Shown here: positions 1 to 64,000 of the stretch, one piece after another
How positions within the stretch are numbered: position 1 is the stretch's first letter
Layout: each line of letters starts with the position of its first letter
The notes under the pieces: generated by a model
The model's database searches: none
What the model was told of the DNA's origin: nothing
What the model saw: only the letters and a program-made list of their open reading frames with translations
Assembly (NCBI GenBank): GCA_001692895.1
Contig: KV748177.1
Location: 3,286,001-3,350,000 of the forward strand
DNA from: Cenococcum geophilum 1.58
Taxonomy: Eukaryota; Ascomycota; Dothideomycetes; Gloniales; Gloniaceae
DNA: 64,000 nucleotides
Direction: 5' to 3'
Translations under genes and position numbers: made by a program

Positions 1-116
1 ATTTTTAGGCGCTCGCAAGTCTGTCCAAATAAAAGGCCCTTCTCTGAATGATCTCACTAATGATGCCGTAGATGTCCCGGCCCGGCATCCGCCCAATATG
101 CGTCTGCTCTTCTACA

Positions 117-1865
117 TTAAGACTGGTCCTTGACAGTCTCCAAATTAGTTGAGGGACCCATTTGCTCTTCATCCATCAGCCCATCATCCTTTCGGGCCAA
201 CTCGTCAACGACAGGTAACGACAGATCTTGCGTGGGAGCTTCCAGCTCCCCGTCTATGTCCAATTTCCTGCGTTTGGATTTTGTATTGTTCTTTCCGTGT
301 TTCCCCTTTCTCTTATCATCATTATACTCTGACTCCATCTCGCACAGACGTGCCTTCAGCATAAGTCTGTCGTCCTCTGCTTGAAATCTGTGTCGGGGTT
401 CCGTTCCGATTCCGTGTTCAACGACATTGTCAGGGATCATCTGCACGCCTAGGGCAGTACAAGAATCGCGAACAAGATCCAAATATTGTGATACCTCAGG
501 AAGATTATCGGCGACGTGCGTAAATGCCGGGAAGAGAAATTCTTCAAGATCTTGAGCTGTCTCCAATGTCAACGAAAGTAAAATCAGTTATATGGGCAAG
601 AAGTGACTTACGATAGTAGTGCTCGCTAATCCACCGTATGAGAAGAGGATCTCCACGAGGCCGGCGGCGTAGGCCTAGGAACATTAGAAATATGTGAAGT
701 GGTGCTTTTGCAGTACACCCCCTGGCTGGACGGCTCGCAAAACAACTGGCCATTTCTGTCGCCAATTCTATCTCTCTCTGCGATATCGACAGGGAATTGG
801 CCCCCGAGCTTAAAGGCACCACGTTAGTCCCCCACTCCAGGTCTCCGTTTCCGCTAGAATTCTCGAATGAAGGTGATACAAATTCCAGGTCCTGAGATGA
901 TTGATCTTCCCTAGGGAAAAGTGCTTGACGCAACGCCACACACCTCTCGTATAGGCCTGTGCTCTTCTTGCCATCAGGAATGACGAATTCCGGATACATT
1001 TCAAAGAGTCCTTTCGAGAGAAGTTTTTCTAGGGTGACATGGCGAAAGGCGCTACTCGCACACCGCGAAATACCGTGCGACAAGACCTCATGGGTGAACT
1101 TGCGTGGATGTAGCCCAACTAGGTCCTGATTGCCCCAGCCCTTCCAGTCTATGATGTTGAGGTCTTTCCAGAGTTCCAAACCCGGGTAAAAGGAAGTGGG
1201 GCGTCCAGCCGTGGATGTGCTCGTTGCCACTGTCGTAAGTTCCCTACTGTCAATCACGCAGATGTGACAGTCCATCTGCCCTTTCCGAGATCTTCCAAGA
1301 ACGTGCTCAATGACGAACAGCATTGATATCGACCATGACATGAATTCATCTGGATTTCGATCTTTCCAAAGAAGGTGATTGCCTACCATTACTACCATCT
1401 CTCCAACTGACATATCTTGAAGTTCCGCATGGCAATCTCGACTTAAATGCTTATCCATGGCAGGCTGATGGAGCTTCTGGGAACTATGTCCCTTTGTAGA
1501 ACGCTTCCCCTTTCGAGAGTATCCGCGGAGAAGAAGTAGTGGGACAAGTTTGCGGCTTGCTGAGTAGACGAGTCAGTTCTGAGATTGAAGCGATATTCTA
1601 TTTACTTGCCTTGAAGAGCCTGGTACTTCATCTGCGGGAGGCTTGAGCTCATGGGTTCTTCAAGCGTCCCTCTTATTGCTCTTTGATACCTGGAGGGTAC
1701 TTGGTCTTGGTTAATCATCCCCAATATGGAATTCGTAGCTGGGTGTCTGTTTGGTTGGGGACTATTTGAAAGAAGTTGATTTCGTCTGTTCTCTCGCTCA
1801 ATCTCTTCCTCGCCGTTTACCGCATTTTTTGACGTCCTTAATGCTTTAGCTTCAGTAGTCTCCAT
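117..1865 (-). CDS. Hypothetical fungal protein, possible DUF7587-type domain
   Basis: Three exons can be joined on the minus strand: 1865-1610, 1559-612 and 556-117, giving 547 residues with frame kept throughout. The first intron (1609-1560) is GC-AG with the usual strong context AAG|GCAAGT and a CTGAC branch site. The second (611-557) is GTAAGT...ACAG. The ATG at 1865 is the first in frame. Around residues 85-170 the pattern PLLLLRGYS ... EFMSWSISMLFVIEHVL resembles the fungal DUF7587 family, whose members start with a 'P-L-F-R' strand and a 'F-I/M-S-W' segment; this is recalled from family pattern, not searched. The C-terminal 100 residues are charged, with a Lys/Arg-rich run (KGKHGKNNTKSKRRK) that could be a nuclear signal. 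Function is unknown. The gene model is fairly secure, the family name weak. Confidence 0.7.
1560..1609 (-). other. GC-AG intron
   Basis: This 50-bp intron starts GCAAGT after exon bases AAG and ends CTACTCAG, with CTGAC about 18 bases before the acceptor. The GT alternative two codons on (GGCAA|GTAAAT) gives the wrong phase. Using the GC donor joins the upstream exon to the domain-bearing exon in frame. Confidence 0.65.
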
Positions 1866-1916
1866 GGCAATATCTTGTAAGATATAATTGCGGCGTAAGG
1901 CTGGCGAGCTAAGCAA

Positions 1917-3628
1917 TATTAAGTGTCGAAAAGAAGGGTGTTGTGACTGTGGAATAGAAGCTTGAATCCTTCAAGAATATTAATGATACTTCAGCTTAAT
2001 TATCCAGGGTGAGGCCAAAGGTCTTGTAAGGTATGAAAAATTGAAAGTGATGTGAGCTGTGAGTGAACCCTAAGCCCTCTGGCTCACCTATTGGCGTTCG
2101 AGGACTGAATTTGATTAAAAGACTGCAGGCAATGCAGATAAGGATGAATATGAAAATCGTAGATATCGCTCAAGCTGCTTTTGAAAGTGTAGAGTTTAAC
2201 GTCAAGAGGAACTTCAAGAACTAGCTTGGAGAGAGTCTCGGTGAGAGGTGAGGCGTTCATAGAAAGGGACGATCTGCGGTGAGAGTGCTGTAGTGATTAA
2301 GTAGTCAAGAGACGCTATATTATCAATGAATTTGTTGAAGAAGAATGGAAAAGTAAAGAGAGAGTCAGATAACCTAAACTATCTTGATTGAAGGTGAGGA
2401 GTAAAAGAAGCCTCATAGCGTTTGTGATGTGTCTTGCTAGGATTGAGGCCCTGGGCATGCCTTGTCCTCCTAAATATTAGCCCAGAGATTCATGTTGTGT
2501 ACAAAGATACCTATAGATAACAGGCAAAGATCTCAGGTGGCAGCAACCGAGTTATGGTTCTTCTTCGCCTGTTCTATAATGGACAGTCATGACAGGGATG
2601 AATTGATGTTTTGGACAGAAAATCCCTACCAAAGAGATAATAAATCCTCAACTCAAAGGTGACCATTAACATCGGCATTTGGATTCGAAAGATTCCTCGT
2701 GCAAGGGATAATATGTAGCTGGACTGGGCTAATTCATTGACTTCATTCATCTTACGGCTTGGAGGACCCGATTTGAAGTATAAGGCATATTTGATTCAAG
2801 AAGTAGGATATAGCATACGAATTTTTATGACTTGGTAAGTGGTAGAGGCATGCTTTCTCGGAATGAAATGTTAAAGCCGCATAGTGGCTAGGTTCCAGTA
2901 ACCCTGGTACTCCTGCAATGAAGGAGAAGGCTTTGTACGTCATGTATTTTGAGATGGGTGGGTAGTTTTCCCTAAAGAGTACATATCCGAGAGAGTCACA
3001 CAGTGGCTGTGCGTCCGTTATATCAAATGTATCTGCAAAATTGAGATCATGTAATTAAAAAGGTGCATTTTAAAGTTTATATATATCAGGGCCGTAAGAG
3101 TTTCTGGGGCGACTTTAGTAGTGTTTGTAGGTGCAGAAGATTAAGTTGCGGAGTGTGGGCATGTCTGCTCCCCGCTCCGAATAAACTATGTATCCTCAAG
3201 GGTGATTCGGAACGTGCTGCCGACACGTCTCTGCCTGCACATAGTGCGCTTTGATGACTGTCACCGACTACTGTATAGAAGTGTCTCGAAGATAAAAACC
3301 CATTTGCCTGTTTCTCTTCACTTCGCCACCTCCAACCTATTACTGGCGCACGAAGAGAGCCGCCCGGCTCTAATTCATTTACCGCACATGTCTCCGCCTT
3401 GAACTCAACATTTCTGCCGTTATCGGCTTGGCTTCCTCCAACACCAGAACATTCCTGTTCTGCTTATACTCTCTGTATCACTCTTAGGAGAACCTAACGT
3501 AGCCCCGTCTGTAATCCTCCCTGGACTCGACTACTTATTCACTCTAGGTGCGACCTATATCACTACCATCAACGCCTCACCTCGCCTCGTAAATACCACG
3601 TCGCTGATCACTGTCCTCTAGGGCTAAC
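1917..3628. other. Intergenic region between divergent genes
   Basis: About 1.7 kb separating the minus-strand hypothetical gene from the plus-strand HECT ligase. Only short open frames occur (for example 2752-2943 minus and 3063-3254 plus) and none shows recognisable protein character or splice extension. The last 250 bases before 3629 are pyrimidine-rich on the plus strand, typical of a fungal promoter and 5' leader. I see no RNA gene or repeat here. Confidence 0.5.
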
Positions 3629-6600
3629 ATGTTTTCGACCTTCAGCGGAAGCTCGCGGCGTCCCCGACAGGTGAATCTCTCTGGTCGTCATTCAAGTCCG
3701 CACACAACCGTAGGCTCCGGCGCTGGGTCCCAAGCAGCCTTGGATCGCGCCCATCAAGAACGTCTCCAGAGACAGCGTGAACGCGACAGACTGGGAGCTG
3801 CCAAAACTATACAACGGACATGGAGAGGACATGCTTGTCGAAAAAGAGTTCAAAACAGGCTGCGGCACGAGTGGGATGCTGTGGAACAAGTATCCGCTGG
3901 CCAGCATACTTCTAATACTCCCACCCCGTATGCTTCGGGGGCCGAGTCCTTAAGACAACTGCAATATCTTCTCAGGTTTGCTCAGATGAGGACTGAGGAA
4001 GATATCAGAAGAATAAAGCATTATGGCTATCGTCAAATCCTCACAACCCAAAACGAAGGGATTAATTGCTCCAGTGGATCATGGCCGTTAGCATACCTTC
4101 GCCTGCAAAGATTAGTCTTGCCAATTTTGGAGCATCGTTTACGATCACGTAATTGTGACTGGAGTAGCTGTAACGTGCTTATGGTCATCCTCAACTTCTT
4201 GGCCGGGCAGATTCCTACTGAAACAGCTCAAAACGCGAAGCAATTCTATCGCACTATCGCGATGGTGGCGCAAAAGACTTCATCGACATGGCGCCAACCA
4301 GCAGACGACCTGGGTTTTCCTGGTGCCGGAGCGGCGCCTTTAACCCTCATTATGGAGACAACAATGTCACCTATGAAAACGGTCACTGGATATACACTCA
4401 ATGCATATGAGGCTTTTGCATGTACTTTCATGGTTATTCCAGTGCTCACTCAACAAAATAATTCTACGTCTCCAACTCCAGTGAACAGCTTGCTTAACTC
4501 ACTGGCAGACCGTGTTAATTATAAACTTCTTGCGAGCGCATTAGTCACTCTACTCAAAACCTCGAGCTTTGTTGCTTATCCAGAGTTGGTCGAGAGCCGA
4601 AATCGAGCCCGACTTTTGGGTTGCTTCATATACTTTCACCGTTATGTTCATGACTTCCACAGCCCGCAAGCTTACTCCTCGCACAAAGATTTCGTTTCCG
4701 TGGTCTCGTCACTCCTCAATTCCTTGCCAAACAATATCATTGACGGTCAGATACATGACGCTGATCAAACGGATGAGATTTCGCCATCATACGAGCTTTC
4801 AATCAACGAATTTGTGCGAGAACAGATCATGTCCCTGGTTAATCAAGAGAGCGTTGGCAGCTTGTTGTCGAGTTCCTCACGAACAGCGTCGGCATCAGGA
4901 GAAGACAAAGTTGAGGAGGCTAGGCAACTGGCAAACTATGCCCTCGCCCTACTTCGCTTCTTTCCTCGCCGGGGGGATGAAATACGGATGTGGCTATACC
5001 TTGGTCCTACGTCTTCCAGCTCTGACGGGCCGTCGAAGAGCTTACCTGCCATCAAGTACTTCTGGCAGGCCACAAAAAACTCATCAGTATTTAACTCGAT
5101 CACTCGAGATTCCCGTGCAGCTATCAATTTTCTTAAACCAAAAGGCCCAGGGACAAAGCATGGTTGGAAAACCCCGTATTCGGATCGGGACACAACCTCA
5201 TTGGTTGAAGATGAATGGAGAGTAATCCTTGTCTTTCTGGAACTCTATACATTCGTACTCAAAGTCACGGACGATGAGGAGTTTTTCTCCGGTGGAAATA
5301 TAGATTTCACAAGAACTTCTCCCGTAAGCTCTACTATGACCCGTGAAAATGCCTTACCGCTTGGAGAAGTAAAGGCCTTGACGACTTTCCTGAAGAATCT
5401 CGGGTTCACGCTATATTTTAACGCCTCCGATATTGCCAGCACGGAAGAACGTGATTCAAGTAGTGCTAGTATTAGCGGTTTTAGTTTCTCTAGCAGCGCT
5501 CGACGAATTTCCGAGTTATCACAACCGGAGCCAAAACCAACTGAACCCTCAGTGGGTGGTGTGGCAGGCTTAAGCATTGACTATGTCAAAGGCCTTGTCA
5601 CTGGTCTTCTTCGCATGGTCTACGAGCGTGACTCTCGTCGTAAGTTTTTACCAACTGACCACTGGCTAATGACCTCAAGATTTGACATGGGAGGCTTTAT
5701 TCCATCTGTCGTCCAAGAAGAGGAGAGCAGACACAGAATTGAGGAAGAAGACGCTGAAGACATAAACAAGGACGATGATGATGAAGACTACGAAGCTTCT
5801 CCACAACTTATAGGCACTAGTCGGACCCAACAGGCTCGACGACTCGAACGACTCCAGCGGCAGCAGCGAAAGGCTTCAAGGAGGCGCTATCTACAGGCTG
5901 TTGCACCTCGCTTAGAAATCCTTCAAAACATGCCCTTTTTCATTCCCTTTACAACCCGAGTGCAAATATTCCGCGAATTCGTCACTCTAGACATGGTGAG
6001 TTTGTGATTATTTGTAATTAAGTTCGGAAATCAAGCTAATATCAACTGCCAGAACAAGCGAAGGGGCCATGTTGATGCCGATACTTGGCGCTTGGCAATG
6101 ATGCGTCGTCCTGATGCACCGCAACAATACGAAAAACACCACGCAAAAATTCGTCGTGAGCACGAGTTTGATGATGCATTTGAACAATTTTATCCCCTTG
6201 GACAGGGCCTTAAGGAGCCGATTCAGATAACTTTTGTGGATCAGTTTGATACAGTTGAAGCGGGTATCGATGGCGGTGGTGTCACGAAGGAATTCTTGAC
6301 CAGTGTCACGCACCAGGCATTCAACCCATCGGACGGAATTGATCTTTTCGTGGAAAACGATCAGCATCTCCTCTATGCGAATCCGTCGGCTGTCGAGGAG
6401 CAGAAGGAACTTTTGAGGCTGGCTGGAATACCAGAAAATTCAATCGAATTCCGAACTCAGGTAACGGAGCTGTTACAGCGCTACGAGTTTCTCGGCCGCA
6501 TCATTGGAAAGTGTTTGTATGAAGGTATCCTTGTGGATGTCAATTTCGCACCTTTCTTTCTTCGAAAGTGGGCTTTGACAGGTGGAACTGGTTCAGCCCC

Positions 6601-7403
6601 CAAGGAGTCGGGATACCGCGCCACTCTTAATGATCTCCGTGACCTTGATGAGGGACTGTATCAGGGCTTGGTAAGCAGGTCTTATCCATCAACTTCCAAA
6701 TGATTACGACTGACTCCATTCGTAGCACCAACTAAAGAACTACACCGGAGATGTAGAAGACTTCTCACTCAACTTCACTGTTACAGACACTGTCACAATC
6801 GACCGGCATACAGGTGCTACGAAAACCATCACAAAGGATCTCAAAACAAACGGCTCCAACACTCTTGTTACGAATCAAAATCGCCTCATGTATATTTCGT
6901 ACATGGCTCGTCATCGCCTACAAAATCAACCTTATCTTCAAACTACAGCCTTCCTCCGAGGCCTTGCTACTATGATTCAGCCATCATGGTTAAGCATGTT
7001 CAACCACAGCGAACTACAGACATTAATAGGCGGTACATCTTCCTCTATAGACATCGATGACCTACGCCGCAATACTCAATATGGAGGCGTCTATGTTATC
7101 GGTGATGACGGGCTCGAACATCCAACCATCCAAATTTTCTGGCGCGTCATGGAACAACTGAGTGATGGTGAAAGGCGTGCCGTGCTCAAATTTGTGACAT
7201 CGACACCTCGAGCACCCTTGCTGGGCTTTGGCACGCTAAGTCCTCGATTCAGTATCAGGGATGCGGGCAGTAACCAGGAGAGGCTGCCAAGCACGAGTAC
7301 TTGTGTGAACCTGTTGAAACTTCCAATGTACACTGATGAGGATGTACTAAAGGAAAAGTTACTTTACTCGGTATTTTCCGGGGCTGGGTTTGACCTTTCA
7401 TAG
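3629..7403 (+). CDS. hul5: HECT-type E3 ubiquitin ligase, HUL5/UBE3C family
   Basis: Exons 3629-5995, 6053-6670 and 6726-7403 encode 1220 residues, the usual length for this family. The introns are 57 and 55 bp, GTGAGT...CCAG and GTAAGC...GTAG. The N terminus has the Hul5/UBE3C layout: a basic stretch followed by an IQ motif at about residues 57-73 (AAKTIQRTWRGHACRKR). A long helical middle and an acidic tract (about 708-730) precede the HECT domain (about 830-1220). Diagnostic HECT segments include GIDGGGVTKEF, the large-lobe FLGRIIGKCLYEG, and the catalytic cysteine in STCVNLLKLP (about Cys1188), 33 residues from the end. The enzyme takes ubiquitin from an E2 onto that cysteine and then to substrate; yeast Hul5 extends chains at the proteasome and marks misfolded cytosolic proteins. 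It appears intact. Confidence 0.95.
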
Positions 7404-7800
7404 AAAGTGGGCATATCATATGATGACGCGTTGCGAGGGGTATGCAGATTACGTTTTGGAGGATTTGGGCGAAGCCAAACTCATCCAATCTTCGTCTTAC
7501 GCGAAAGCTTGTTTTCGCATACATTAGCCGGGCGTCTTCTGATCGTGTCCAGTAGGAATCTGCTGGGCTTCGTGCAATTTTAAATGGCGCATTAAATAGG
7601 TGAATACATCCGCGTGCTACCTTTATTCTTAATTCACCAAAAACGTCTCGCTTTGTCTCCACCATTACACACTGCGCATTCTTCTGCAAGATATTTTCCT
7701 TTTTTCTTAGATCTTCTAACACACCCACTGCCTAGCACTCAACTGTTGTGTCAACGCTTTCCCATTGCCACCTAACACGTCTTTTGCACCTTGCTCGACA

Positions 7801-8850
7801 ATGTCTGACTCCACTCCGGGCTCCGCATCTTCTATCCGGTATCAGTCACACCTTTGCACCTCAACGGGCAAAATTAAAATTGTCATGGCACAGCCCCCCT
7901 GAGAGGTGACGACGACCCGATGGAGAAACACGTTCTCGAAATATAAAACCGAGTTCTTACGGACAAATTAAATGCGAAAGATATAGAGATCGAGGCCTTA
8001 AAGAAGTGATATAAGGCGGCGATAGACATGATTCAATCATTGAGATATCTAGTTCTCAACCCAATCGACGGTGGTGAATCACCTCGTCCAAAGCACCAGG
8101 CATCCCTTTACTCTTATATTAATTATCGATATGTTGCAGCTGGAGCGGATCCTCCACACTCTCATTTTATGCATCTCCCTGGAGAGCTGCGTAATCGAAT
8201 TTACGAGTGTGCCCTCGTTCCCAACCGCCCGATTGATATTTGGCTCTAACTGTAGATACATCGCAAATATATCGGCTCATATATCCTTTCATAGCAAATA
8301 CGTCGATGATGTATCGAGTTGGGAAAGTGCACCACGCCATTTTAACCCCCCCTTCTTGGATGATGAATTAGCAGTGCTCTGCAGGCGACTCGGATGATTC
8401 GAATTCAACTCTATCCTTGGGCCATCTTGCCACACAGAACAGCGTTTGCAAATGAGAGCTGAAAGCATCGTCAGCAAGCTTCCAGCACTTAAGTGTTCTC
8501 ACTCATAGTGCCGTATTGCGTCAAGTTGGGGTTTTGGTCCGGTTCGGCTGGATTTAGAGACAATATATATTCCACAGACGACGGAATAGAGCATACCGAT
8601 GCTGAAATGGGTGCTTATAATACATACATGCAATCAAAGATGCTCGGAGCTGCGGGCGTCAAAGTCAAGAAGTCCCTTTTCTTTCTCCGTCGACCCCCGC
8701 CACAGCTAGCTACTGGCCAAATGGGTGTGTGTATGGACGATGATGACGAAATGGGACGAACTTCATTTGAGCGCAAGTACAGGGCATCAGGATGGGATAT
8801 AAAATATGGCTCATATGACTCCGGAGAGCAGGATATCTTATGTCGTTGAC
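7801..8850 (+). pseudogene. Decayed gene with 'LPGELRNRIYE' fungal motif
   Basis: A plausible start at 7801 (MSDSTPGSASSIR) is followed by a reading frame through 7900-8250. It reads as a coiled coil interrupted by TAA (about 7946, EI*NRVLTDKL) and TGA (about 8007, KK*YKAAID), then the motif HLPGELRNRIYECAL (about 8170-8215). That motif opens many fungal proteins of the 2EXR/F-box-like type. After a further stop at 8250 the frame is lost, though 8493-8849 stays open (118 codons, no recognised domain). The two first stops could derive from CAA and CGA by C-to-T change. I read this as a broken member of a multicopy family. An expressed gene with extra introns is not fully excluded. Confidence 0.5.
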
Positions 8851-9458
8851 AAGGAAACTGGCATGGCTGATATCGAACAGAAACCGTAGGCTGCTTAGTA
8901 CGAAGGTATCAGAGACTATTGTTTGAGGCGTTCCCTAGGAAGCTATAATGTTCTATGTGGTTGTTGCGAGCGGTTGCTGCATTTGTCACGACCGAGGAAA
9001 GATCAGTTGCAATAGAGATAGGCAGCCAATAATATGGGAAATGGCTGTGGTTTCGGCAAAGACTCAATCGCCATTCACAAGATCTATAGATAAACTTACT
9101 TTGAAAGTCACTAAAATTATTCTTAGTGAGTAGAGGTTCGAATATAATTAATTAATTAGACAATTGCAAATACTTTAGTTTCCAAGTTAAAACCTCGCGT
9201 ATTGAACTAAAATTATAGCGTAACCTTTAATATTTAATATTCTATATCTTCCCCCTCTGCATAAGTCTTTCTTTTCTTCAAATGTAATTTGGTACGCGGC
9301 CGTTCAACCAGCAAAAGTTGCGTAATGTTGCTATTTCCAAGCGCGATGATACGGAATCGGAAGATACGGAGCGGCCCAATGATGCAAGCATAGTTGCATC
9401 CCCATCGTACATCTAAGTATCCTGAAGCCCTAAAAGCATCATGTAATTCTTCCGAAAT
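8851..9458. other. Intergenic region upstream of dlt1
   Basis: About 600 bases, AT-rich between 9110 and 9260. Short open frames only. No recognisable gene or RNA. Confidence 0.4.
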
Positions 9459-10781
9459 ATGCATATGCGCATCCCTCTATTCCGCATCTGGTACAGTACT
9501 ACTTATACACTCCTCTTCTTTATCCTCATTATCCTCCTGGGAGTCACACCGGCCGATACTATATACCAGTCTATTCGAAGCAATGACATCCAGAAGATTT
9601 TCATCGTTGCCGGCGTCTATGTCCTCACCTTCCTCATCACCATCCTGATCTATGCGACTAGACTCTATACAAATCGAAGTGTTCTAGCAGGGATACCGAA
9701 GGCGTACATACCTGTTGAGAATGGCGAGGTGGGCAAGATGGTGCGGCGTATGATTCTGAAGAACTTAAAGAGAAGCGCCATCATTGCATGGGATTCAAAG
9801 CCAAGAGATACTCGTGGAGAAATACAGGGCGATGGGAGAACAGGAACAAGACCGTCTACGGCGGAACGCGCCCATCCTACCTTCAAGCGTCGTAGCCATG
9901 CACACGACGCGACTATCATACACGTCTCCGATTCATCGCCTCCTTGGGGACACATAGCTCATCCGGGATGGTTTTCTCCAGCTACTGAGGATTTCCCACA
10001 CTTGAACTTCTGGAGTGTCATTCTCGAGCTGCCAAATCTAATTGAGGCTAAGGCAGTCTCTCTCGCGCCTCCAGACCCAGCGCTGGGCACACAACTGCAC
10101 ACCCATGATAATACCCAGGTGATACCGGATGCGCAAGCTGTAGCGCTTCTTCAGCGGCCAGCGGCGATGGGCTTGCGCGACTACCTGGGCCGACTGTCTT
10201 CTTTTGGACTTATCAACCCGCCCGCGCTTGGTATCAAATTTCTTTCTCAGTATGAATACGCAAGATTCTCTGCTTCAGCACTCACGGAGCCCGAGTTCCG
10301 AAGCCTCATGTCCGTGTTTACGGGCATACTAAGTGGCATGACCGAACTTGACCCGACCCTTCTCGCCGAAATTCAAGCAGCAGAATCAGAGTCCGAGACT
10401 CAAAGCCTTGCGCTATCTGACTTGTCGCACAGCTCTACAAGCTCAGCTGTTCATTACCGTACCCCACGTGCGACAGCAGGAAATAATTCTGCCTACGCAC
10501 GTAGCACGTCTTCGTATAGTGACCGGAGTGACAGTCCAGGAACGCTTCGAATGGCACCATCAAGGGCGCGTCCTGTTAGTTCGGAAACACAGACGATACC
10601 TCGAACTCTCTCCAATGATTCCATGAGATCTGTTAGAATTGCATCAGTTGCTAGGAGCCCATCTTCTGGATTACCAAACTCGTCTTCGTCATCACTACGC
10701 TCGGCGCAATCTGTAATTAGGTTAAATCCTAACCCGGGGCCTGGGGAATTGCCTTACCAGTTCTATATTGATGGAAGCTGA
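9459..10781 (+). CDS. dlt1: Defect at low temperature protein 1 (Dlt1)
   Basis: A single uninterrupted frame of 440 codons. The N terminus MHMRIPLFRIWYSTTYTLLF is characteristic of fungal Dlt1. Two membrane segments are visible: residues about 12-32 (TTYTLLFFILIILLGV) and about 47-68 (KIFIVAGVYVLTFLITILIY). A conserved cytoplasmic domain follows (for example HPGWFSPATEDFPHLNF and ALLQRPAAMGLRDYLGRL). The last 120 residues are Ser/Arg-rich and low complexity. In yeast, loss of Dlt1 impairs growth in the cold; the molecular role is unknown. The start at 9459 places the first membrane segment close to the N terminus as expected; Met3 is an alternative start. Confidence 0.92.
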   Translation: MHMRIPLFRIWYSTTYTLLFFILIILLGVTPADTIYQSIRSNDIQKIFIVAGVYVLTFLITILIYATRLYTNRSVLAGIPKAYIPVENGEVGKMVRRMILKNLKRSAIIAWDSKPRDTRGEIQGDGRTGTRPSTAERAHPTFKRRSHAHDATIIHVSDSSPPWGHIAHPGWFSPATEDFPHLNFWSVILELPNLIEAKAVSLAPPDPALGTQLHTHDNTQVIPDAQAVALLQRPAAMGLRDYLGRLSSFGLINPPALGIKFLSQYEYARFSASALTEPEFRSLMSVFTGILSGMTELDPTLLAEIQAAESESETQSLALSDLSHSSTSSAVHYRTPRATAGNNSAYARSTSSYSDRSDSPGTLRMAPSRARPVSSETQTIPRTLSNDSMRSVRIASVARSPSSGLPNSSSSSLRSAQSVIRLNPNPGPGELPYQFYIDGS

Positions 10782-11649
10782 AATATGCATCACGAAATGA
10801 TTATTTTAAACACTCGTTATCGGAATGACAAAGCAAAGATCCTCCGATCACAGTTTCGACGGGCTCTCTTCGATATCTCGATGATCACAAACTTGGATAC
10901 CAGTTGTGTCCTCTTTTGGGAGTGTGACTATATCGAGTCAGAGAGCGATATCAGATATAGCTCTAAGATCTTACTTCTGCTTGGTCGTGCCTTCTGAGTT
11001 AGCTTGTCGTATGGTGGGGGATTTGAAACTTAGAACTGTTTCACATCCTCCAGCATTAGTGAGCCTTATTTTAGGGGAGAGGTAACAGATGAGGCATATT
11101 TTGGGGAGACCATGGTCCGGCACACTTGAAGGAAAGAAGAAGACATTGAGGATGCTTTGCGTTCACATGTTTCTTAGGCAGTAGCCTATTCCACTACCTT
11201 TCACAGTGCCATGTTGTACCTTTCGTTTATATAGAAGAAGAAAATTCGCGGATCGTGCCGCTTGCCATAGTCCGGTTCAGAGAAGCCAAATGACAAGATT
11301 CCAAGACTTTACCTTGAAATAGTACAGTCTTACCACGAAATCCCATTCATTTTTGCAGCATTTCAATAATCTCACCGGCCCTTTGGTGTTTACTACGCTC
11401 AAACAAAGCGCCAGGCACTCCTCACGACATTGGCGCAATTTGGTACCTAAACACTGACTCTTTTCATCTTTCAGAAACGCCGCATCGACATCGGTATTCC
11501 TTTAACTATCTCTTAGTCCATTTACCAATCCACTTTGCCATCTATGATGCTTCTCTCTGCATGCGATTACATTTCCATTGAAATGGCTTCCGCAACGGCT
11601 TCTCCAAACACTTTATACTCACCATCGCTGTCTTCATTCGCGCCAAATG
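10782..11649. other. Intergenic region downstream of dlt1
   Basis: About 870 bases. It contains the 3' flank of dlt1 and only short frames (10785-10997 plus) with no protein character I recognise. The plus-strand frame 11535-11867 lies opposite the decayed minus-strand gene and is taken as a shadow. Confidence 0.4.
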
Positions 11650-12855
11650 TTAGGTCGATAACACCGCTTGGTCCTCGTCGATTATTGGGAACTCTGCCGT
11701 CAACTCCGGTTCCAATTCACTGCTGTACAGTCGAATCAATTCCATCCGCGCAGATTCATAATTCGGCTTACGCTGCTTCAGCCTCCAAGCAAGCTTATCG
11801 TCCGATCCCTTTTCATCCACCTCCTGCTGGTACTTGGCAATCCTGTATTGCCCATCGTAGAGGATAAAGACATAGTCCGCTATCATGGTTGCTGTCTGTG
11901 CTGGAGGCTCATCAGTCAGAGGATTTGACAATTTTTCCAAGCTAATATAGTCCAGCATGCTAGAGACGAGGCAGTCGCCAGCTTCACTTCCACCGTCGAT
12001 TGAGCCTTCAGTGGTAACATTATAGGCCGGAGAGTACGCAGCGTGCAACTGCTCTATATCCTCGGAGTTAATAGAGCTGGGTCTGCCATCGTCATCAGCT
12101 GAGACCTCCGTCACGGCGTCTCCTACTTCTGCAGTATTGGACAGCTTGCTTTGACGCCGCAGGCCTTAGTACCCTTGTGCGAAGAATTAGTGGAACATCG
12201 CCACTTGAGTCAGCCATTTCAGCATCACTCTCACTTTCTGAGAGTTTGATTGCAGTAGTGACTGTGCGCTCGGCAAGAATTAGGACACCGGATGATTTGT
12301 TACAGCGAGCCTGTGACTCTGATGTTGTGCTGGGTGGTTGCGTCGAGTGGTTGCGTCGTCCTTGGACCAATGTGCTTGTATCTGTCTGCCACCTGCCGTC
12401 CTCCGAAGATGTTTGATGCCGCTGCTTGTCCTGGCTTTCCTTCTCAACAAGCCGTGCCAAGGGCTCAAGCTTCATGCGCCAATCAACTTCGTAGGCGTTG
12501 CACTGATCTCTCAGGCATCGCACAAGATAGTAAAGAAACGTGAAGGTGCCGTCTTGGACAACTGCTCATCCCTTCGAAGTTCTTAGCGGACGGGTACAAT
12601 CGCAGATGATAATCGTTCCATTGCCAATGATTTTTGTCAAGTAGATTACGTCCATTGGCTATGTATTTCGAGGATCAGCCAAGTTCTAACTCGTCATTGA
12701 ACAGCTTAGCCATGGCCTTACACGAAAGCCGCTTCTTTCCGCCCATTTCCTCTCTGGTGTGCATCAAGAAGTCGTCCCGATATTCCATTCAGGGGACCAG
12801 GAATTCTCTCTTGAGGACTTTCTCTTGTAGGTCAATCGAATCTCGGGGTCTCATT
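11650..12855 (-). pseudogene. Decayed hypothetical gene (minus strand)
   Basis: Read on the minus strand, coding-like sequence runs from about 12855 to 11650 but changes frame and meets stops. The 5' part has IDLQEKVLKREF, then TGA, then MEYRDDFLMHTREEMGGKKR, then a second TGA after NDELELG. A frame change near 12560 leads into GTFTFLYYLVRCLRDQCNAY. A further frame change near 12110 leads into the 3' part, which is acidic and ends at 11650 (DCLVSSMLDYISLEK ... YVFILYDGQYRIAKY). No family is recognised. The two TGA codons could come from CGA or TGG. Without splice sites that restore the frame I call it broken, but a multi-exon gene is possible for the 3' half. Confidence 0.4.
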
Positions 12856-13770
12856 TAGCGCGAGAGATCAACAAATTGTCAGGAGTGTCATGGCTGGGTA
12901 ACGGAAATACCTGACAATCTACAGATCGACGTTGAGATGTCCGAAGTTAAGATTTTGTTTAAAAGGGCTGTTACCACTTATTCTCTAGAGTAAGCCCGGT
13001 TTCAGAGGAGAGATGAGAGAGGAATGACGTCTAAGGAGCCGGGGTGGAATTAGCTCAACTAACTAGAGATGAACCTGGCTATCGTAGAGCTGCGTTTGTT
13101 GAAATTCGACTTTGAGAGAGGAGATAGGTGGTGGCATCGGTCAGAGGATGAAGGAGTAGAAGGGACCCTTTATCAAGAGTGCTGGAAGGGCGGTCATATT
13201 CGCGAACTTCACAGTCTAGCTCATTTCACTTCAGATTCACTTGAATTAGACGCAATTTTAGAGCATTATATTAGGCGAGTTCCCTATCGCAAGTTTTTAT
13301 ACGGGCAGCCCTCCACCAACTATCTGATCTAAGATGAACAAGTGCTATAGCAAAATAAAAATTACACCTTGAGATCTGAGGAGAGATGAACAGAGCGAAT
13401 ACACTATCACAATTACTAACACTCCCTTTGACATACTTACGATCTAGGTTTGTTAACTTTCAAGGCGGTAGTGTTCCTCCTATCAGGGAACTTATATATG
13501 CTATCGATCGCTCCTATCCCTTCGCACGTTGGAGTCCTAGGGATACAGCTCTAAGGACTCTATTTAGCTATTTACGAAATTCCATTTTATAAAAGTAATA
13601 AATGTTAGCCACTGTATCCTAAGCGAGTTAACTCTAAAGATTAAGTATATATAGAAATTAGCAGATTATACAACCTTATTTTGTTTCTATTACGGAGCTT
13701 TAATTCTATTGATTCTATTAACTACTTTATGGCTTTCTCTCTCTCTTGCAAAGTGAATTAGTTACTTGTT
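12856..13770. other. Region with no supported gene, AT-rich at its right end
   Basis: Two plus-strand frames occur (13069-13332, 87 codons; 13386-13592, 68 codons). They have ordinary amino-acid composition but no family I recognise and no clear start context. From 13590 to 13750 the sequence is strongly AT-rich and rich in TA dinucleotides, suggesting a small RIP-affected repeat remnant next to the ankyrin exon. Confidence 0.35.
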
Positions 13771-16751
13771 TTAAAACTTGCCTCTAAGAAAATAGGGTGA
13801 TCTACCCTCCCACAGCATTCTGCCGATAACCTGCCCTTGAAGTCCCCCATTAGGTGGGGTAACAGGCGCAATAGCAGTAGGCGCATTAGTATCAGGATCA
13901 GTAGCAGGCACATCAACAAACACGTAACCAGCAGGGAGTGTATCAGGCCCATCCACATCAGTAGCCGGAGGAGTATCGGGCCTATCCGCATCAGCAGCAG
14001 GAAGCGTACTAGACCCATCCGTATCAGACCACTCCGCATCGGGCCCGTCGTTCTCCTTGGCGCTCTGCTTTCCTTTTGGTGGCCCTGGCAGGGCCTTGCG
14101 CTCCCCACCCTCGGCGCACTGGAAGGGCGTTTGACCTGTATGGTTCTTTGCGTCCTTATTTGCTCCCCTCTCAAGTAACAGCTCTGTAACATCACTCTTT
14201 CCCATATGAGCAGCCCAGTGTAGAGGCGTCCAACCTTTCCAATCTTTCGCTTCAATGTTGGCGCCGCTATCTAACAGAAGCTTGGTCACAGACGTGTTCC
14301 CGTTCTCGGCCGCGGTGTGTAATATCGTTCGTCCATCGCCACTCTGTAGCTCAAGGTTAGCTCCGTCCAGCAACTGACCCACAAATTCGTCATAACCCCC
14401 ATCAATCGCCATATGCAGCGGTGTCCATCCGTGCAGATTACCCTTGTTGCGATCAGCTCCTCTCTCGACCAGAAGTTGTACGATTGGCCCGTGGCGATTT
14501 ACCACTGCTTGGAATAACGCTGTCTGTCCAAAATCATTGGTTAAGTTAATTTGGGCGTTCTTGTTTAGGAGTAACTGCACGACTTCACGGTGTCCCTGAG
14601 CGGCAGCCATCTGCAGTGGCGTAATGCCCGTTTCGTCCTTGGCATCAATGTCAAACCCTTCTTCAATTAGACGCCTTGCGATCTGAGGATGTCCTGCTAT
14701 AGTTGCCATATGCAATGCCGTTCGCATGTGATAACCTTTTCTGTCAACGACAGCGCCGTGTTTAAGCAAAAGGTTCGCTATAGAATACCATCCATGCACA
14801 GCTGCTTTATGGAGTGGTGTCATGCCGGAATGGCTCTCCGCATCAATAGTCGCTCGATTATCAAGTAACAGTTGTGCTACTTCCTCGAATCCATTCTCGG
14901 CCGCGCAGTGTAGCGACGTCCATCCAGAGCCTTCTGCTGCATTCGCGTCAGCTCCGTGTTTTAGCAGGATATCCGCTGCCTCTGGATTCCCGTTCTTAAC
15001 TGCACAGTGAAGGGCTGTCCATCCTGAAAGGCTCTTTTCATCAACGCTAATATGTTCCAGTAGGACGCGCAAGACGTCAGTGTGACCCTTGTCAGCTGCG
15101 ATGTGTAACACCGTCCACCGCTCTTTGGTCTCATCCCTGATCTTGAAATTTACCCCATTTTGTAAGAGCAGCCGTACCGCCGCAGTCTTGCCATTTCTAA
15201 CTGCCCAGTGTAACCCGTTCCTTCCTGGGCGCCTAAAATCAAACCCATGTTTATCAAACCCCTCGTATAGTAACTCTTGAACCGCGCCCTCATCCTCGAT
15301 CGTAACGGACTCTACGTAGCGCGTGACGGCCGTCTGGGTCAGGCTCCCTGAAGTCTCCGCTCGCTAAGGTAGGGTTTGCTACTATTAACATTCTAGCTAC
15401 ACGCTCCTGAAAGTTGCAGATCGCTTACATCGGATAAATGAAAATCATCCGTATTATGATTCAAGCCATCGCCTCCGCAACAATCTCCCCAGAAGGTCAT
15501 TCCATCTTCTTTCTTCGAGTCCAGTATAAAGTCCATAAGTTCCCGTGCATTAGGGCGGTCAGGAGGTTGTCTTTGCAGCATCTTCTCAGTCCATTCTAGA
15601 GGCAAGTTTCCACATCTTAACTCTTTCTCTTTCAGCTTCCTTATCCACCCTACCACGGCGTCTTGGTTAAGGCGGAAAAAGTCACTCCTAGAGCCATTGC
15701 TATTGAAAAAGTCTTTCATGCTTTTCCTATTTTGTCCTTTTAGGACTGTAACAATTTCAAGAAATACGCATCCAAGAGACCAAATATCAGCTTTCGAATT
15801 TCTTGACTCTCCTTCCGCAGTTTCAGGGGCACAATACTTAGGGCTCCTGCGTTGCTCCTGGTTTGTTGTAGTTTGCCCACTTTCGTTCCAGTCTAGAGCC
15901 ATTCCAAAGTCCGTCAGCAAGATATTTTGGCCCTTGATCAGAATGTTCTTAGGTTTAATATCCTTGTGGCGGATATGGTAGGAATAATGTAGGGCGGTGA
16001 GGGCGCCAGCTAAACAACCAAAAAAGGTCGCCATCAAGTTCTGCGTAGCTCTCGTGATTTGAATCTCGTCTAAGTAGTCGCTGAGGTTGTAATCAGCGAC
16101 TGGTGACATGAGCAAGCCAACGTGCTTCTCGTCTGTATAGCTGCCTACTAGCTGAACAAAGTGATGATGGTGTATCCTTCTCAAGACATTTAACTCCATT
16201 GTTATAAATTTCATTGTCTCCTTTGCCTCCCGGAAAGTTTGTGGCCGGAGAATCTTTTTCAAGGCATACTTCTTCCCGGATTCATTGCAAACTTCGTAGA
16301 CGTATCCATAGCCTCCTTCTCCGAGATAGGCTGAAAACTCTAAACTTTTGGGTAACGTGGGATGGTCGTTGGCGAGATGGGCTTTGGTAAGATGGCAATG
16401 TTCGGTGGACTCTAAATTAGGTGCTTCTTCCAGGAAATTGTTCTGTTCTTCCAAGAAGTTTTGGTGTGCAGAAGGACTCAAGTGGTGGGGGATAGTGCGT
16501 TCATTAAGCGGAAGCCAAATGTCCGAAACGCCGTCATCTATGAACTTTTTGATGAGCTTTCGTTGGCCGACTTCATCTAGGATGACGGCGATAATTGGTG
16601 AGGCGCAATCTTCGAGTTCGGGAACGTCCTTTTTGAGCTGTTGAAACTTCTCTTCGATATTGTCCTTAGAATATCGCCTTTGAGCCTGATGCCGCGAAGA
16701 AGCCATTTTCCGGTCAGAGATCGTCCGTGCTAACTTGGCTATCTTTGACAT
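13771..16751 (-). CDS. Protein kinase fused to about 12 ankyrin repeats
   Basis: I join exon 16751-15429 (kinase) to exon 15363-13771 (ankyrins) across a 65-bp intron, GTAAGC...CCTTAG, phase 0 on both sides; the product is 971 residues. Kinase landmarks by residue: Gly loop GEGGYGYV (about 145-152), ATP-binding Lys in YALKKI, catalytic loop HKDIKPKN (about 262-269, Lys in place of the usual Arg of HRD), DFG (about 281-283) and APE (about 308-310). The second exon has roughly 12 ankyrin units (repeated GWTALHCAAENG-type helices), then a Pro/Asp/Thr-rich tail. The ankyrin frame has no ATG before several repeats are complete, which argues that it is not a separate gene. Read without splicing, the kinase ends at 15393. 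The role is unknown; such modular kinases are common in expanded fungal families. The start is the ATG at 16751. Confidence 0.7.
15364..15428 (-). other. Predicted intron joining kinase and ankyrin exons
   Basis: The donor GAT|GTAAGC lies 36 bases before the unspliced kinase stop, and the acceptor ACCTTAG lies just after the last stop of the ankyrin frame. A TTAAT branch-like site sits about 20 bases before the acceptor. Both junctions are phase 0, so removal restores one long frame. A weaker alternative, GTAGCT at 15400 to ACTTCAG at 15348, also keeps frame. Confidence 0.6.
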
Positions 16752-17278
16752 TGTCTCCACTATTCAGGCTGGTTAGTTGCGCTAGTGTCGGCGAAGCGCT
16801 TGGTTAAGGCACAGAATAGTCCTTATCAGTCATAAAGCGTTTCACAGCTACCGGAATGGGACTTTATGTTTGTCTGTCGGGATGTATTTTGGTGTTGGGG
16901 TTAGGGCGTGCGGGGTCAGGGTTTTTCGACATGCCCACCCTTGCACTGCAGCTTGACCGCCAAATTGCTGGGCGGCCAATAGCGGTCGACACCACCCATG
17001 CATTATTGGCCGTGGGTGCCTTGAGAGGCGGCTCAAATGCCTTAAATGCAGTTGGCTGACGAGTGCAGAAAGTATTGAGCTAGAAAAGCCTTATAGCCTA
17101 TGTCTGCCTTATTGACTGTAGATGATAAAATAATAGTAAAAATCGTAATTAGAGGGAGAACAGTAACACTTCTACCCGGTTAGCACCCAATATAAAGTAG
17201 TGCAGCCTAGGAGACGCGACCCAATCAGCATGGCCCACGTTACTCATTTGGAGGTGCGAACAGCTGTTGAGCCCGAAA
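16752..17278. promoter_or_regulatory. Shared divergent promoter of the two kinase genes, with inverted CCAAT boxes
   Basis: This 527-bp interval separates the head-to-head kinase starts at 16751 (minus) and 17279 (plus). It holds a perfect 8-base inverted pair, GGCCAATA at 16974-16981 and TATTGGCC at 17004-17011, giving a CCAAT box facing each way. CCAAT boxes bind the fungal HAP/CBC complex. That these are functional is inferred. Confidence 0.4.
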
Positions 17279-18712
17279 ATGACTCCAGCCCCTTCCGAAA
17301 CATCAACAGTCATAACCTTCAATAATAATAACCAGTATGAGCCTCTTCTCTCCTCTACATCCACCACACTTTGCGACGCAAACGAAACATCGTTGAAGAG
17401 TAAAAGCGAGGCTGAAAAACTCATACGCTCGATGTCCAACCGAAGCCCCGATCCGATCCTCTCGGCCGTCTCAAAACCCTTTTTCGATTGCAGACACCAC
17501 CCACACAGATATCTTGAAGGGGACGTGCAGAAAGTTGCTGATGAGCTGCGAAAACTCTGTCCTGCGTGGGCTAGAGTTCCACGGACATTCATTGTCCTGA
17601 GTACCGTTGGGCGGGCTGACCTACTTGATGGATTGATCGCTCGTGGCTTCACTGATTACTGCCTGCCGGTCTCATCGCGGCAGGCCCGGGAATATCTCGA
17701 TGCTAAAACTGCAGCACTATTCCTGCGGACACAGTATGTGGTTATGACCGATGTGGTCGACGTTCAGGATGGTGGAAACCGTAAACATATGCATTTCGAG
17801 GAAGAGGATTCGTTGTTATATGAGACTATAGCTATATTGGGGTCAGGAAGGTTTGGTCAGGTGCATCAAGTAACAAGCAAGTTGAACAATAAGGAATATG
17901 TCAGAAAACGCATCTCTCGTAATTTGTTTGGAAGAGCCAAACTACTCAACATAAAAAGTTATACAACCGAGTTGGAAATCCTCAAACGTCTAGATCACCA
18001 CCATATCGTCAAACTGGTGGGGAGCTATACAGACTCTATGTCCCTAGCGCTCATTATGTCGCCTGTTGCAGATTGCAATTTATTCGAATTTTTAGCCAAT
18101 GTGCGCTCCTCGCCTCACAAGAAATTATTGCTGCGCAGTTTCTTCGGCTGTCTTACTGCTTCCCTCGCATATTTACACAAGGCTCAGATCCGGCATAAAG
18201 ACATCAAACCGCAAAATATTTTAGTAAAAGGGAATACTGTTCTCCTGGCTGACTTTGGGCTGTCTTTCGACTGGTCGGACTCTAAGCGGGGCACTACGGA
18301 AGGAGCAACGGCGATGACCCCGAGATATTCCGCACCTGAGGTTGTTGACTATGAGCCTCGTAATTCCTCCTCTGACATTTGGTCTCTTGGATGTGTGTTT
18401 TTAGACATTATAACTGTCTTGAAAGGAGAGACAGTTAAAGCAATGAGGAGATTCTTTGAATTCCACGGTTCCTACGGCCAATACTTCTACAACAATCTTG
18501 AAGCAAAGGAAGAATGGGTTTCGGTATTGAGGGAAATGGAGCCGATGTTTGATAATACGCCTTTGGACTGGGTCTCGAATATGTTAAAGCATGACCGTTA
18601 TGCCCGCTTGGAGGCAAACTACCTTTTAGAGACTATTCGGAATGCTAGTTCAATATGCCCAGCTGTGAGGTTCTGCGGCACTTGTTGTATAGAAAAAGGC
18701 AAATTTGACTAG
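17279..18712 (+). CDS. Protein kinase, paralogue of the divergent neighbour
   Basis: A single frame of 477 residues from the ATG at 17279. Residues 1-180 are variable; the kinase domain covers about 180-455. It has the Gly loop GSGRFGQV (about 188-195), Lys in YVRKRI, catalytic loop HKDIKPQN (about 306-313), DFG (about 325-327) and APE (about 352-354). It shares whole segments with the minus-strand kinase: LVGSYTD, MSPVAD, the FFGCL helix, IRHKDIKP and DIWSLGCVFL. The two are therefore paralogues, and both have HKD in place of HRD. It ends with a short Cys-containing tail (FCGTCC) similar to a segment after the kinase domain of its neighbour (WGDCC), but lacks ankyrins. It stops just before the RIP-affected block. 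Substrate and role unknown. Confidence 0.85.
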   Translation: MTPAPSETSTVITFNNNNQYEPLLSSTSTTLCDANETSLKSKSEAEKLIRSMSNRSPDPILSAVSKPFFDCRHHPHRYLEGDVQKVADELRKLCPAWARVPRTFIVLSTVGRADLLDGLIARGFTDYCLPVSSRQAREYLDAKTAALFLRTQYVVMTDVVDVQDGGNRKHMHFEEEDSLLYETIAILGSGRFGQVHQVTSKLNNKEYVRKRISRNLFGRAKLLNIKSYTTELEILKRLDHHHIVKLVGSYTDSMSLALIMSPVADCNLFEFLANVRSSPHKKLLLRSFFGCLTASLAYLHKAQIRHKDIKPQNILVKGNTVLLADFGLSFDWSDSKRGTTEGATAMTPRYSAPEVVDYEPRNSSSDIWSLGCVFLDIITVLKGETVKAMRRFFEFHGSYGQYFYNNLEAKEEWVSVLREMEPMFDNTPLDWVSNMLKHDRYARLEANYLLETIRNASSICPAVRFCGTCCIEKGKFD

Positions 18713-20791
18713 AAAATTATATAGTGGCGTAGAAGTCTAGGGGCCATTTTAGTCCAAAATTGCGTTTAGGTCCAGTTTGATAAAGCACCTTATAGGCATC
18801 TACGCCTCTACTATAAATATAATATATATCCTTTATAAAGCCTAAAAAGTTCTTCCGGCCTAAAAGGTTCTTCCAGCCTATATATAGGTTTTAAGGTTAT
18901 AACCCACGCTTATAATATATACGTTTAGCTTTCTATAAATAGTAAAGCCTTTACTTTTATATATATACAGTAACAGTATCTAATTATTCTATATATAATT
19001 AATGGCCGTCGAAAACGGACTCTGCACCTGTACGTGGTGACGGCTACGAACCTGGTCTTCGAAGTTCAGATCCAGAGCCAACGCAGAGACGTCGCACAGC
19101 GTGCGGACAGGACCTGGTGGTGGTTGTGGGCGTTAAGGGCGGTGGTGAAAAGTTTTCGGATGGTGAGATCTTGAAAACCACTACTGTTGGCCCTCTATAA
19201 TACGACAACCACTACTATTCTCCTATCTAGGGCACCTGTACGATCCAACATGGATATACAGTATTCGATAGCATCCCCCGACCCCTAACAGAAAGCATCA
19301 ACAACCTCTTATATTAACGAATGAGCGAACGCAAACGAGCAAACGAATAAGTAAATATACGGCCCCTTCTAACCCCCAGGGCGATCGCCCGCGGAGCATA
19401 CGGTCACTTGCCGTACTGCCGTAATACTACTAAAGCGACAGCCGGATACAACCCCATATAGTTTTCCTTATCTCCTCTCAACGGAGTGGTGCCCCTAGAG
19501 AGGGCCTAGTAACTGGGGCCTAGGTATAAAAGATACCCAGGTACATACATCCCGCTTTTGGCTTTTAGTGTTAGAATAGTAGAACGGATAAATCCCCCTT
19601 ACGCCTTCAATAGGCCCTAGGGGGGGGAAGGTATGGCGTATATAGTAATAGTTAAATAAGAGATAGCATATAGGGGATGGCTAAGATATAGGAAACAATA
19701 ATAATATAGTAATTAATTAGCAAGGCCTAGCTGGGACATAGTAAACCCTAGCTTAGATAAGCTAGAGAAGGAAGCAGTAGTTTCTAAGGAGTTTAAACAT
19801 CTAAGGAGGATAGGATGTAGCCGTAGGCCCATAGGGCTACCGCTATAGACGGATATAGCAAATCGGGGTTTTTTATCCTACTGAGGTGGCTTATAGGGTT
19901 TTTCCTCCCCCTAGCAGTAAGGGTTTTTTCCCGTTAATATTACTTTTCCCTTATATACGGAGTAGTCTGTATAGGGCTAGATAGTATCCGTATTAGACGT
20001 TAATTAAAGAAGAATTATTATATATAATTAATATAGTGTTTTAAATACTATTCTAGCGTTTAGAAAGCTTTAATACCAGAAGTATAAAGATTTTAGCTAT
20101 AATTTAATACGAGTTAGGATTAAACCGTATTTAATAATAATAAAAAGCTTACTAGTAAAGCCGCTGCTAAAGAGGTAGTAGTAAGAGTATATATAAGGTT
20201 AATAAGGAAGAGACAGCTAAAGGCGGTATAAATCTCTATCTATAACTAGTTAAAGATTAGATAGCATTAAGCTAAGAGATTTATTAAGTAGTGTAATTAA
20301 AAGATATCTTGGTTGCGATTTTCTAGTGCGTAAAGTCTTAGAAATAGGCTCTATTATCTTTATAAGGGTTATTAAGTACTCTTTATTACTTTACTTCCTA
20401 GCTTCTATATAAGAATAATATACTTAAAAGGGCCGGTTAAGTACCCTTGTATTCTAGTTACATTACAGCCGTAATAGGAAATTAAGATTTCTTAGTTATT
20501 ATTCTACCGGAATTTTTCTTTCTAATTTTAACACGCGTATATGGTATAGGCGGGAATTGGCAAGAATATATAATGGTTTTTACTAATATATTTAACTAAC
20601 GAAGCGTAATTATATAAGGCTTTAGCGTAGACTAGCTTTGGTATATAATAACCTTACGGGCCGATCTAAATAGTCTCTTACTAGCTATAAATTTAGCCCT
20701 ATTATAGAGGGTGGCTAGATTGCTAATCCGTAAATTTATTAGTTTTTAATTTTTCCTACTAGTATATTATTAACTCTATAGGCCTAGAGCT
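18713..20791. repeat. RIP-affected repeat remnants with a less mutated island
   Basis: 18713-18995 and 19560-20791 are dominated by TA, TAG and CTA words with few CpA dinucleotides, as RIP leaves behind, and no long frame survives. No domain could be read. The part at 19009-19560 looks different: it keeps CpA and ordinary composition (for example CCAGAGCCAACGCAGAGACG) without being a recognisable gene. The right end, 20787-20791, is the target duplication GAGCT of the gypsy element. Confidence 0.55.
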
Positions 20792-20995
20792 TGTGATAGT
20801 TCGTCTATATAGCTACTATTAAGGCGTCGTTAGTTACGGATTAACGTTGCCCTAATGTTGCCCCGACAACCGAATATGTACATAGTCGTCTACCGCGCCC
20901 CTTTCTTTAAGCCCTTACCTTAGTCTATTTATAATATAGCTTCTAGAGCCCTTAACGCCTTACCTTATTAATTTATAGATTTGCTAGCCGTAATA
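20792..20995 (+). repeat. Left (5') LTR of the gypsy element
   Basis: 204 bp, beginning TGTGA and ending in a RIP-altered form (TAATA) of the TGACA seen in the right copy. It aligns without gaps to 27112-27315. The mismatches I see are C/T or G/A transitions, as expected from RIP. Confidence 0.92.
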
Positions 20996-22519
20996 TTAGA
21001 CTAAGGTTAACCCTAATTAGCCTATAGAGGCGATATAATACTAGGTTTAACGGTTAAACGCGTAGCTAGACAGATCTGTTTTACCACTATAACTATAAAC
21101 TAGCTAACCCACTAAAGCCCTACATTAAGTAGGCGGTTGCGGTAGTGGATTGGGCAGCTGGAAGAAGGGACTGCGGCAGTTGGATCGGGGGGATTGCCCT
21201 AATTGTAATCTCAGTAGCAAGAGGAATTGCCTAAGGAAGTAAAGAGAGATACTATGGCGAGAAAGAGCGCGTTAAGGCCTAGTGCGCTAGAGATAGCTAC
21301 CGACCCAACGCTGGCAACACGTAAGGAGCCTATAAACGCGTCACTTGAGCCGCCGGAGCTCTAACCGTACTATGGCGAGATAGAGCTTTTAGACAATATA
21401 AAGAGTAAATAGGACCGTCTTATAGCGCAATTGGAAGATGATAAGAACCCTATATACTTTAAGATAGAGATAAAGAGAGAGTACATAGCCGCGACTACCT
21501 AAAGCCTAGCCGCAATTCCTATAACCGAACTTATAAAAGAGCTAAAGCTCTAGGGAATATAAAGGAAGGCGATAGAATAGCAGATTGCTATGCTATAGCG
21601 TCTTATAAACAACTATGCGCATAAAGCTCTTAATATAAAAGAGGAAGCTTAAGCGAAGATAGCGGAGCTTAAGGAGTACCTAGATAATAGGACAGACGAG
21701 CTCTATAAGGCTAATTAGAAGATATTAAGAATAGGCCGCAAGGTCACTATATAAGCCCTAGATTAGGAAGATAGCGAGTAAGAAAGTATACCGTTACGGA
21801 CAATATAAGAAGGGACACTACTCTCTTAGATGAGCAGCGTTATAGGTTTAGAACGCACGGCAAAGTTTCTAAACCTACCTACGCTAATAGATGGGAAAGA
21901 GCCTACCTATCGTGCCTAGAGTGGCTATATATAAAATAAGCTTTAATTTAATGCAGACTGGTTTTATTAAGACAACCTAGATTAGGAAGAAGATATAAAA
22001 GTAGCGTATATTAAGATATATATAGGCGGTAAAGCTTATAACTACCTCTTATTTTACCTAAAAGTAGAGCGTAATATAGGACGTAACCCTACTAGTAAAG
22101 AAGTACTTAAGTTCCTAAAGAACGTCTTTAAGGACCTAGATTGCCGCATTAAGGCCTAGTAGGAACTTAAAGGCCTTAAAATGCTATACTTAGGAGACTT
22201 TAATAATTTCTAATTTAACTTTATACAGCTGGCAAATATCTTAAGGATGCCACAAAATTAGTAAAAAGAGGAGCTTTATAATAAGCTTTATAACAACCTA
22301 CGCGTCTAAATAAAAGTTAAGGTGGTAGATAAAGACTATAGCTTCTACGCCTATTATAAGACTGCCTAATAGTACGCCTAAGGTTTAAAGTAGATAGGTA
22401 AGGAACGAAGTGACTATAGAGCAGCCTAGGCTATTAAGAGAGCTTCTACTAAGGGCGCTAAAGAGATTAAGGGTTACTCCCCTTTCTAGTAGTCTCTGGC
22501 CCTAGTACTAGCTATAAAA

Positions 22520-22580
22520 GCACTAGATACCTACTATAACTACAGTAAACTAGGACACTATATTAATAACTACCCTATGC
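22520..22580 (+). pseudogene. Mutated gag zinc knuckle of the gypsy element
   Basis: The reading YYNYSKLGHYINNYP matches a CCHC zinc knuckle spacing (C-X2-C-X4-H-X4-C) in which all three cysteines have become tyrosine. TGT/TGC to TAT/TAC is a G-to-A change, that is, C-to-T on the other strand, as RIP produces. The histidine remains. Confidence 0.75.
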
Positions 22581-23869
22581 TAAGGAAGATAAAAGCTAAA
22601 GTAATTAACCGAACTAAAGAGTATGAGATAGTTACTAATTTAGTAGAGTTAGAAAATAAGTAGCTTTAGGAAAAGTCTTCTACCTAGAGTAGATTGGAGT
22701 AACTAATATAGCACCTATATAGTTAAAGGAGATCTTAGAAGGCGTAGCCCTTATAATACTATATAGGATCGCGCTAAGTGGCGTAGCCCTTAATATAGTA
22801 AGCCTACTTAACTTTAGTGCGGGCAGAGAGGCCTTTATACACTATAAGCTACGGCCAATTATTAAGTAATAACTATAACTAAAGTTCTATAAGATTAAGG
22901 GATAAGGAGTTGCTATATCTGGCCATAATAATTAGCAGATAGATATAATTAGATAGCTCTTTAGGGCTAACCTAGTTATAGACGGCCGATAAGTCCCTAT
23001 ATAGTTCCTATTCTGTAATACTAGCCGCTATAATCTTTTTATTAGTTATAGGTGGTTTAAGAAAACTAGGGCCCTTATTAATTATAAGCGCTAGGCCTTA
23101 GTATGGCGAACCGTAAGGAACTACTATAGTAGGTAGGACGTAATTATACTAAGAAAGGAGCTCCTACCCCTACTAATTAATGAGGATTACTAAAGAGACG
23201 CAGATTAAAGAGACGTATTGCTAGACCAAGAGCCTAGACTTACCCCCTAATATATCCTTAAATATACAGTTACAATTAAAGAGCTTTAAAAGAAAAAGCC
23301 CCCTACTAAAATTAAACTAGAGGGGTAAGCTAGGCTAAAGTAAACTATACGGACCTTATACAACTATAAGTATACTTAGAAGATCGATACTTAAAATACG
23401 ATTAGAAAAATGGAGGACCAGCTTTACTTTAGGCTAGCTTTACCGTTAAAGCTAAGAGTAAGGAGGCTCTTATTTACTAGGGAGTTTAAAGTAATAGATA
23501 TCGCGTTACTTAAGGTAGGTAACTTCTTATAAGGGGCGAAGCGTAAGGACGTAGTAATTGGGTATACTAGCCTCTATAAGATAGACCAGCTAATAGAGGA
23601 TAGAAAGGGATAAGACGCCCTACCTAATAATAAGGAGGAACTTTGCTGGCTTATCTATAAAAAGCTACTATAGCCCTACTAAGAATATATTGACAGCTTC
23701 TTAAAGGCTATATCTAATACGCTACCACTATATCGCGAGGGAGTAGACCATAACATTATTTTTAAAGGCGATAGCCGCGATCTAGCCCCTAGCCCGCTAT
23801 ATAATATATTATTAGAACAGCTAGAGCTTATTAAGGCCTACCTATAGGAGCACCTATAGAAGGGGTTTA

Positions 23870-24540
23870 TTATACTAAGCAACGTACCCTTTATAGCTCC
23901 GGTTCTATTTACTAAGAAACTAAAAGGGGGGTAATAATTCTACGTTAACTTTTAAAAGCTTAATATAATTACTAAGAAGGACCGCTACCCGCTACTATTA
24001 ATTAAGGAGACGTTAACCAGGCTATTAAGAGCTAAAATCTTTACTAAGCTAGATATTTAACAGGCTTTCTACTATATACGGCTAAAGGAAAAGGTAGAAG
24101 AGTTAACTACCTTCCGTATAAGGTACGGATTATATAAGTACCGCGTTATACCCTTCGGATTATATAACGGCCCTACGTCTTTTTAGAGGTTTATTAATAG
24201 CGTCCTTTTTAACTACCTAGACGATTTCTATACTGCCTATATAGATAATATCCTAATCTACTTAGACGACCTACTAGAGCACAAAGTCTATATTAAAAAG
24301 GTCCTATAGAGGCTTTAAAAGGCAGGCCTATAAGCGGATATTAAGAAGAGCGAGTTTAATATTACCAAGACGAAGTTCTTAGGTTTTATTATTAGAACTA
24401 ACGGGATTACTATAGACACTAATAAGCTAGCTATAATTAGGAATTGGGAGCCCCCTACTTTTATAAAAGGGGTGTAATCCTTCCTAAGGTTCTATAACTT
24501 CTACTAGGCCTTTTTAAAGGATTACGGCTAAGTTATATAA
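23870..24540 (+). pseudogene. Reverse transcriptase domain of the gypsy element
   Basis: The readable order is: VPFIAPVLFTKK, then FYVNF*KLN (from the family's R-x-C/V-D-Y-R-x-L-N), KKDRYPLLLI, AKIFTKLDI*QAFYYIRL, then FGLYNGPTSF*RFIN, then YIDNILIY in place of the catalytic YIDDILIY. The second catalytic Asp is changed to Asn by a G-to-A transition. Several TAG/TAA codons sit where Gln is expected. The domain is inactive. Confidence 0.9.
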
Positions 24541-24639
24541 CCGCTTAGTAAGCTTATAAAGAAGAAAGCATAGCACCCGCTAGGGGAGGAAGAGCTTAAA
24601 GTATTTAAATGAGTTAAGGCCCTAATACTATCTGGCAGT

Positions 24640-25070
24640 GTAATTAGGCACTACTTACCGTTCTAAGATACCTATATAGAGACTAACGTGAGTAATAGAG
24701 TAGTAGTTAGGGTGCTAAACTAGCTATAAGACGATGGGACCTGGAAACTAGTAGCCTTTTTCTTAAAGATAATATCCCCTAAAGAGATGCGGTATAAGAT
24801 CTATAATAAAGAAATACTAGCGGTAATAAGAGGCCTATAGAAATGGTGAGGTCACCTTGTCGGTCTCTAGCGTATACCCTTTATGGTAATTACAGATTAT
24901 TAAGCCCTTAAGTACTTTACCACTAAAAGGCTGCTAAGTCTACGGTAAGCCTACTAGGTAAACCTACTTACGGATTTCTATATGCGGATTATATATAGGC
25001 CAGGCACGGCAAATATAGTGGCTAATACCTTATTACGAAAATAAGAGGACCTAAAGATATAAAAGGAGAA
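24640..25070 (+). pseudogene. RNase H domain of the gypsy element
   Basis: Readable strings include IETNVSNRVVV (from the family's TDAS start), LVAFFLKIISPKEMRYKIYNKEILAVIRGL and ITDY*ALKYFTTKRLL, with IIYRPGTANIVANTLLRK at the end. This is the standard gypsy RNase H layout, interrupted by stops. Confidence 0.85.
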
Positions 25071-25489
25071 GGACGTGGCTATACGCACTATATGCTTAAT
25101 TAATCCCGCCCTTATAATCGCCACACTAGAAATAACCTCTAAGGACCCCCTAGTTACGGCGAATTGCAAATAGGAACTATATGAGCTAGTTAATTAGATC
25201 CTTTAGGCTAATTAAACTAGTAAATCGCTAGTAGGGCTATATTAGCTAGCTAAGCAAGACTAAAAGGGCTAAAAGCTCTAAGGAGGACTGCTTACCCGCT
25301 TTAGTAAGCTAATAGTCCCTAATACTAACTGCCTCCGTACCTACCTTATTGCGGAGGTATACTCTTACTAGGTAACCGCTTACCTAGGTAAGATAAAGAC
25401 TAGGAAACTTATAGTAGACTAATACTATTAGCCAGGACTACTATTAGACTATAATACCTACGTAAGAAACTATAGGACCTATAGGAGGA

Positions 25490-26450
25490 CCTATATACCC
25501 TAAAACAAAACCCTAGGCCTACTACACCCCCTACTAATTGGTAAACGCTACTAGCAGCATATCTCTTTTAATTTTAAGTCCTTCCTAACGGACAAAAAGG
25601 GCTTCGACAACGTCTTTATAGTTATTAATTAACTAGGTAAAAGAGCCTTCTTACTACCCTACTATAAAACTACTACCGTAGCTAATATAGTAAACCTATA
25701 CTACTAATACGTCTAACGCGTGTATAGCCTTCTAGAGACGGTTATATTAGATTAAGGACCCTAATTTATCTTAGCCTTTATAAATAAGCTATATAAACTA
25801 ACCGATATTAAGTAAAAGCTCTCTATATCTAGTTACCTATAAACTAATAGTAATATAGAGGTACTAAACTAGTATATTAACTAACGCTTAAGGCCCTTTA
25901 TTAACTACTACTAGGACAATTAGTTAGAGCTCCTCCCCTATATAGACTTTATATAGGTAATCTTACCGCATAAATCTACTAGCTTTATACTATATAAGCT
26001 AGAGCTAGGATTTAAGCCAAGGCTTTACTTTAACTAGGAGGAACGTATATAAGTAACCTTAATACCTTATAAGAAGCTAATATAATAAGAAGCTTAGGCT
26101 TTCGCATATAGGACCTAGGACGCAGTTAAATAGGTAAGAGATAACCTAGTAAAGGCCTAAGAGCGGTAGATAAGGCAAGCTAATAGGTACCGTTATAAAC
26201 TAGACTTTAGAGTAGGTAATTAAGTATATGTTATTAGGAAGGGCTAGGCTACTAACTAATTAAGTATTAAGCTAGATAGATAGCTTGTAGGGCCCTATAA
26301 GATTCTAGGCATAAAAGGACACTCGTATATTATTAACCTACCCCTAAATATAAAGATATTAAACGTCTTTTATGCTAATCGACTATAAAAGGACCTAGAT
26401 AACCCCCTACCGGGCTAAAATAGTAAGCTAAAGAAGCTAATCCTAATTAA
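25490..26450 (+). pseudogene. Integrase and C-terminal region of the gypsy element
   Basis: The integrase core reads DKKGFDNVFIVIN, then LLPYYKTTT, ILD*GPXFILAF-type, then LN*YIN*RLRPFINYY*DN and LLPYIDF. A region follows that reads LVGPYKILGIKGHSYIINLPLN, typical of the post-integrase chromatin-binding region of fungal gypsy elements. Multiple stops. Confidence 0.8.
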
Positions 26451-26558
26451 TAGCGAGCCGAAGTATAAGATTAATAAGATCCTTACTAGTAAAACCTACT
26501 ACGGAAGGCTATAGTATAAGGTTAACTAGGTAGGTTATAACCTAGACAATACCTAGTA

Positions 26559-26875
26559 TCCCTTACGCCGTTGAGGCGCAATATAAATGTGGCCCGTGCG
26601 CGAACAACAAAAAATCAAAATGTCTCTACTATGGAATCTACATAGCTTCCTGCCATAACTATATCACTGTAATGGGTTGTAAACGTACTTCCAATGATGC
26701 AGATCTTATGCAGCCTAATTAATATATTATTTCGAAGAACAGGTGGGCTAAAATCCCACTGCTAGAGCCTGGTCGCCACCAGATTTTTTGAAGTTCCTTT
26801 TGCCAAGACCTTGATTGAATGCACGGGTTCTAATTGGCCTGTTAGTTATTGCGCCTATATCAACGGCGTAAGGGA
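26559..26875. mobile_element. MITE with 25-29 bp terminal inverted repeats, inserted in the gypsy element
   Basis: The left end reads TCCCTTACGCCGTTGA then GGCGCAATA. The right end, read on the other strand, has the same two words with an extra TATA between them. The copy is flanked by TA on each side (26557-26558 and 26876-26877), the duplication used by Tc1/mariner-type transposases. The 317-bp interior has no coding capacity and keeps CpA dinucleotides (for example AACAACAAAAAATC), unlike the surrounding element. This suggests a later arrival or little RIP. Removing it rejoins gypsy coding sequence (LDNTQYP-type / NADGFIGAPYKIK). Confidence 0.85.
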
Positions 26876-27111
26876 TAACGCGGACGGCTTTATTGGCGCC
26901 CCCTATAAGATTAAGGCGTTTTACGACAAGAGACCCTACGATGCCGGACCGCCTATACGGCTGTTGTAATGGCTAGAGGTGTATTATAAGGACGTAGATC
27001 TAGAGCCCTTGGAGGAAGATAATAAAGTAGAGAAGGATGGAAGGGCAAGACGGATAAGGAGAGCCTGACTATAAGGATTAAGGGCGATCCTCCTGGCTTA
27101 AAGGGGGGTGA

Positions 27112-27315
27112 TGTGACGGTTCGTCTACATAGCTACTATTAAGGCGTCGTTGGTTACGGATCAACGTTGCCCTAACGTCGCCCTAACAACCGAATATATA
27201 CATAGTCGTCTACCGCGCCCCTTTCTTTAAGCCCTTACCTTAGTCTATTTATAATATAGCTTCTAGAGCCCTCAACGCCTTACCCTATTGATTTGTAGAT
27301 TTGCTAGCCGTGACA
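27112..27315 (+). repeat. Right (3') LTR of the gypsy element
   Basis: 204 bp, beginning TGTGACGG and ending GTGACA, followed by target duplication GAGCT. It is less altered than the left copy: several positions that are T or A in the left LTR are still C or G here. Confidence 0.92.
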
Positions 27316-27881
27316 GAGCTAGGGATTTTATTTTATATATCCTAAATAATGCCCTATAAATAAAAGCTCAACTATATTACGCGCTAGATGCTTACCGCTT
27401 ATAAATAGAATCCTATAGCTTAGAGAGGGTAACGTTAATAGCGGTATAATCGAGATTAGGCAGAAAGAGCAGTAGGCAGTTAACGTTAAAATTCAAGGTA
27501 ATGCAGCAGTACTACAAGAGTTTTACACCTTGAAGTGCTTATGCGAGGAGACTATTACTTACCTAGATCTATTGATTAAACTCTTATATAATAATTAATA
27601 AACCTAAGCCCCGGCGCTTGCAAGTGAGCTAACATAGAATGCGACCCGTACTACCCCACTGGTCGAACGGCCTTACTAGCGATATACTATAAACTAGATA
27701 TTATAAACTAGTTCAACAGCGGATGTTCAATTATGCCTTTTAAGCGAACATATAGCCCTCATCATTGCTTTCGTGTCTTCATATTGGTCTCCACGCTCTC
27801 CGGAACTCCGTATCCAAAGCACTAGCCCAGAGAGCTCGCCTAAACTTAGCTAACTCGGCTCGTTTAGTGTTGTACACTCTC
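27316..27881. other. Right flank of the gypsy insertion
   Basis: The first 300 bases are RIP-like and continue the repeat into which the gypsy element inserted. From about 27700 the composition returns to normal, leading into the 3' end of the decayed minus-strand gene. No gene seen. Confidence 0.45.
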
Positions 27882-29635
27882 CTAGCTTCGTTTAGCAGTG
27901 TTTAATCGAGCCGTTTTCCTTCCTGATGCAAGCTGCCGCTTATAGAGAGTGATCTTGGCCTTCTGCTGACGGAGGATGCCGATGTGTCCCTTCACCCCGC
28001 TTTTACCTGATCCTGAGAATGTCCGCATTTGGGGCAGGAAAATTGCCGGTGGCTTGGGGGAATGTTTCTTTGCTGCCATCTGGCGCGCGGGATCTGTGGT
28101 TGGGACTTCCTCTGAGATGGCGTTGGTGCTGGTTGAGTTATTAAGTTGGTTAACCAGAGTCTTCCCGCCCACATCTTTTCCCGCAGGCTCGTCTTCATCT
28201 TCCATTTCGCCCTTTGAAGTCTCACCATCAGCTGAAATGTCAAACTCCATCGTACTATTCTCTGTATCATTGTCTACCGAGTCAGGTCCAGTCTCCACCA
28301 ATTGCTTCTCTTTGAGCTGCTTCAAAACGATGTCGCCTCCCCAGTTGTGAATGGAAGGCTCTTCACAAATTTTGGCCCCCCTACCTTCATTGAATGCAAC
28401 CCTGCATGCGAAGTCTATCGCCCGTATTTTCTCTGCCGCGAAGTCAGTCACTTTGACTACCAGTCTTCGTCCATGGATAGATCTTTGATCGGAACGATCT
28501 GATCATTCTCGTCCTCTGTCTCGGCGTTCTGAGGGTTTTCAGTGGTGGCTGCTTGAACCCGATTCATCTTAGAGGCAGTGGTGAACATAACTCGTTGCTG
28601 AGCGGAAGGCCGTTCGACCGCCATGCTTTCAGGCTCGTCATCTTCACGACGAAATTGCTCATCGTTGGTCTCAAAGACGTTACGTTCGATGCGTTTTGCG
28701 ATCAGCTTGCTCTCTTTATCGGTATTATCAATTTGACTTTCCTCAGGCTGTACATCTTGGATCCGCCCCACCTCTACTGCAGCTATGGTTTCGACGTCTT
28801 GGTTGTGGATACGCATCTCCTTCACGCTACGATCCCTATCCCCATTACAACCGTCGCTACTGGCGGACCGACCGGAAGATCTACCGTTTAGGTTGTATTC
28901 CGCTCTATCTTCCTCTATCGCGGCTTGATGGATGGGTTCGTTGGCCGAGTCGACAAACATGCCCTGCAATAACTCATAATCTTCATCTTCGTGCAAGTTA
29001 ACAGCCACCGTCATCCTAACCATCCTCTTCTCTCGGTACTCTATGGCGTTAGGATGGTCTCCAGTCTTGATAAGTTCAGTGGAAAGCTTAGCATGCCTTG
29101 ATGGTTTCGCTCGTTCTATTACCCGAATTAGGAATCCTCTGCCGGATTTGTACTGCACTCACAGGAAGCTGGCTAGCTTGGTAAGCGACTTGCAAATATC
29201 TGAGTATTCGTCCTCCTCGCAACCATAGAAAATCTCTTCTTTCTGCTGCAGATTCTGAATCAACGAAGAATACAATTGTATAACATGATAGTACGCATCG
29301 AACTTATTGGGGATTGAATCCTGGCTCAAGCTGTTCAGCTTTACTTCTTGAATAATTTGTGGTATTAAATCATCCGTTCTGATAGTCAGGCCGTTAGAGT
29401 TCGGTTCCCAAACGACCTCGTCGCGGAAGATTGCTCATGGCTCGAGAAATGCTTCGCGTTCAAGAAGGCACGATATTAGGTCTGCTTCGCTGTCGAGGTG
29501 AAGGGCATCGAGTACCTCCTGGAGTGGTTTGCTGACCTTGGGTTGGGCCTCTCTGGATGCTCGTGCCGTAAGTTGACGCCTCTCCGCAACTACAGCAAGC
29601 CTCGTTGAATAGGTGCGTGGTGGATTCACCGGCAT
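27882..29635 (-). pseudogene. Hypothetical gene broken by two TGA codons and a frameshift
   Basis: From an ATG at 29635 (MPVNPPRTYSTRL) the minus-strand frame runs to 27882 as coherent protein sequence, except for a TGA at about 29435 (FLEP*AIFRDE), a TGA at about 29160 (ASFL*VQYKSG) and a one-step frame change between about 28505 and 28455. No intron of workable length removes any of these. The product would be about 580 residues: a helical N-terminal half, an acidic middle, and a basic C-terminal tail (KITLYKRQLASGRKTARLN). No family recognised. The first TGA fits a mutated CGA codon. It lies next to the RIP block, so spill-over of RIP or simple decay is likely. A sequencing error could explain the frameshift but not both stops. 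Confidence 0.55.
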
Positions 29636-30057
29636 GGTGGTTGAATGGTCAGTACCTCTATACATATGCCACTGAATATATCCTGGAGGTTGTAAATCGG
29701 ATGAGAGGGTGAAGATAAAAGAGAGGCTATAGAAAAGGAGAGCATATCTGCTTCTTGCCTGTGGCGTTTTTGTTATGCTTAATTTCATTCACTTCCACGC
29801 ACCCTGTCAGCCTGCAAGAAAAATTTGAACTGATACCATGGCCAAATTCAAAAGCATTCGTGTGGCCTGTTCCATTCCTTCTATAAGCTCTTCCTCCTCA
29901 GGCATCTCGACATTCATTGGCCACCCTTTCCGCCTCCCTTTTGGTTCAAAGACTCAATATTTGTGTGTATCATTTCTGTGCTTAGTTCGTAATCACAACC
30001 AATTCCAACATCCTTCCGACTGCTCACATATCTTGGTGACAAATTCCTGCAACCACC

Positions 30058-30834
30058 ATGGACAACACATCTAACTCTAGGCCAAGCGCCTCAGGTCGCT
30101 CACACCTTTCCGCAGTGGATACAGTGCTCCGCTATATCACCGATAAAGCCACGAGCAAGCTCAATGGCCACCTTCTCACTATCTTTAACTCCTCCCTTCC
30201 GAGCCCTCCGAATCCCCCAAGCAGTCCTCAAAAAACTATGGAAGCTTCTGCGGACAACACTGTAGTAGAGACCCCGTGTATCGAATTTGGCGCCATTACT
30301 GCACACGACATGGCCTACGACAAATACGTTGCCTCACGCGGCTACCGTGCAAAAGGCCAAGGCGTCGGCGGAAATCTCTCTCGCACACGGTTCGAGCAGC
30401 TCAAGGCGGCCGTTGTCCCATTCGATGTCAAGCGCTTCAAGCAGCTAGTGAACTCGATGGAGGCAGCCATAGTCGACTTCGGAGGTGATGTAAGACTTCC
30501 GCAAAAACCTCAAGCAGCGTCTGCTGAGCACTGCTAATCACCGAGTTAAATGTAGGCTCCTGACACCAAGGCGACCGAAGTGAAGAAGCTCTCGTGCAGA
30601 GCCGTGCTTCGTATGCTGCTGACCCAGCAGAAGACGATCAATGAGCGCCATGACGCCCTGGAGAAGTACGTGAAAGCATCCATACTGGAGCAGACGAAGA
30701 TAATTGAGGAGAGGTATGTAGAGAAGTTGGCAATGATGGAGAAGAAACACGAAGAGAAAATAGAAGAGTTGTGGATGGCGCTGAAGGAGAAGACTGGTGA
30801 GAGCACTGTGGAGGACCTCGTGGAGATGTACTGA
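30058..30834 (+). CDS. Small hypothetical protein with C-terminal coiled coil
   Basis: Exons 30058-30489 and 30556-30834 give 236 residues. The 66-bp intron is GTAAGA...ATGTAG with a TGCTAATC branch site, phase 0. The start has a good context (CACCATGG). The N-terminal half has a Ser/Pro-rich linker and a compact region (ITAHDMAYDKYVASRGYRAKG). The C-terminal exon is a long charged helix (ILEQTKIIEERYVEKLAMME and onward) likely to form a coiled coil. I do not recognise the family. No signal peptide or membrane segment. Confidence 0.75.
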
Positions 30835-31216
30835 TCCTCGTGTTTCTGCTTCAACGATACACTTATCTTCAACTGAGTGACCTGTCGAAAATTTGGTGGT
30901 TCTTGGTGACTCGGGGGTATTGTTCACAAAATGAAGTAGAAGAAGGGTGGCGATATCGTGAGTTGCGATTGTTGGAGGTATTTTTGAGGTTCTATAGGTA
31001 GAAACCTTGACTCTGGACCATCAATACATCAACGAGCAAAAAGCACAGGACAGACTTAATAAAACCTATTAGTCTGCAAGGAATGACCACATTTGATATC
31101 GAGAGTGAGAATGAAACAGGCCTGTCTAGATCAACCGATGCATTCCTATTTTATCCAGATCTATGAATACACTTAGACCAAAAGAATTATATTACATATG
31201 CTGAAAAATGCATCAT
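30835..31216. other. Convergent 3' intergenic region
   Basis: About 380 bases between the ends of the plus-strand coiled-coil gene and the minus-strand thiolase gene. Short frames on the minus strand overlap the coiled-coil exon and are shadows. No feature recognised. Confidence 0.4.
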
Positions 31217-32835
31217 CTACTCAGCGACCCAAACGGCTGCCATACCCATTCCTGTTCCAATACACATACTGGTAACACCGATCCTTTGCTTCGTCCTCCT
31301 CAGCTCAGTCAACAGCGTGCTCACTTGCCTTGCACCCGTGCAGCCAAGAGGATGCCCGAAAGCAATCGCGCCACCCTTAGGGTTCACCTTCTTCATATCC
31401 AAGCCCAACTCGTTGATGCAAAAGAGGCACTGGCTCGCAAACGCCTCGTTAATCTCATAGATATCAACGTCGTTCTTATCCAAGCCCGTCTTCTTCAGCA
31501 CCACAGGGATAGCGGCTGCTGGGCCGACGCCCATGAGGAGAGGCGGCACGCCGACGACGGATGCCTGGACAAACTTTCCGAGGATGGGCTGGCTGAGGCG
31601 CAGAGCCGTGGAGCGCTTCATGAGGAGCACGGCTGCCGCACCGTCGGAGATCTGGGACGCATTGCCAGCGTGGATGCTGCCGTCCTTTGCGAACGCAGGC
31701 CGGATCTTGCCGAGGCTCTCGGCAGTGATGCCTTCGCGGACGCCGTCGTCGCGCGAGACGGTGATTGTCTTCTCCTCGTCCGTCTTGGGGTCCGTGTATT
31801 TTACGGTTAGCGGGACGATCTCCTCGTCGAAGAGGCCCTTCTTTTGGGCTTCAACGGCTTTCTGGAAGGACTGTGCGGCGAAGCTGTCTTGGTCTGCGCG
31901 GGCGATCTTCTTGTTCTTGGCCATTTTTTCGGAGAGCACGCCCATGGGGACTTTGCAGTTCTTGGCTTCGGTGTGGGAGTCGAGGAGCTCGGAGAATTCG
32001 GTGACGGCTTGAGGGCTGTTTCTGTTAGTGCCGGTTGCAGTATTGCATGTTGCTAATGGACAATGCTGCAATCTTACCCATACTGAGTACTCATGCTCTC
32101 CACACCGGCACCAACCCCAATCTCAATCATGCCAGACTTTATCGCGTTGGCCACGTCGACGCATGCTTGTAAGCCGCTCGAACACTGCCTGTTCAAACTC
32201 TTTACTGCGGATGTGACGGGGAATCCTGCTGCAAGCGCTGCGGCACGGAATTCTGTGGCACCACCACCAGGTGCTAGCACCGTGCCAACGGCAATGTCTT
32301 CAACGAGAGATGGATCGATGCCGGAGCGGGAGATGAGGGACTTAAAGGCGCCGTGGAGGAGGTCGGCAGCGGCTGTGTCTTTGAAACCACCTTTACCACC
32401 TTTGGTGATGGCGGTGCGGAGAGCGCAGGTTACGACAACCTGGAAGAGAAGTAGGGTTAGCAGGCGCAAGAATAATGAGGAAATACACAGTAACCATGAG
32501 ATTTATATTGAGAGGGTACGAATGACTCGAAAGTCACAGCAAGAAGTATAATATCCTTGCCACCGGGGTCCAAGTCTACACTTTGGCGCTGAAGTACTTC
32601 AAAGCTTCGGACCCAGTCTTTAAGGGAAAAAGGAGAGCCAATCATACATCATCAGGATGTTTCTCCAAAAGAGCCTCTTTCCCCCTTGAAATATCGACCT
32701 CAGAGGCCTTTAGGTGATCGCTGACTTGCGAAAGTCGTTCCTGAGCTATGACGAAGAGATCAGCTACGCCGATTGTTCTCTAAGCCACGCAACCCTCTAC
32801 ATACCTTGCAAGCCCCTACCAGTCTGATTTGCCAT
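31217..32835 (-). CDS. pot1: Peroxisomal 3-ketoacyl-CoA thiolase
   Basis: Four exons: 32835-32805, 32745-32648, 32439-32078 and 32021-31217, giving 431 residues in frame. The enzyme performs the last step of fatty-acid beta-oxidation, cleaving 3-ketoacyl-CoA with CoA to acetyl-CoA and a shortened acyl-CoA. Catalytic residues are visible: Cys129 in LNRQCSSGLQ, His387 in AFGHPLGCTGAR and Cys417 in SMCIGTGMG. Near the N terminus RLSQVSDHL is a perfect PTS2 signal (R-L-x5-H-L), so import by Pex7 into peroxisomes is expected, and there is no C-terminal SKL. Introns are 59, 208 and 56 bp; the last has a CACTAAC branch site. The first intron has a second in-frame acceptor 18 bases earlier. A CCGAGG box lies about 105 bases upstream of the ATG. 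Confidence 0.95.
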
Positions 32836-32939
32836 ATTGAAAGAGTTGTAAAATAGAAAAATGAGGTGTCAGATGGGTGTAGAGACTCAATTGGCAGGGT
32901 GGGCGGCAGTTCTTATGATTCGAATGTTCCACCAAAATA

Positions 32940-32945
32940 CCGAGG
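32940..32945. promoter_or_regulatory. CCGAGG box upstream of the thiolase gene
   Basis: CCGAGG (CCTCGG on the other strand) is the core bound by the FarA/FarB fatty-acid regulators in Aspergillus and relatives. It lies 105-110 bases before the thiolase start. A six-base match can occur by chance; its position by a beta-oxidation gene makes it credible. Confidence 0.45.
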
Positions 32946-33542
32946 CATCTTCCACTTGCGGTTAGTCAAGCGAATAGAGCTAGGTCATCTTCACATGCAA
33001 TGCATTAGCTACATCAATCATGTGCAGAAGATAGCCTTCCCACCTTCAACGCCATGAAGGGAAACTCCGTTTAAGGTTTTGGAGGCGTCCATACAGGCGT
33101 GCAGAATGTGGGGTATGGAAAAGCAAGCCCATATGCAGAAATCGCCAGTTAGAATTTATATTGGAAAACCAGCTGTTGACATATCCAAGAGGGCATTCTT
33201 GCACCTCTAGGCCGTCATCTCTGTTGATGCTGACCCATATGTTCTCCATGGTATTGATATCTCTCAAGGTGGGAACAGTGCTGAACACAAATCACAATCC
33301 ATGTAGAAAAAATACGTGGAGAGGGGTATGTAACCTAGGAAGCTTCCATACCCATACCTTCTTTCTAAAGCCATAAAGTGCCTCCTTTGATATCATCCAA
33401 GCGTTTCGCCCATACGATCCTATATCTCTTAAGAAGGCATCTTCCTAGGGTGAATAGATATACCGATTCCATAAAACGCCTCGCTTTCCATCCCTCGGGT
33501 TCAAATAAAACGCTCACACTGGCACCTTAAAATGCCATAACC
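32946..33542. other. Intergenic region between WBP2-like gene and thiolase
   Basis: About 600 bases of thiolase promoter and 3' flank of the next gene. Short frames on both strands (33046-33288 minus, 33161-33376 plus) oppose each other and lack any recognised motif. Confidence 0.4.
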
Positions 33543-34428
33543 TCATCCACCATCCTCTTCTGCATTCCGCAGTCTTCTTTCCAGCTCGTCTACGATACTA
33601 TCCCGCTGTACTTCTTCGTATCCTGGCGGAGGTTCTGCCGGCGGACTGAAAGTCTCTTCTTGGGGACTTGGTTGTGGCGAGGGTTGTCTAGCTGATTGCG
33701 GTGAAACTCCTATCCCACTATCTCGTGGTGCCGGAGGGGTCGCTAAAGGCGCTGCAGGTCCAGGCTGCGGATTCTGTCCAGATTCCTCATACGCTGGCAG
33801 TTCATCTAAGTGCACAGTATCGAGGTTTACACCGGCCAACGCTCCCGCACCTCGCCCTCCTCCGCTTTCTGACCCGTCGCCCGTTATGTATCCGCTTTCT
33901 CTAGCTACTTCGACTGCTTGTTGTAAGCGTTCCTTTAGTCTCTCATAGTTAGTGTGAAAGTCGAAGGCGCCACCCTCTTTGAAGGTGATTTTAAGTTCAA
34001 GCGCGGCGTGTTGTGGAGGTATTCCACCCCCAGAAACCGGTTGCACGATTGATGTCCATACATTTGGGCCGAACCAAGGCGCAGTTACATGGGTATCATG
34101 CAAGTTGAGTATTGGAGCGGCGAAGGAGTGTAGTTCGGGAGTGGGTGAGGCAGGGAGATATATTAGCTACAAAGTTCTATTGTCAGTTTTGAAATGTTAT
34201 CGAGTCTAGCTTGGCAAAGCTTACTCGTCGGTTTGTGAGGTGCACGCAGCCTGCGCTGCTTTGTATTATGTATAGCTCCTTCCCAGGGTATTTATTAAGA
34301 CTCTGTAGTGAGAGAGTGGTCCGTGGAGGCGATGTGTAGAGAGTCTTTTCTCCAGGTAGAGGGGTAAACCCTCCACTCTCCGAGAGCATAACCCAGCTGG
34401 TTTTGGACAAACGGATACGTTTTAGCAT
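33543..34428 (-). CDS. WBP2-like protein: GRAM domain and proline-rich PPxY tail
   Basis: Exons 34428-34225 and 34166-33543 give 275 residues. The 58-bp intron starts GTAAGC and ends TTTGTAG. Residues 1-130 form a GRAM-type domain of the WW-domain-binding protein 2 family: GEKTLYTSPPRTTLSLQS, AGCVHLTNRRLIYLPA, then HSFAAPILNLHDTHVTAPWFGPNVW, and ALELKITFKEGGAFDF. The tail has LPAYEE and PPPGYEE, ligands for WW domains such as those of Rsp5-type ubiquitin ligases. It is probably an adaptor at membranes; fungal function is not established. The ATG at 34428 has a good context (CACCATG). An upstream exon is possible but not needed. Confidence 0.85.
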
Positions 34429-35315
34429 GGTGACTGCAGATAACAGAAATATCAAGTCAAAAAGATACGAGGTCAGAAGCCATTAGATCCAGGGGATGAA
34501 TCAGTGAGCTTAGAGAGCTCCTCGCGGGGTAACGGTGATCATGAGCCTTGAGGGAAATATACTTACTTTATGGACATGGCTGAAGGGTTTTGCGGTAACT
34601 TCTTCCTGTTCCGAACAGTCGATAGCCTCTGCGAGACCGGACTTTTTACCTCTGTGTGAGAATGAAATGTGCTCGCAGGTAAGGCTGCAGTAACCAAAGC
34701 CTGTTGGTGACGCGACGAAGCAGCACCACGCTGTCACAAAAGGCAGTCATATATCGGCCCGCAAGCCGACAGCGAATCAGAGGGTAGGCAGCGGCTAAAC
34801 CGCAGGGCATGGAAAGATGCGACAGTTGAGATTTGGGTGCTCCGAGTAGCTGAAAATGGCGAGTAGCTGGGCCTTCCTTACTGCTTCCGCTGCTTGAGGT
34901 CCAAGCTAAAGACGGTAAAGCAAAAAATTCAACGGCAGCCAAGGAGCCCAAGAACCGTGCGTTTGTATATCCAGAGGAAGACGTGCATCTTCTAGAAATC
35001 CCGTGCTTGGTCTTCTCTAACAAATACATCGGAAACAACGCACTTCCGGCCGTAACCCCTGCAGACAAAACATTTTCCAAGGGCAGAGGCACTGGGGCTG
35101 AGCCATGAAAGACATCGTAACTAAAAAAGTACATCTCTGTTCATTAAGCGAATTATGAATAAAGCATTACTGCAAAAAATAACACAATTTCCTGTGTCCC
35201 TTGTGTACCAGCTCATCGGAGCAGATCCTTGGAAATACTAATACTAAGCGTCAGAGTACAAAAGCACAAAAGTACAGCATAACCACCAATACCCAACACT
35301 ACTTGCCAATAGCCC
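34429..35315 (-). other. Upstream region of the WBP2-like gene, with an open frame of 162 codons
   Basis: A minus-strand frame 35134-34646 starts with ATG and runs 162 codons (MYFFSYDVFHGSAPVPLPLE and onward). It has no recognised domain, and a biased Ser/Arg/Leu composition typical of chance frames. It may be part of the 5' leader of the WBP2-like gene. I would not call it a gene without transcript evidence. Confidence 0.3.
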
Positions 35316-37957
35316 TTACGTCTTCTTCCAGATAGGACTAACTCTCGCCAATACTTGGTTCTGGATTGGATGTGAAATGAAAGAGCCCGAGAGTCCCACA
35401 AACCTCCAGACGGCTCCATCCCCTTGATCTGGCGGCTCCAGCGGTTCATGTATCAGTCCTTCTGGCTCATTGCCTTCCCATGACTGGAACGTAAACACAT
35501 CATTAGTGGACCCACTCAATTTGTCTTGGAAAACCATCTTAGCAATGCGTTTCTGGCCTGGTATATAAGAAATGACAACTCTGGTAATGTCAAGGCCGGA
35601 AATGTCGAATGTGCTCCAGTTCGCTGACTTGTGTCGTTCTCCCCACCGGACCTGACCTGCTATGCGCGTACAACCGTTTTCCTGCTTGTCGTCTTCATCA
35701 TCCCGCTCAAAACCGAAACCTAAGGCTCCAATAGCACGATCCGATTTCTTGAAGAATTCGTTGGTCATTGGATAGCGGTGGTGCCCATAGCGGTGGAATA
35801 CTATCCGTCGTAGAGGGTTTTGGACTTCTTTGCCAAGTGGCTCACTCCAATCTAGAGTGCAGAAGTGCTTGTAATTGCTGCCCAGATTTTCATGTAACTC
35901 GGGATCTACTACATCGCCAACCATGTCATGCCGATACCAAAGATTTCCGTCACGCACGTGGCTTTCCGTCATCAGGTATGCACCATCAGTAGACAAGTTA
36001 ACGCCCATATCGTCGTGGACCGGAACCGGCAACCTTGCTTTCAAAACCTCCGGATAAGCGTAGTTGGGACGCTTCATGCGCGTCGTCCTCGTCTTACCCA
36101 GGTATTCGGCATAGGCGAGGTGGGGATGATCGACCAGTCTAGAGGCCTAAGAGGTTAAAATCATTAGTAAATAGTAGGAAGTATGATTCGGAATTCCGCG
36201 CTACCTCTTCAGTAATCAATGTCATAGCCTCGCGGCAAAGCAGGCGTGCCTCTCTTAATTCCATCGGATCTGGTGGAATAGCGTCGCGGCAATTGTTGAT
36301 TTTGTCGAGATCCCAGTCTTCTACCACTTCTGGCAGATCTTCAAGGCTGAATGTGTAACCTCGATTTATGTCAGATTGTAATTCTTCGGTCCCATCTAAC
36401 AGCGGAGATTTGCTGCTGATTGGACTGTGCGAGATGGCATTCTGTGTTATATGGTTCGGTATTATAGTTTTTATAGCGACTCTTGGGGCTTTCCTTTCTC
36501 CTTCCTTATTCCTTCGCGATGGCCTTAGCTTGTACATGAGAGGATTCTGTAGCACTTCGTTGGAATATCAGCCACTCTGTATTGGAGTTGGTGCAGATTT
36601 GATACTTACTCTCTCCTATATCCTTCCACAGCTTCTTATATATCATAAGCGCGTCGAACAGATCCGCGGTGTACAGCGCACAGGGTACATAATTCAAGAT
36701 GATCTTAGGCTCTTCCCACTTCCTTCGTTTGATCGCTTCGAGTTCTGCCTCGTCTTTCTTCTCTTCTGCACTCACAGTATCTGCTTGCTGTTTTTTCTTA
36801 AATTTCTCCTCCAACTCATCGAGTCTCTTCCATTTCCACTCTTGAAAGCTTCTAAGAGACGTATATCTGGTTAAGATAGCCATCGTCCTTGCCGACGACC
36901 TGGCAACCATAGACGGGAACGCACTTGCAACAGCAGCGACGCTCTCCGGCGTCCATTGGATGCCAGGTTTCTTGATGTTGCCACCGCCGATCCAGTTGAC
37001 TGAAATAGTGATTTCCGTGTGTTTTAGTGCTTCACGGTGTTCCTTGTTTAAGGATTCACTGGCTCCGACTGAAACAGGAGACGGACCTACAGCAAGTTGG
37101 ATGTCGATAGCCTGTTTCACGGCCTTAAACTTTGACTTGTCATGTACTTTGACGGAAATCACTGCATTGAACTGGCCGCCCTCTACGAATCCTGAAATAA
37201 AGCTATCTCCGTAGACTTCGGTAAATCTTTCCAATGGAAGCTTATCAATCTCATTGAATTTCATGTCGTCGCTCGAAGCTCTAGCATCATTGTTGACTAT
37301 GACACTCACGACATAGTTAAGGTCGCTGTCGAGGACCTTGGTCTCGTTGACGAAGGAGGCATTGCCATTTCCGTGAATTGTTCCGTACTTGATAGACATG
37401 GCCGTTGAAATGTTGAGTGCGTCCATGATATCGCTAACATTATCTATTGCGCGTGTTGAGTACGTCACGCTTTGACTGGTGTTTGGTACCGGCCCTGCGG
37501 GTATGATGAATGCTGAATTCGTGTTTGGCTCGAGCATGAGGGTGCTATGAGAGTCCTCGTTGGTCACTGAAGATGTAGGTCTCGTAGTTTGACTAGCGCT
37601 TTCGCCCGTTGTGGGCTGGATTACTCCGTTCGCGGCTGCATCTAGACTCTGCCTGGTCGCTGGCGCATCACTATTTGTGGTAGTCGTAGGGGAGGGCGCT
37701 AGTGGTAATGCAGCGGCGTCTGAGCTTGCTGTAGCTTTGGTAAGATCTTCATCTTCTTTCTTGCCTGGTACAGTTGTTTTAGGTGGGTTTGTAGATTTAG
37801 GTCGGACCTCTACAGCACTTTCGATTCGAATTTCTTGTGTGTAAGTGTTGAAGCCTTGCCCTGTTTACCGTGCATTATCAGCATGGGGCGTCTCTGTTGC
37901 GGATAAACCATTCCTACCAAGGCGCATAGCATTCGTGTATGGTGCCGTGAAAGACAT
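35316..37957 (-). CDS. Large conserved fungal protein of unknown function
   Basis: Four exons: 37957-37918, 37860-36536, 36441-36205 and 36146-35316, totalling 810 residues. Introns are 57, 94 and 58 bp. The first exon codes for MSFTAPYTNAMRLG and continues as QGFNTYTQEIRIESAV, the hallmark start of a widespread fungal family without known function. A variable Thr/Pro-rich linker follows, then a conserved domain (VTYSTRAIDNVSDIMDALNI, DLNYVVSVIVNN, YGDSFISGFVEGGQFNAVIS, AILTRYTSLRSF). The C-terminal exon is another conserved domain (YLGKTRTTR, YPEVLKARLPVP, HFCTLDWSE, RRIVFHRYGHHRYPMT, VFTFQSWEGNEPEGL, FISHPIQNQVLARVSPIWKK). The second intron (GTACAAG...ACACAG) is the least certain, but it removes an apparent frameshift. 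No signal peptide. The beta-rich middle loosely recalls pore-forming folds; I do not claim that. Confidence 0.8.
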
Positions 37958-39712
37958 CACGAGTTAGCAGAGGTAGTGACCAACCAATGTACGGTTATGG
38001 GCAGTGCCTGGGACGCGAAAATGAATAACAAGGAGTTTGGAAAAATGAAGCGTAAGGCTGAGTGAATGCAATCCTAGTGTTTGGTTCTCTACCTATAAAG
38101 GCTCTAGTATATATATACCCCAGCGGGTGATGTGGCGCGGTCAAGTAGACTCCTAGACATGCTACTTCAGCACCCTCAACAAGCGCCCATCAGCACAATT
38201 CCACCAGCTCTTGCATCCATTTACCGTCTAACGATCCAAAGGACTGGATACAGCTCACCACCTCTGCTGCCAAGCGGCCTGAGCGACCACTATATCTAAA
38301 ACTATCCCAGAAGAGCGGCTGATCGTCTCAGCTCGGCCCGGAAGATACTAAAAGGGAGAACGTCACACAAGAAAAGCGCAGGCCAAGGAAGGGCTGAGCA
38401 AAGCTTGTGACCTCTCTTCCGGTCAAATAATGTACGGTGTGAGGCCGTTTTACCTGGGTTGTTCCGCTGCGGCGCAACTACAGCAGCGCGATCATGGCAT
38501 TTAACTGCTCGAAAGATGAGAGCTAAGATAAGCCAAGAAACATGTGTAGAAAACGAAGGAAAAGCGTATGGGCTATGGAAGTCTAGAGCAGCCTCCCCGG
38601 CATGGCATTCAGCATGATAGTAGCGTCGCAAAAAGTTTCCTCGTCTTGAGACAAAGGATTGGGCAGAATTCATTGGAAACGGAAATGAAAGCCGACAATC
38701 ATCATTCCTAGCACGAGGTGGATGGGGGCTATGACCGCTGATCGAGTGAGAGCAAATGATAATGGTCGGTCAAAGAGTACGCGGAAGGCCCGTGGGAACT
38801 TGGTAGAACTAGATGAAGAGGGCAGTTTGGTACCTAAAGAGTAAATAGGCGCCCTGAAAGGATCGGGAGGATTATTGGTCACTTGCAAGGCTGAGCCAAT
38901 CTGACTTCAAGGCCTCAAAGGATTTTTAGGAAGCAACGTCTTAAATTGAAAGTATCTCTGGACCGTGAATTGTCGTCAGATGGATTTGAGAATGTACCGT
39001 TGCAGAAAAAGAACATTCGCGACCAAGTTTCGTGGCGTTCTCGCCCCAAAAGGTTTGTCAAAGCTCACCCACCAATGACTATGGAAGGATTACGCATCGC
39101 CAGATATCTGGAGACCGCGACCTCAGCTTCAGCCCGTATCGTTTGAAGTTTTCACTACCTTTGATAGTGATGGCAGTGTACTCATTGAGTATACCCGGTG
39201 CCATCCTAATAGTATACCAAGGCGCAGATTAGTATTGCCTTTTGAATTTTAGCGTCCCTTGGGTCACTCTCTTGAGTATTACTGGACATGTGATTTCCAT
39301 TCAAACTGATTGCGGCCCTAGGACTGAAAACAAAGACTGGGTTGGAAAATACACATCATTTAGTTCTAACAGAACCCTAGAAAATAGTTCAACCATACCC
39401 ACAACTTCTAGCCCCAAAAACAAGATAGCTTCAGCTAAGCAGTTTCAGCAACGCATCTGCACCAGTGGTACCCCAGAAATGAATTAAGATCTAGAACTGG
39501 CGCGCTATAGAGTTAAATATGGCTAAATACCAAAGGCTGCTTCGTTTAATCGGTGTATTAAATCTCTTTTGTATTGATATGGCGCTGCTAGCGCATTCCT
39601 CATTCGACGGTCAAGGTCTCTAACCACCACAATGCTCACCGAAACACCAGGATCTAAGTAATAATACACTAACCTCAACCCTCAAACTCCATTATTCCCT
39701 GCCTACCCTAAC
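37958..39712. other. Intergenic region without a supported gene
   Basis: About 1.75 kb. Frames of 60-123 codons occur on both strands (for example 38302-38673 minus and 39242-39487 plus), none with a recognised motif or supporting splice sites. The part at 37958-38300 is the promoter of the large hypothetical gene. The part near 39480-39710 is the 3' flank of dsc2. Confidence 0.4.
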
Positions 39713-40763
39713 TTAACCGCCGGTCCCACTCCCCCCACCAACGCCTCGAAACTGTTCCGCAATCAGCATCCCAAGCGTTCTCCTCCTCGGCGCCCCTTGG
39801 CCCTGCGCTGCCAGCATCCCCGTCGCCTGTCCCGCGCCCGCCTCCCTCTCGCCTTCCAGCCTTCTCCTCAGGCCCTCGAACCCCTCGAACCCCTCGCGGG
39901 CGCTATGGTCGCGCTTCTCGCCCACCAGCCAGCCTGGCACGCGCCACTGGCTCGCATAGGGCAGGAGGTCGCGACGGTACGCGGTTCCGACAGCCCAGCC
40001 GACGAGCGCGGCGAGCGCGGAGCCGGGTAGCTGGCTTAGCGCTAGCTGGCATGGTATAACGTAGCTGAGGCTCTTTGAGGTGAGGAAGATGCCTGTTTGC
40101 ATGATCGAAGCCGAGCTGCTGGAGGACGACCCGCTTGTGGAGGAGGGCGCAGTTGCGGCGACCTTGTATTTGTAAATATGCGGGATAGCGGCATGATATT
40201 GGACTAGTAAGGCGAATAGCATAGCTGTTGGGCCAGCGGGAAGGTGGTTGAGGCGGTTGAAGGTAAGAGGGCGGAGGACCAAGGTTAGGAGAAGAGGTGG
40301 GAGAAGAGTCGTGTATGGAAGAGTAGAGACGAGGAAGGACTAGAGTTGCGTCCAATATGAGTTAGCTTAAGAACCCTAGCTTTTAGTCGTAGAGATATAT
40401 AAACATAGAAAGGAGTCGAGGTAGAGGACAGTTGCGACATACAGCGAATTTCCGACTCCCCCAGAGTCTCTCAATCACCCTCAAGTGATAAAATGCCATT
40501 GCGGCGAATAGCACTTCTGTGGAGTTTGTATAGCATACCTATTTGGGTTATTAGATCTTGTTCCCCATCCCATTCCATACCAATACTCAACTTACTTGCC
40601 ACGTCAACAATCTCCAAAACTGTCCATAAACCCACAGATGCGGGACAACCTCAATGTGAACATAGTATTTTGTATCCGTCAGACTTGTGAGTAGCGCGCT
40701 AGTAACAACCCAGAAGACCAGAAATCTGGACACCCGTGCGTTGGTGAAGCCTGAAGTGAGCAT
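39713..40763 (-). CDS. dsc2: Dsc2, rhomboid-like membrane subunit of the Golgi Dsc E3 ligase
   Basis: Exons 40763-40596, 40538-40443 and 40339-39713 give 296 residues; introns are 57 and 103 bp, all phase 0. The N terminus [20 protein letters not shown] starts the first membrane helix. Further rhomboid-like features follow: [60 protein letters not shown], and later hydrophobic segments. The C-terminal tail ([15 protein letters not shown]) matches the end of fungal Dsc2 proteins, near the UBA-type region. Dsc2 is a pseudoprotease relative of UBAC2. In fission yeast and Aspergillus the Dsc complex is needed for SREBP activation and hypoxia adaptation. An upstream in-frame ATG at 40847 is less likely because it adds an unmatched leader. 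Confidence 0.9.
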
Positions 40764-41144
40764 GTTGGTGGGGCGGTCATTGTTTTGCGAGTGAGAAAGG
40801 ATACAGGGGAAGAGGTGCGATTCGCGGAGGTGAGGCCGGAAACACATTTTTTGAAGTCACGTGCACCTTTCACTTCAAGGAGCAGGTATTTAAAATTGTG
40901 TAAAACACAATTACCTTTAGCTAATATAAGTGGATAACCGAGCCTTGTTCGGCTTTCAATCAGTGCTGTTCGAATATCGAGCTTGTTATACAAAAAGCCT
41001 CCCGAAAAAATAGCGCATAATGTCCACCAGACGATCCCAAAAAGACCACAGGGAACTATTACACAAAAGCCAAACCAAAAGCGCCGGTCTCTAGGAATGC
41101 TATAGCCCAACTCCTTTTTCCAGTACCAGAACGCCAAAGCTTCG
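40764..41144. other. Short intergenic region upstream of dsc2
   Basis: About 380 bases between the dsc2 start and the stop of the SnaD-like gene. A minus-strand frame (41350-40679) crossing this area overlaps real coding sequence in another frame and is a shadow. Confidence 0.4.
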
Positions 41145-42746
41145 CTACCTTCGCTTCCCAAAACTCCTAGTTCTCGCTGCGAACTCCTCAACATCCTCAT
41201 TGGCATTGAACATGAAGTCTCGGCCCCCCGTGCCGTAATCCCTATTACCAGGTGAGGGCCATTGCTGGTACCCTTTCCACCAACCGGGAGGCCTCTCCGG
41301 CTCGGTCGTCGAGTACTCTGTTTCAAGGCTGGCCGTCGAGGACGGCGCACGATTGTTGTACGTCGGTGCAGGCCGGGTGAAGAACTTGTTGCTTGTCCGT
41401 GGCGGAGGGCTGCAAGCGTCTTCAGAATGTCCGGGAGTCTTGTCTTTAGATGATCGACTGGAGCCTTCGCGTGATTCCGGAAGCTGGGGGGACTTGATGG
41501 TTGCGCTGTTTTTATAGAGGTCTCTCAGCCCTAGGCCTGGATCTGGGATAGGTGTCGCTGGTCTTGACTCAGTGGGAGGATCCAACTTAAGCCTAAGATC
41601 CGCAGAGCCAAATACAGGAATTTGAAACCGCCCGCTGATTCTTGGGCTGGATCTCAACGTGGGACTTTGAGTGGGTAAGGGTGGCACAACCTCCGGCTTC
41701 GAATCTTCTGTCACGGAAACAAGAGACATGCGCTTGCGCAGTTCGTTAACCGAGCCAGAACCATGAGATGTCGTCCTTATAAGTGTCCGAGCTCTTGCCG
41801 AGTACGGTCCCACTGGTTTTGAATTTGGCTGGGGTTTCGTTGCCGGGACTTGAGGGGAAGACGGCTGGCTGTAGTAATCGGAGTCTCTCTGACCGGTTGA
41901 GGGCCTGGATTCCGGAATACTCCATAGATCTGATGCACGTTTCCTCGGCGAGTCCGCTTCAGTCTCTGTGCTGTAGTAGTCAGACCCGCCATTACCACCG
42001 ATTGCTGCCTTACAGTTGGCTACTCGGTCTTTCAAGGTAACATTTTCAATTTCCAACCGATATATCATATCAGCTGCTTCCTCGAGTCCTGCATCCCGTT
42101 TCTCCATCTCCATGACCAGTTCTTCATTGATCGAGAGTAGTTCTGCGTACTCCTCGTGTTTGGCTGCAAGATCCTCCTCTAAGCCCTGCGTTTTTAAGTG
42201 CAGCTTGTCGTTCTCTTCTCGTAGTTCCTCATTTTCGTCCTCTACCCCTTCAAAAGCTTTTATCTTCTCCAACGCCTCTTCTAATTCTTTCTGGATCTTT
42301 GCATTGTGCTGCTCCAACAAACATATGCGTAACCCAAGATCAAAGTTGCTCTTCTCAATCTGGTCCTTTTTCGAGTCCATTTCCTTCAGTGTAAACTTGC
42401 GGGTTGGTGTGGGGCGCTGCTCCTTGACTTCGCTTGCGCGGCGGTAGCGACGTTTGGAGGTATCATTTCCCGAAGCATCCTCCTCTTCAGCATTGGCAGC
42501 CCACTCGTCTCCAGGGTGTTCAATAGGAGTCGCAGGTTGGCTTAATGGGTTGACTGGAGAAGGATTCTTTGCCTTCCTGCTGTTCAGAGCTTCTCGGAGA
42601 TATTCAGACTTAGGCTCGATTGATGTATCTCGTGATATCGGCATGGATCGTTGCGTACTCGATGTCGATGAAGCCTGAGACGCTTTTGGTGTCCTTCGCG
42701 AGATCAGATCCTTTGACGGAGACGCCTTCGAGATTTTCCGATCCAT
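41145..42746 (-). CDS. Spindle-pole-body associated protein, SnaD/Cnn_1N type
   Basis: A single frame of 533 residues from the ATG at 42746. After a Ser/Pro-rich start comes the centrosomin-motif-like helix TLKEMDSKKDQIEKSNFDLG continuing LRICLLEQH (about residues 118-146). A coiled coil follows up to about residue 245, including INEELVMEMEKRDAGLEEA, which is typical of fungal SnaD proteins. This type of motif recruits gamma-tubulin complexes or anchors proteins at the spindle pole body in fungi and animals. The rest is disordered, with phosphosite-like DYYSTETEAD and SDYYSQPSSPQ. C-terminal repeats of aromatic/Pro residues (PPGWWKGYQQWPSPGNRD) close the protein. The family is clear from the central helix; the exact orthologue is not proven. 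Confidence 0.8.
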   Translation of the reverse strand: MDRKISKASPSKDLISRRTPKASQASSTSSTQRSMPISRDTSIEPKSEYLREALNSRKAKNPSPVNPLSQPATPIEHPGDEWAANAEEEDASGNDTSKRRYRRASEVKEQRPTPTRKFTLKEMDSKKDQIEKSNFDLGLRICLLEQHNAKIQKELEEALEKIKAFEGVEDENEELREENDKLHLKTQGLEEDLAAKHEEYAELLSINEELVMEMEKRDAGLEEAADMIYRLEIENVTLKDRVANCKAAIGGNGGSDYYSTETEADSPRKRASDLWSIPESRPSTGQRDSDYYSQPSSPQVPATKPQPNSKPVGPYSARARTLIRTTSHGSGSVNELRKRMSLVSVTEDSKPEVVPPLPTQSPTLRSSPRISGRFQIPVFGSADLRLKLDPPTESRPATPIPDPGLGLRDLYKNSATIKSPQLPESREGSSRSSKDKTPGHSEDACSPPPRTSNKFFTRPAPTYNNRAPSSTASLETEYSTTEPERPPGWWKGYQQWPSPGNRDYGTGGRDFMFNANEDVEEFAARTRSFGKRR

Positions 42747-44325
42747 GTTTAACGGTTATATGTAATAATGGCTAGGAAAGAGTGAAAAATTCCGTTGAAA
42801 TAATGCTGCGTGAATGGCGGGATGTTTATAGGTGTCAGTCAACAGAAAACAACGACTTCACGAAGCCTTTGTTCTTTGCTAAGCCACGATGCAAATTATC
42901 CCTCCAAACTGTAGTTCCGATGCGTCCTCACAATGCAGCCAAACAGAGCGCGCGCCGGTATACGTGTTCCAATCGCAAAGCCGCACAGTACGGCGTCGTG
43001 TACGTGTCGCAGAATCAGATGTCGCAGACATGGAGCGCTGGCGGGGTGAAGTAGATGGAATGCTATCACAACCAAGCGGAGATTTAACTTAAACGCTGGA
43101 TGCCCCAAGCTGTCTATGCGGTGCTGTCGTCGTCGGAAAACACACGGCTGTAGAGGGGAGGAAAGTCGCTTGGGAGAGGTTCAGGCTTTGGATCCATTTT
43201 ACGGATAGATTTTGCGGACGTAACGACAGGGAGCGAAGGATTACGGCGAGTGGAAAAAATATGGTGAGCGAAGAATTGGCGGTCGGAAGAAGCAAAGTCA
43301 ACGACAGCTAACAATACTCTCGACGGTACGCTGTGACAGCGAGGTAAGAATACCACTAGACCATCTCTTGAGTGAACGATACTGATATCTTTCGTCCGCT
43401 GGGGTGGCAGCAGAGCGCGGGCGAGAAGCAGGAGGAGGCGTGAGCAAGGAGGACGACGAGGTCTGAAATCGGGCACACTCTGTGCCACACAAAAAGTGCT
43501 CGGCACGGGCTGCGGGCCGGCTTTAGCTGCACAACGGCGAGCGGCCCCAGGCCCAGCCTCCCTTTTCCTTTCGATTGAGCGAGGGACCCGACAAGCGGGG
43601 GCATCGCCTCCTACTGGCTAGTCCGCGTGGGGATCCGTTTAGCATGCCCAGAATCACAATTGTCGGGATTCATGCAGCAATCACTTTGCCCAAGCTCCAT
43701 CACACCAACAGAAGCCACTGACACAAGTGCCCTCTCCCATCGGCTTTGGACGGTGTTGGCAGTGTGATAAGGAAAGCCTGCGACTAAGGCCTGTGTGTTT
43801 TCTTATCCTCGTCCGGGGATCGAGGGAAGACTGGCATTGTGATGGGTGTTTGAAGTTGTTTCCGTTATCATCAATATCTTACCCTCCATCACACATCGTC
43901 ACTAATTGGCGCGGTAAAGGCATTCCTATGGATAGGATACAAGGTATTGAGACGTCAGCCTGCGGAATATTTCCATTTCACATATACGTGACGCGGCTTC
44001 CTGGAAGTCTACGAATGTCTAGGTATGAAACAAAGACTTTGAAACGCCAAAGAGTGCTAAATAGATACCGTCGCAAAGACACTGTTCACTCTTCGCCCTC
44101 TAGCGTCTCATCCTACAACTCTAGCCTCCCGTGCCGTGCGCGATGTCACCTCTAGTTTGCACTGGCATTTCGTTTCTAAACGTCAACCTGGTCTGCGAAA
44201 AGTCATGTATCGAGGAAAGAATCAAAATTGCCAGGACCCAGGATATTACCGTTATTTCCATCCCACACATCGGCAGCGAGCAACCCAGCAACGCACAACT
44301 ATTCCGTCCGTAAATTACAAATAAC
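42747..44325. other. Intergenic region between the SnaD-like gene and erg27
   Basis: About 1.6 kb. Open frames exist (43114-43506 minus, 130 codons; 43727-44155 plus, 142 codons) but none has recognised motifs. The minus-strand end MDPKPEPLPSDFPPLYSRVF followed by a short acidic tail and a stop at 43114 could be a small protein of 27 residues from an internal ATG; evidence is only its composition. Confidence 0.35.
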
Positions 44326-45740
44326 TCAGTTCATCTCCTCACCAACCCCAACGGCAGCGAGTCTACCCTCCCACTCCCTGCGCAGTTGTTCCATCTCTTC
44401 CCAACACTCCTTCCCTAGCTCCTCAAACTGCTGCCTGTCTCGCTCCGTCAGGTTCTTCGCATGCCTCCACCTCCCTTTCTTTCTAATCCTTTCACCCACA
44501 ACCCCGCCCCAACCCCACCCTTCAACTTCGGTCCGCTCCACCCGTTCTTTGCCCCACCAATCAGTCGCACTGCCCCACTTGGCCTTGCCTTCTCTCTCTT
44601 CCATGGCGTCCAATGTGCTCTGCTGCGCTAGCGCCACCCATGCCGGCGCACATGCGCCGTTTGATGCTGTGACTCCGTGCCATTGACTGCCCAGCCATCG
44701 TGCAATGTAAAAGGCGGCCGTCATCAAGAGGGCCAGAAAGTAATGGAGAGGCATGATCCCAGTAGAGCAAATGCCAGGATGTGTAAGATATATCTTGGGC
44801 CTCCTTGCACTCGTTTTGGTTGTATTGGTGCTTGGGTTGTTCTTAGCAGCCCTTTGTGGTCCATCGTTGGTGAGGTACTGAGTAACTAGCGGCGTTGTAG
44901 ATAGTAGGTCTGCCGTCAACGCCAGTATATCCGTCAAGCGTTTCGAGGCCTCGTATGGCATAGATGAAGCCAGACCCTGGAAGTCTTCAAGCGAAAAAGC
45001 ACTCGCATACGCCTCAAGACTCGACAGCCAAATCACGCGACCAACTGTTCCCTCATCGGCCTTATGCGCTGATAGCAAAGGGGCCAAGTAGTGACAGAGA
45101 AGGTAGTGCCCGAAAACGTTTGCACAGAATACCTCACCGACCGGTGGTTCCTCAGTCCTCCCTGCATTGCCATCTGCTGGTATTTGGGGCTTTGTGAGCC
45201 ACCCAACTCCAGATATCTTGTATGTTGGGTAGGTTACTGCATTAACCCAATCCGTGAAGAGGTTGTAAAACGCGTTAGGCCAATTCAAGCCTTCCCAACC
45301 TCCAATCCCAGCATTGAGGATCGCTGCGTTGAGTTTTGGTGTTGAAAAAAGCAGTCGCTTAGCAAGTCTCTGCACTGACAAAATTGAGGTCAAGTCCAGT
45401 ATTTCCTGTCGAAATTGTACGCGCCGGTGCAACAACATGCTGACACCGGGGAAAGATTTCTCTGCCTTACGACAGGCATTCTGTAGGTGCTTCTGAAGTC
45501 TGGCAACCGCGTCGTCGCCTTTCCGTATATCGCGTGTTGTAACAATTAGGACGAGGGTTTGGGACTGGGGACGGGTGTGGAGGAATTCATCAATGAGGCG
45601 GCAGCATATTGCGAAGCCTAGACCGCTTGAATAAAAGTGTCAATTGGTGGGACGACAATATCGAGAGTTTGCGCATACCTGTTGGCTCCAGTCACAAGTG
45701 CATAGAAGCCGTCTTCGGGCTGTGGTGTTGTGTTTGACAT
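44326..45740 (-). CDS. erg27: 3-keto-steroid reductase of ergosterol synthesis (Erg27)
   Basis: Exons 45740-45679 and 45625-44326 give 453 residues; the 53-bp intron starts GTATGC and ends TTCAAG. This is a short-chain dehydrogenase: the NADPH-binding TGANSGLG lies at about residues 17-24, NAG at about 125-127, and the catalytic Ser (about 222-223, LSSLEAYAS) comes before Tyr245-x3-Lys249 (YEASK). Erg27 reduces the C3 ketone after C4 demethylation of sterols, together with Erg25, Erg26 and Erg28 at the ER. The long insertions and C-terminal extension (YFLALLMTAAFYIARWLGSQ, a likely membrane-binding segment) match fungal Erg27 rather than small SDRs. The splice falls inside the nucleotide-binding loop and restores TGANSGLGFAICCRLIDEF. 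Confidence 0.93.
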
Positions 45741-46189
45741 GGTGTTGTGCTGGTTGTGGGCAAAGGGGAAAAGGGGAATCGGGACACGACCTCATTTGAT
45801 AGAAACCTCGCAAAGCTCCATTGTTCTATCAATGCGACTTGAAATCATTTCTTTCTTATCTCTAGCTAACTAAAAACATTCCTTCTACCTCTTTTCTCCC
45901 GATCTTCTCCTGGTAGAGAGATTAAGGACCCGTTCGGTTCACCTAGCGTAATCGCCACTCAAACGAGACAGACCCCCTGATCGCGCACGGACTCTCACCA
46001 AAATATCGATTAATTTACACACCAAATCTACCCTAATCTATGCAAATATGTTGAAATTCTTTGGTAGCTGTTTTTAAAACCTTTCCTTGTAAAGGTTTTA
46101 ATACCTTAAAATATAGCACCCCCTGTCTTTGCCCTGGCTAATTCCCGCTCTTTTTAAGCCGCTTCTTAACGTAACGAGGTATTAATCCA
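45741..46189. other. Upstream region of erg27, boundary to the repeat block
   Basis: 45741-46000 is normal-composition promoter sequence of erg27. After about 46020 TA-rich, CpA-poor sequence starts, marking the edge of the second RIP-affected block. Confidence 0.45.
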
Positions 46190-46740
46190 GCCGCAACCTA
46201 CTACGGTCCGCCCTATCGCAGAGCAGCTAAATTGTAGTCCTATTACTATAGTCCGCCATATTACGGAGCAGCTAGATATTAGTCCTATAAACGTTACCTA
46301 CGACTTCTACGCGGCCCTATATTAGATTAATAAACATATTAGTACATTACAGCCTAGCAATTTACGCTTTAAAGCCTACTATAAGCACGGTAATATAAAC
46401 CTCCCTCTATTCTAGCCTCCGCCAAAATATCTACGCGACCTTTTAAAGTCCTGTAGTACTTCTACTAAACAATTTAGGAAGTAACTCCGCGTATATAATA
46501 TAGCTTATCTTAAAGGCTAGTACTAATTGGCGTTGTAAGAACCTCCTAATAAGCGATAAGGTAGCCGTTATTATACTAAACAAGTATAGTAATGCTAGCT
46601 TCTGCGATATTATACTTACGGAGTGTTATACGCCTAATAAGCAGCCGCGATACTGCCGTATTAACTTAACGCATGCCGTATATATGCCGCTCCACTATAT
46701 ACTGCTCTTCCGTCAGGAAAAAATTTACCAGCATTTTTGC
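46190..46740 (+). pseudogene. Helitron helicase-like N-terminal domain relic
   Basis: Read through stops, the plus strand gives LRFKAYYKHGNINLPLF*PPPKYLRDLL, then FRK*LRVYNIAYLK, and later YMPLHYILLFRQE. This order matches the region before and at the start of the Helitron 'helicase-like' domain (C-C-x-H-G-K-V-x-L-P ... FR-x2-IR-x-YN ... Y-x-P-L-Q-Y-P-L-L-F-P). One Cys is changed to Tyr, as RIP would do. Only this N-terminal part is visible. Helitron ends were not found. Confidence 0.5.
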
Positions 46741-46814
46741 AGCATTTGGCAGCATTTGGCGGCCAAATGCGCATTCCGCGCACTACAACGTGTAGCGTAT
46801 AGTATCGACTAAGG

Positions 46815-46920
46815 TGCGGCATACTGCCGTATTTAACAATGCGGTGCAGCATACTGCCGCATACTGCCGTATTTAATAATGCGGTGCAGTATACTGCTAT
46901 ATTTAATAATGCGGTGCAGC
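46815..46920. repeat. Degenerate tandem repeat, GCGGTGCAGCATACTGCCG unit
   Basis: About three and a half copies of a 25-40 bp unit containing GCGGTGCAGCATACTGCCG and ATTTAATAAT, differing by C/T changes and by a partial duplication of CATACTGCCG. Confidence 0.75.
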
Positions 46921-46956
46921 TAATTACGCATTTTACACTTAATACGTAATTAATAT

Positions 46957-47064
46957 ATAATACCCTCCTCGCGCATTCTATATATAATGCCCTTCTCGCA
47001 CATTCTATATATAATGCCCTTCTCGTATATTCTGTATATAATGCCCTCCTTACGCATTCTATAT
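46957..47064. repeat. Tandem repeat, four 27-bp units
   Basis: Four consecutive 27-bp copies (46957, 46984, 47011, 47038) of ATAATGCCCTTCTCGC followed by ATTCTATAT variants. Differences between copies are almost all transitions. Confidence 0.85.
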
Positions 47065-47218
47065 ATCTTACTTACTTTAAGCAAAAAGAATTACTCTTCC
47101 TATATAGTTAGTGCAAAATAAATGTAAGGACGCGGAGAGACTTCGGGGAAGATTTGAAGGAACGATATAAATTCTATCTAAATCTAAGGGTATATAGCTC
47201 TCGCTAAGAACAAGACGT

Positions 47219-47252
47219 TNCGTAAAGAAGAGAANGGAATAACNAGAGAATN
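47219..47252. other. Ambiguous bases in the assembly
   Basis: Single N bases at about 47220, 47235, 47244 and 47252; two more lie at 58912-58913. These are assembly or consensus uncertainties inside repeats. Confidence 0.95.
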
Positions 47253-47427
47253 ATATAATTAAATAGTTAGGGGCTTGGTGGTTGATGCATGCGTATATAC
47301 GCAAGCGGTCTTTAACGGACTTTGGTAGAAGTTAATTAAGCTAGCAGAATTTGGTTAAAGCGTCGGAATTTATCTATTAAGTATTTTACCGAGATATTCC
47401 TACTATAACTGGGCTAGTCCTGTTATA

Positions 47428-48822
47428 GTACCCCCCCTTTTAGCCAAAGGTCTAAATAATTTAATTTTAGTTAAGACTTATAACTTATCGCGTGTTATAT
47501 TTTCGCGTCAGGTAGTAGTATAGGGTTTTACCGGTTTTAATCGTTAAGTAAGCTAATTAGGATTTTCCATGCCCGGTATAGAAAATTACTATTAGCTTAG
47601 TTAAGGCGGTAAGCCAAACTAATATCTTTGTAGTAGGTCTTGGTAAGGCAAATCTAACTAATTAAATAACTTTAACAGCCGGTTAAAGTTCCTTAATATC
47701 TTATATGTTACGTAATTATATTATAAACGTTATAATATATTTTAAGTTCTTTTTAATTTTAAGCTTTCTGCTATTGTGTTTTATATATTTATATTAGGTG
47801 GTAGTTATTTGCCTTTATATTATATCTATCTAGCTAAAGCAGGCCGTAAAGGATAGTTTTTATAGAATTCTTTTACTAGGGAAGGCGTGTCGGTCTTAAT
47901 CTGGTTATAGGTTTCCTAAGTTTATATTTTATATCCTTTTTACTTAATAAGAAGTTTAAATTATTTAGATTATGTTTTCTATTATATATTATTAATTAAG
48001 TTAATAAAGTAAGAACTGTTACTATTATTAATAATTATAGGAGGTAGCGGTAGCACTTTATAAGTTATAGGTTTACTTTTTAAGGGTTATAGCAAGTTTA
48101 TATAAAACGTTAGATGTATTTTTTATCTTAGTTGGTAGTTTAAGCTTATAAGCGTATAGGCTTAGTTTCTTCTTAATTTGGTATAGACCTATAAACTTCT
48201 AGTCTAGTTTCTTTAAGGGTTGTTAAGTCTTTAGGTTTTATATATTTAGGTAAACTATATTACCTTTCTTAAAGTCCTACGCGAGAGCTCGTTTTTTGTT
48301 TATATGCTATTCCTATACTATTTAAGCGTACGCTAATTTACTTTATAATAGTTCTATTAACTGCTTTATTTAATTAGCGAAGTTATACGCGTTAATTAGT
48401 TAAATCCTCTTAACCGTAGGTCCTATTATATTAATTTTAGGTTATAGTTTAAATCCAAGTTAAGGGTCTTATCTGTAGGTTGTGTAAAACAGCATTATAC
48501 CTATTAATTTATTCCTCGTATTATTTATAGTAAACTTAGTTAAAGGTAGCTACTTTTCCCAGTTATCTTGCAAGCAGGAGCAGTATATTTATAGGTATTG
48601 TTCTATAATCGCGTTCGCAATTTTAGTTTAACTGTCTATCTCTAGATAAAATATAGTTAAGAGTTATATTCGTATACTTAATTATTTATATAGGGCTTAC
48701 TAGAAGTCTAAAACAAACTAGCTTCTATGGTTAGATATTATTAAATTAGGAAGTCCGTATAGCTTAAAGACATGTTTAATAAAACATTCGGCTACTAATA
48801 TTATATTAATTAAGTCTATAGG
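47428..48822 (-). mobile_element. Left part of a minus-strand Ty3/gypsy element (integrase end)
   Basis: On the minus strand 48780-48600 reads VAECFIKHVFKLYGLPNLIISNH, an integrase core (usual form 'HGLPDSIISDRG'). Nearer 48180-48050 it reads KKLD*KFIGLYQIKKKLSLYAYKLKLP, the region after integrase. A minus-strand polypurine tract (AAAAGGGGGGG) lies at 47431-47441, so the element's 3' LTR lies to its left, at or below 47428; its outer edge was not found. The element continues at 60178 after the copia insertion. It is RIP-mutated and dead. Confidence 0.8.
48818..48822. other. Target-site duplication ATAGG (left) of the copia element
   Basis: ATAGG here is repeated at 60173-60177, directly outside the two 271-bp LTRs. 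Confidence 0.85.
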
Positions 48823-49093
48823 TGTATAATTACAGCACCTGTCGTACCAACCGCGTGCTTACGCGTTCGGTACGCCGAGTACGCGTTTACGCGTTTGGTG
48901 CACTAACCACCCGCTTACGCGTCTGGTGCACTTCTGAAGCACTGACTAATTAGGGGGGAGGCGCATTAGTATATAGACTACGTAGTCTGCTTTATACAAT
49001 CGATAGTCACCACTATCCCAAAGAGCATATAATACTATACGTATTTCGTGCCCCGGGATACGACTTACTTATGCTATTAAGTTAGTACAAACA
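48823..49093 (+). repeat. Left LTR of the copia element
   Basis: 271 bp, TGTATAAT...AAACA. It aligns without gaps to 59902-60172; the mismatches I see are transitions. It contains repeated words ACGCGT, CGCTTACGCGT and GGTGCACT. Confidence 0.9.
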
Positions 49094-49518
49094 CTGATTA
49101 GTAAGCGCGTACAGATTAGTAATCACTTAATACCTCCCCCCGAGCGATATATACGACAGCAACTACCCGTTTAGACTCCTAGTACGACCTGCTGGAAGGT
49201 TAGAAGTTAGGGATTACGGACTTATCTCCAACTCTATATACTTATTTAAGTCTTAGTACGGTTTACTGGAAGTATAATAGACGCGAATACAGACCTGTAC
49301 AGAACCCCCTACCCTTAAACCTTAAACCCCTATCCCTACTACACCCTCTTTTTAGACCCCTTACGGAGACCCCCTACCCCTTTGTGAACTACTATGGACC
49401 TGTTAAGACCCCTTACGGATACCCTTACCCTTCTACAAACCGCTACGGATATTAACCGCCTTTACGGACCACTATAAGACCTCTTCCACCTACTGCGTAC
49501 TACACTATACTATACAGT

Positions 49519-51350
49519 ATGGCAGACCTAAGGAAGCAAGTCGATAAAGGCCAGGAAAAGTAGAGGCAGGGAGCCGACCTTACGTCTATACCTGACGTTA
49601 ACAACTACATTAAATTTAAAGTTCTTGAATATGAATATTTTAAGCTTATAAACGTTGACCTATAAGAGTAATACTAGGAAGACTTTGCGGGCTTTACGGA
49701 AGCTATCTTTAAAGCATATAACCCTACTACCATCTATAACCTACGGATCCTCTTACGTAACTAAGGTGTATAGGTTAAAAGGAATATACGAGTTACTGTT
49801 ATATAGTCCTTATATAATATAATATACGAGAAGAACCAAACGGAATAAACTAAAGAGGAAATCCTAGACCAGTTTTAAGAAACTAAGGAACTCTTTACTT
49901 CTTCTAAACTTAATATAATCGCTAGCCTTATACCTAACCCACTTAACTAAATTTATTCTATAAACCTAAGCAGTTTTAGAATTAATCTTATGGGCTAAAG
50001 TATACCTAGTACTTAAGTTACGGACCGTAATACCCCTGTAAACCAAAATACGGACCAAATTACCCCCGTTATTTAAGTCACAGATCTATAAGCTATATAT
50101 CCGCAAACTATAAATCCACAAGTTATAGATCCGTAACCTACCTAACTAAAAACCTACGGTAAGGAGCTAGCTAACCTGGCTAAGCTCTATACCGACAAAT
50201 CTAAGTATAGCGGCGAAAACGATAACTTTAACTTTAAACTAACTATCTTTACGGACCTCTGCCAGAAGGATGATATTCCTAAATAAGAGTTTAGCCAAGC
50301 CTACTCTACTATGCTGCGCGGCCTAGCACTCGACTACTATTATACCAACCTTAAGAGCAACCCCCTTAGTGTTCCTTTTAATAAGCTATGCGAAGCTATA
50401 TATAACTACTTTGAAGGACCGGAATATAAGCGTGATATCCTTACCTAATGGAATGCGACCAAGCTACGGACCGTAATGGACAAGAACACTGAAAAATCGA
50501 CTATAGAGTGCCTGCAAATCCTTATTAAAGACCTCCGCCACCTATAGCACGGTCTTAATATTAAGCTTTAAACGGACGACTTCCTGTATAATAAACTTAT
50601 TACGGCCTACTAGGAAGTAGAGCCCTGTAAGTACGCCTACTATAAGCCTGCAGATACCTTAGCTGGCCTTATTAATAATTTACGCTCCTCTATTATAATA
50701 TACGAAGTCTTAAACCCACTAGGCAGCACTTAAGCCTTTATTATAGATATTTAATATCCGTAAATAGACTTAGACGTCTACTTTACGGACCGCCGCTACC
50801 GCTAGTAGCACCTGTACCGACTAAGTCCTACCCGTAACCCCCGTAGCAACCCCTATAGATAAACCAGCTAGAAGTGCTTTATATGCGGTAAGGAAAGATA
50901 TTAGTCTATAAGGCATACCTGGGAAGAATGTAACAAGTTTAGGAAGAGACTTAATAGCCGTATTAACCAGTTTATTTTGGAATACGAAGGAGAGGAAGTA
51001 GAAGAGCCCCCTAATAAGTTAATAGAAGCCCTTATAATTGACTTTAACTTAGACGCTTAGGAATAAGAGACCTTAGAGATATTCCTAACTACTTTTAGAC
51101 CTTTTACGGACAGCTAAGCCTTTAATATTACGACCGTATTAGCCGACCGTTCCTTTATATACTTAGTTGTGCCCGAAAACTATTCTGTAAGCACCCCTAT
51201 TATAGACATTATAAATTATAAGTAGGACCTATTTGCATATATTACTACAGAACGCTATACCCCTAAAGAATTCTACGGCGTTATAATTGATATAGGTGCC
51301 TTTAAGAAGTCTACTGTAGGTTACGGACAATACCTTATATATAGGACTAC
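49519..51350 (+). pseudogene. Gag and protease of the copia element, 5' part
   Basis: Reads through many stops. Gag: ELANLAKLYTDKSKYSGEND, FTDLCQKDDIPK*EFSQAYSTML and EAIYNYFEGPEYKRDILT*W are typical copia gag stretches ('Y-T-E-x-x-K-Y-x-G ... F-L-D-x-C'). A Cys/His box follows, then the protease GVIIDIGA (family D-T/S-G-A; the Thr is now Ile, a C-to-T change). The nested element inserts directly after YLIYRTT. Confidence 0.8.
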
Positions 51351-51548
51351 TGTTACGGCTCGTATAAATGCCTCTGAACCGAAGCTTGTAGAATGCTGTA
51401 TTACGAAGATACTAAGCTAAGGAGTAGAAGAAGGTTGAGGAGAGAATACGTTTATATACAAGAGCTAAGTCTCTAAGCGAGCCCCTGACTAGGCCCCCTG
51501 TCTAGGTTGCATGTAACATCGTAGGGGCGGTACCCCAGCACCGTCACA
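51351..51548 (-). repeat. Left LTR of the non-autonomous element
   Basis: 198 bp, nearly identical to 56343-56540; the visible differences (for example TTACGGCTCG versus TTATGGCTTG) are C/T transitions. Confidence 0.92.
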
Positions 51549-51599
51549 TCACCCCCCCCTTCCAAAAAAGCCTGCCCTTAGGCTTTATCCCCTCGTAGA

Positions 51600-54500
51600 A
51601 GAGAAAGAAGAGAAAAAAAATCTAGCTTTTGGCGCTTAATCGCGATGCTAGTTGACATAGGACTTACAGCAGTCCTGCAGCTCCTGCTGCTGCGAGGAGT
51701 ATATCGCTATACCTTGTTATACTTAGGGCAGGCAGCCGTCCTGCAGCTCCTGCTGCTGCGGGAGGTATATCGCTAGGAGCCCTCCGTTGGTAGTCGTTCC
51801 TCCTCCTAGAACCCTCTAGAACTCCAGTACCTCTTAGCTCTCTACCCCCTCCTTTAATATGGCGCGCCCCGAGCCATAAAAAAAAGAAAACCCCCCTACT
51901 CCCCCTCTTATAAAAAGGCAGGCGAAAATAAGGGTGGGAGAGTTAGGGAAACGTAGCTCGTATGCATATCGGCACAAGATCTTATCTATTTCCGCAGGCG
52001 TATTAGCGCAGTAACTTATCTAGTTCTAGCAGTACGATGCTAGCAACGAGGTGTATTCTAAGGAGCAGAGCTACCTTATATACAGTTGCTACTATAGGTA
52101 GAGTAGTACAAGTTGGTTATAGTGCTACAGGCAGAGTAGTAGGTGTTGGTTAGCTACAGTGATATAGCAAGGTATTATATTTAGCTGCAGGTGGAGCAGT
52201 AAAGGTTAATTAGCTGCAGGCAGAGCAGTAGAGGTTTAGTAGTAGTACGGCACTAGCGACGGGGTTGTATTCGCAGGCGTATTGGCACGAAGTCTTATTA
52301 ATAGGTTATAGTTCTATAGGCATATCGGCGCGGAGCTTATTAATTCGGGTAGCAGTATAGTGCTAGTGACGGGGTTGCCTTTTAGAGAGCTATGCTTTAT
52401 CTAGCTGGGTATACCTAGGGAGCAAAGCTCTACCTAGTTGTGTTTGGGTTATAGGCTTATCGGCACAACAGTAATCGGTATCGCAGGCGTATCGGCGATG
52501 TCTTGTCGGTTTAGGTAGTAGTACGGTGCTAGTAGTAGGGTCGTATTCTAGGGAGCAAAGCTCTCCCTTATATATAGTTAATACTGCGGGTAAAGCAGTA
52601 GAAGTTGGTTGTAGTGCTATAGGTAGAGTAGCGATGGTTAAATCGGGATCAGCTGCAGGCGGAGCAGCAGGAGTTAATTAGCTGTAGTAAAGCAGCAAGG
52701 TGTTAGTTTAGCTGCGAGAGGTATATTACAGCAGAGGTCGGGTAAAGTACTACAGGCAGAGTAGTAGAAGTCGATTATAGTGCTATAGGCAGCGCAGCAG
52801 AAGTATTAGCTTAGCTGCGAGAGGTATACCGCAGCAGAGGTCGGGTAGCTATAGTAACGTAGCAAGGTAGTAGTTTTAGCTATAGGCGGAGCAGTAAGAG
52901 TTAATTAGCTGCAATAAGGCAGTAAGGTGTTAGTTTAGCTGCAGGCAAAGCAGCAGAGGTTGAGTGTGGTACTGCAGGCAGAGCAGTAGAAGTCGATTAT
53001 AGTGCTGCAGTAAGGCAGCAAGGTATTGGTTTAGCTGTGAGAGGTACACCGCAGCAGGGGTTAGGTGGCAGTGCGGTGCTAGCGTTAGATGGTAAATAGC
53101 AGGCGTATCGGCGCTATCGGTAGTCGATTAATCGCAGGCGTATTAGCACAACGGTAATTAAGATTGCTCGTAGGCATATTAGCGCGAGAGGTTGTTAGGT
53201 TCGCTCGCAGGTATATCAGCGTAAGAGCTTATTAGTTGGGTAGTAGTATGGTGCTATCTACGGGGTTATATACTAAGGAGCAAAGCTCTACCTTATATAT
53301 AATTGTTACTGCTAGCGGAGCAGTAGAAGTCGGTTAGCTGCAGGCAGAGCAGTAAGTGGTTGATTAGCTGTAGGCAGAGTAGTAAGGGTCGGTCGGCTGC
53401 TAATAAAGTAGCAAGGGATGGTTAGCTGTAGGTAGAGCAGCTAGGGTTTATCGTCATAGTAGTACGGTGCAAGCGTTAGGTGGTAATAGTGGTTAAACGT
53501 TTGGAGCTCAATCTATCAGTTGGCCAGTAGATTGTAGGCGTATTAGTACAATTGGTCTATCGGTTAGACTATAGGCGTAGCAGCATAGTTGTTATCAGGT
53601 TAGCGTAGGGCATGCAGCCTTCCTATTACTGCGAGAGGTATATATTATTAGGAGCGCTTTATAGTCGTCATTCCTTCTCTTAGAACTTCTTAGAACTTTA
53701 GTGTCTCCTAACTCTACTACCCCCCCCCCTTTAATATGGCGCGCCCTGAGCTATATAAAAAAAGAAATATAGCTCGCATGCGTATTGGCACGAGCTCTTG
53801 TCTATTCGGTAGCAGTACGGTGCTAGCGGTAGGTAGTAATAGCAGGCATATCGGCGCTATCATTTGGTTGGGTTTGCTTTTAAATCGCATTTAGGTTGCA
53901 TTCGAATCGCATTTAGATTATAGGTATAACGGCGCGATTATTATCTAGTTTATCTAAATTGATTTTGTTGTTAAAGCTTATATAGCTTAGTATTAACCTC
54001 ATTATCGAAGTATATAAATGCCTAAGGTAAGCTTATATAACTCAGTATTAACTATGGTCGTTCCTTAGTATGCGTAGCTTAGTATTAGTCGAAAAGGATT
54101 ATCGTAGGTTAAGAAGAAGACAATTAAATTAGTAAGGGAGCAGTTGATTGTTAATAAACTTATACGGTCGTTGTTAAAGTTATAGTTCGTGTCGCAGGCA
54201 TATTGGCATGATGGTCGGTTAGGTTCGCGTCCGAATTGTGTTCAGGTTGCGTTTGGATTGCATTCGGATCGCAGGCGTATTAGCATAATCCGTCTATTGG
54301 TTTCTCAAGGTCTATCGTCAATTGGTAGGTAGTTCGAGACATTGTCGATTATTTAATTAATTAATATGCCGTCAACTAGCAGAGATGCCATCGTATTACT
54401 AGTTATAGTTAATTAATTAGTTAAAGGTGTGCTATTAATCGTAGTACATTTAACCAGTTATCGTATAAGTATGGTATTAAGAGACGCGCCGATAGGTTAA

Positions 54501-55720
54501 TTTTTGTTAAGGTATTCGACTAGTCAAGGGATCTACTGTCAATTATAGTATATTCGATAATTTGGCGGGAATTAACCAGGGTATCGGTATATGGTCTGTT
54601 AATATTCTTGTGATTTACGGAATGCACAGGTCGTTGTTAAATAGTAGACGTGTTCACGTATTATCAAGATATTCGAGGGTACGCTATAAAGTCGACAGGC
54701 GTATTTGAATACTTATATTCGATCAAGGATATTACTATAGGTAATAGATATCTAGGATTAATCAAGGACTCGTAGGAATGCCGTTAATTTGGCATATTAA
54801 GTCGTTATTAGAGGTATCAAAAGAGGTATTAAAAGAGGTATTAAGAAGGTACGTGTCGATATTTTGATTCTTGTCAGGGAGTCGAAGGTATTAAAGAAAG
54901 AGTGCGCTTTAATATTTAAGTATAGTTATATAAGGGTAAGCTGTTATATAGCGTTCGATTTAATAAGATACTATTAGAGAGCAGATTCGTATATTATCGT
55001 TTAAGGACTACCGTCAAGTGGTAGGCAGTTTAAGGGTAGTTAATAAATGGCATCGAGAGGGTACGTATCAATATTTCGATTCTTGTCACAACTGGTAAGA
55101 TATACTTTCGTAATAGTAGGCTGTCTTATTTATAGAAGGTCGTATAAATAGCTATTAAGAAGAACGCGTTAATAGTTTGTAAGAGGTTATATTAATAAAT
55201 AGGCTCATCTATAGAGCTATTGGAGAGTGCTATAAATCGGAATAATTCTCCTAATCTGTTCTCCTAATTAAGAGTGCCATAAATTGCTTAAATTCTCCCC
55301 TATATATAGGATTGTAATACTTGCAGATATATTCGGCCGTAAGATCGAGGGACTATCTAGGTCGATAGTAAGGTTTAGGTTGGTTAGGTATAGTGGTTAT
55401 TAATAAGAACTTAACGGGTGTCTATAAGGGCGTTTATAGATAAGTTGGAGAGTCGTGTTATAGGTATATTGGCGTAATAGGTTATTAGGTTTGCTTTTAA
55501 ATCACGTTTAGGCCGTATTTAAATCGCATTTAGATTATAGGCGTATTAGCGCGATCGTTGGTTAATTAGACTGTAGGCATATTAGCATAGTTAGTAATTG
55601 GGTTTAGGGGTTTAGGGTAGCAGTATAGTGTAAGCATTAGGTCCTTCCTAATTAATTTTATCTCTCCTTATACGGCTTAGTATCAATTAGGGTGGTTATC
55701 GCAGCGTAGTAGCCAGAGGA
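51600..55720. repeat. Array of interspersed short hairpin words
   Basis: Four word families recur. A: GCAGGCGTATTGGCGCGA-like, about 20 copies (for example 51994, 52273, 52483, 53096, 53135, 53843, 54263, 55530). B: CTGCAGGCAGAGCAG-like, well over a dozen, mainly 52130-53420. C: TAGCAGTACGGTGCTAG-like, nine copies (52027, 52239, 52350, 52516, 53067, 53241, 53457, 53809, 55616). D: GGAGCAAAGCTCTACC-like, about five (52062, 52420, 52551, 53277, with a weaker copy at 52384). B, C and D each hold inverted arms of 4-5 bases, so they can fold into short hairpins. C is often followed by GACGGGGTTG and then D. The function is unknown. Confidence 0.75.
51725..53765. repeat. Internal segmental duplication within the non-autonomous element
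   Basis: A block near 51725-51880 (GCAGCCGTCCTGC ... TAGGAGC ... AGTCGTTCCTCC ... CTTTAATATGGCGCGCC ... AAAAAAAG) recurs in altered form at 53605-53765, including the words TTTAATATGGCGCGCC and AGCTCGTATGCATAT / AGCTCGCATGCGTAT that follow. The two copies bracket the densest part of the hairpin array. Confidence 0.7.
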
Positions 55721-55737
55721 CAATGGGTAGGATTTGT

Positions 55738-55915
55738 TTTAGAGGACTCGCGGATAATATACACCTACCGCCTAATGGCACGGCGCGGGTTATAAGTTAG
55801 CTTGTTTTAGCCGTTGGCCCAAACCTAATGCATACTAGAGGACTTCGCGGACAACATGCACCTACTGCCTAATGGCACGGCTTGGGTTATGTCTTGGCTT
55901 ATCTTAGCCAATACT
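55738..55915. repeat. Tandem pair of about 105-bp units
   Basis: AGAGGACTCGCGGATAATAT at 55738 and AGAGGACTTCGCGGACAACA at 55843 each begin a unit containing CACCTAC, GCCTAATGGCACGGC and GGGTTAT. The copies differ mainly by C/T changes. Confidence 0.8.
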
Positions 55916-56342
55916 ACGGAATTAGTTCCAGGCTTAGTAACAGGATTACCGATTTTGTTCCTTGCAGCACTAGGCTAAGTCTTAACCAAGGTTATCTCTA
56001 AAGCTCGTATAACTCCGTATTAGTTAAAAAGGTTAGGGGGGGTTCTAGAGAGCCGCGCTCGATCTAGTAGGGTAGTAGTAGGCTGCAAGCCATCGTGTCC
56101 TTAGCTATCGAAGTTGGCATTTGATCGTAACTATAGGAGACCTTCTAGCTGCTTGAATACCGGCTCCCGGTTTAATAATAGCGACTTGACGCGTTGACGA
56201 CGCGCAGCTAGGGGTGTTCGACGCGTGTTCTCCGCAAGAACACGCGGGATAGGGGTGGGAGATTATCTAGGCCTTCCTAGGCGAGGTAAAGAGGGAGCTC
56301 CAAACAAATGAAGTCCCCCCTGGGTGGGTGAGCTTAGTATAA

Positions 56343-56540
56343 TGTTATGGCTTGTATAAATGCCTTTGAACCGAAGCTTGTAGAATGCTGTATTACGAAG
56401 ATACTAAGCTAAGGAGTAGAAGAAGGTTGAGGAGAGAATACGTTTATATATAAGAGCCAAGTCTCCAAGCGAGCCCCTGACTAGGCCCCCTGTCTAGGTT
56501 GCATGTGACATCGCAGGGGCGGTGCCCCAGCACCGTTATA
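56343..56540 (-). repeat. Right LTR of the non-autonomous element
   Basis: 198 bp, TGTTATGG...CGTTATA (RIP-altered TG...CA), followed by the target duplication ACTAC. Confidence 0.92.
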
Positions 56541-56545
56541 ACTAC

Positions 56546-57960
56546 CGTAAATGATAATACGGATATTAATACTACGTAAAATGGGGCCGTAAACGTCTAA
56601 TTCGGCATTGGCTTAACCACATTAATTGGATTAGTTGCAGTTAAGACCCTAATTAGCCTAGTTAACTTCCACGTAGTAAAAGCAGACACCCCTTTTCTAC
56701 TCTGTCTTGCGGATATAAATAGGCTATAGGTCTACTATAACAATATTACGGACACCGTAATTGGCCCTATAACTGCCCTAGGAAGTAAGCATATTACCCT
56801 ACTAATTGTACGACGATTCGGACACCCGTTTCTTATATAGGGAGAGACTTTACGGACCTACATTTAGGAATCTTTTGACTATAACCCGTGCTACCTTACT
56901 AGTACTGAGATCCACCGCCTGTACTGCTATTTTGGCTACCTATTAGCCGAAAAACTATATAGAGTCCTTAAACGCTCTGGACATGACGTTAATAAGAAGG
57001 TAATTAACCACCTAACTAAATACTGCTCCTTCTGCTAGAAATATAGACGTTCCCTAGGCCGATTTAAGTTCACCCTTTATAAGGACCTTAACTTTAACTA
57101 CTTAGTATACGTGGATATTATGTATATTAACGGCAGTCCAGTATTATATATAATCGACGAGGCAACCCGCTATTAAGCCGCCCGTTAGTTATAAAATATA
57201 TCCATAAAATATACTTGGGATATTTTACGGACCTGCTAGATTGACATATATGTTAGACCCCCTTAGTATATCACCTACGACGCCGGTAGGAATTTTATCA
57301 GTAAGAAATTCTAGTAGTATGCTACGGCTATGGCTATATTAATAAAAGCTGTCCTAGTTGAGGCGCATTGGTTTATTGGGCTTGTTAAGCGAGCTTACTT
57401 AGCCTTATAGAGAGCTTACTAGATTATTATGGACGAATGTAAGGATATCTAAAAGGAACTGGCTCTATAGATGGCCGTAAAAGCTATTAATAACACCGCT
57501 GGCCCTGACGGACTAGTACCCACCCTCTTGGTCTATGGAGCCTACCTAAGGATAAGTAACCTAGGCCCTCCTACCCCGTCTATTATGGAACGAGCAGCTG
57601 TAATACGGAAGGCAATGGCCGAAATAGTTAAATTACGGGCCAAATAAGCTGTTAATAACGCCCTGTATTACCGTAACGGACCTAACACAACCTTAGTTTA
57701 TAACCTCCCGCTTAATTCTAAAGTCCTTATATGGCGTAAGAGCGGCAACTGGACTAGACCTTATTGTTTACTAGCTATAGAAGACGAAACGTGCTATATA
57801 TAACTTCCTAGCGGACCGACTAACTTTAGAAGCACGTCCGTAAAACCCTACTTTTGGCCCGAAAACACTAATGACGTTAAGCTAGATAAGCTAGAAGTAA
57901 CTGCTGAATTAGACGAACTAGAAGCACCCTTACCTACCCTAGAAGTCCCCTAGAAACCTA
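56546..57960 (+). pseudogene. Copia integrase region
   Basis: Read through stops: RRFGHPFL, then EIHRLYCYFGYLLAEKLYRVLKRSGHD, a His-His-Cys-Cys-like region ending CSFC, then DLNFNYLVYVDIMYINGSPVLYIIDEATRY (catalytic D), YITYDAGRNFISKKF (catalytic D, from 'D-x-G-x-N-F') and ALQMAVKAINNTAGPDGLVPTLLVYGAYLR. This is the copia integrase order. Confidence 0.85.
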
Positions 57961-58189
57961 TGGAACCTACCAAACCTACTATAAAGCGCGGTCGAGGACG
58001 CCCCCGAAAGCACCCTATAACTAAGAACTCCGTAATAAAAAATTACCTAACCTCCGCAGGAATATCCGTAAGGCAATCTCCGCCTATGGATATATTAGTT
58101 CTAGTATAGGAAACCCCTTTTACGGACTTATAACGTAAGGAGATTAATAAACTACTTAAAAAGGGTGTTTTTATGGCCGTAATGGAGAG

Positions 58190-58700
58190 AGATGTTCCGT
58201 AAGGCGTCCGTATATTTAACTTACGCTTTATTAACGAGATTAAGCACCCTAGTACTAATAAAGCCTTTAAAAAATTAAGACTTGTTATATAAGCCTATAA
58301 TAACTAAGGAAAGAATTTAGTCCTTACGCAATTGCCTATAATTTAATAAGTTAGTTAACGGATTATACTTACACTTACGCCCGGACTATAGTAAAGTAAA
58401 CCCGTAGCCCTTTACCTACGGGATATCTCGCAAGCCTATGTGCAGTCTAATACCTACCTAAGTAGGGATATCTTTATACGGCTACCCCGCGAGCTTAATC
58501 TATAACTAGGAACAATTTTATAGGTTATAAAACCTCTTTACGGAGTACCAGAAGCTAGAAACTATTAGTTTAAGATATACTACTAGCACCACGTTAGTAA
58601 ACTTAAAATAGAACAGTTGACCTACGACCCCTGCCTTCTATATAGCCCATTAAACGGCCTTAATATTATTAAACTTTAAATAGATAATACCCTATTCCTA
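58190..58700 (+). pseudogene. Copia reverse transcriptase region
   Basis: Reads VRIFNLRFINEIKH, then YLRDISQAYVQSNT, IFIRLPRELNL, KPLYGVPEARNYWF, YDPCLLYS, and *IDNTLFLAD in place of the catalytic V-D-D-T-L. The second catalytic Asp is changed to Asn, as in the gypsy element. Confidence 0.88.
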
Positions 58701-59099
58701 GCAGACCAGACCTTTATAGATGCTAAAGAAACTAAACTATAAAAGGCTAAGTTCTTGGTAAAGCCGTAAAAGTAGTTAACTAAGTAAAATCTGATTAAGT
58801 TTAATAGAGGTCTAATTATATAAAAGGGCAACCTAATTAAGCTGACTTAGGAACGCTAAGCTTAAAACCTAAAGCCTATTATAGTAAAGCCTACGGACCT
58901 TACTAGTTCCCNNGGAGAGACCCGCAAGACCGTAAATATAAAGGACTAATACATTATATAGCGTGTAAGAGGCGCCTATATTGCTACAGTCTGCCAACCC
59001 AAATCTACCTATAATTTATCTTTTGCGGCCCAGGCAGTAGACCCGCAAGAAGAAAATGTTAAGTAGCTTAATAAGCGCATTTAGTAGCAAATCGACAAT

Positions 59100-59640
59100 A
59101 TAGTAAGGGGATTTACTTTTGTACCACTAGACCTAAATTCCCTTAGCTTACTAGTATTTACGGACGCCTCCTTTGCCAATAATAAAGACCTATTATTATA
59201 AATTGGCTTCGTAATTGTACTTACGGACCGTAATTAGGACGCAAATATACTATATTAGTCTTTAATTAAATGCAAATAAGTAACCCGTAGTGTACTAGCT
59301 TCTAAACTATATGCACTAGCCTATGGCTTTAATATAGCAGCCGTAATTAAATTAACGATTTAAAAGATTCTACAACTAAAGCAGTTACCCCTGGTTTTAT
59401 GCACCGATTTAAAGTCCCTTTACGACTACCTAGTTAAACTAGGTATGATATAAGAGAAGAGGCTCATGGTCGACCTAATATGCTTATATTAGGCCTACGA
59501 ACGACGTAAGATTACGGAGGTTAAATAGATTAGCAGCGGAAATAACCTAGTAGACGCTATGACTAAGGCAAAGCCGTATTAAGCTCTTAAAACCCTAATT
59601 AATATAAATAAGCTTAACCTAAAGGTTATAGAATAGGTAG
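59100..59640 (+). pseudogene. Copia RNase H region
   Basis: Reads VFTDASFANNKDLLL*IGFVIVL, VTRSVLASKLYALAYGFNIA, LVLCTDLKSLYDYLVKLG and ISSGNNLVDAMTKAKP, the usual copia RNase H order. It ends near 59640, about 260 bases before the right LTR. Confidence 0.87.
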
Positions 59641-59901
59641 AGTAAGACTAACGGAGCATTTATGGTTCAGTTACGGCCCGTCAGAAGGCCGTATGGTACA
59701 TTTACGGCCTATTAAAAGGCCGTATAGTTTATTTTACGGACCGTAAGTAGGACTTACGGCCAGCTTGGAGCACCATTTGGAAGGCAACCCAGAAGGCACC
59801 TTAGGAGGGATTTCCTATATATTTTCTTATGTGTTTTATAGTTCTATTAAGACAATTACGGAGGCTATATATAAGTGGTTTTATTTTCTAAGTACCGCTA
59901 G

Positions 59902-60172
59902 TGTATAATTATAGCACCTGTCGTACTAACCGCGTGCTTACGCGTTTGGTACGCCGAGTACGCGTTTACGCGTTTAGTGCACTAACCACCCGCTTACGCG
60001 TCTGGTGCACTTCTAAAGCACTAACTAATTAGGGGGGAGGCGCATTAGTATATAGACTACGTAGTCTGCTTTATATAATCGATAGTCACCACTATCCTAA
60101 AGAGCATATAATACTATACGTATTTCGTGCCCCGGGATACAACTCACTCGTGCTATTAAGTTAGTACGAATA
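59902..60172 (+). repeat. Right LTR of the copia element
   Basis: 271 bp, TGTATAAT...CGAATA (RIP-altered ...CA end), followed by target duplication ATAGG at 60173-60177. Confidence 0.9.
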
Positions 60173-63100
60173 ATAGGAATTATGTGTCACATTTTTATAA
60201 AATAGTTAATAACTACTATAATATTTATAAACCTATTACTATTAAGCAGGTTAACTACAAAGTTAATTAAGATATCTCGCTATCTTTATATTAGAATTAG
60301 CAATAGTTAAAGTACTCCTTATTTCTTTATATAAGAGGTCTTCCTACGCACGCACATTCTGTATACTTAAACGTATTTTTGTATATAGTTGTGCATTATA
60401 GGCCAGTAATATATTTGTTAGATAATCTTATAGGTCTTTATATAGCTAGGGTGCTCTACTATAGGGGAATTGTGTATAAATTTAAGTATCTTAAATCGTA
60501 AGGGTTTGGAATTTAGGACTACTATCTTCTGTTAATAGTATAACCGATTATTATAGATTTCGCATTTAGCGAGTGTAATATCCTTATATTACCGTTTCCC
60601 TGTTTAAATTGCTTTTATTATATCTGCTATTTAGGGGTCGTTCTTATATTTGTGCTTTGTTAATTTATCGATTTCTATATTCTACTTATTAATTTCTAAT
60701 TTATTCCTATTAAGCTCCGCGTCTGGAAATATAGGGCGTAGTTTCTTAAAGCATTTAGGGGGCAGTAGAATTTATAATTAATTTATAATCTGTTCGTCAG
60801 AGGCGCTTATAGGTAAGTCCTATAATTGTTATATTAATAAGTTAGGCTTCTAATTAAGTTTGCTAGGTTAGTATATAATCTTAAAGTTAAATTATAAGAG
60901 GTATTTAGCCTAATAAATTTAGCGCTGCGTTAATTGCTTTATAGTTATAAAGTACTGTAGGTTTTTATGGTCCGTTAATACGCGTATTAGGAATAACAAT
61001 CCTTTAAGTTTTAGACGCCATTATTTAAAGCATCTAATAATTATAAGCAGTTCCTTATTATATATCTTATAGTTTAATTTAGCAGGGGTAAGTTTCCAAG
61101 AGAGAAAGGCTACTAGGCGCAGCTCGCCGTTTTTATTATATTGCGATAACACTTCTCCTAATGCATAATTAGACGAGTCTGTTTTAATAATGCATTTAAG
61201 GTCCAGATTAAAGTGGGTAAGAATTAGAGCAGTTATAAAATGATATTTTAGGTCGTTAAAAGCTTGTTTATATTTAGTAGTCTATTTAAATCTTATATTC
61301 TTCCTTATTAAGTTTACTAATAGCTAAATAATTTTTAAGAAGTGATTAATAAATTAATAGTAAAAATTTGTAAATCCTAGAAATCCTTAGATGTTTTGTA
61401 CACTACTAGGACTTTCCTAGTTTATAATTATAGCAATTTTCTTAGGGTCTATTTGATTCCATCGCGGGATATAATTAGGCCTAAGTATGTGACTTTGGAC
61501 GCATGGAACTTGTATTTCTTAATGTTGCATTATAAGCCCGCGTCTTATAGGCATTTAAGAACTATTTAGATGTACTTCTAATACTTAGAAAGCGAAGATA
61601 AATAGATTAAGATATTATTAATATACGCGGTAATAAATATATTAAGGAATTCGCGAAGCGTATTATTAACGTATTACTAAAACGTACTAGGACTATTCTT
61701 TATACTAAACAGCATTACCAGGTATTTAAAAAGTCCCTATTATATACAGAAAGCCGTATACTTTTCATCTCCTTTATAAACACGGATTTAATTAAAGGCA
61801 GTGACTATATTAAGCTTTATAAAGTATTATGCTTTCGCTAAGTAGTTAAGCGTTTCTTAAAGTAGAGAAATTGGATATTAGTTTTAAATTATAATCGCAT
61901 TTAGGGCTCAATAATTAACACAGAACCTTAAGCCTCCTCTAGGTTTCTTAATAAATAGTATAGGCGAGGCGAATAGTAATTAACTAGGGTAAATAAATCC
62001 TTTCTCTAGGTGCTCTTTAAGGTATTATCGCATTACTAGCAGCTCTTCTCGTGATATACCGTATAACGGGCCGAACTTTAGCGTTATACCAGGTTTAAGT
62101 TCTATCTTAAAATTATATTTATTTTAATACGGGGGTAGTTAGTTTACAAATTATTTCTTAAACATATTAATTAGATCGTAATATTCTTTAGGTATAAGAG
62201 GTTGGGGGTTAATATATTGCTTTAGTTCCAACGCCTTCTTAATGTCTTTTAGTGTTATAGTAAAGATCTTATAGTCTTGTTTTCTTGCTAATAAATAAAA
62301 GGGTGCGGCTTATATTATACAAATTTTAAGGGGTTTTAATATATTATCTTCGCATTCTTTACCGTAATTAGTAGTTATAACTTTCTTATATTAGTTCGGG
62401 GTTTATAGTAAGGGTAATTTATATTATATTAAATTCGAATAGTCGTGTATATGTTTATAGGGTAAGTAGTATTTTAAGTAATAACTTTGGCAGTAGGTTA
62501 TACGGAATTTTAGTGTTTCTTTAACCTAGCTAATTAAAGGGTTGTATCATTTTAGCTATCTGTGTCCAAGTATTACCTTATAATACTTTAAGGGTATTAC
62601 AAATAGGGAAATATATTTAAGGTATTTACCTATTTACATCTTTATAAGAGCGTAGTATATTAGTTCGCTATATATTAAAGGCTTACTATTAAAGCCTTAT
62701 AGGCCTTAGGGCTTATTAAATTTCTTTAAATTTAAGCGTTAAGTTTTCGCGTAGTTCGTATTAATAAAGCCTATACTAGTAGCTCTACTGTCTATAAGGA
62801 TTCGTACTTCCTTCCATTTTCCAAATATTTAAATTTCGCTAAGTATATTAAGGGAGTTATATTATATATTAGCGCTAGAAGAGCCTAGATACTTATACTC
62901 TTCCACTTCTTATCCTAAGGCGCGACTTGGCCCTAGGATAATTCGTTTTCCAAATTAACTAAAGGTAAGATGCTTTACGGCGACTAAGTATAATTTATAA
63001 AATAAGTATAATTTAAGGACTAAGAGGAGCTACGGCAGACTTTTTTAAAAGGGTAAGTTTAGCAATCCCTTTAAATATATCCCTTTTTTCTATATCCAAA

Positions 63101-64000
63101 ACATTCTCTATTTACAGCTTATATTCTTTATTTATCGGTTCCTAAGGGTATATAGAATTAAGTAGCGTTAAAGTCCATAGGGTTATATATAGGGCTTTTA
63201 GGTCTTAGAGACGGATCGCGCTTTAGGGTATATATTGGTTTTATAGAGTTTTAAACATAAGGTATAGTTAGCTTTAAAGAATAAGTCTACTTATTATATT
63301 AGAGGTCTTTATTAATTCGTTAACATATTATAGCAAATTCGGGTAAGTCTTTTAGCAGTTCTCTACCTACTAACTATACTCTAATTTTATCTAAGATAGC
63401 TTAACGGAGAGCAGCAACTCTAGCGGCTTCATTCTAATCCAGTTCACTAATAAGGCCTAAAAATTCCGAAAAAAAGCTAGTAAAGTCTCGGTTCCGTTAT
63501 TGTAGGGTTTTAAGTTTAGTAATAGCTGTATATTCGCGGCTGGCGTTATTATACGTTCGTTCTAATAGAGAGATAAAGATTTTGGAATTAATAAAGGTGC
63601 TATTATAGAAGAATAGGTCCATAGTTTGTATAGCATCTTTACTTAATTAAGATATTCTATAGCTAATCTTGCTAGCTTTAGTAGGGTATTAGTTATAGTT
63701 TATTAAAAGTTTAAGACAGAGCTTAGTTATAAAGGGATATAGGTTATTTTAATTTCTATTAAATATTAAAGAGTTAGGGAGCTTTTTAAATTTTATAGTA
63801 GGTACCAGGTTTATTATAGGTATGGGTTAAGCTACCGTTACTAGTTTAGGGTTTATATTTAATAGGTTAGGTTCGCATATAGTTATTTTAATTTTGTTTA
63901 TAGGTATTACTATTAGGGTCTCTAATGTGAGTACTTTAGCGTTATAGAGTTCTTTGCGTATTACTTTAATTAATTACTAATACTAAGCTTTTAGTATAGT
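60173..64000 (-). mobile_element. Right part of the minus-strand Ty3/gypsy element (RT and upstream), running off the window
   Basis: Minus-strand reading from about 61960 down gives RGGLRFCVNY*ALN, then FIKLNIVTAFN*IRVYKGDEKYTAFCI, FSIKNSPSTF**YVNNTLREFLN, YINNILIY (from YIDDILIY) and ASKVTYLGLIISRDGI, a clear gypsy RT. RNase H lies below it, to about 60900. Sequence from 62100 to the window end should hold protease and gag, but RIP makes domains hard to read. The 5' LTR lies beyond 64000. Together with 47428-48822 it forms one element split by the copia insertion. Confidence 0.8.

Follow-up and report, generated by a model that had tools for sequence, protein, structure and literature searches.

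A protein-less LTR element with an interior of repeated hairpin words in Cenococcum geophilum

Architecture and orientation of the element

The window, a stretch of 64,000 nucleotides from contig KV748177.1 of Cenococcum geophilum 1.58, contains an LTR retrotransposon at positions 51351-56540. Its paired 198-bp LTRs (51351..51548 and 56343..56540) are flanked by the target-site duplication ACTAC on the left (51346..51350) and on the right (56541..56545), as a sequence-only reading of this DNA had described, and differ from each other by 11 transitions and no transversion. The interior (51549-56342) measures 4.8 kb and, as that reading had also claimed, is without retroelement protein: no reading frame longer than 95 amino acids overlaps 51300-56700. 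Gag and pol genes of the Ty3/gypsy type are absent from the window element and present in a relative, locus L045.

Judged from its signals, the sense strand of the element is the minus strand, since the polypurine tract, the primer-binding site and a TATA-like box all lie on it; the plus strand was rejected as sense on the same grounds. In sense direction, the 5' LTR is the one at 56343..56540 and the 3' LTR the one at 51351..51548, and the features below are all on the minus strand. The primer-binding site ATACTAAGCT (56331..56340) lies 2 nt from the 5' LTR and is the exact complement of a self-primer, AGCTTAGTAT, carried by both LTRs (56401..56410 in the 5' LTR). Both words are found in 21 of 21 elements, and their 10-nt complementarity occupies a fixed place in all of these and in L045. 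The TATA-like box TATATAAA (56443..56450) stands 40 nt before the self-primer, which is predicted to lie at the RNA 5' end or close to it. With the RNA end placed there, the primer-binding site would be complementary to the 5' end of the element's own transcript in the manner of Tf1; the element would then work like the self-primed Ty3/gypsy group, of which it is most aptly described as a non-autonomous derivative. The primer-binding word also occurs within the 21 interiors, in 34 sense copies and no antisense copy; the window element has two exact internal copies, one at each end of the stretch 53984..54085.

Two further terminal signals are shared with L045. Close to the polypurine tract (sense GGAAGGGGGGGGTGA, 51549..51563), which adjoins the 3' LTR and has a counterpart in L045 recognized by eye, lies an inverted-repeat motif (51568..51585) that all 21 elements and L045 carry at up to 3 mismatches. 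Its predicted hairpin has 7 bp in L045 but shrinks to 3 bp in the window copy, which is decayed. At the other end, the 5' leader carries the motif GCCTAGGAAGGC-CTAGATAA (sense, 56263..56282), a candidate packaging signal that, at the same tolerance, all 21 elements carry and L045 has twice; it is predicted to fold in both, with pairs that differ between the window copy and L045.

Copies, relatives and a candidate helper

A genome-wide search with the LTR gave 1904 first-look candidates, 40 of which were scored, and the junction between interior and LTR matches 692 genome sites. LTR pairs are present in 20 of 20 other loci; exact 5-bp duplications were seen by eye in 12 of the 20, the remaining 8 being imperfect or not scored. 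The copies are collinear outside the array of repeated words, in blocks about 77-94% alike, and the main array itself is not collinear between the window copy and the others.

L045 has paired LTRs, and its proteins match the CCHC (gag), aspartic protease, RVT_1, RNaseH, integrase and SH3_Tf2-1 domains. It shares with the element the LTR ends, the self-primer, the leader motif and the motif beside the polypurine tract, and on the basis of these common signals the element is apparently copied in trans by the proteins of its autonomous relative. Among 100 listed junctions of the 692, and counting the best 150 reverse transcriptase matches, 4 have such a match on the sense strand at a distance of 3.1 kb and none has one at that distance on the antisense strand. 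The core of word A, one of the repeated words, is absent from L045 at 1 mismatch and from eight 3.5-kb reverse transcriptase loci (L037-L044, which are not whole elements, L037 overlapping L045), so the helper's own packaging seems not to need A.

The same words are borne by a second LTR family (L048-L050). Six array loci were examined in addition to the first set: both family 1 LTRs are present in L046 and L047 and one in L051, L050 has both family 2 LTRs, and L048 and L049 have family 2 parts. L025 is an element of 2.15 kb with only 8 A words, so that an element may lack much of the array.

Hairpin words and the covariation of word A

The main array (51955..53862, minus strand) mixes four word families, A to D. 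Their recurrence and the cassette formed by C, a spacer and D had been noticed from the sequence alone, and both are real. Forward and reverse matches number 16/0 for A, 15/1 for B, 5/0 for C and 3/0 for D in the window element, as against 0/1, 0/1, 0/0 and 0/0 in the remainder of the window; the corresponding ratios in the 21 elements are 274:0, 232:1, 96:0 and 49:0. Linkers between words repeat along with them, the distance from word to word is often indivisible by three, and the words of the 21 elements occupy all three phases (A 102/92/80, B 83/79/70, C 38/29/29). Array length and order differ widely among copies. L018 is longer than another copy in 8 rows, with words at both ends in 6 of the 8, and array length changes largely between like words.

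The most informative word is A, a hairpin with a conserved loop (AGGCGTATYRGC on the plus strand) that the sequence-only reading had not singled out. Its 12-nt loop is flanked by variable, co-varying stems, such as ATAGC/GCTAT at 53094..53119 or, written on the plus strand, GATTGT/ACAATT at 53529..53554 and GACTAT/ATAGTT at 53566..53591. Outlying A words with imperfect stems, two at 54189..54291 and three at 55455..55593, are likewise on the minus strand.

The element was divided into four parts, and the perfect 5-bp hairpins (loops of 3-14) of each were compared with those of 100 dinucleotide shuffles. Counts reach 32 in the array (17.2 ± 4.7 in shuffles) and 21 in the stretch adjoining the left LTR (7.8 ± 3.5), no shuffle being as high in either case; they are 46 in the middle (37.4 ± 8.2, 18/100 as high) and 13 in the right part (9.8 ± 4.1, 23/100). 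Bulk folding energies of both strands in nine 200-nt array windows are only mildly below those of shuffles, and the strand trend is inconsistent, with mean z of -1.26 sense and -0.63 antisense in the window copy against -0.65 and -1.09 in L018, where the antisense value is the lower. The evidence is the words rather than bulk stability. Over six elements, the mean stem probability of A is 0.54 sense vs 0.21 antisense, 68 of the 80 sites favouring sense; shuffled flanks bring the values to 0.43 vs 0.26, so the strand difference is partly one of base composition. A stems of the window copy are poorly predicted (0.14 over 10 sites, below the 0.31 obtained with shuffled flanks).

All 120 distinct A sites collected, including those of L018, L015 and L013, entered the main covariation count. 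Stem cells are paired in 79.9% of cases vs 64.8 ± 1.0% in shuffles, double changes number 114 vs 47.4 ± 12.0, and the covariation score is 0.545 vs 0.290 ± 0.016 (at most 0.161 in slid controls), although sites within one element duplicate each other and shuffles therefore overstate the independent events. Two of the five measures, which resist relatedness better, are not above shuffles: pairs with a double change (6 vs 5.2, 97/500 as high) and further pair types (17 vs 16.6, 285/500 as high). Purine/pyrimidine coding makes the test blind to C-to-T decay, and with it at most 24 of 2000 permutations were as good, in 21 of 21 elements; one stem position shows all four Watson-Crick types. Wobble pairs summed over stem offsets 1-5 are depleted, plus-strand G-T to 196 from 313 expected and plus-strand A-C to 285 from 390, an asymmetry that leans to the sense strand and is confounded by mutation context. 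The sequence-only reading had named pairing no better than that of shuffled sequence as an outcome that would refute it; this did not occur for A, whose arms pair far better than permuted ones, but B and C arms co-vary beyond permutation in few elements (3 of 17 and 2 of 19, respectively). Stems changing in step around a near-fixed loop suggest that something recognizes the A loop.

Proposed mechanism, alternatives and known systems

We favour, at a probability of roughly 0.6, a non-autonomous, Tf1-like self-primed Ty3/gypsy element that is expressed from the minus strand and mobilized in trans, and whose hairpin array is functional and shuffled by template switching. Priming and terminal signals common to a Ty3/gypsy relative, together with the co-varying A stems, agree with the earlier suggestion that the retroelement is non-autonomous and its RNA structured. 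Transcription would start at or near the self-primer, and the proteins would come from an autonomous relative that shares the element's self-primer and terminal motifs. In the transcript, numerous separate hairpins would stand out from a weakly folded background poor in G. Of the A hairpin, the conserved loop, probably the site of binding, would be the part read, by Gag or another protein, and would help packaging or RNP formation; the stems would only hold the loop and so be free to vary as long as both arms vary together. Jumps of the reverse transcriptase from one word to a like one would lengthen, shorten and swap the array, also between LTR families. A bolder and tentative extension would make the A hairpin a portable RNA recognition module with a loop that a single protein reads; multiplied within the interior and template-switched between non-autonomous families with unrelated LTRs, it would serve as an entry pass that the helper does not have.

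The array might instead be neutral filler, only the ends being needed and the interior having grown as a few segments with hairpins were duplicated by slippage and copy choice, which we regard as somewhat unlikely. Such a view accommodates the highly variable length and order of the array, the low number of A words in L025, the lack of A in L045, a bulk fold near that of shuffles and the paucity of independent double changes, but neutral duplication alone leaves unexplained the two-sided stem change around a constant loop, the four Watson-Crick types at one position and the sharing of words, in one orientation, with a second LTR family. It is unlikely that the hairpins act on host defence or RNA metabolism rather than packaging, as small-RNA or dsRNA-binding decoys or by protecting the transcript. 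The many short stems predicted in the sense RNA, their occurrence in elements with different LTRs and their absence from the examined helper would fit this; stems of only 5-7 bp, however, are short for dsRNA-processing enzymes.

The sequence-only reading had also proposed a sink for small mobile palindromes inserting into the element. Similar hairpins in two LTR families would be expected of it, but the words have one orientation (a single B match among the 651 for all words is the exception) and are nearly absent from the remainder of the window, linkers are duplicated with them, length changes largely between like words and the six further array loci all show family 1 or family 2 LTRs or parts; this proposal is very improbable. 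Descent from a protein that repeated a peptide and has since decayed is scarcely credible, and a coding repeat was rejected: repeat-induced mutation makes stops, so that short frames alone are weak evidence, but A, B and C words fall in all three phases at spacings that are often not multiples of three, and no consistent three-base change pattern was seen by eye in 300-column windows.

Among known systems, the self-primed Ty3/gypsy elements Tf1 and Tj1 of fission yeasts resemble the favoured non-autonomous element in a primer-binding site complementary to the 5' part of their own RNA, a 5-bp target duplication and short LTRs (244 bp in Tj1, PMC4600332; 198 bp here); the integrase of L045, moreover, ends in an SH3_Tf2-1 match. 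They differ in that the window element lacks gag and pol and has a hairpin array as its interior.

To our knowledge, little is understood of how LTR elements without proteins of their own compete for those of another. LARDs such as the plant Sukkula have LTRs of kilobases, unlike the window element, which has in common with them the absence of protein and a long conserved internal domain. The accessible part of PMC7215508 assumes trans-mobilization for LARDs and claims conserved RNA structure, with no mention there of repeated covarying hairpin words; it also describes TRIMs as having a nearly missing interior, unlike the 4.8 kb found here. TRIM, Cassandra and Helenus are likewise non-autonomous LTR elements. 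In fungi, Helenus elements carry 5-bp duplications and are associated with Copia and, for the most part, with primers from tRNA anticodon loops (PMC10886601). The LTRs of Helenus and Cassandra contain tRNA- or 5S-like sequence. A tRNA- or 5S-derived element was rejected here on searches that found no tRNA in the window, L018, L045 or L048-L050 and, up to an E of 1, nothing from Rfam in 51300-56700, L018, L011 or L048-L050. Kissing-loop hairpins serve dimerization and packaging of Ty1 RNA (PMC5454406) and lie in its 5' terminus, whereas the many copies here lie in the interior; kissing between A loops was rejected, as the A core has no reverse-orientation match in the 21 elements. No published description of such an array was found in the literature covered, from which subscription papers and preprints were largely absent.

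A near-fixed loop with covarying stems in two LTR families offers a defined RNA motif for binding, packaging or decoy roles. If the module interpretation is true, parasites of the retrotransposition machinery would have a common means of entry that is missing from their helper. Strong C-to-T decay yields many mutated copies against which stem conservation is measurable; one arm type of the A hairpin has 548 genome matches at up to 2 mismatches.

Element framework, family and candidate helper

The sequence-only reading had described an LTR element that encloses hairpin words and encodes no retroelement protein. This framing holds: the LTRs (51351-51548 and 56343-56540) are bordered on both sides by ACTAC, the words are present between them, and no stop-to-stop frame longer than 95 amino acids overlaps 51300-56700. 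The strand it had read is the antisense, since a polypurine tract, a primer-binding site (PBS) and a TATA-like box place the sense on the minus strand. On this strand, the polypurine tract (51549-51563) abuts one LTR; at the opposite end of the interior, 2 nt separate the PBS word ATACTAAGCT (56331-56340) from the second LTR. Its exact complement, the self-primer AGCTTAGTAT, is located within that LTR (56401-56410), 40 nt after the TATA-like box. The layout is that of the self-primed elements Tf1 and Tj1, as outlined in PMC4600332. The position of the PBS/self-primer pair is constant across the 21 elements examined, a non-random sample in which the window copy is joined by the 20 further loci that best match the first 198 bp of its interior. 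Further copies of the 10-nt PBS word occur inside the window element in sense orientation (53984-53993 and 54076-54085); the 21 interiors contain 34 in sense and none in antisense. The self-primer could anneal at such internal places.

The proposed genome search for relatives was productive, with 692 sites matching the junction pattern at up to 2 mismatches (reversed control: 0) and 1904 first-look LTR candidates, 40 of which were scored. The two LTRs of the window element differ by 11 transitions and no transversion. Among eight collinear copies, 2574 transitions stand against 27 transversions, and 95-96% of CpA/TpG positions vary, the signature that repeat-induced point mutation leaves in filamentous ascomycetes. 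Elsewhere in the window, the AT-rich stretches 20001-27000 (31-41% GC) and 60001-64000 (about 30% GC), next to more GC-rich regions, are probably mutated repeats.

The protein-coding relative L045 (LTR pair 97.6% identical) has frames matching CCHC, aspartic protease, RVT_1, RNaseH, integrase and SH3_Tf2-1. It has the PBS, self-primer and LTR ends in common with the window element, as well as two motifs that recur in 21/21 elements, one in the leader and one next to the polypurine tract; the predicted folds of these two motifs are unlike between L045 and the decayed window copy. At the sequence level, the window element is part of an LTR family that encodes no protein, has the self-primer layout and carries terminal signals in common with L045. 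Among 100 listed junctions of the 692, four have one of the best 150 reverse transcriptase (RT) matches at a distance of 3.1 kb on the sense strand; on the opposite strand there is no such case. Given these shared signals and RT matches, the family would likely be mobilised in trans by an L045-type helper. A tandem array with GCAAAGCTTCGTG-like units is found at L045 48-915, just outside the autonomous element.

Pairing, covariation and folding of the words

Fixed match thresholds give 16 A, 15 B (plus 1 reverse), 5 C and 3 D words in the window element, and one A and one B, each reverse, in the remainder of the window. Perfect 5-bp hairpins are more numerous than in shuffled sequence within the array (32 versus 17.2 +- 4.7) and adjoining the left LTR (21 versus 7.8 +- 3.5), with no excess in the middle or right part of the element.

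The core of word A, AGGCGTATYRGC, is nearly fixed; its flanking arms vary yet tend to stay complementary (ATAGC/GCTAT, GATTGT/ACAATT, GACTAT/ATAGTT, CTCGT/GCGAG, GATCGT/ACGATC). The window copy has 66 of 114 arm positions paired, against 47.3 +- 5.2 in permuted arms (0/2000 as high), so the arms do pair better than shuffled ones, a point on which the original proposal had been made to depend. At most 9 of 2000 permutations were as high in 19/21 elements, with 15 in copy L017 and 94 in copy L024. Because C-to-T decay by itself can create or destroy pairs, the arms were also coded as purine/pyrimidine; at most 24 of 2000 permutations were then as high in 21/21 elements, the pooled excess lying mostly at the third and fifth pair. 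Over 405 sites, 57% have at least 4 pairs at the 5-bp level, against 2.4% at random places of the same spacing, and one stem position displays all four Watson-Crick types (AT 241, GC 33, CG 32, TA 17), which cannot be attained by transitions alone.

Covariation was measured on a gap-free alignment of 120 distinct A sites, all those collected from the window, four relatives (L018, L011, L015, L013) and three loci of a second LTR family. Paired stem cells (79.9% versus 64.8 +- 1.0 shuffled), double-change cells (114 versus 47.4 +- 12.0) and the covariation score (0.545 versus 0.290 +- 0.016; slid controls at most 0.161) were never equalled in 500 shuffles. No excess is seen in two measures whose unit is the pair or the pair type, not the cell: pairs with double change (6 versus 5.2; 97/500 as high) and further pair types (17 versus 16.6; 285/500). 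These are weak as well in a hand-picked 54-site subset (47 and 51 of 500), which gives 59 double changes versus 17.8 +- 6.4 and a score of 0.553 versus 0.280 +- 0.024 (slid controls no higher than 0.139), and where RNAalifold adds a G-U closing pair. Duplication makes the sites of one element relatives of each other, and the cells therefore far outnumber the independent events.

Inverted arms had been claimed for three of the word families. The arms of A co-vary; the arms of B and C pair but seldom vary, with at most 25 of 500 arm permutations as high in 3/17 and 2/19 elements, respectively. The case for selection on hairpin structure rests on word A.

Folding of both strands, also suggested at the outset, favours the sense for A stems. 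At 80 A sites with at least 4/5 pairs in six elements, stems form with a mean predicted probability of 0.54 in the sense and 0.21 in the antisense context, the sense value being the higher at 68 sites; shuffled flanks give 0.43 and 0.26; the stems of the window copy reach 0.14 over 10 sites, against 0.31 with shuffled flanks. The sense RNA is predicted to show A hairpins better, in part through base composition. Array folding energy is just mildly below shuffles and favours neither strand, since mean z values of 200-nt windows point opposite ways in the window copy (-1.26 sense, -0.63 antisense) and L018 (-0.65, -1.09).

A second LTR family and the reading of the words

A search with one A arm type, allowing up to 2 mismatches, gave 548 matches. 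Among the 100 that were listed, 53 have a same-strand family anchor from the lists no more than 5.5 kb away, 47 have no listed anchor, and no match has an opposite-strand anchor as its only neighbour; the array-rich loci L046 and L047 likewise lack a listed anchor, yet are family members. Four isolated array loci divide into L051, a member with one LTR in the stretch examined, and L048-L050, outside the family. In L050, a 2.57-kb element is bounded by two direct repeats (LTRs) of 168 bp that are 98.8% alike, and inspection by eye shows TATAG at each end; parts of this element are common to L048 and L049, outlining a second LTR family, with tandem repeats in L048. At the same thresholds, L048/L049/L050 contain, forward only, 3/2/1 A, 1/1/1 B, 0/2/2 C and 0/1/1 D words. 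Their sense strand is tentatively also the minus, probably so from AAAAGAAGAG near the LTR and a 7-nt self-complementarity.

The words are one-way and common to two LTR families, and A stems covary. We infer that the A loop is recognised by some partner. The leading candidate, a tentative one, is Gag or some other partner in packaging, weakened by the absence of the A core from L045 and from eight 3.5-kb RT loci (one overlapping L045). That the array is neutral filler appears unlikely next to the covariation of A stems, even with two measures at chance; that the hairpins serve as a host-defence decoy is rated slightly lower. The reading as a whole, a protein-less element mobilised in trans by a helper, whose RNA displays a hairpin array that is reshaped by template switching and probably recognised at the A loop, is given a probability of about 0.58, set slightly lower for those two measures in the full 120-site count. 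Protein-less LTR elements (LARD, TRIM, Helenus) and self-priming are already known; the portions of the literature searched held no account of an LTR-element interior built from covarying hairpin words.

Changes in the array

Collinearity between the window copy and its relatives is absent from the array and present in the flanking parts. Among 22 length changes relative to L018, this reference is longer in 8 and shorter in 14. Six of the 8 have words at both ends (B-B in L012; A-A in L014; D with C-D in L015; A-C with A-C in L025; A-B with A-B, common to the window copy and L011) and two have none (L015, L020); of the 14, four are word-ended on both sides, five on one side and five on neither. 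Words with arms fill 937 of 1890 array bases, so word-ended changes are partly expected by chance. Template switching by the reverse transcriptase could account for the changes, though they do not prove it. In the second LTR family, the only similarity found to the LTR of the window element's family (family 1) is an 18-bp match at E 0.1 and a 77-bp piece at 78%, the latter within the interior of L050 (2368-2444 of the reverse complement), possibly a trace of recombination between the two LTR families.
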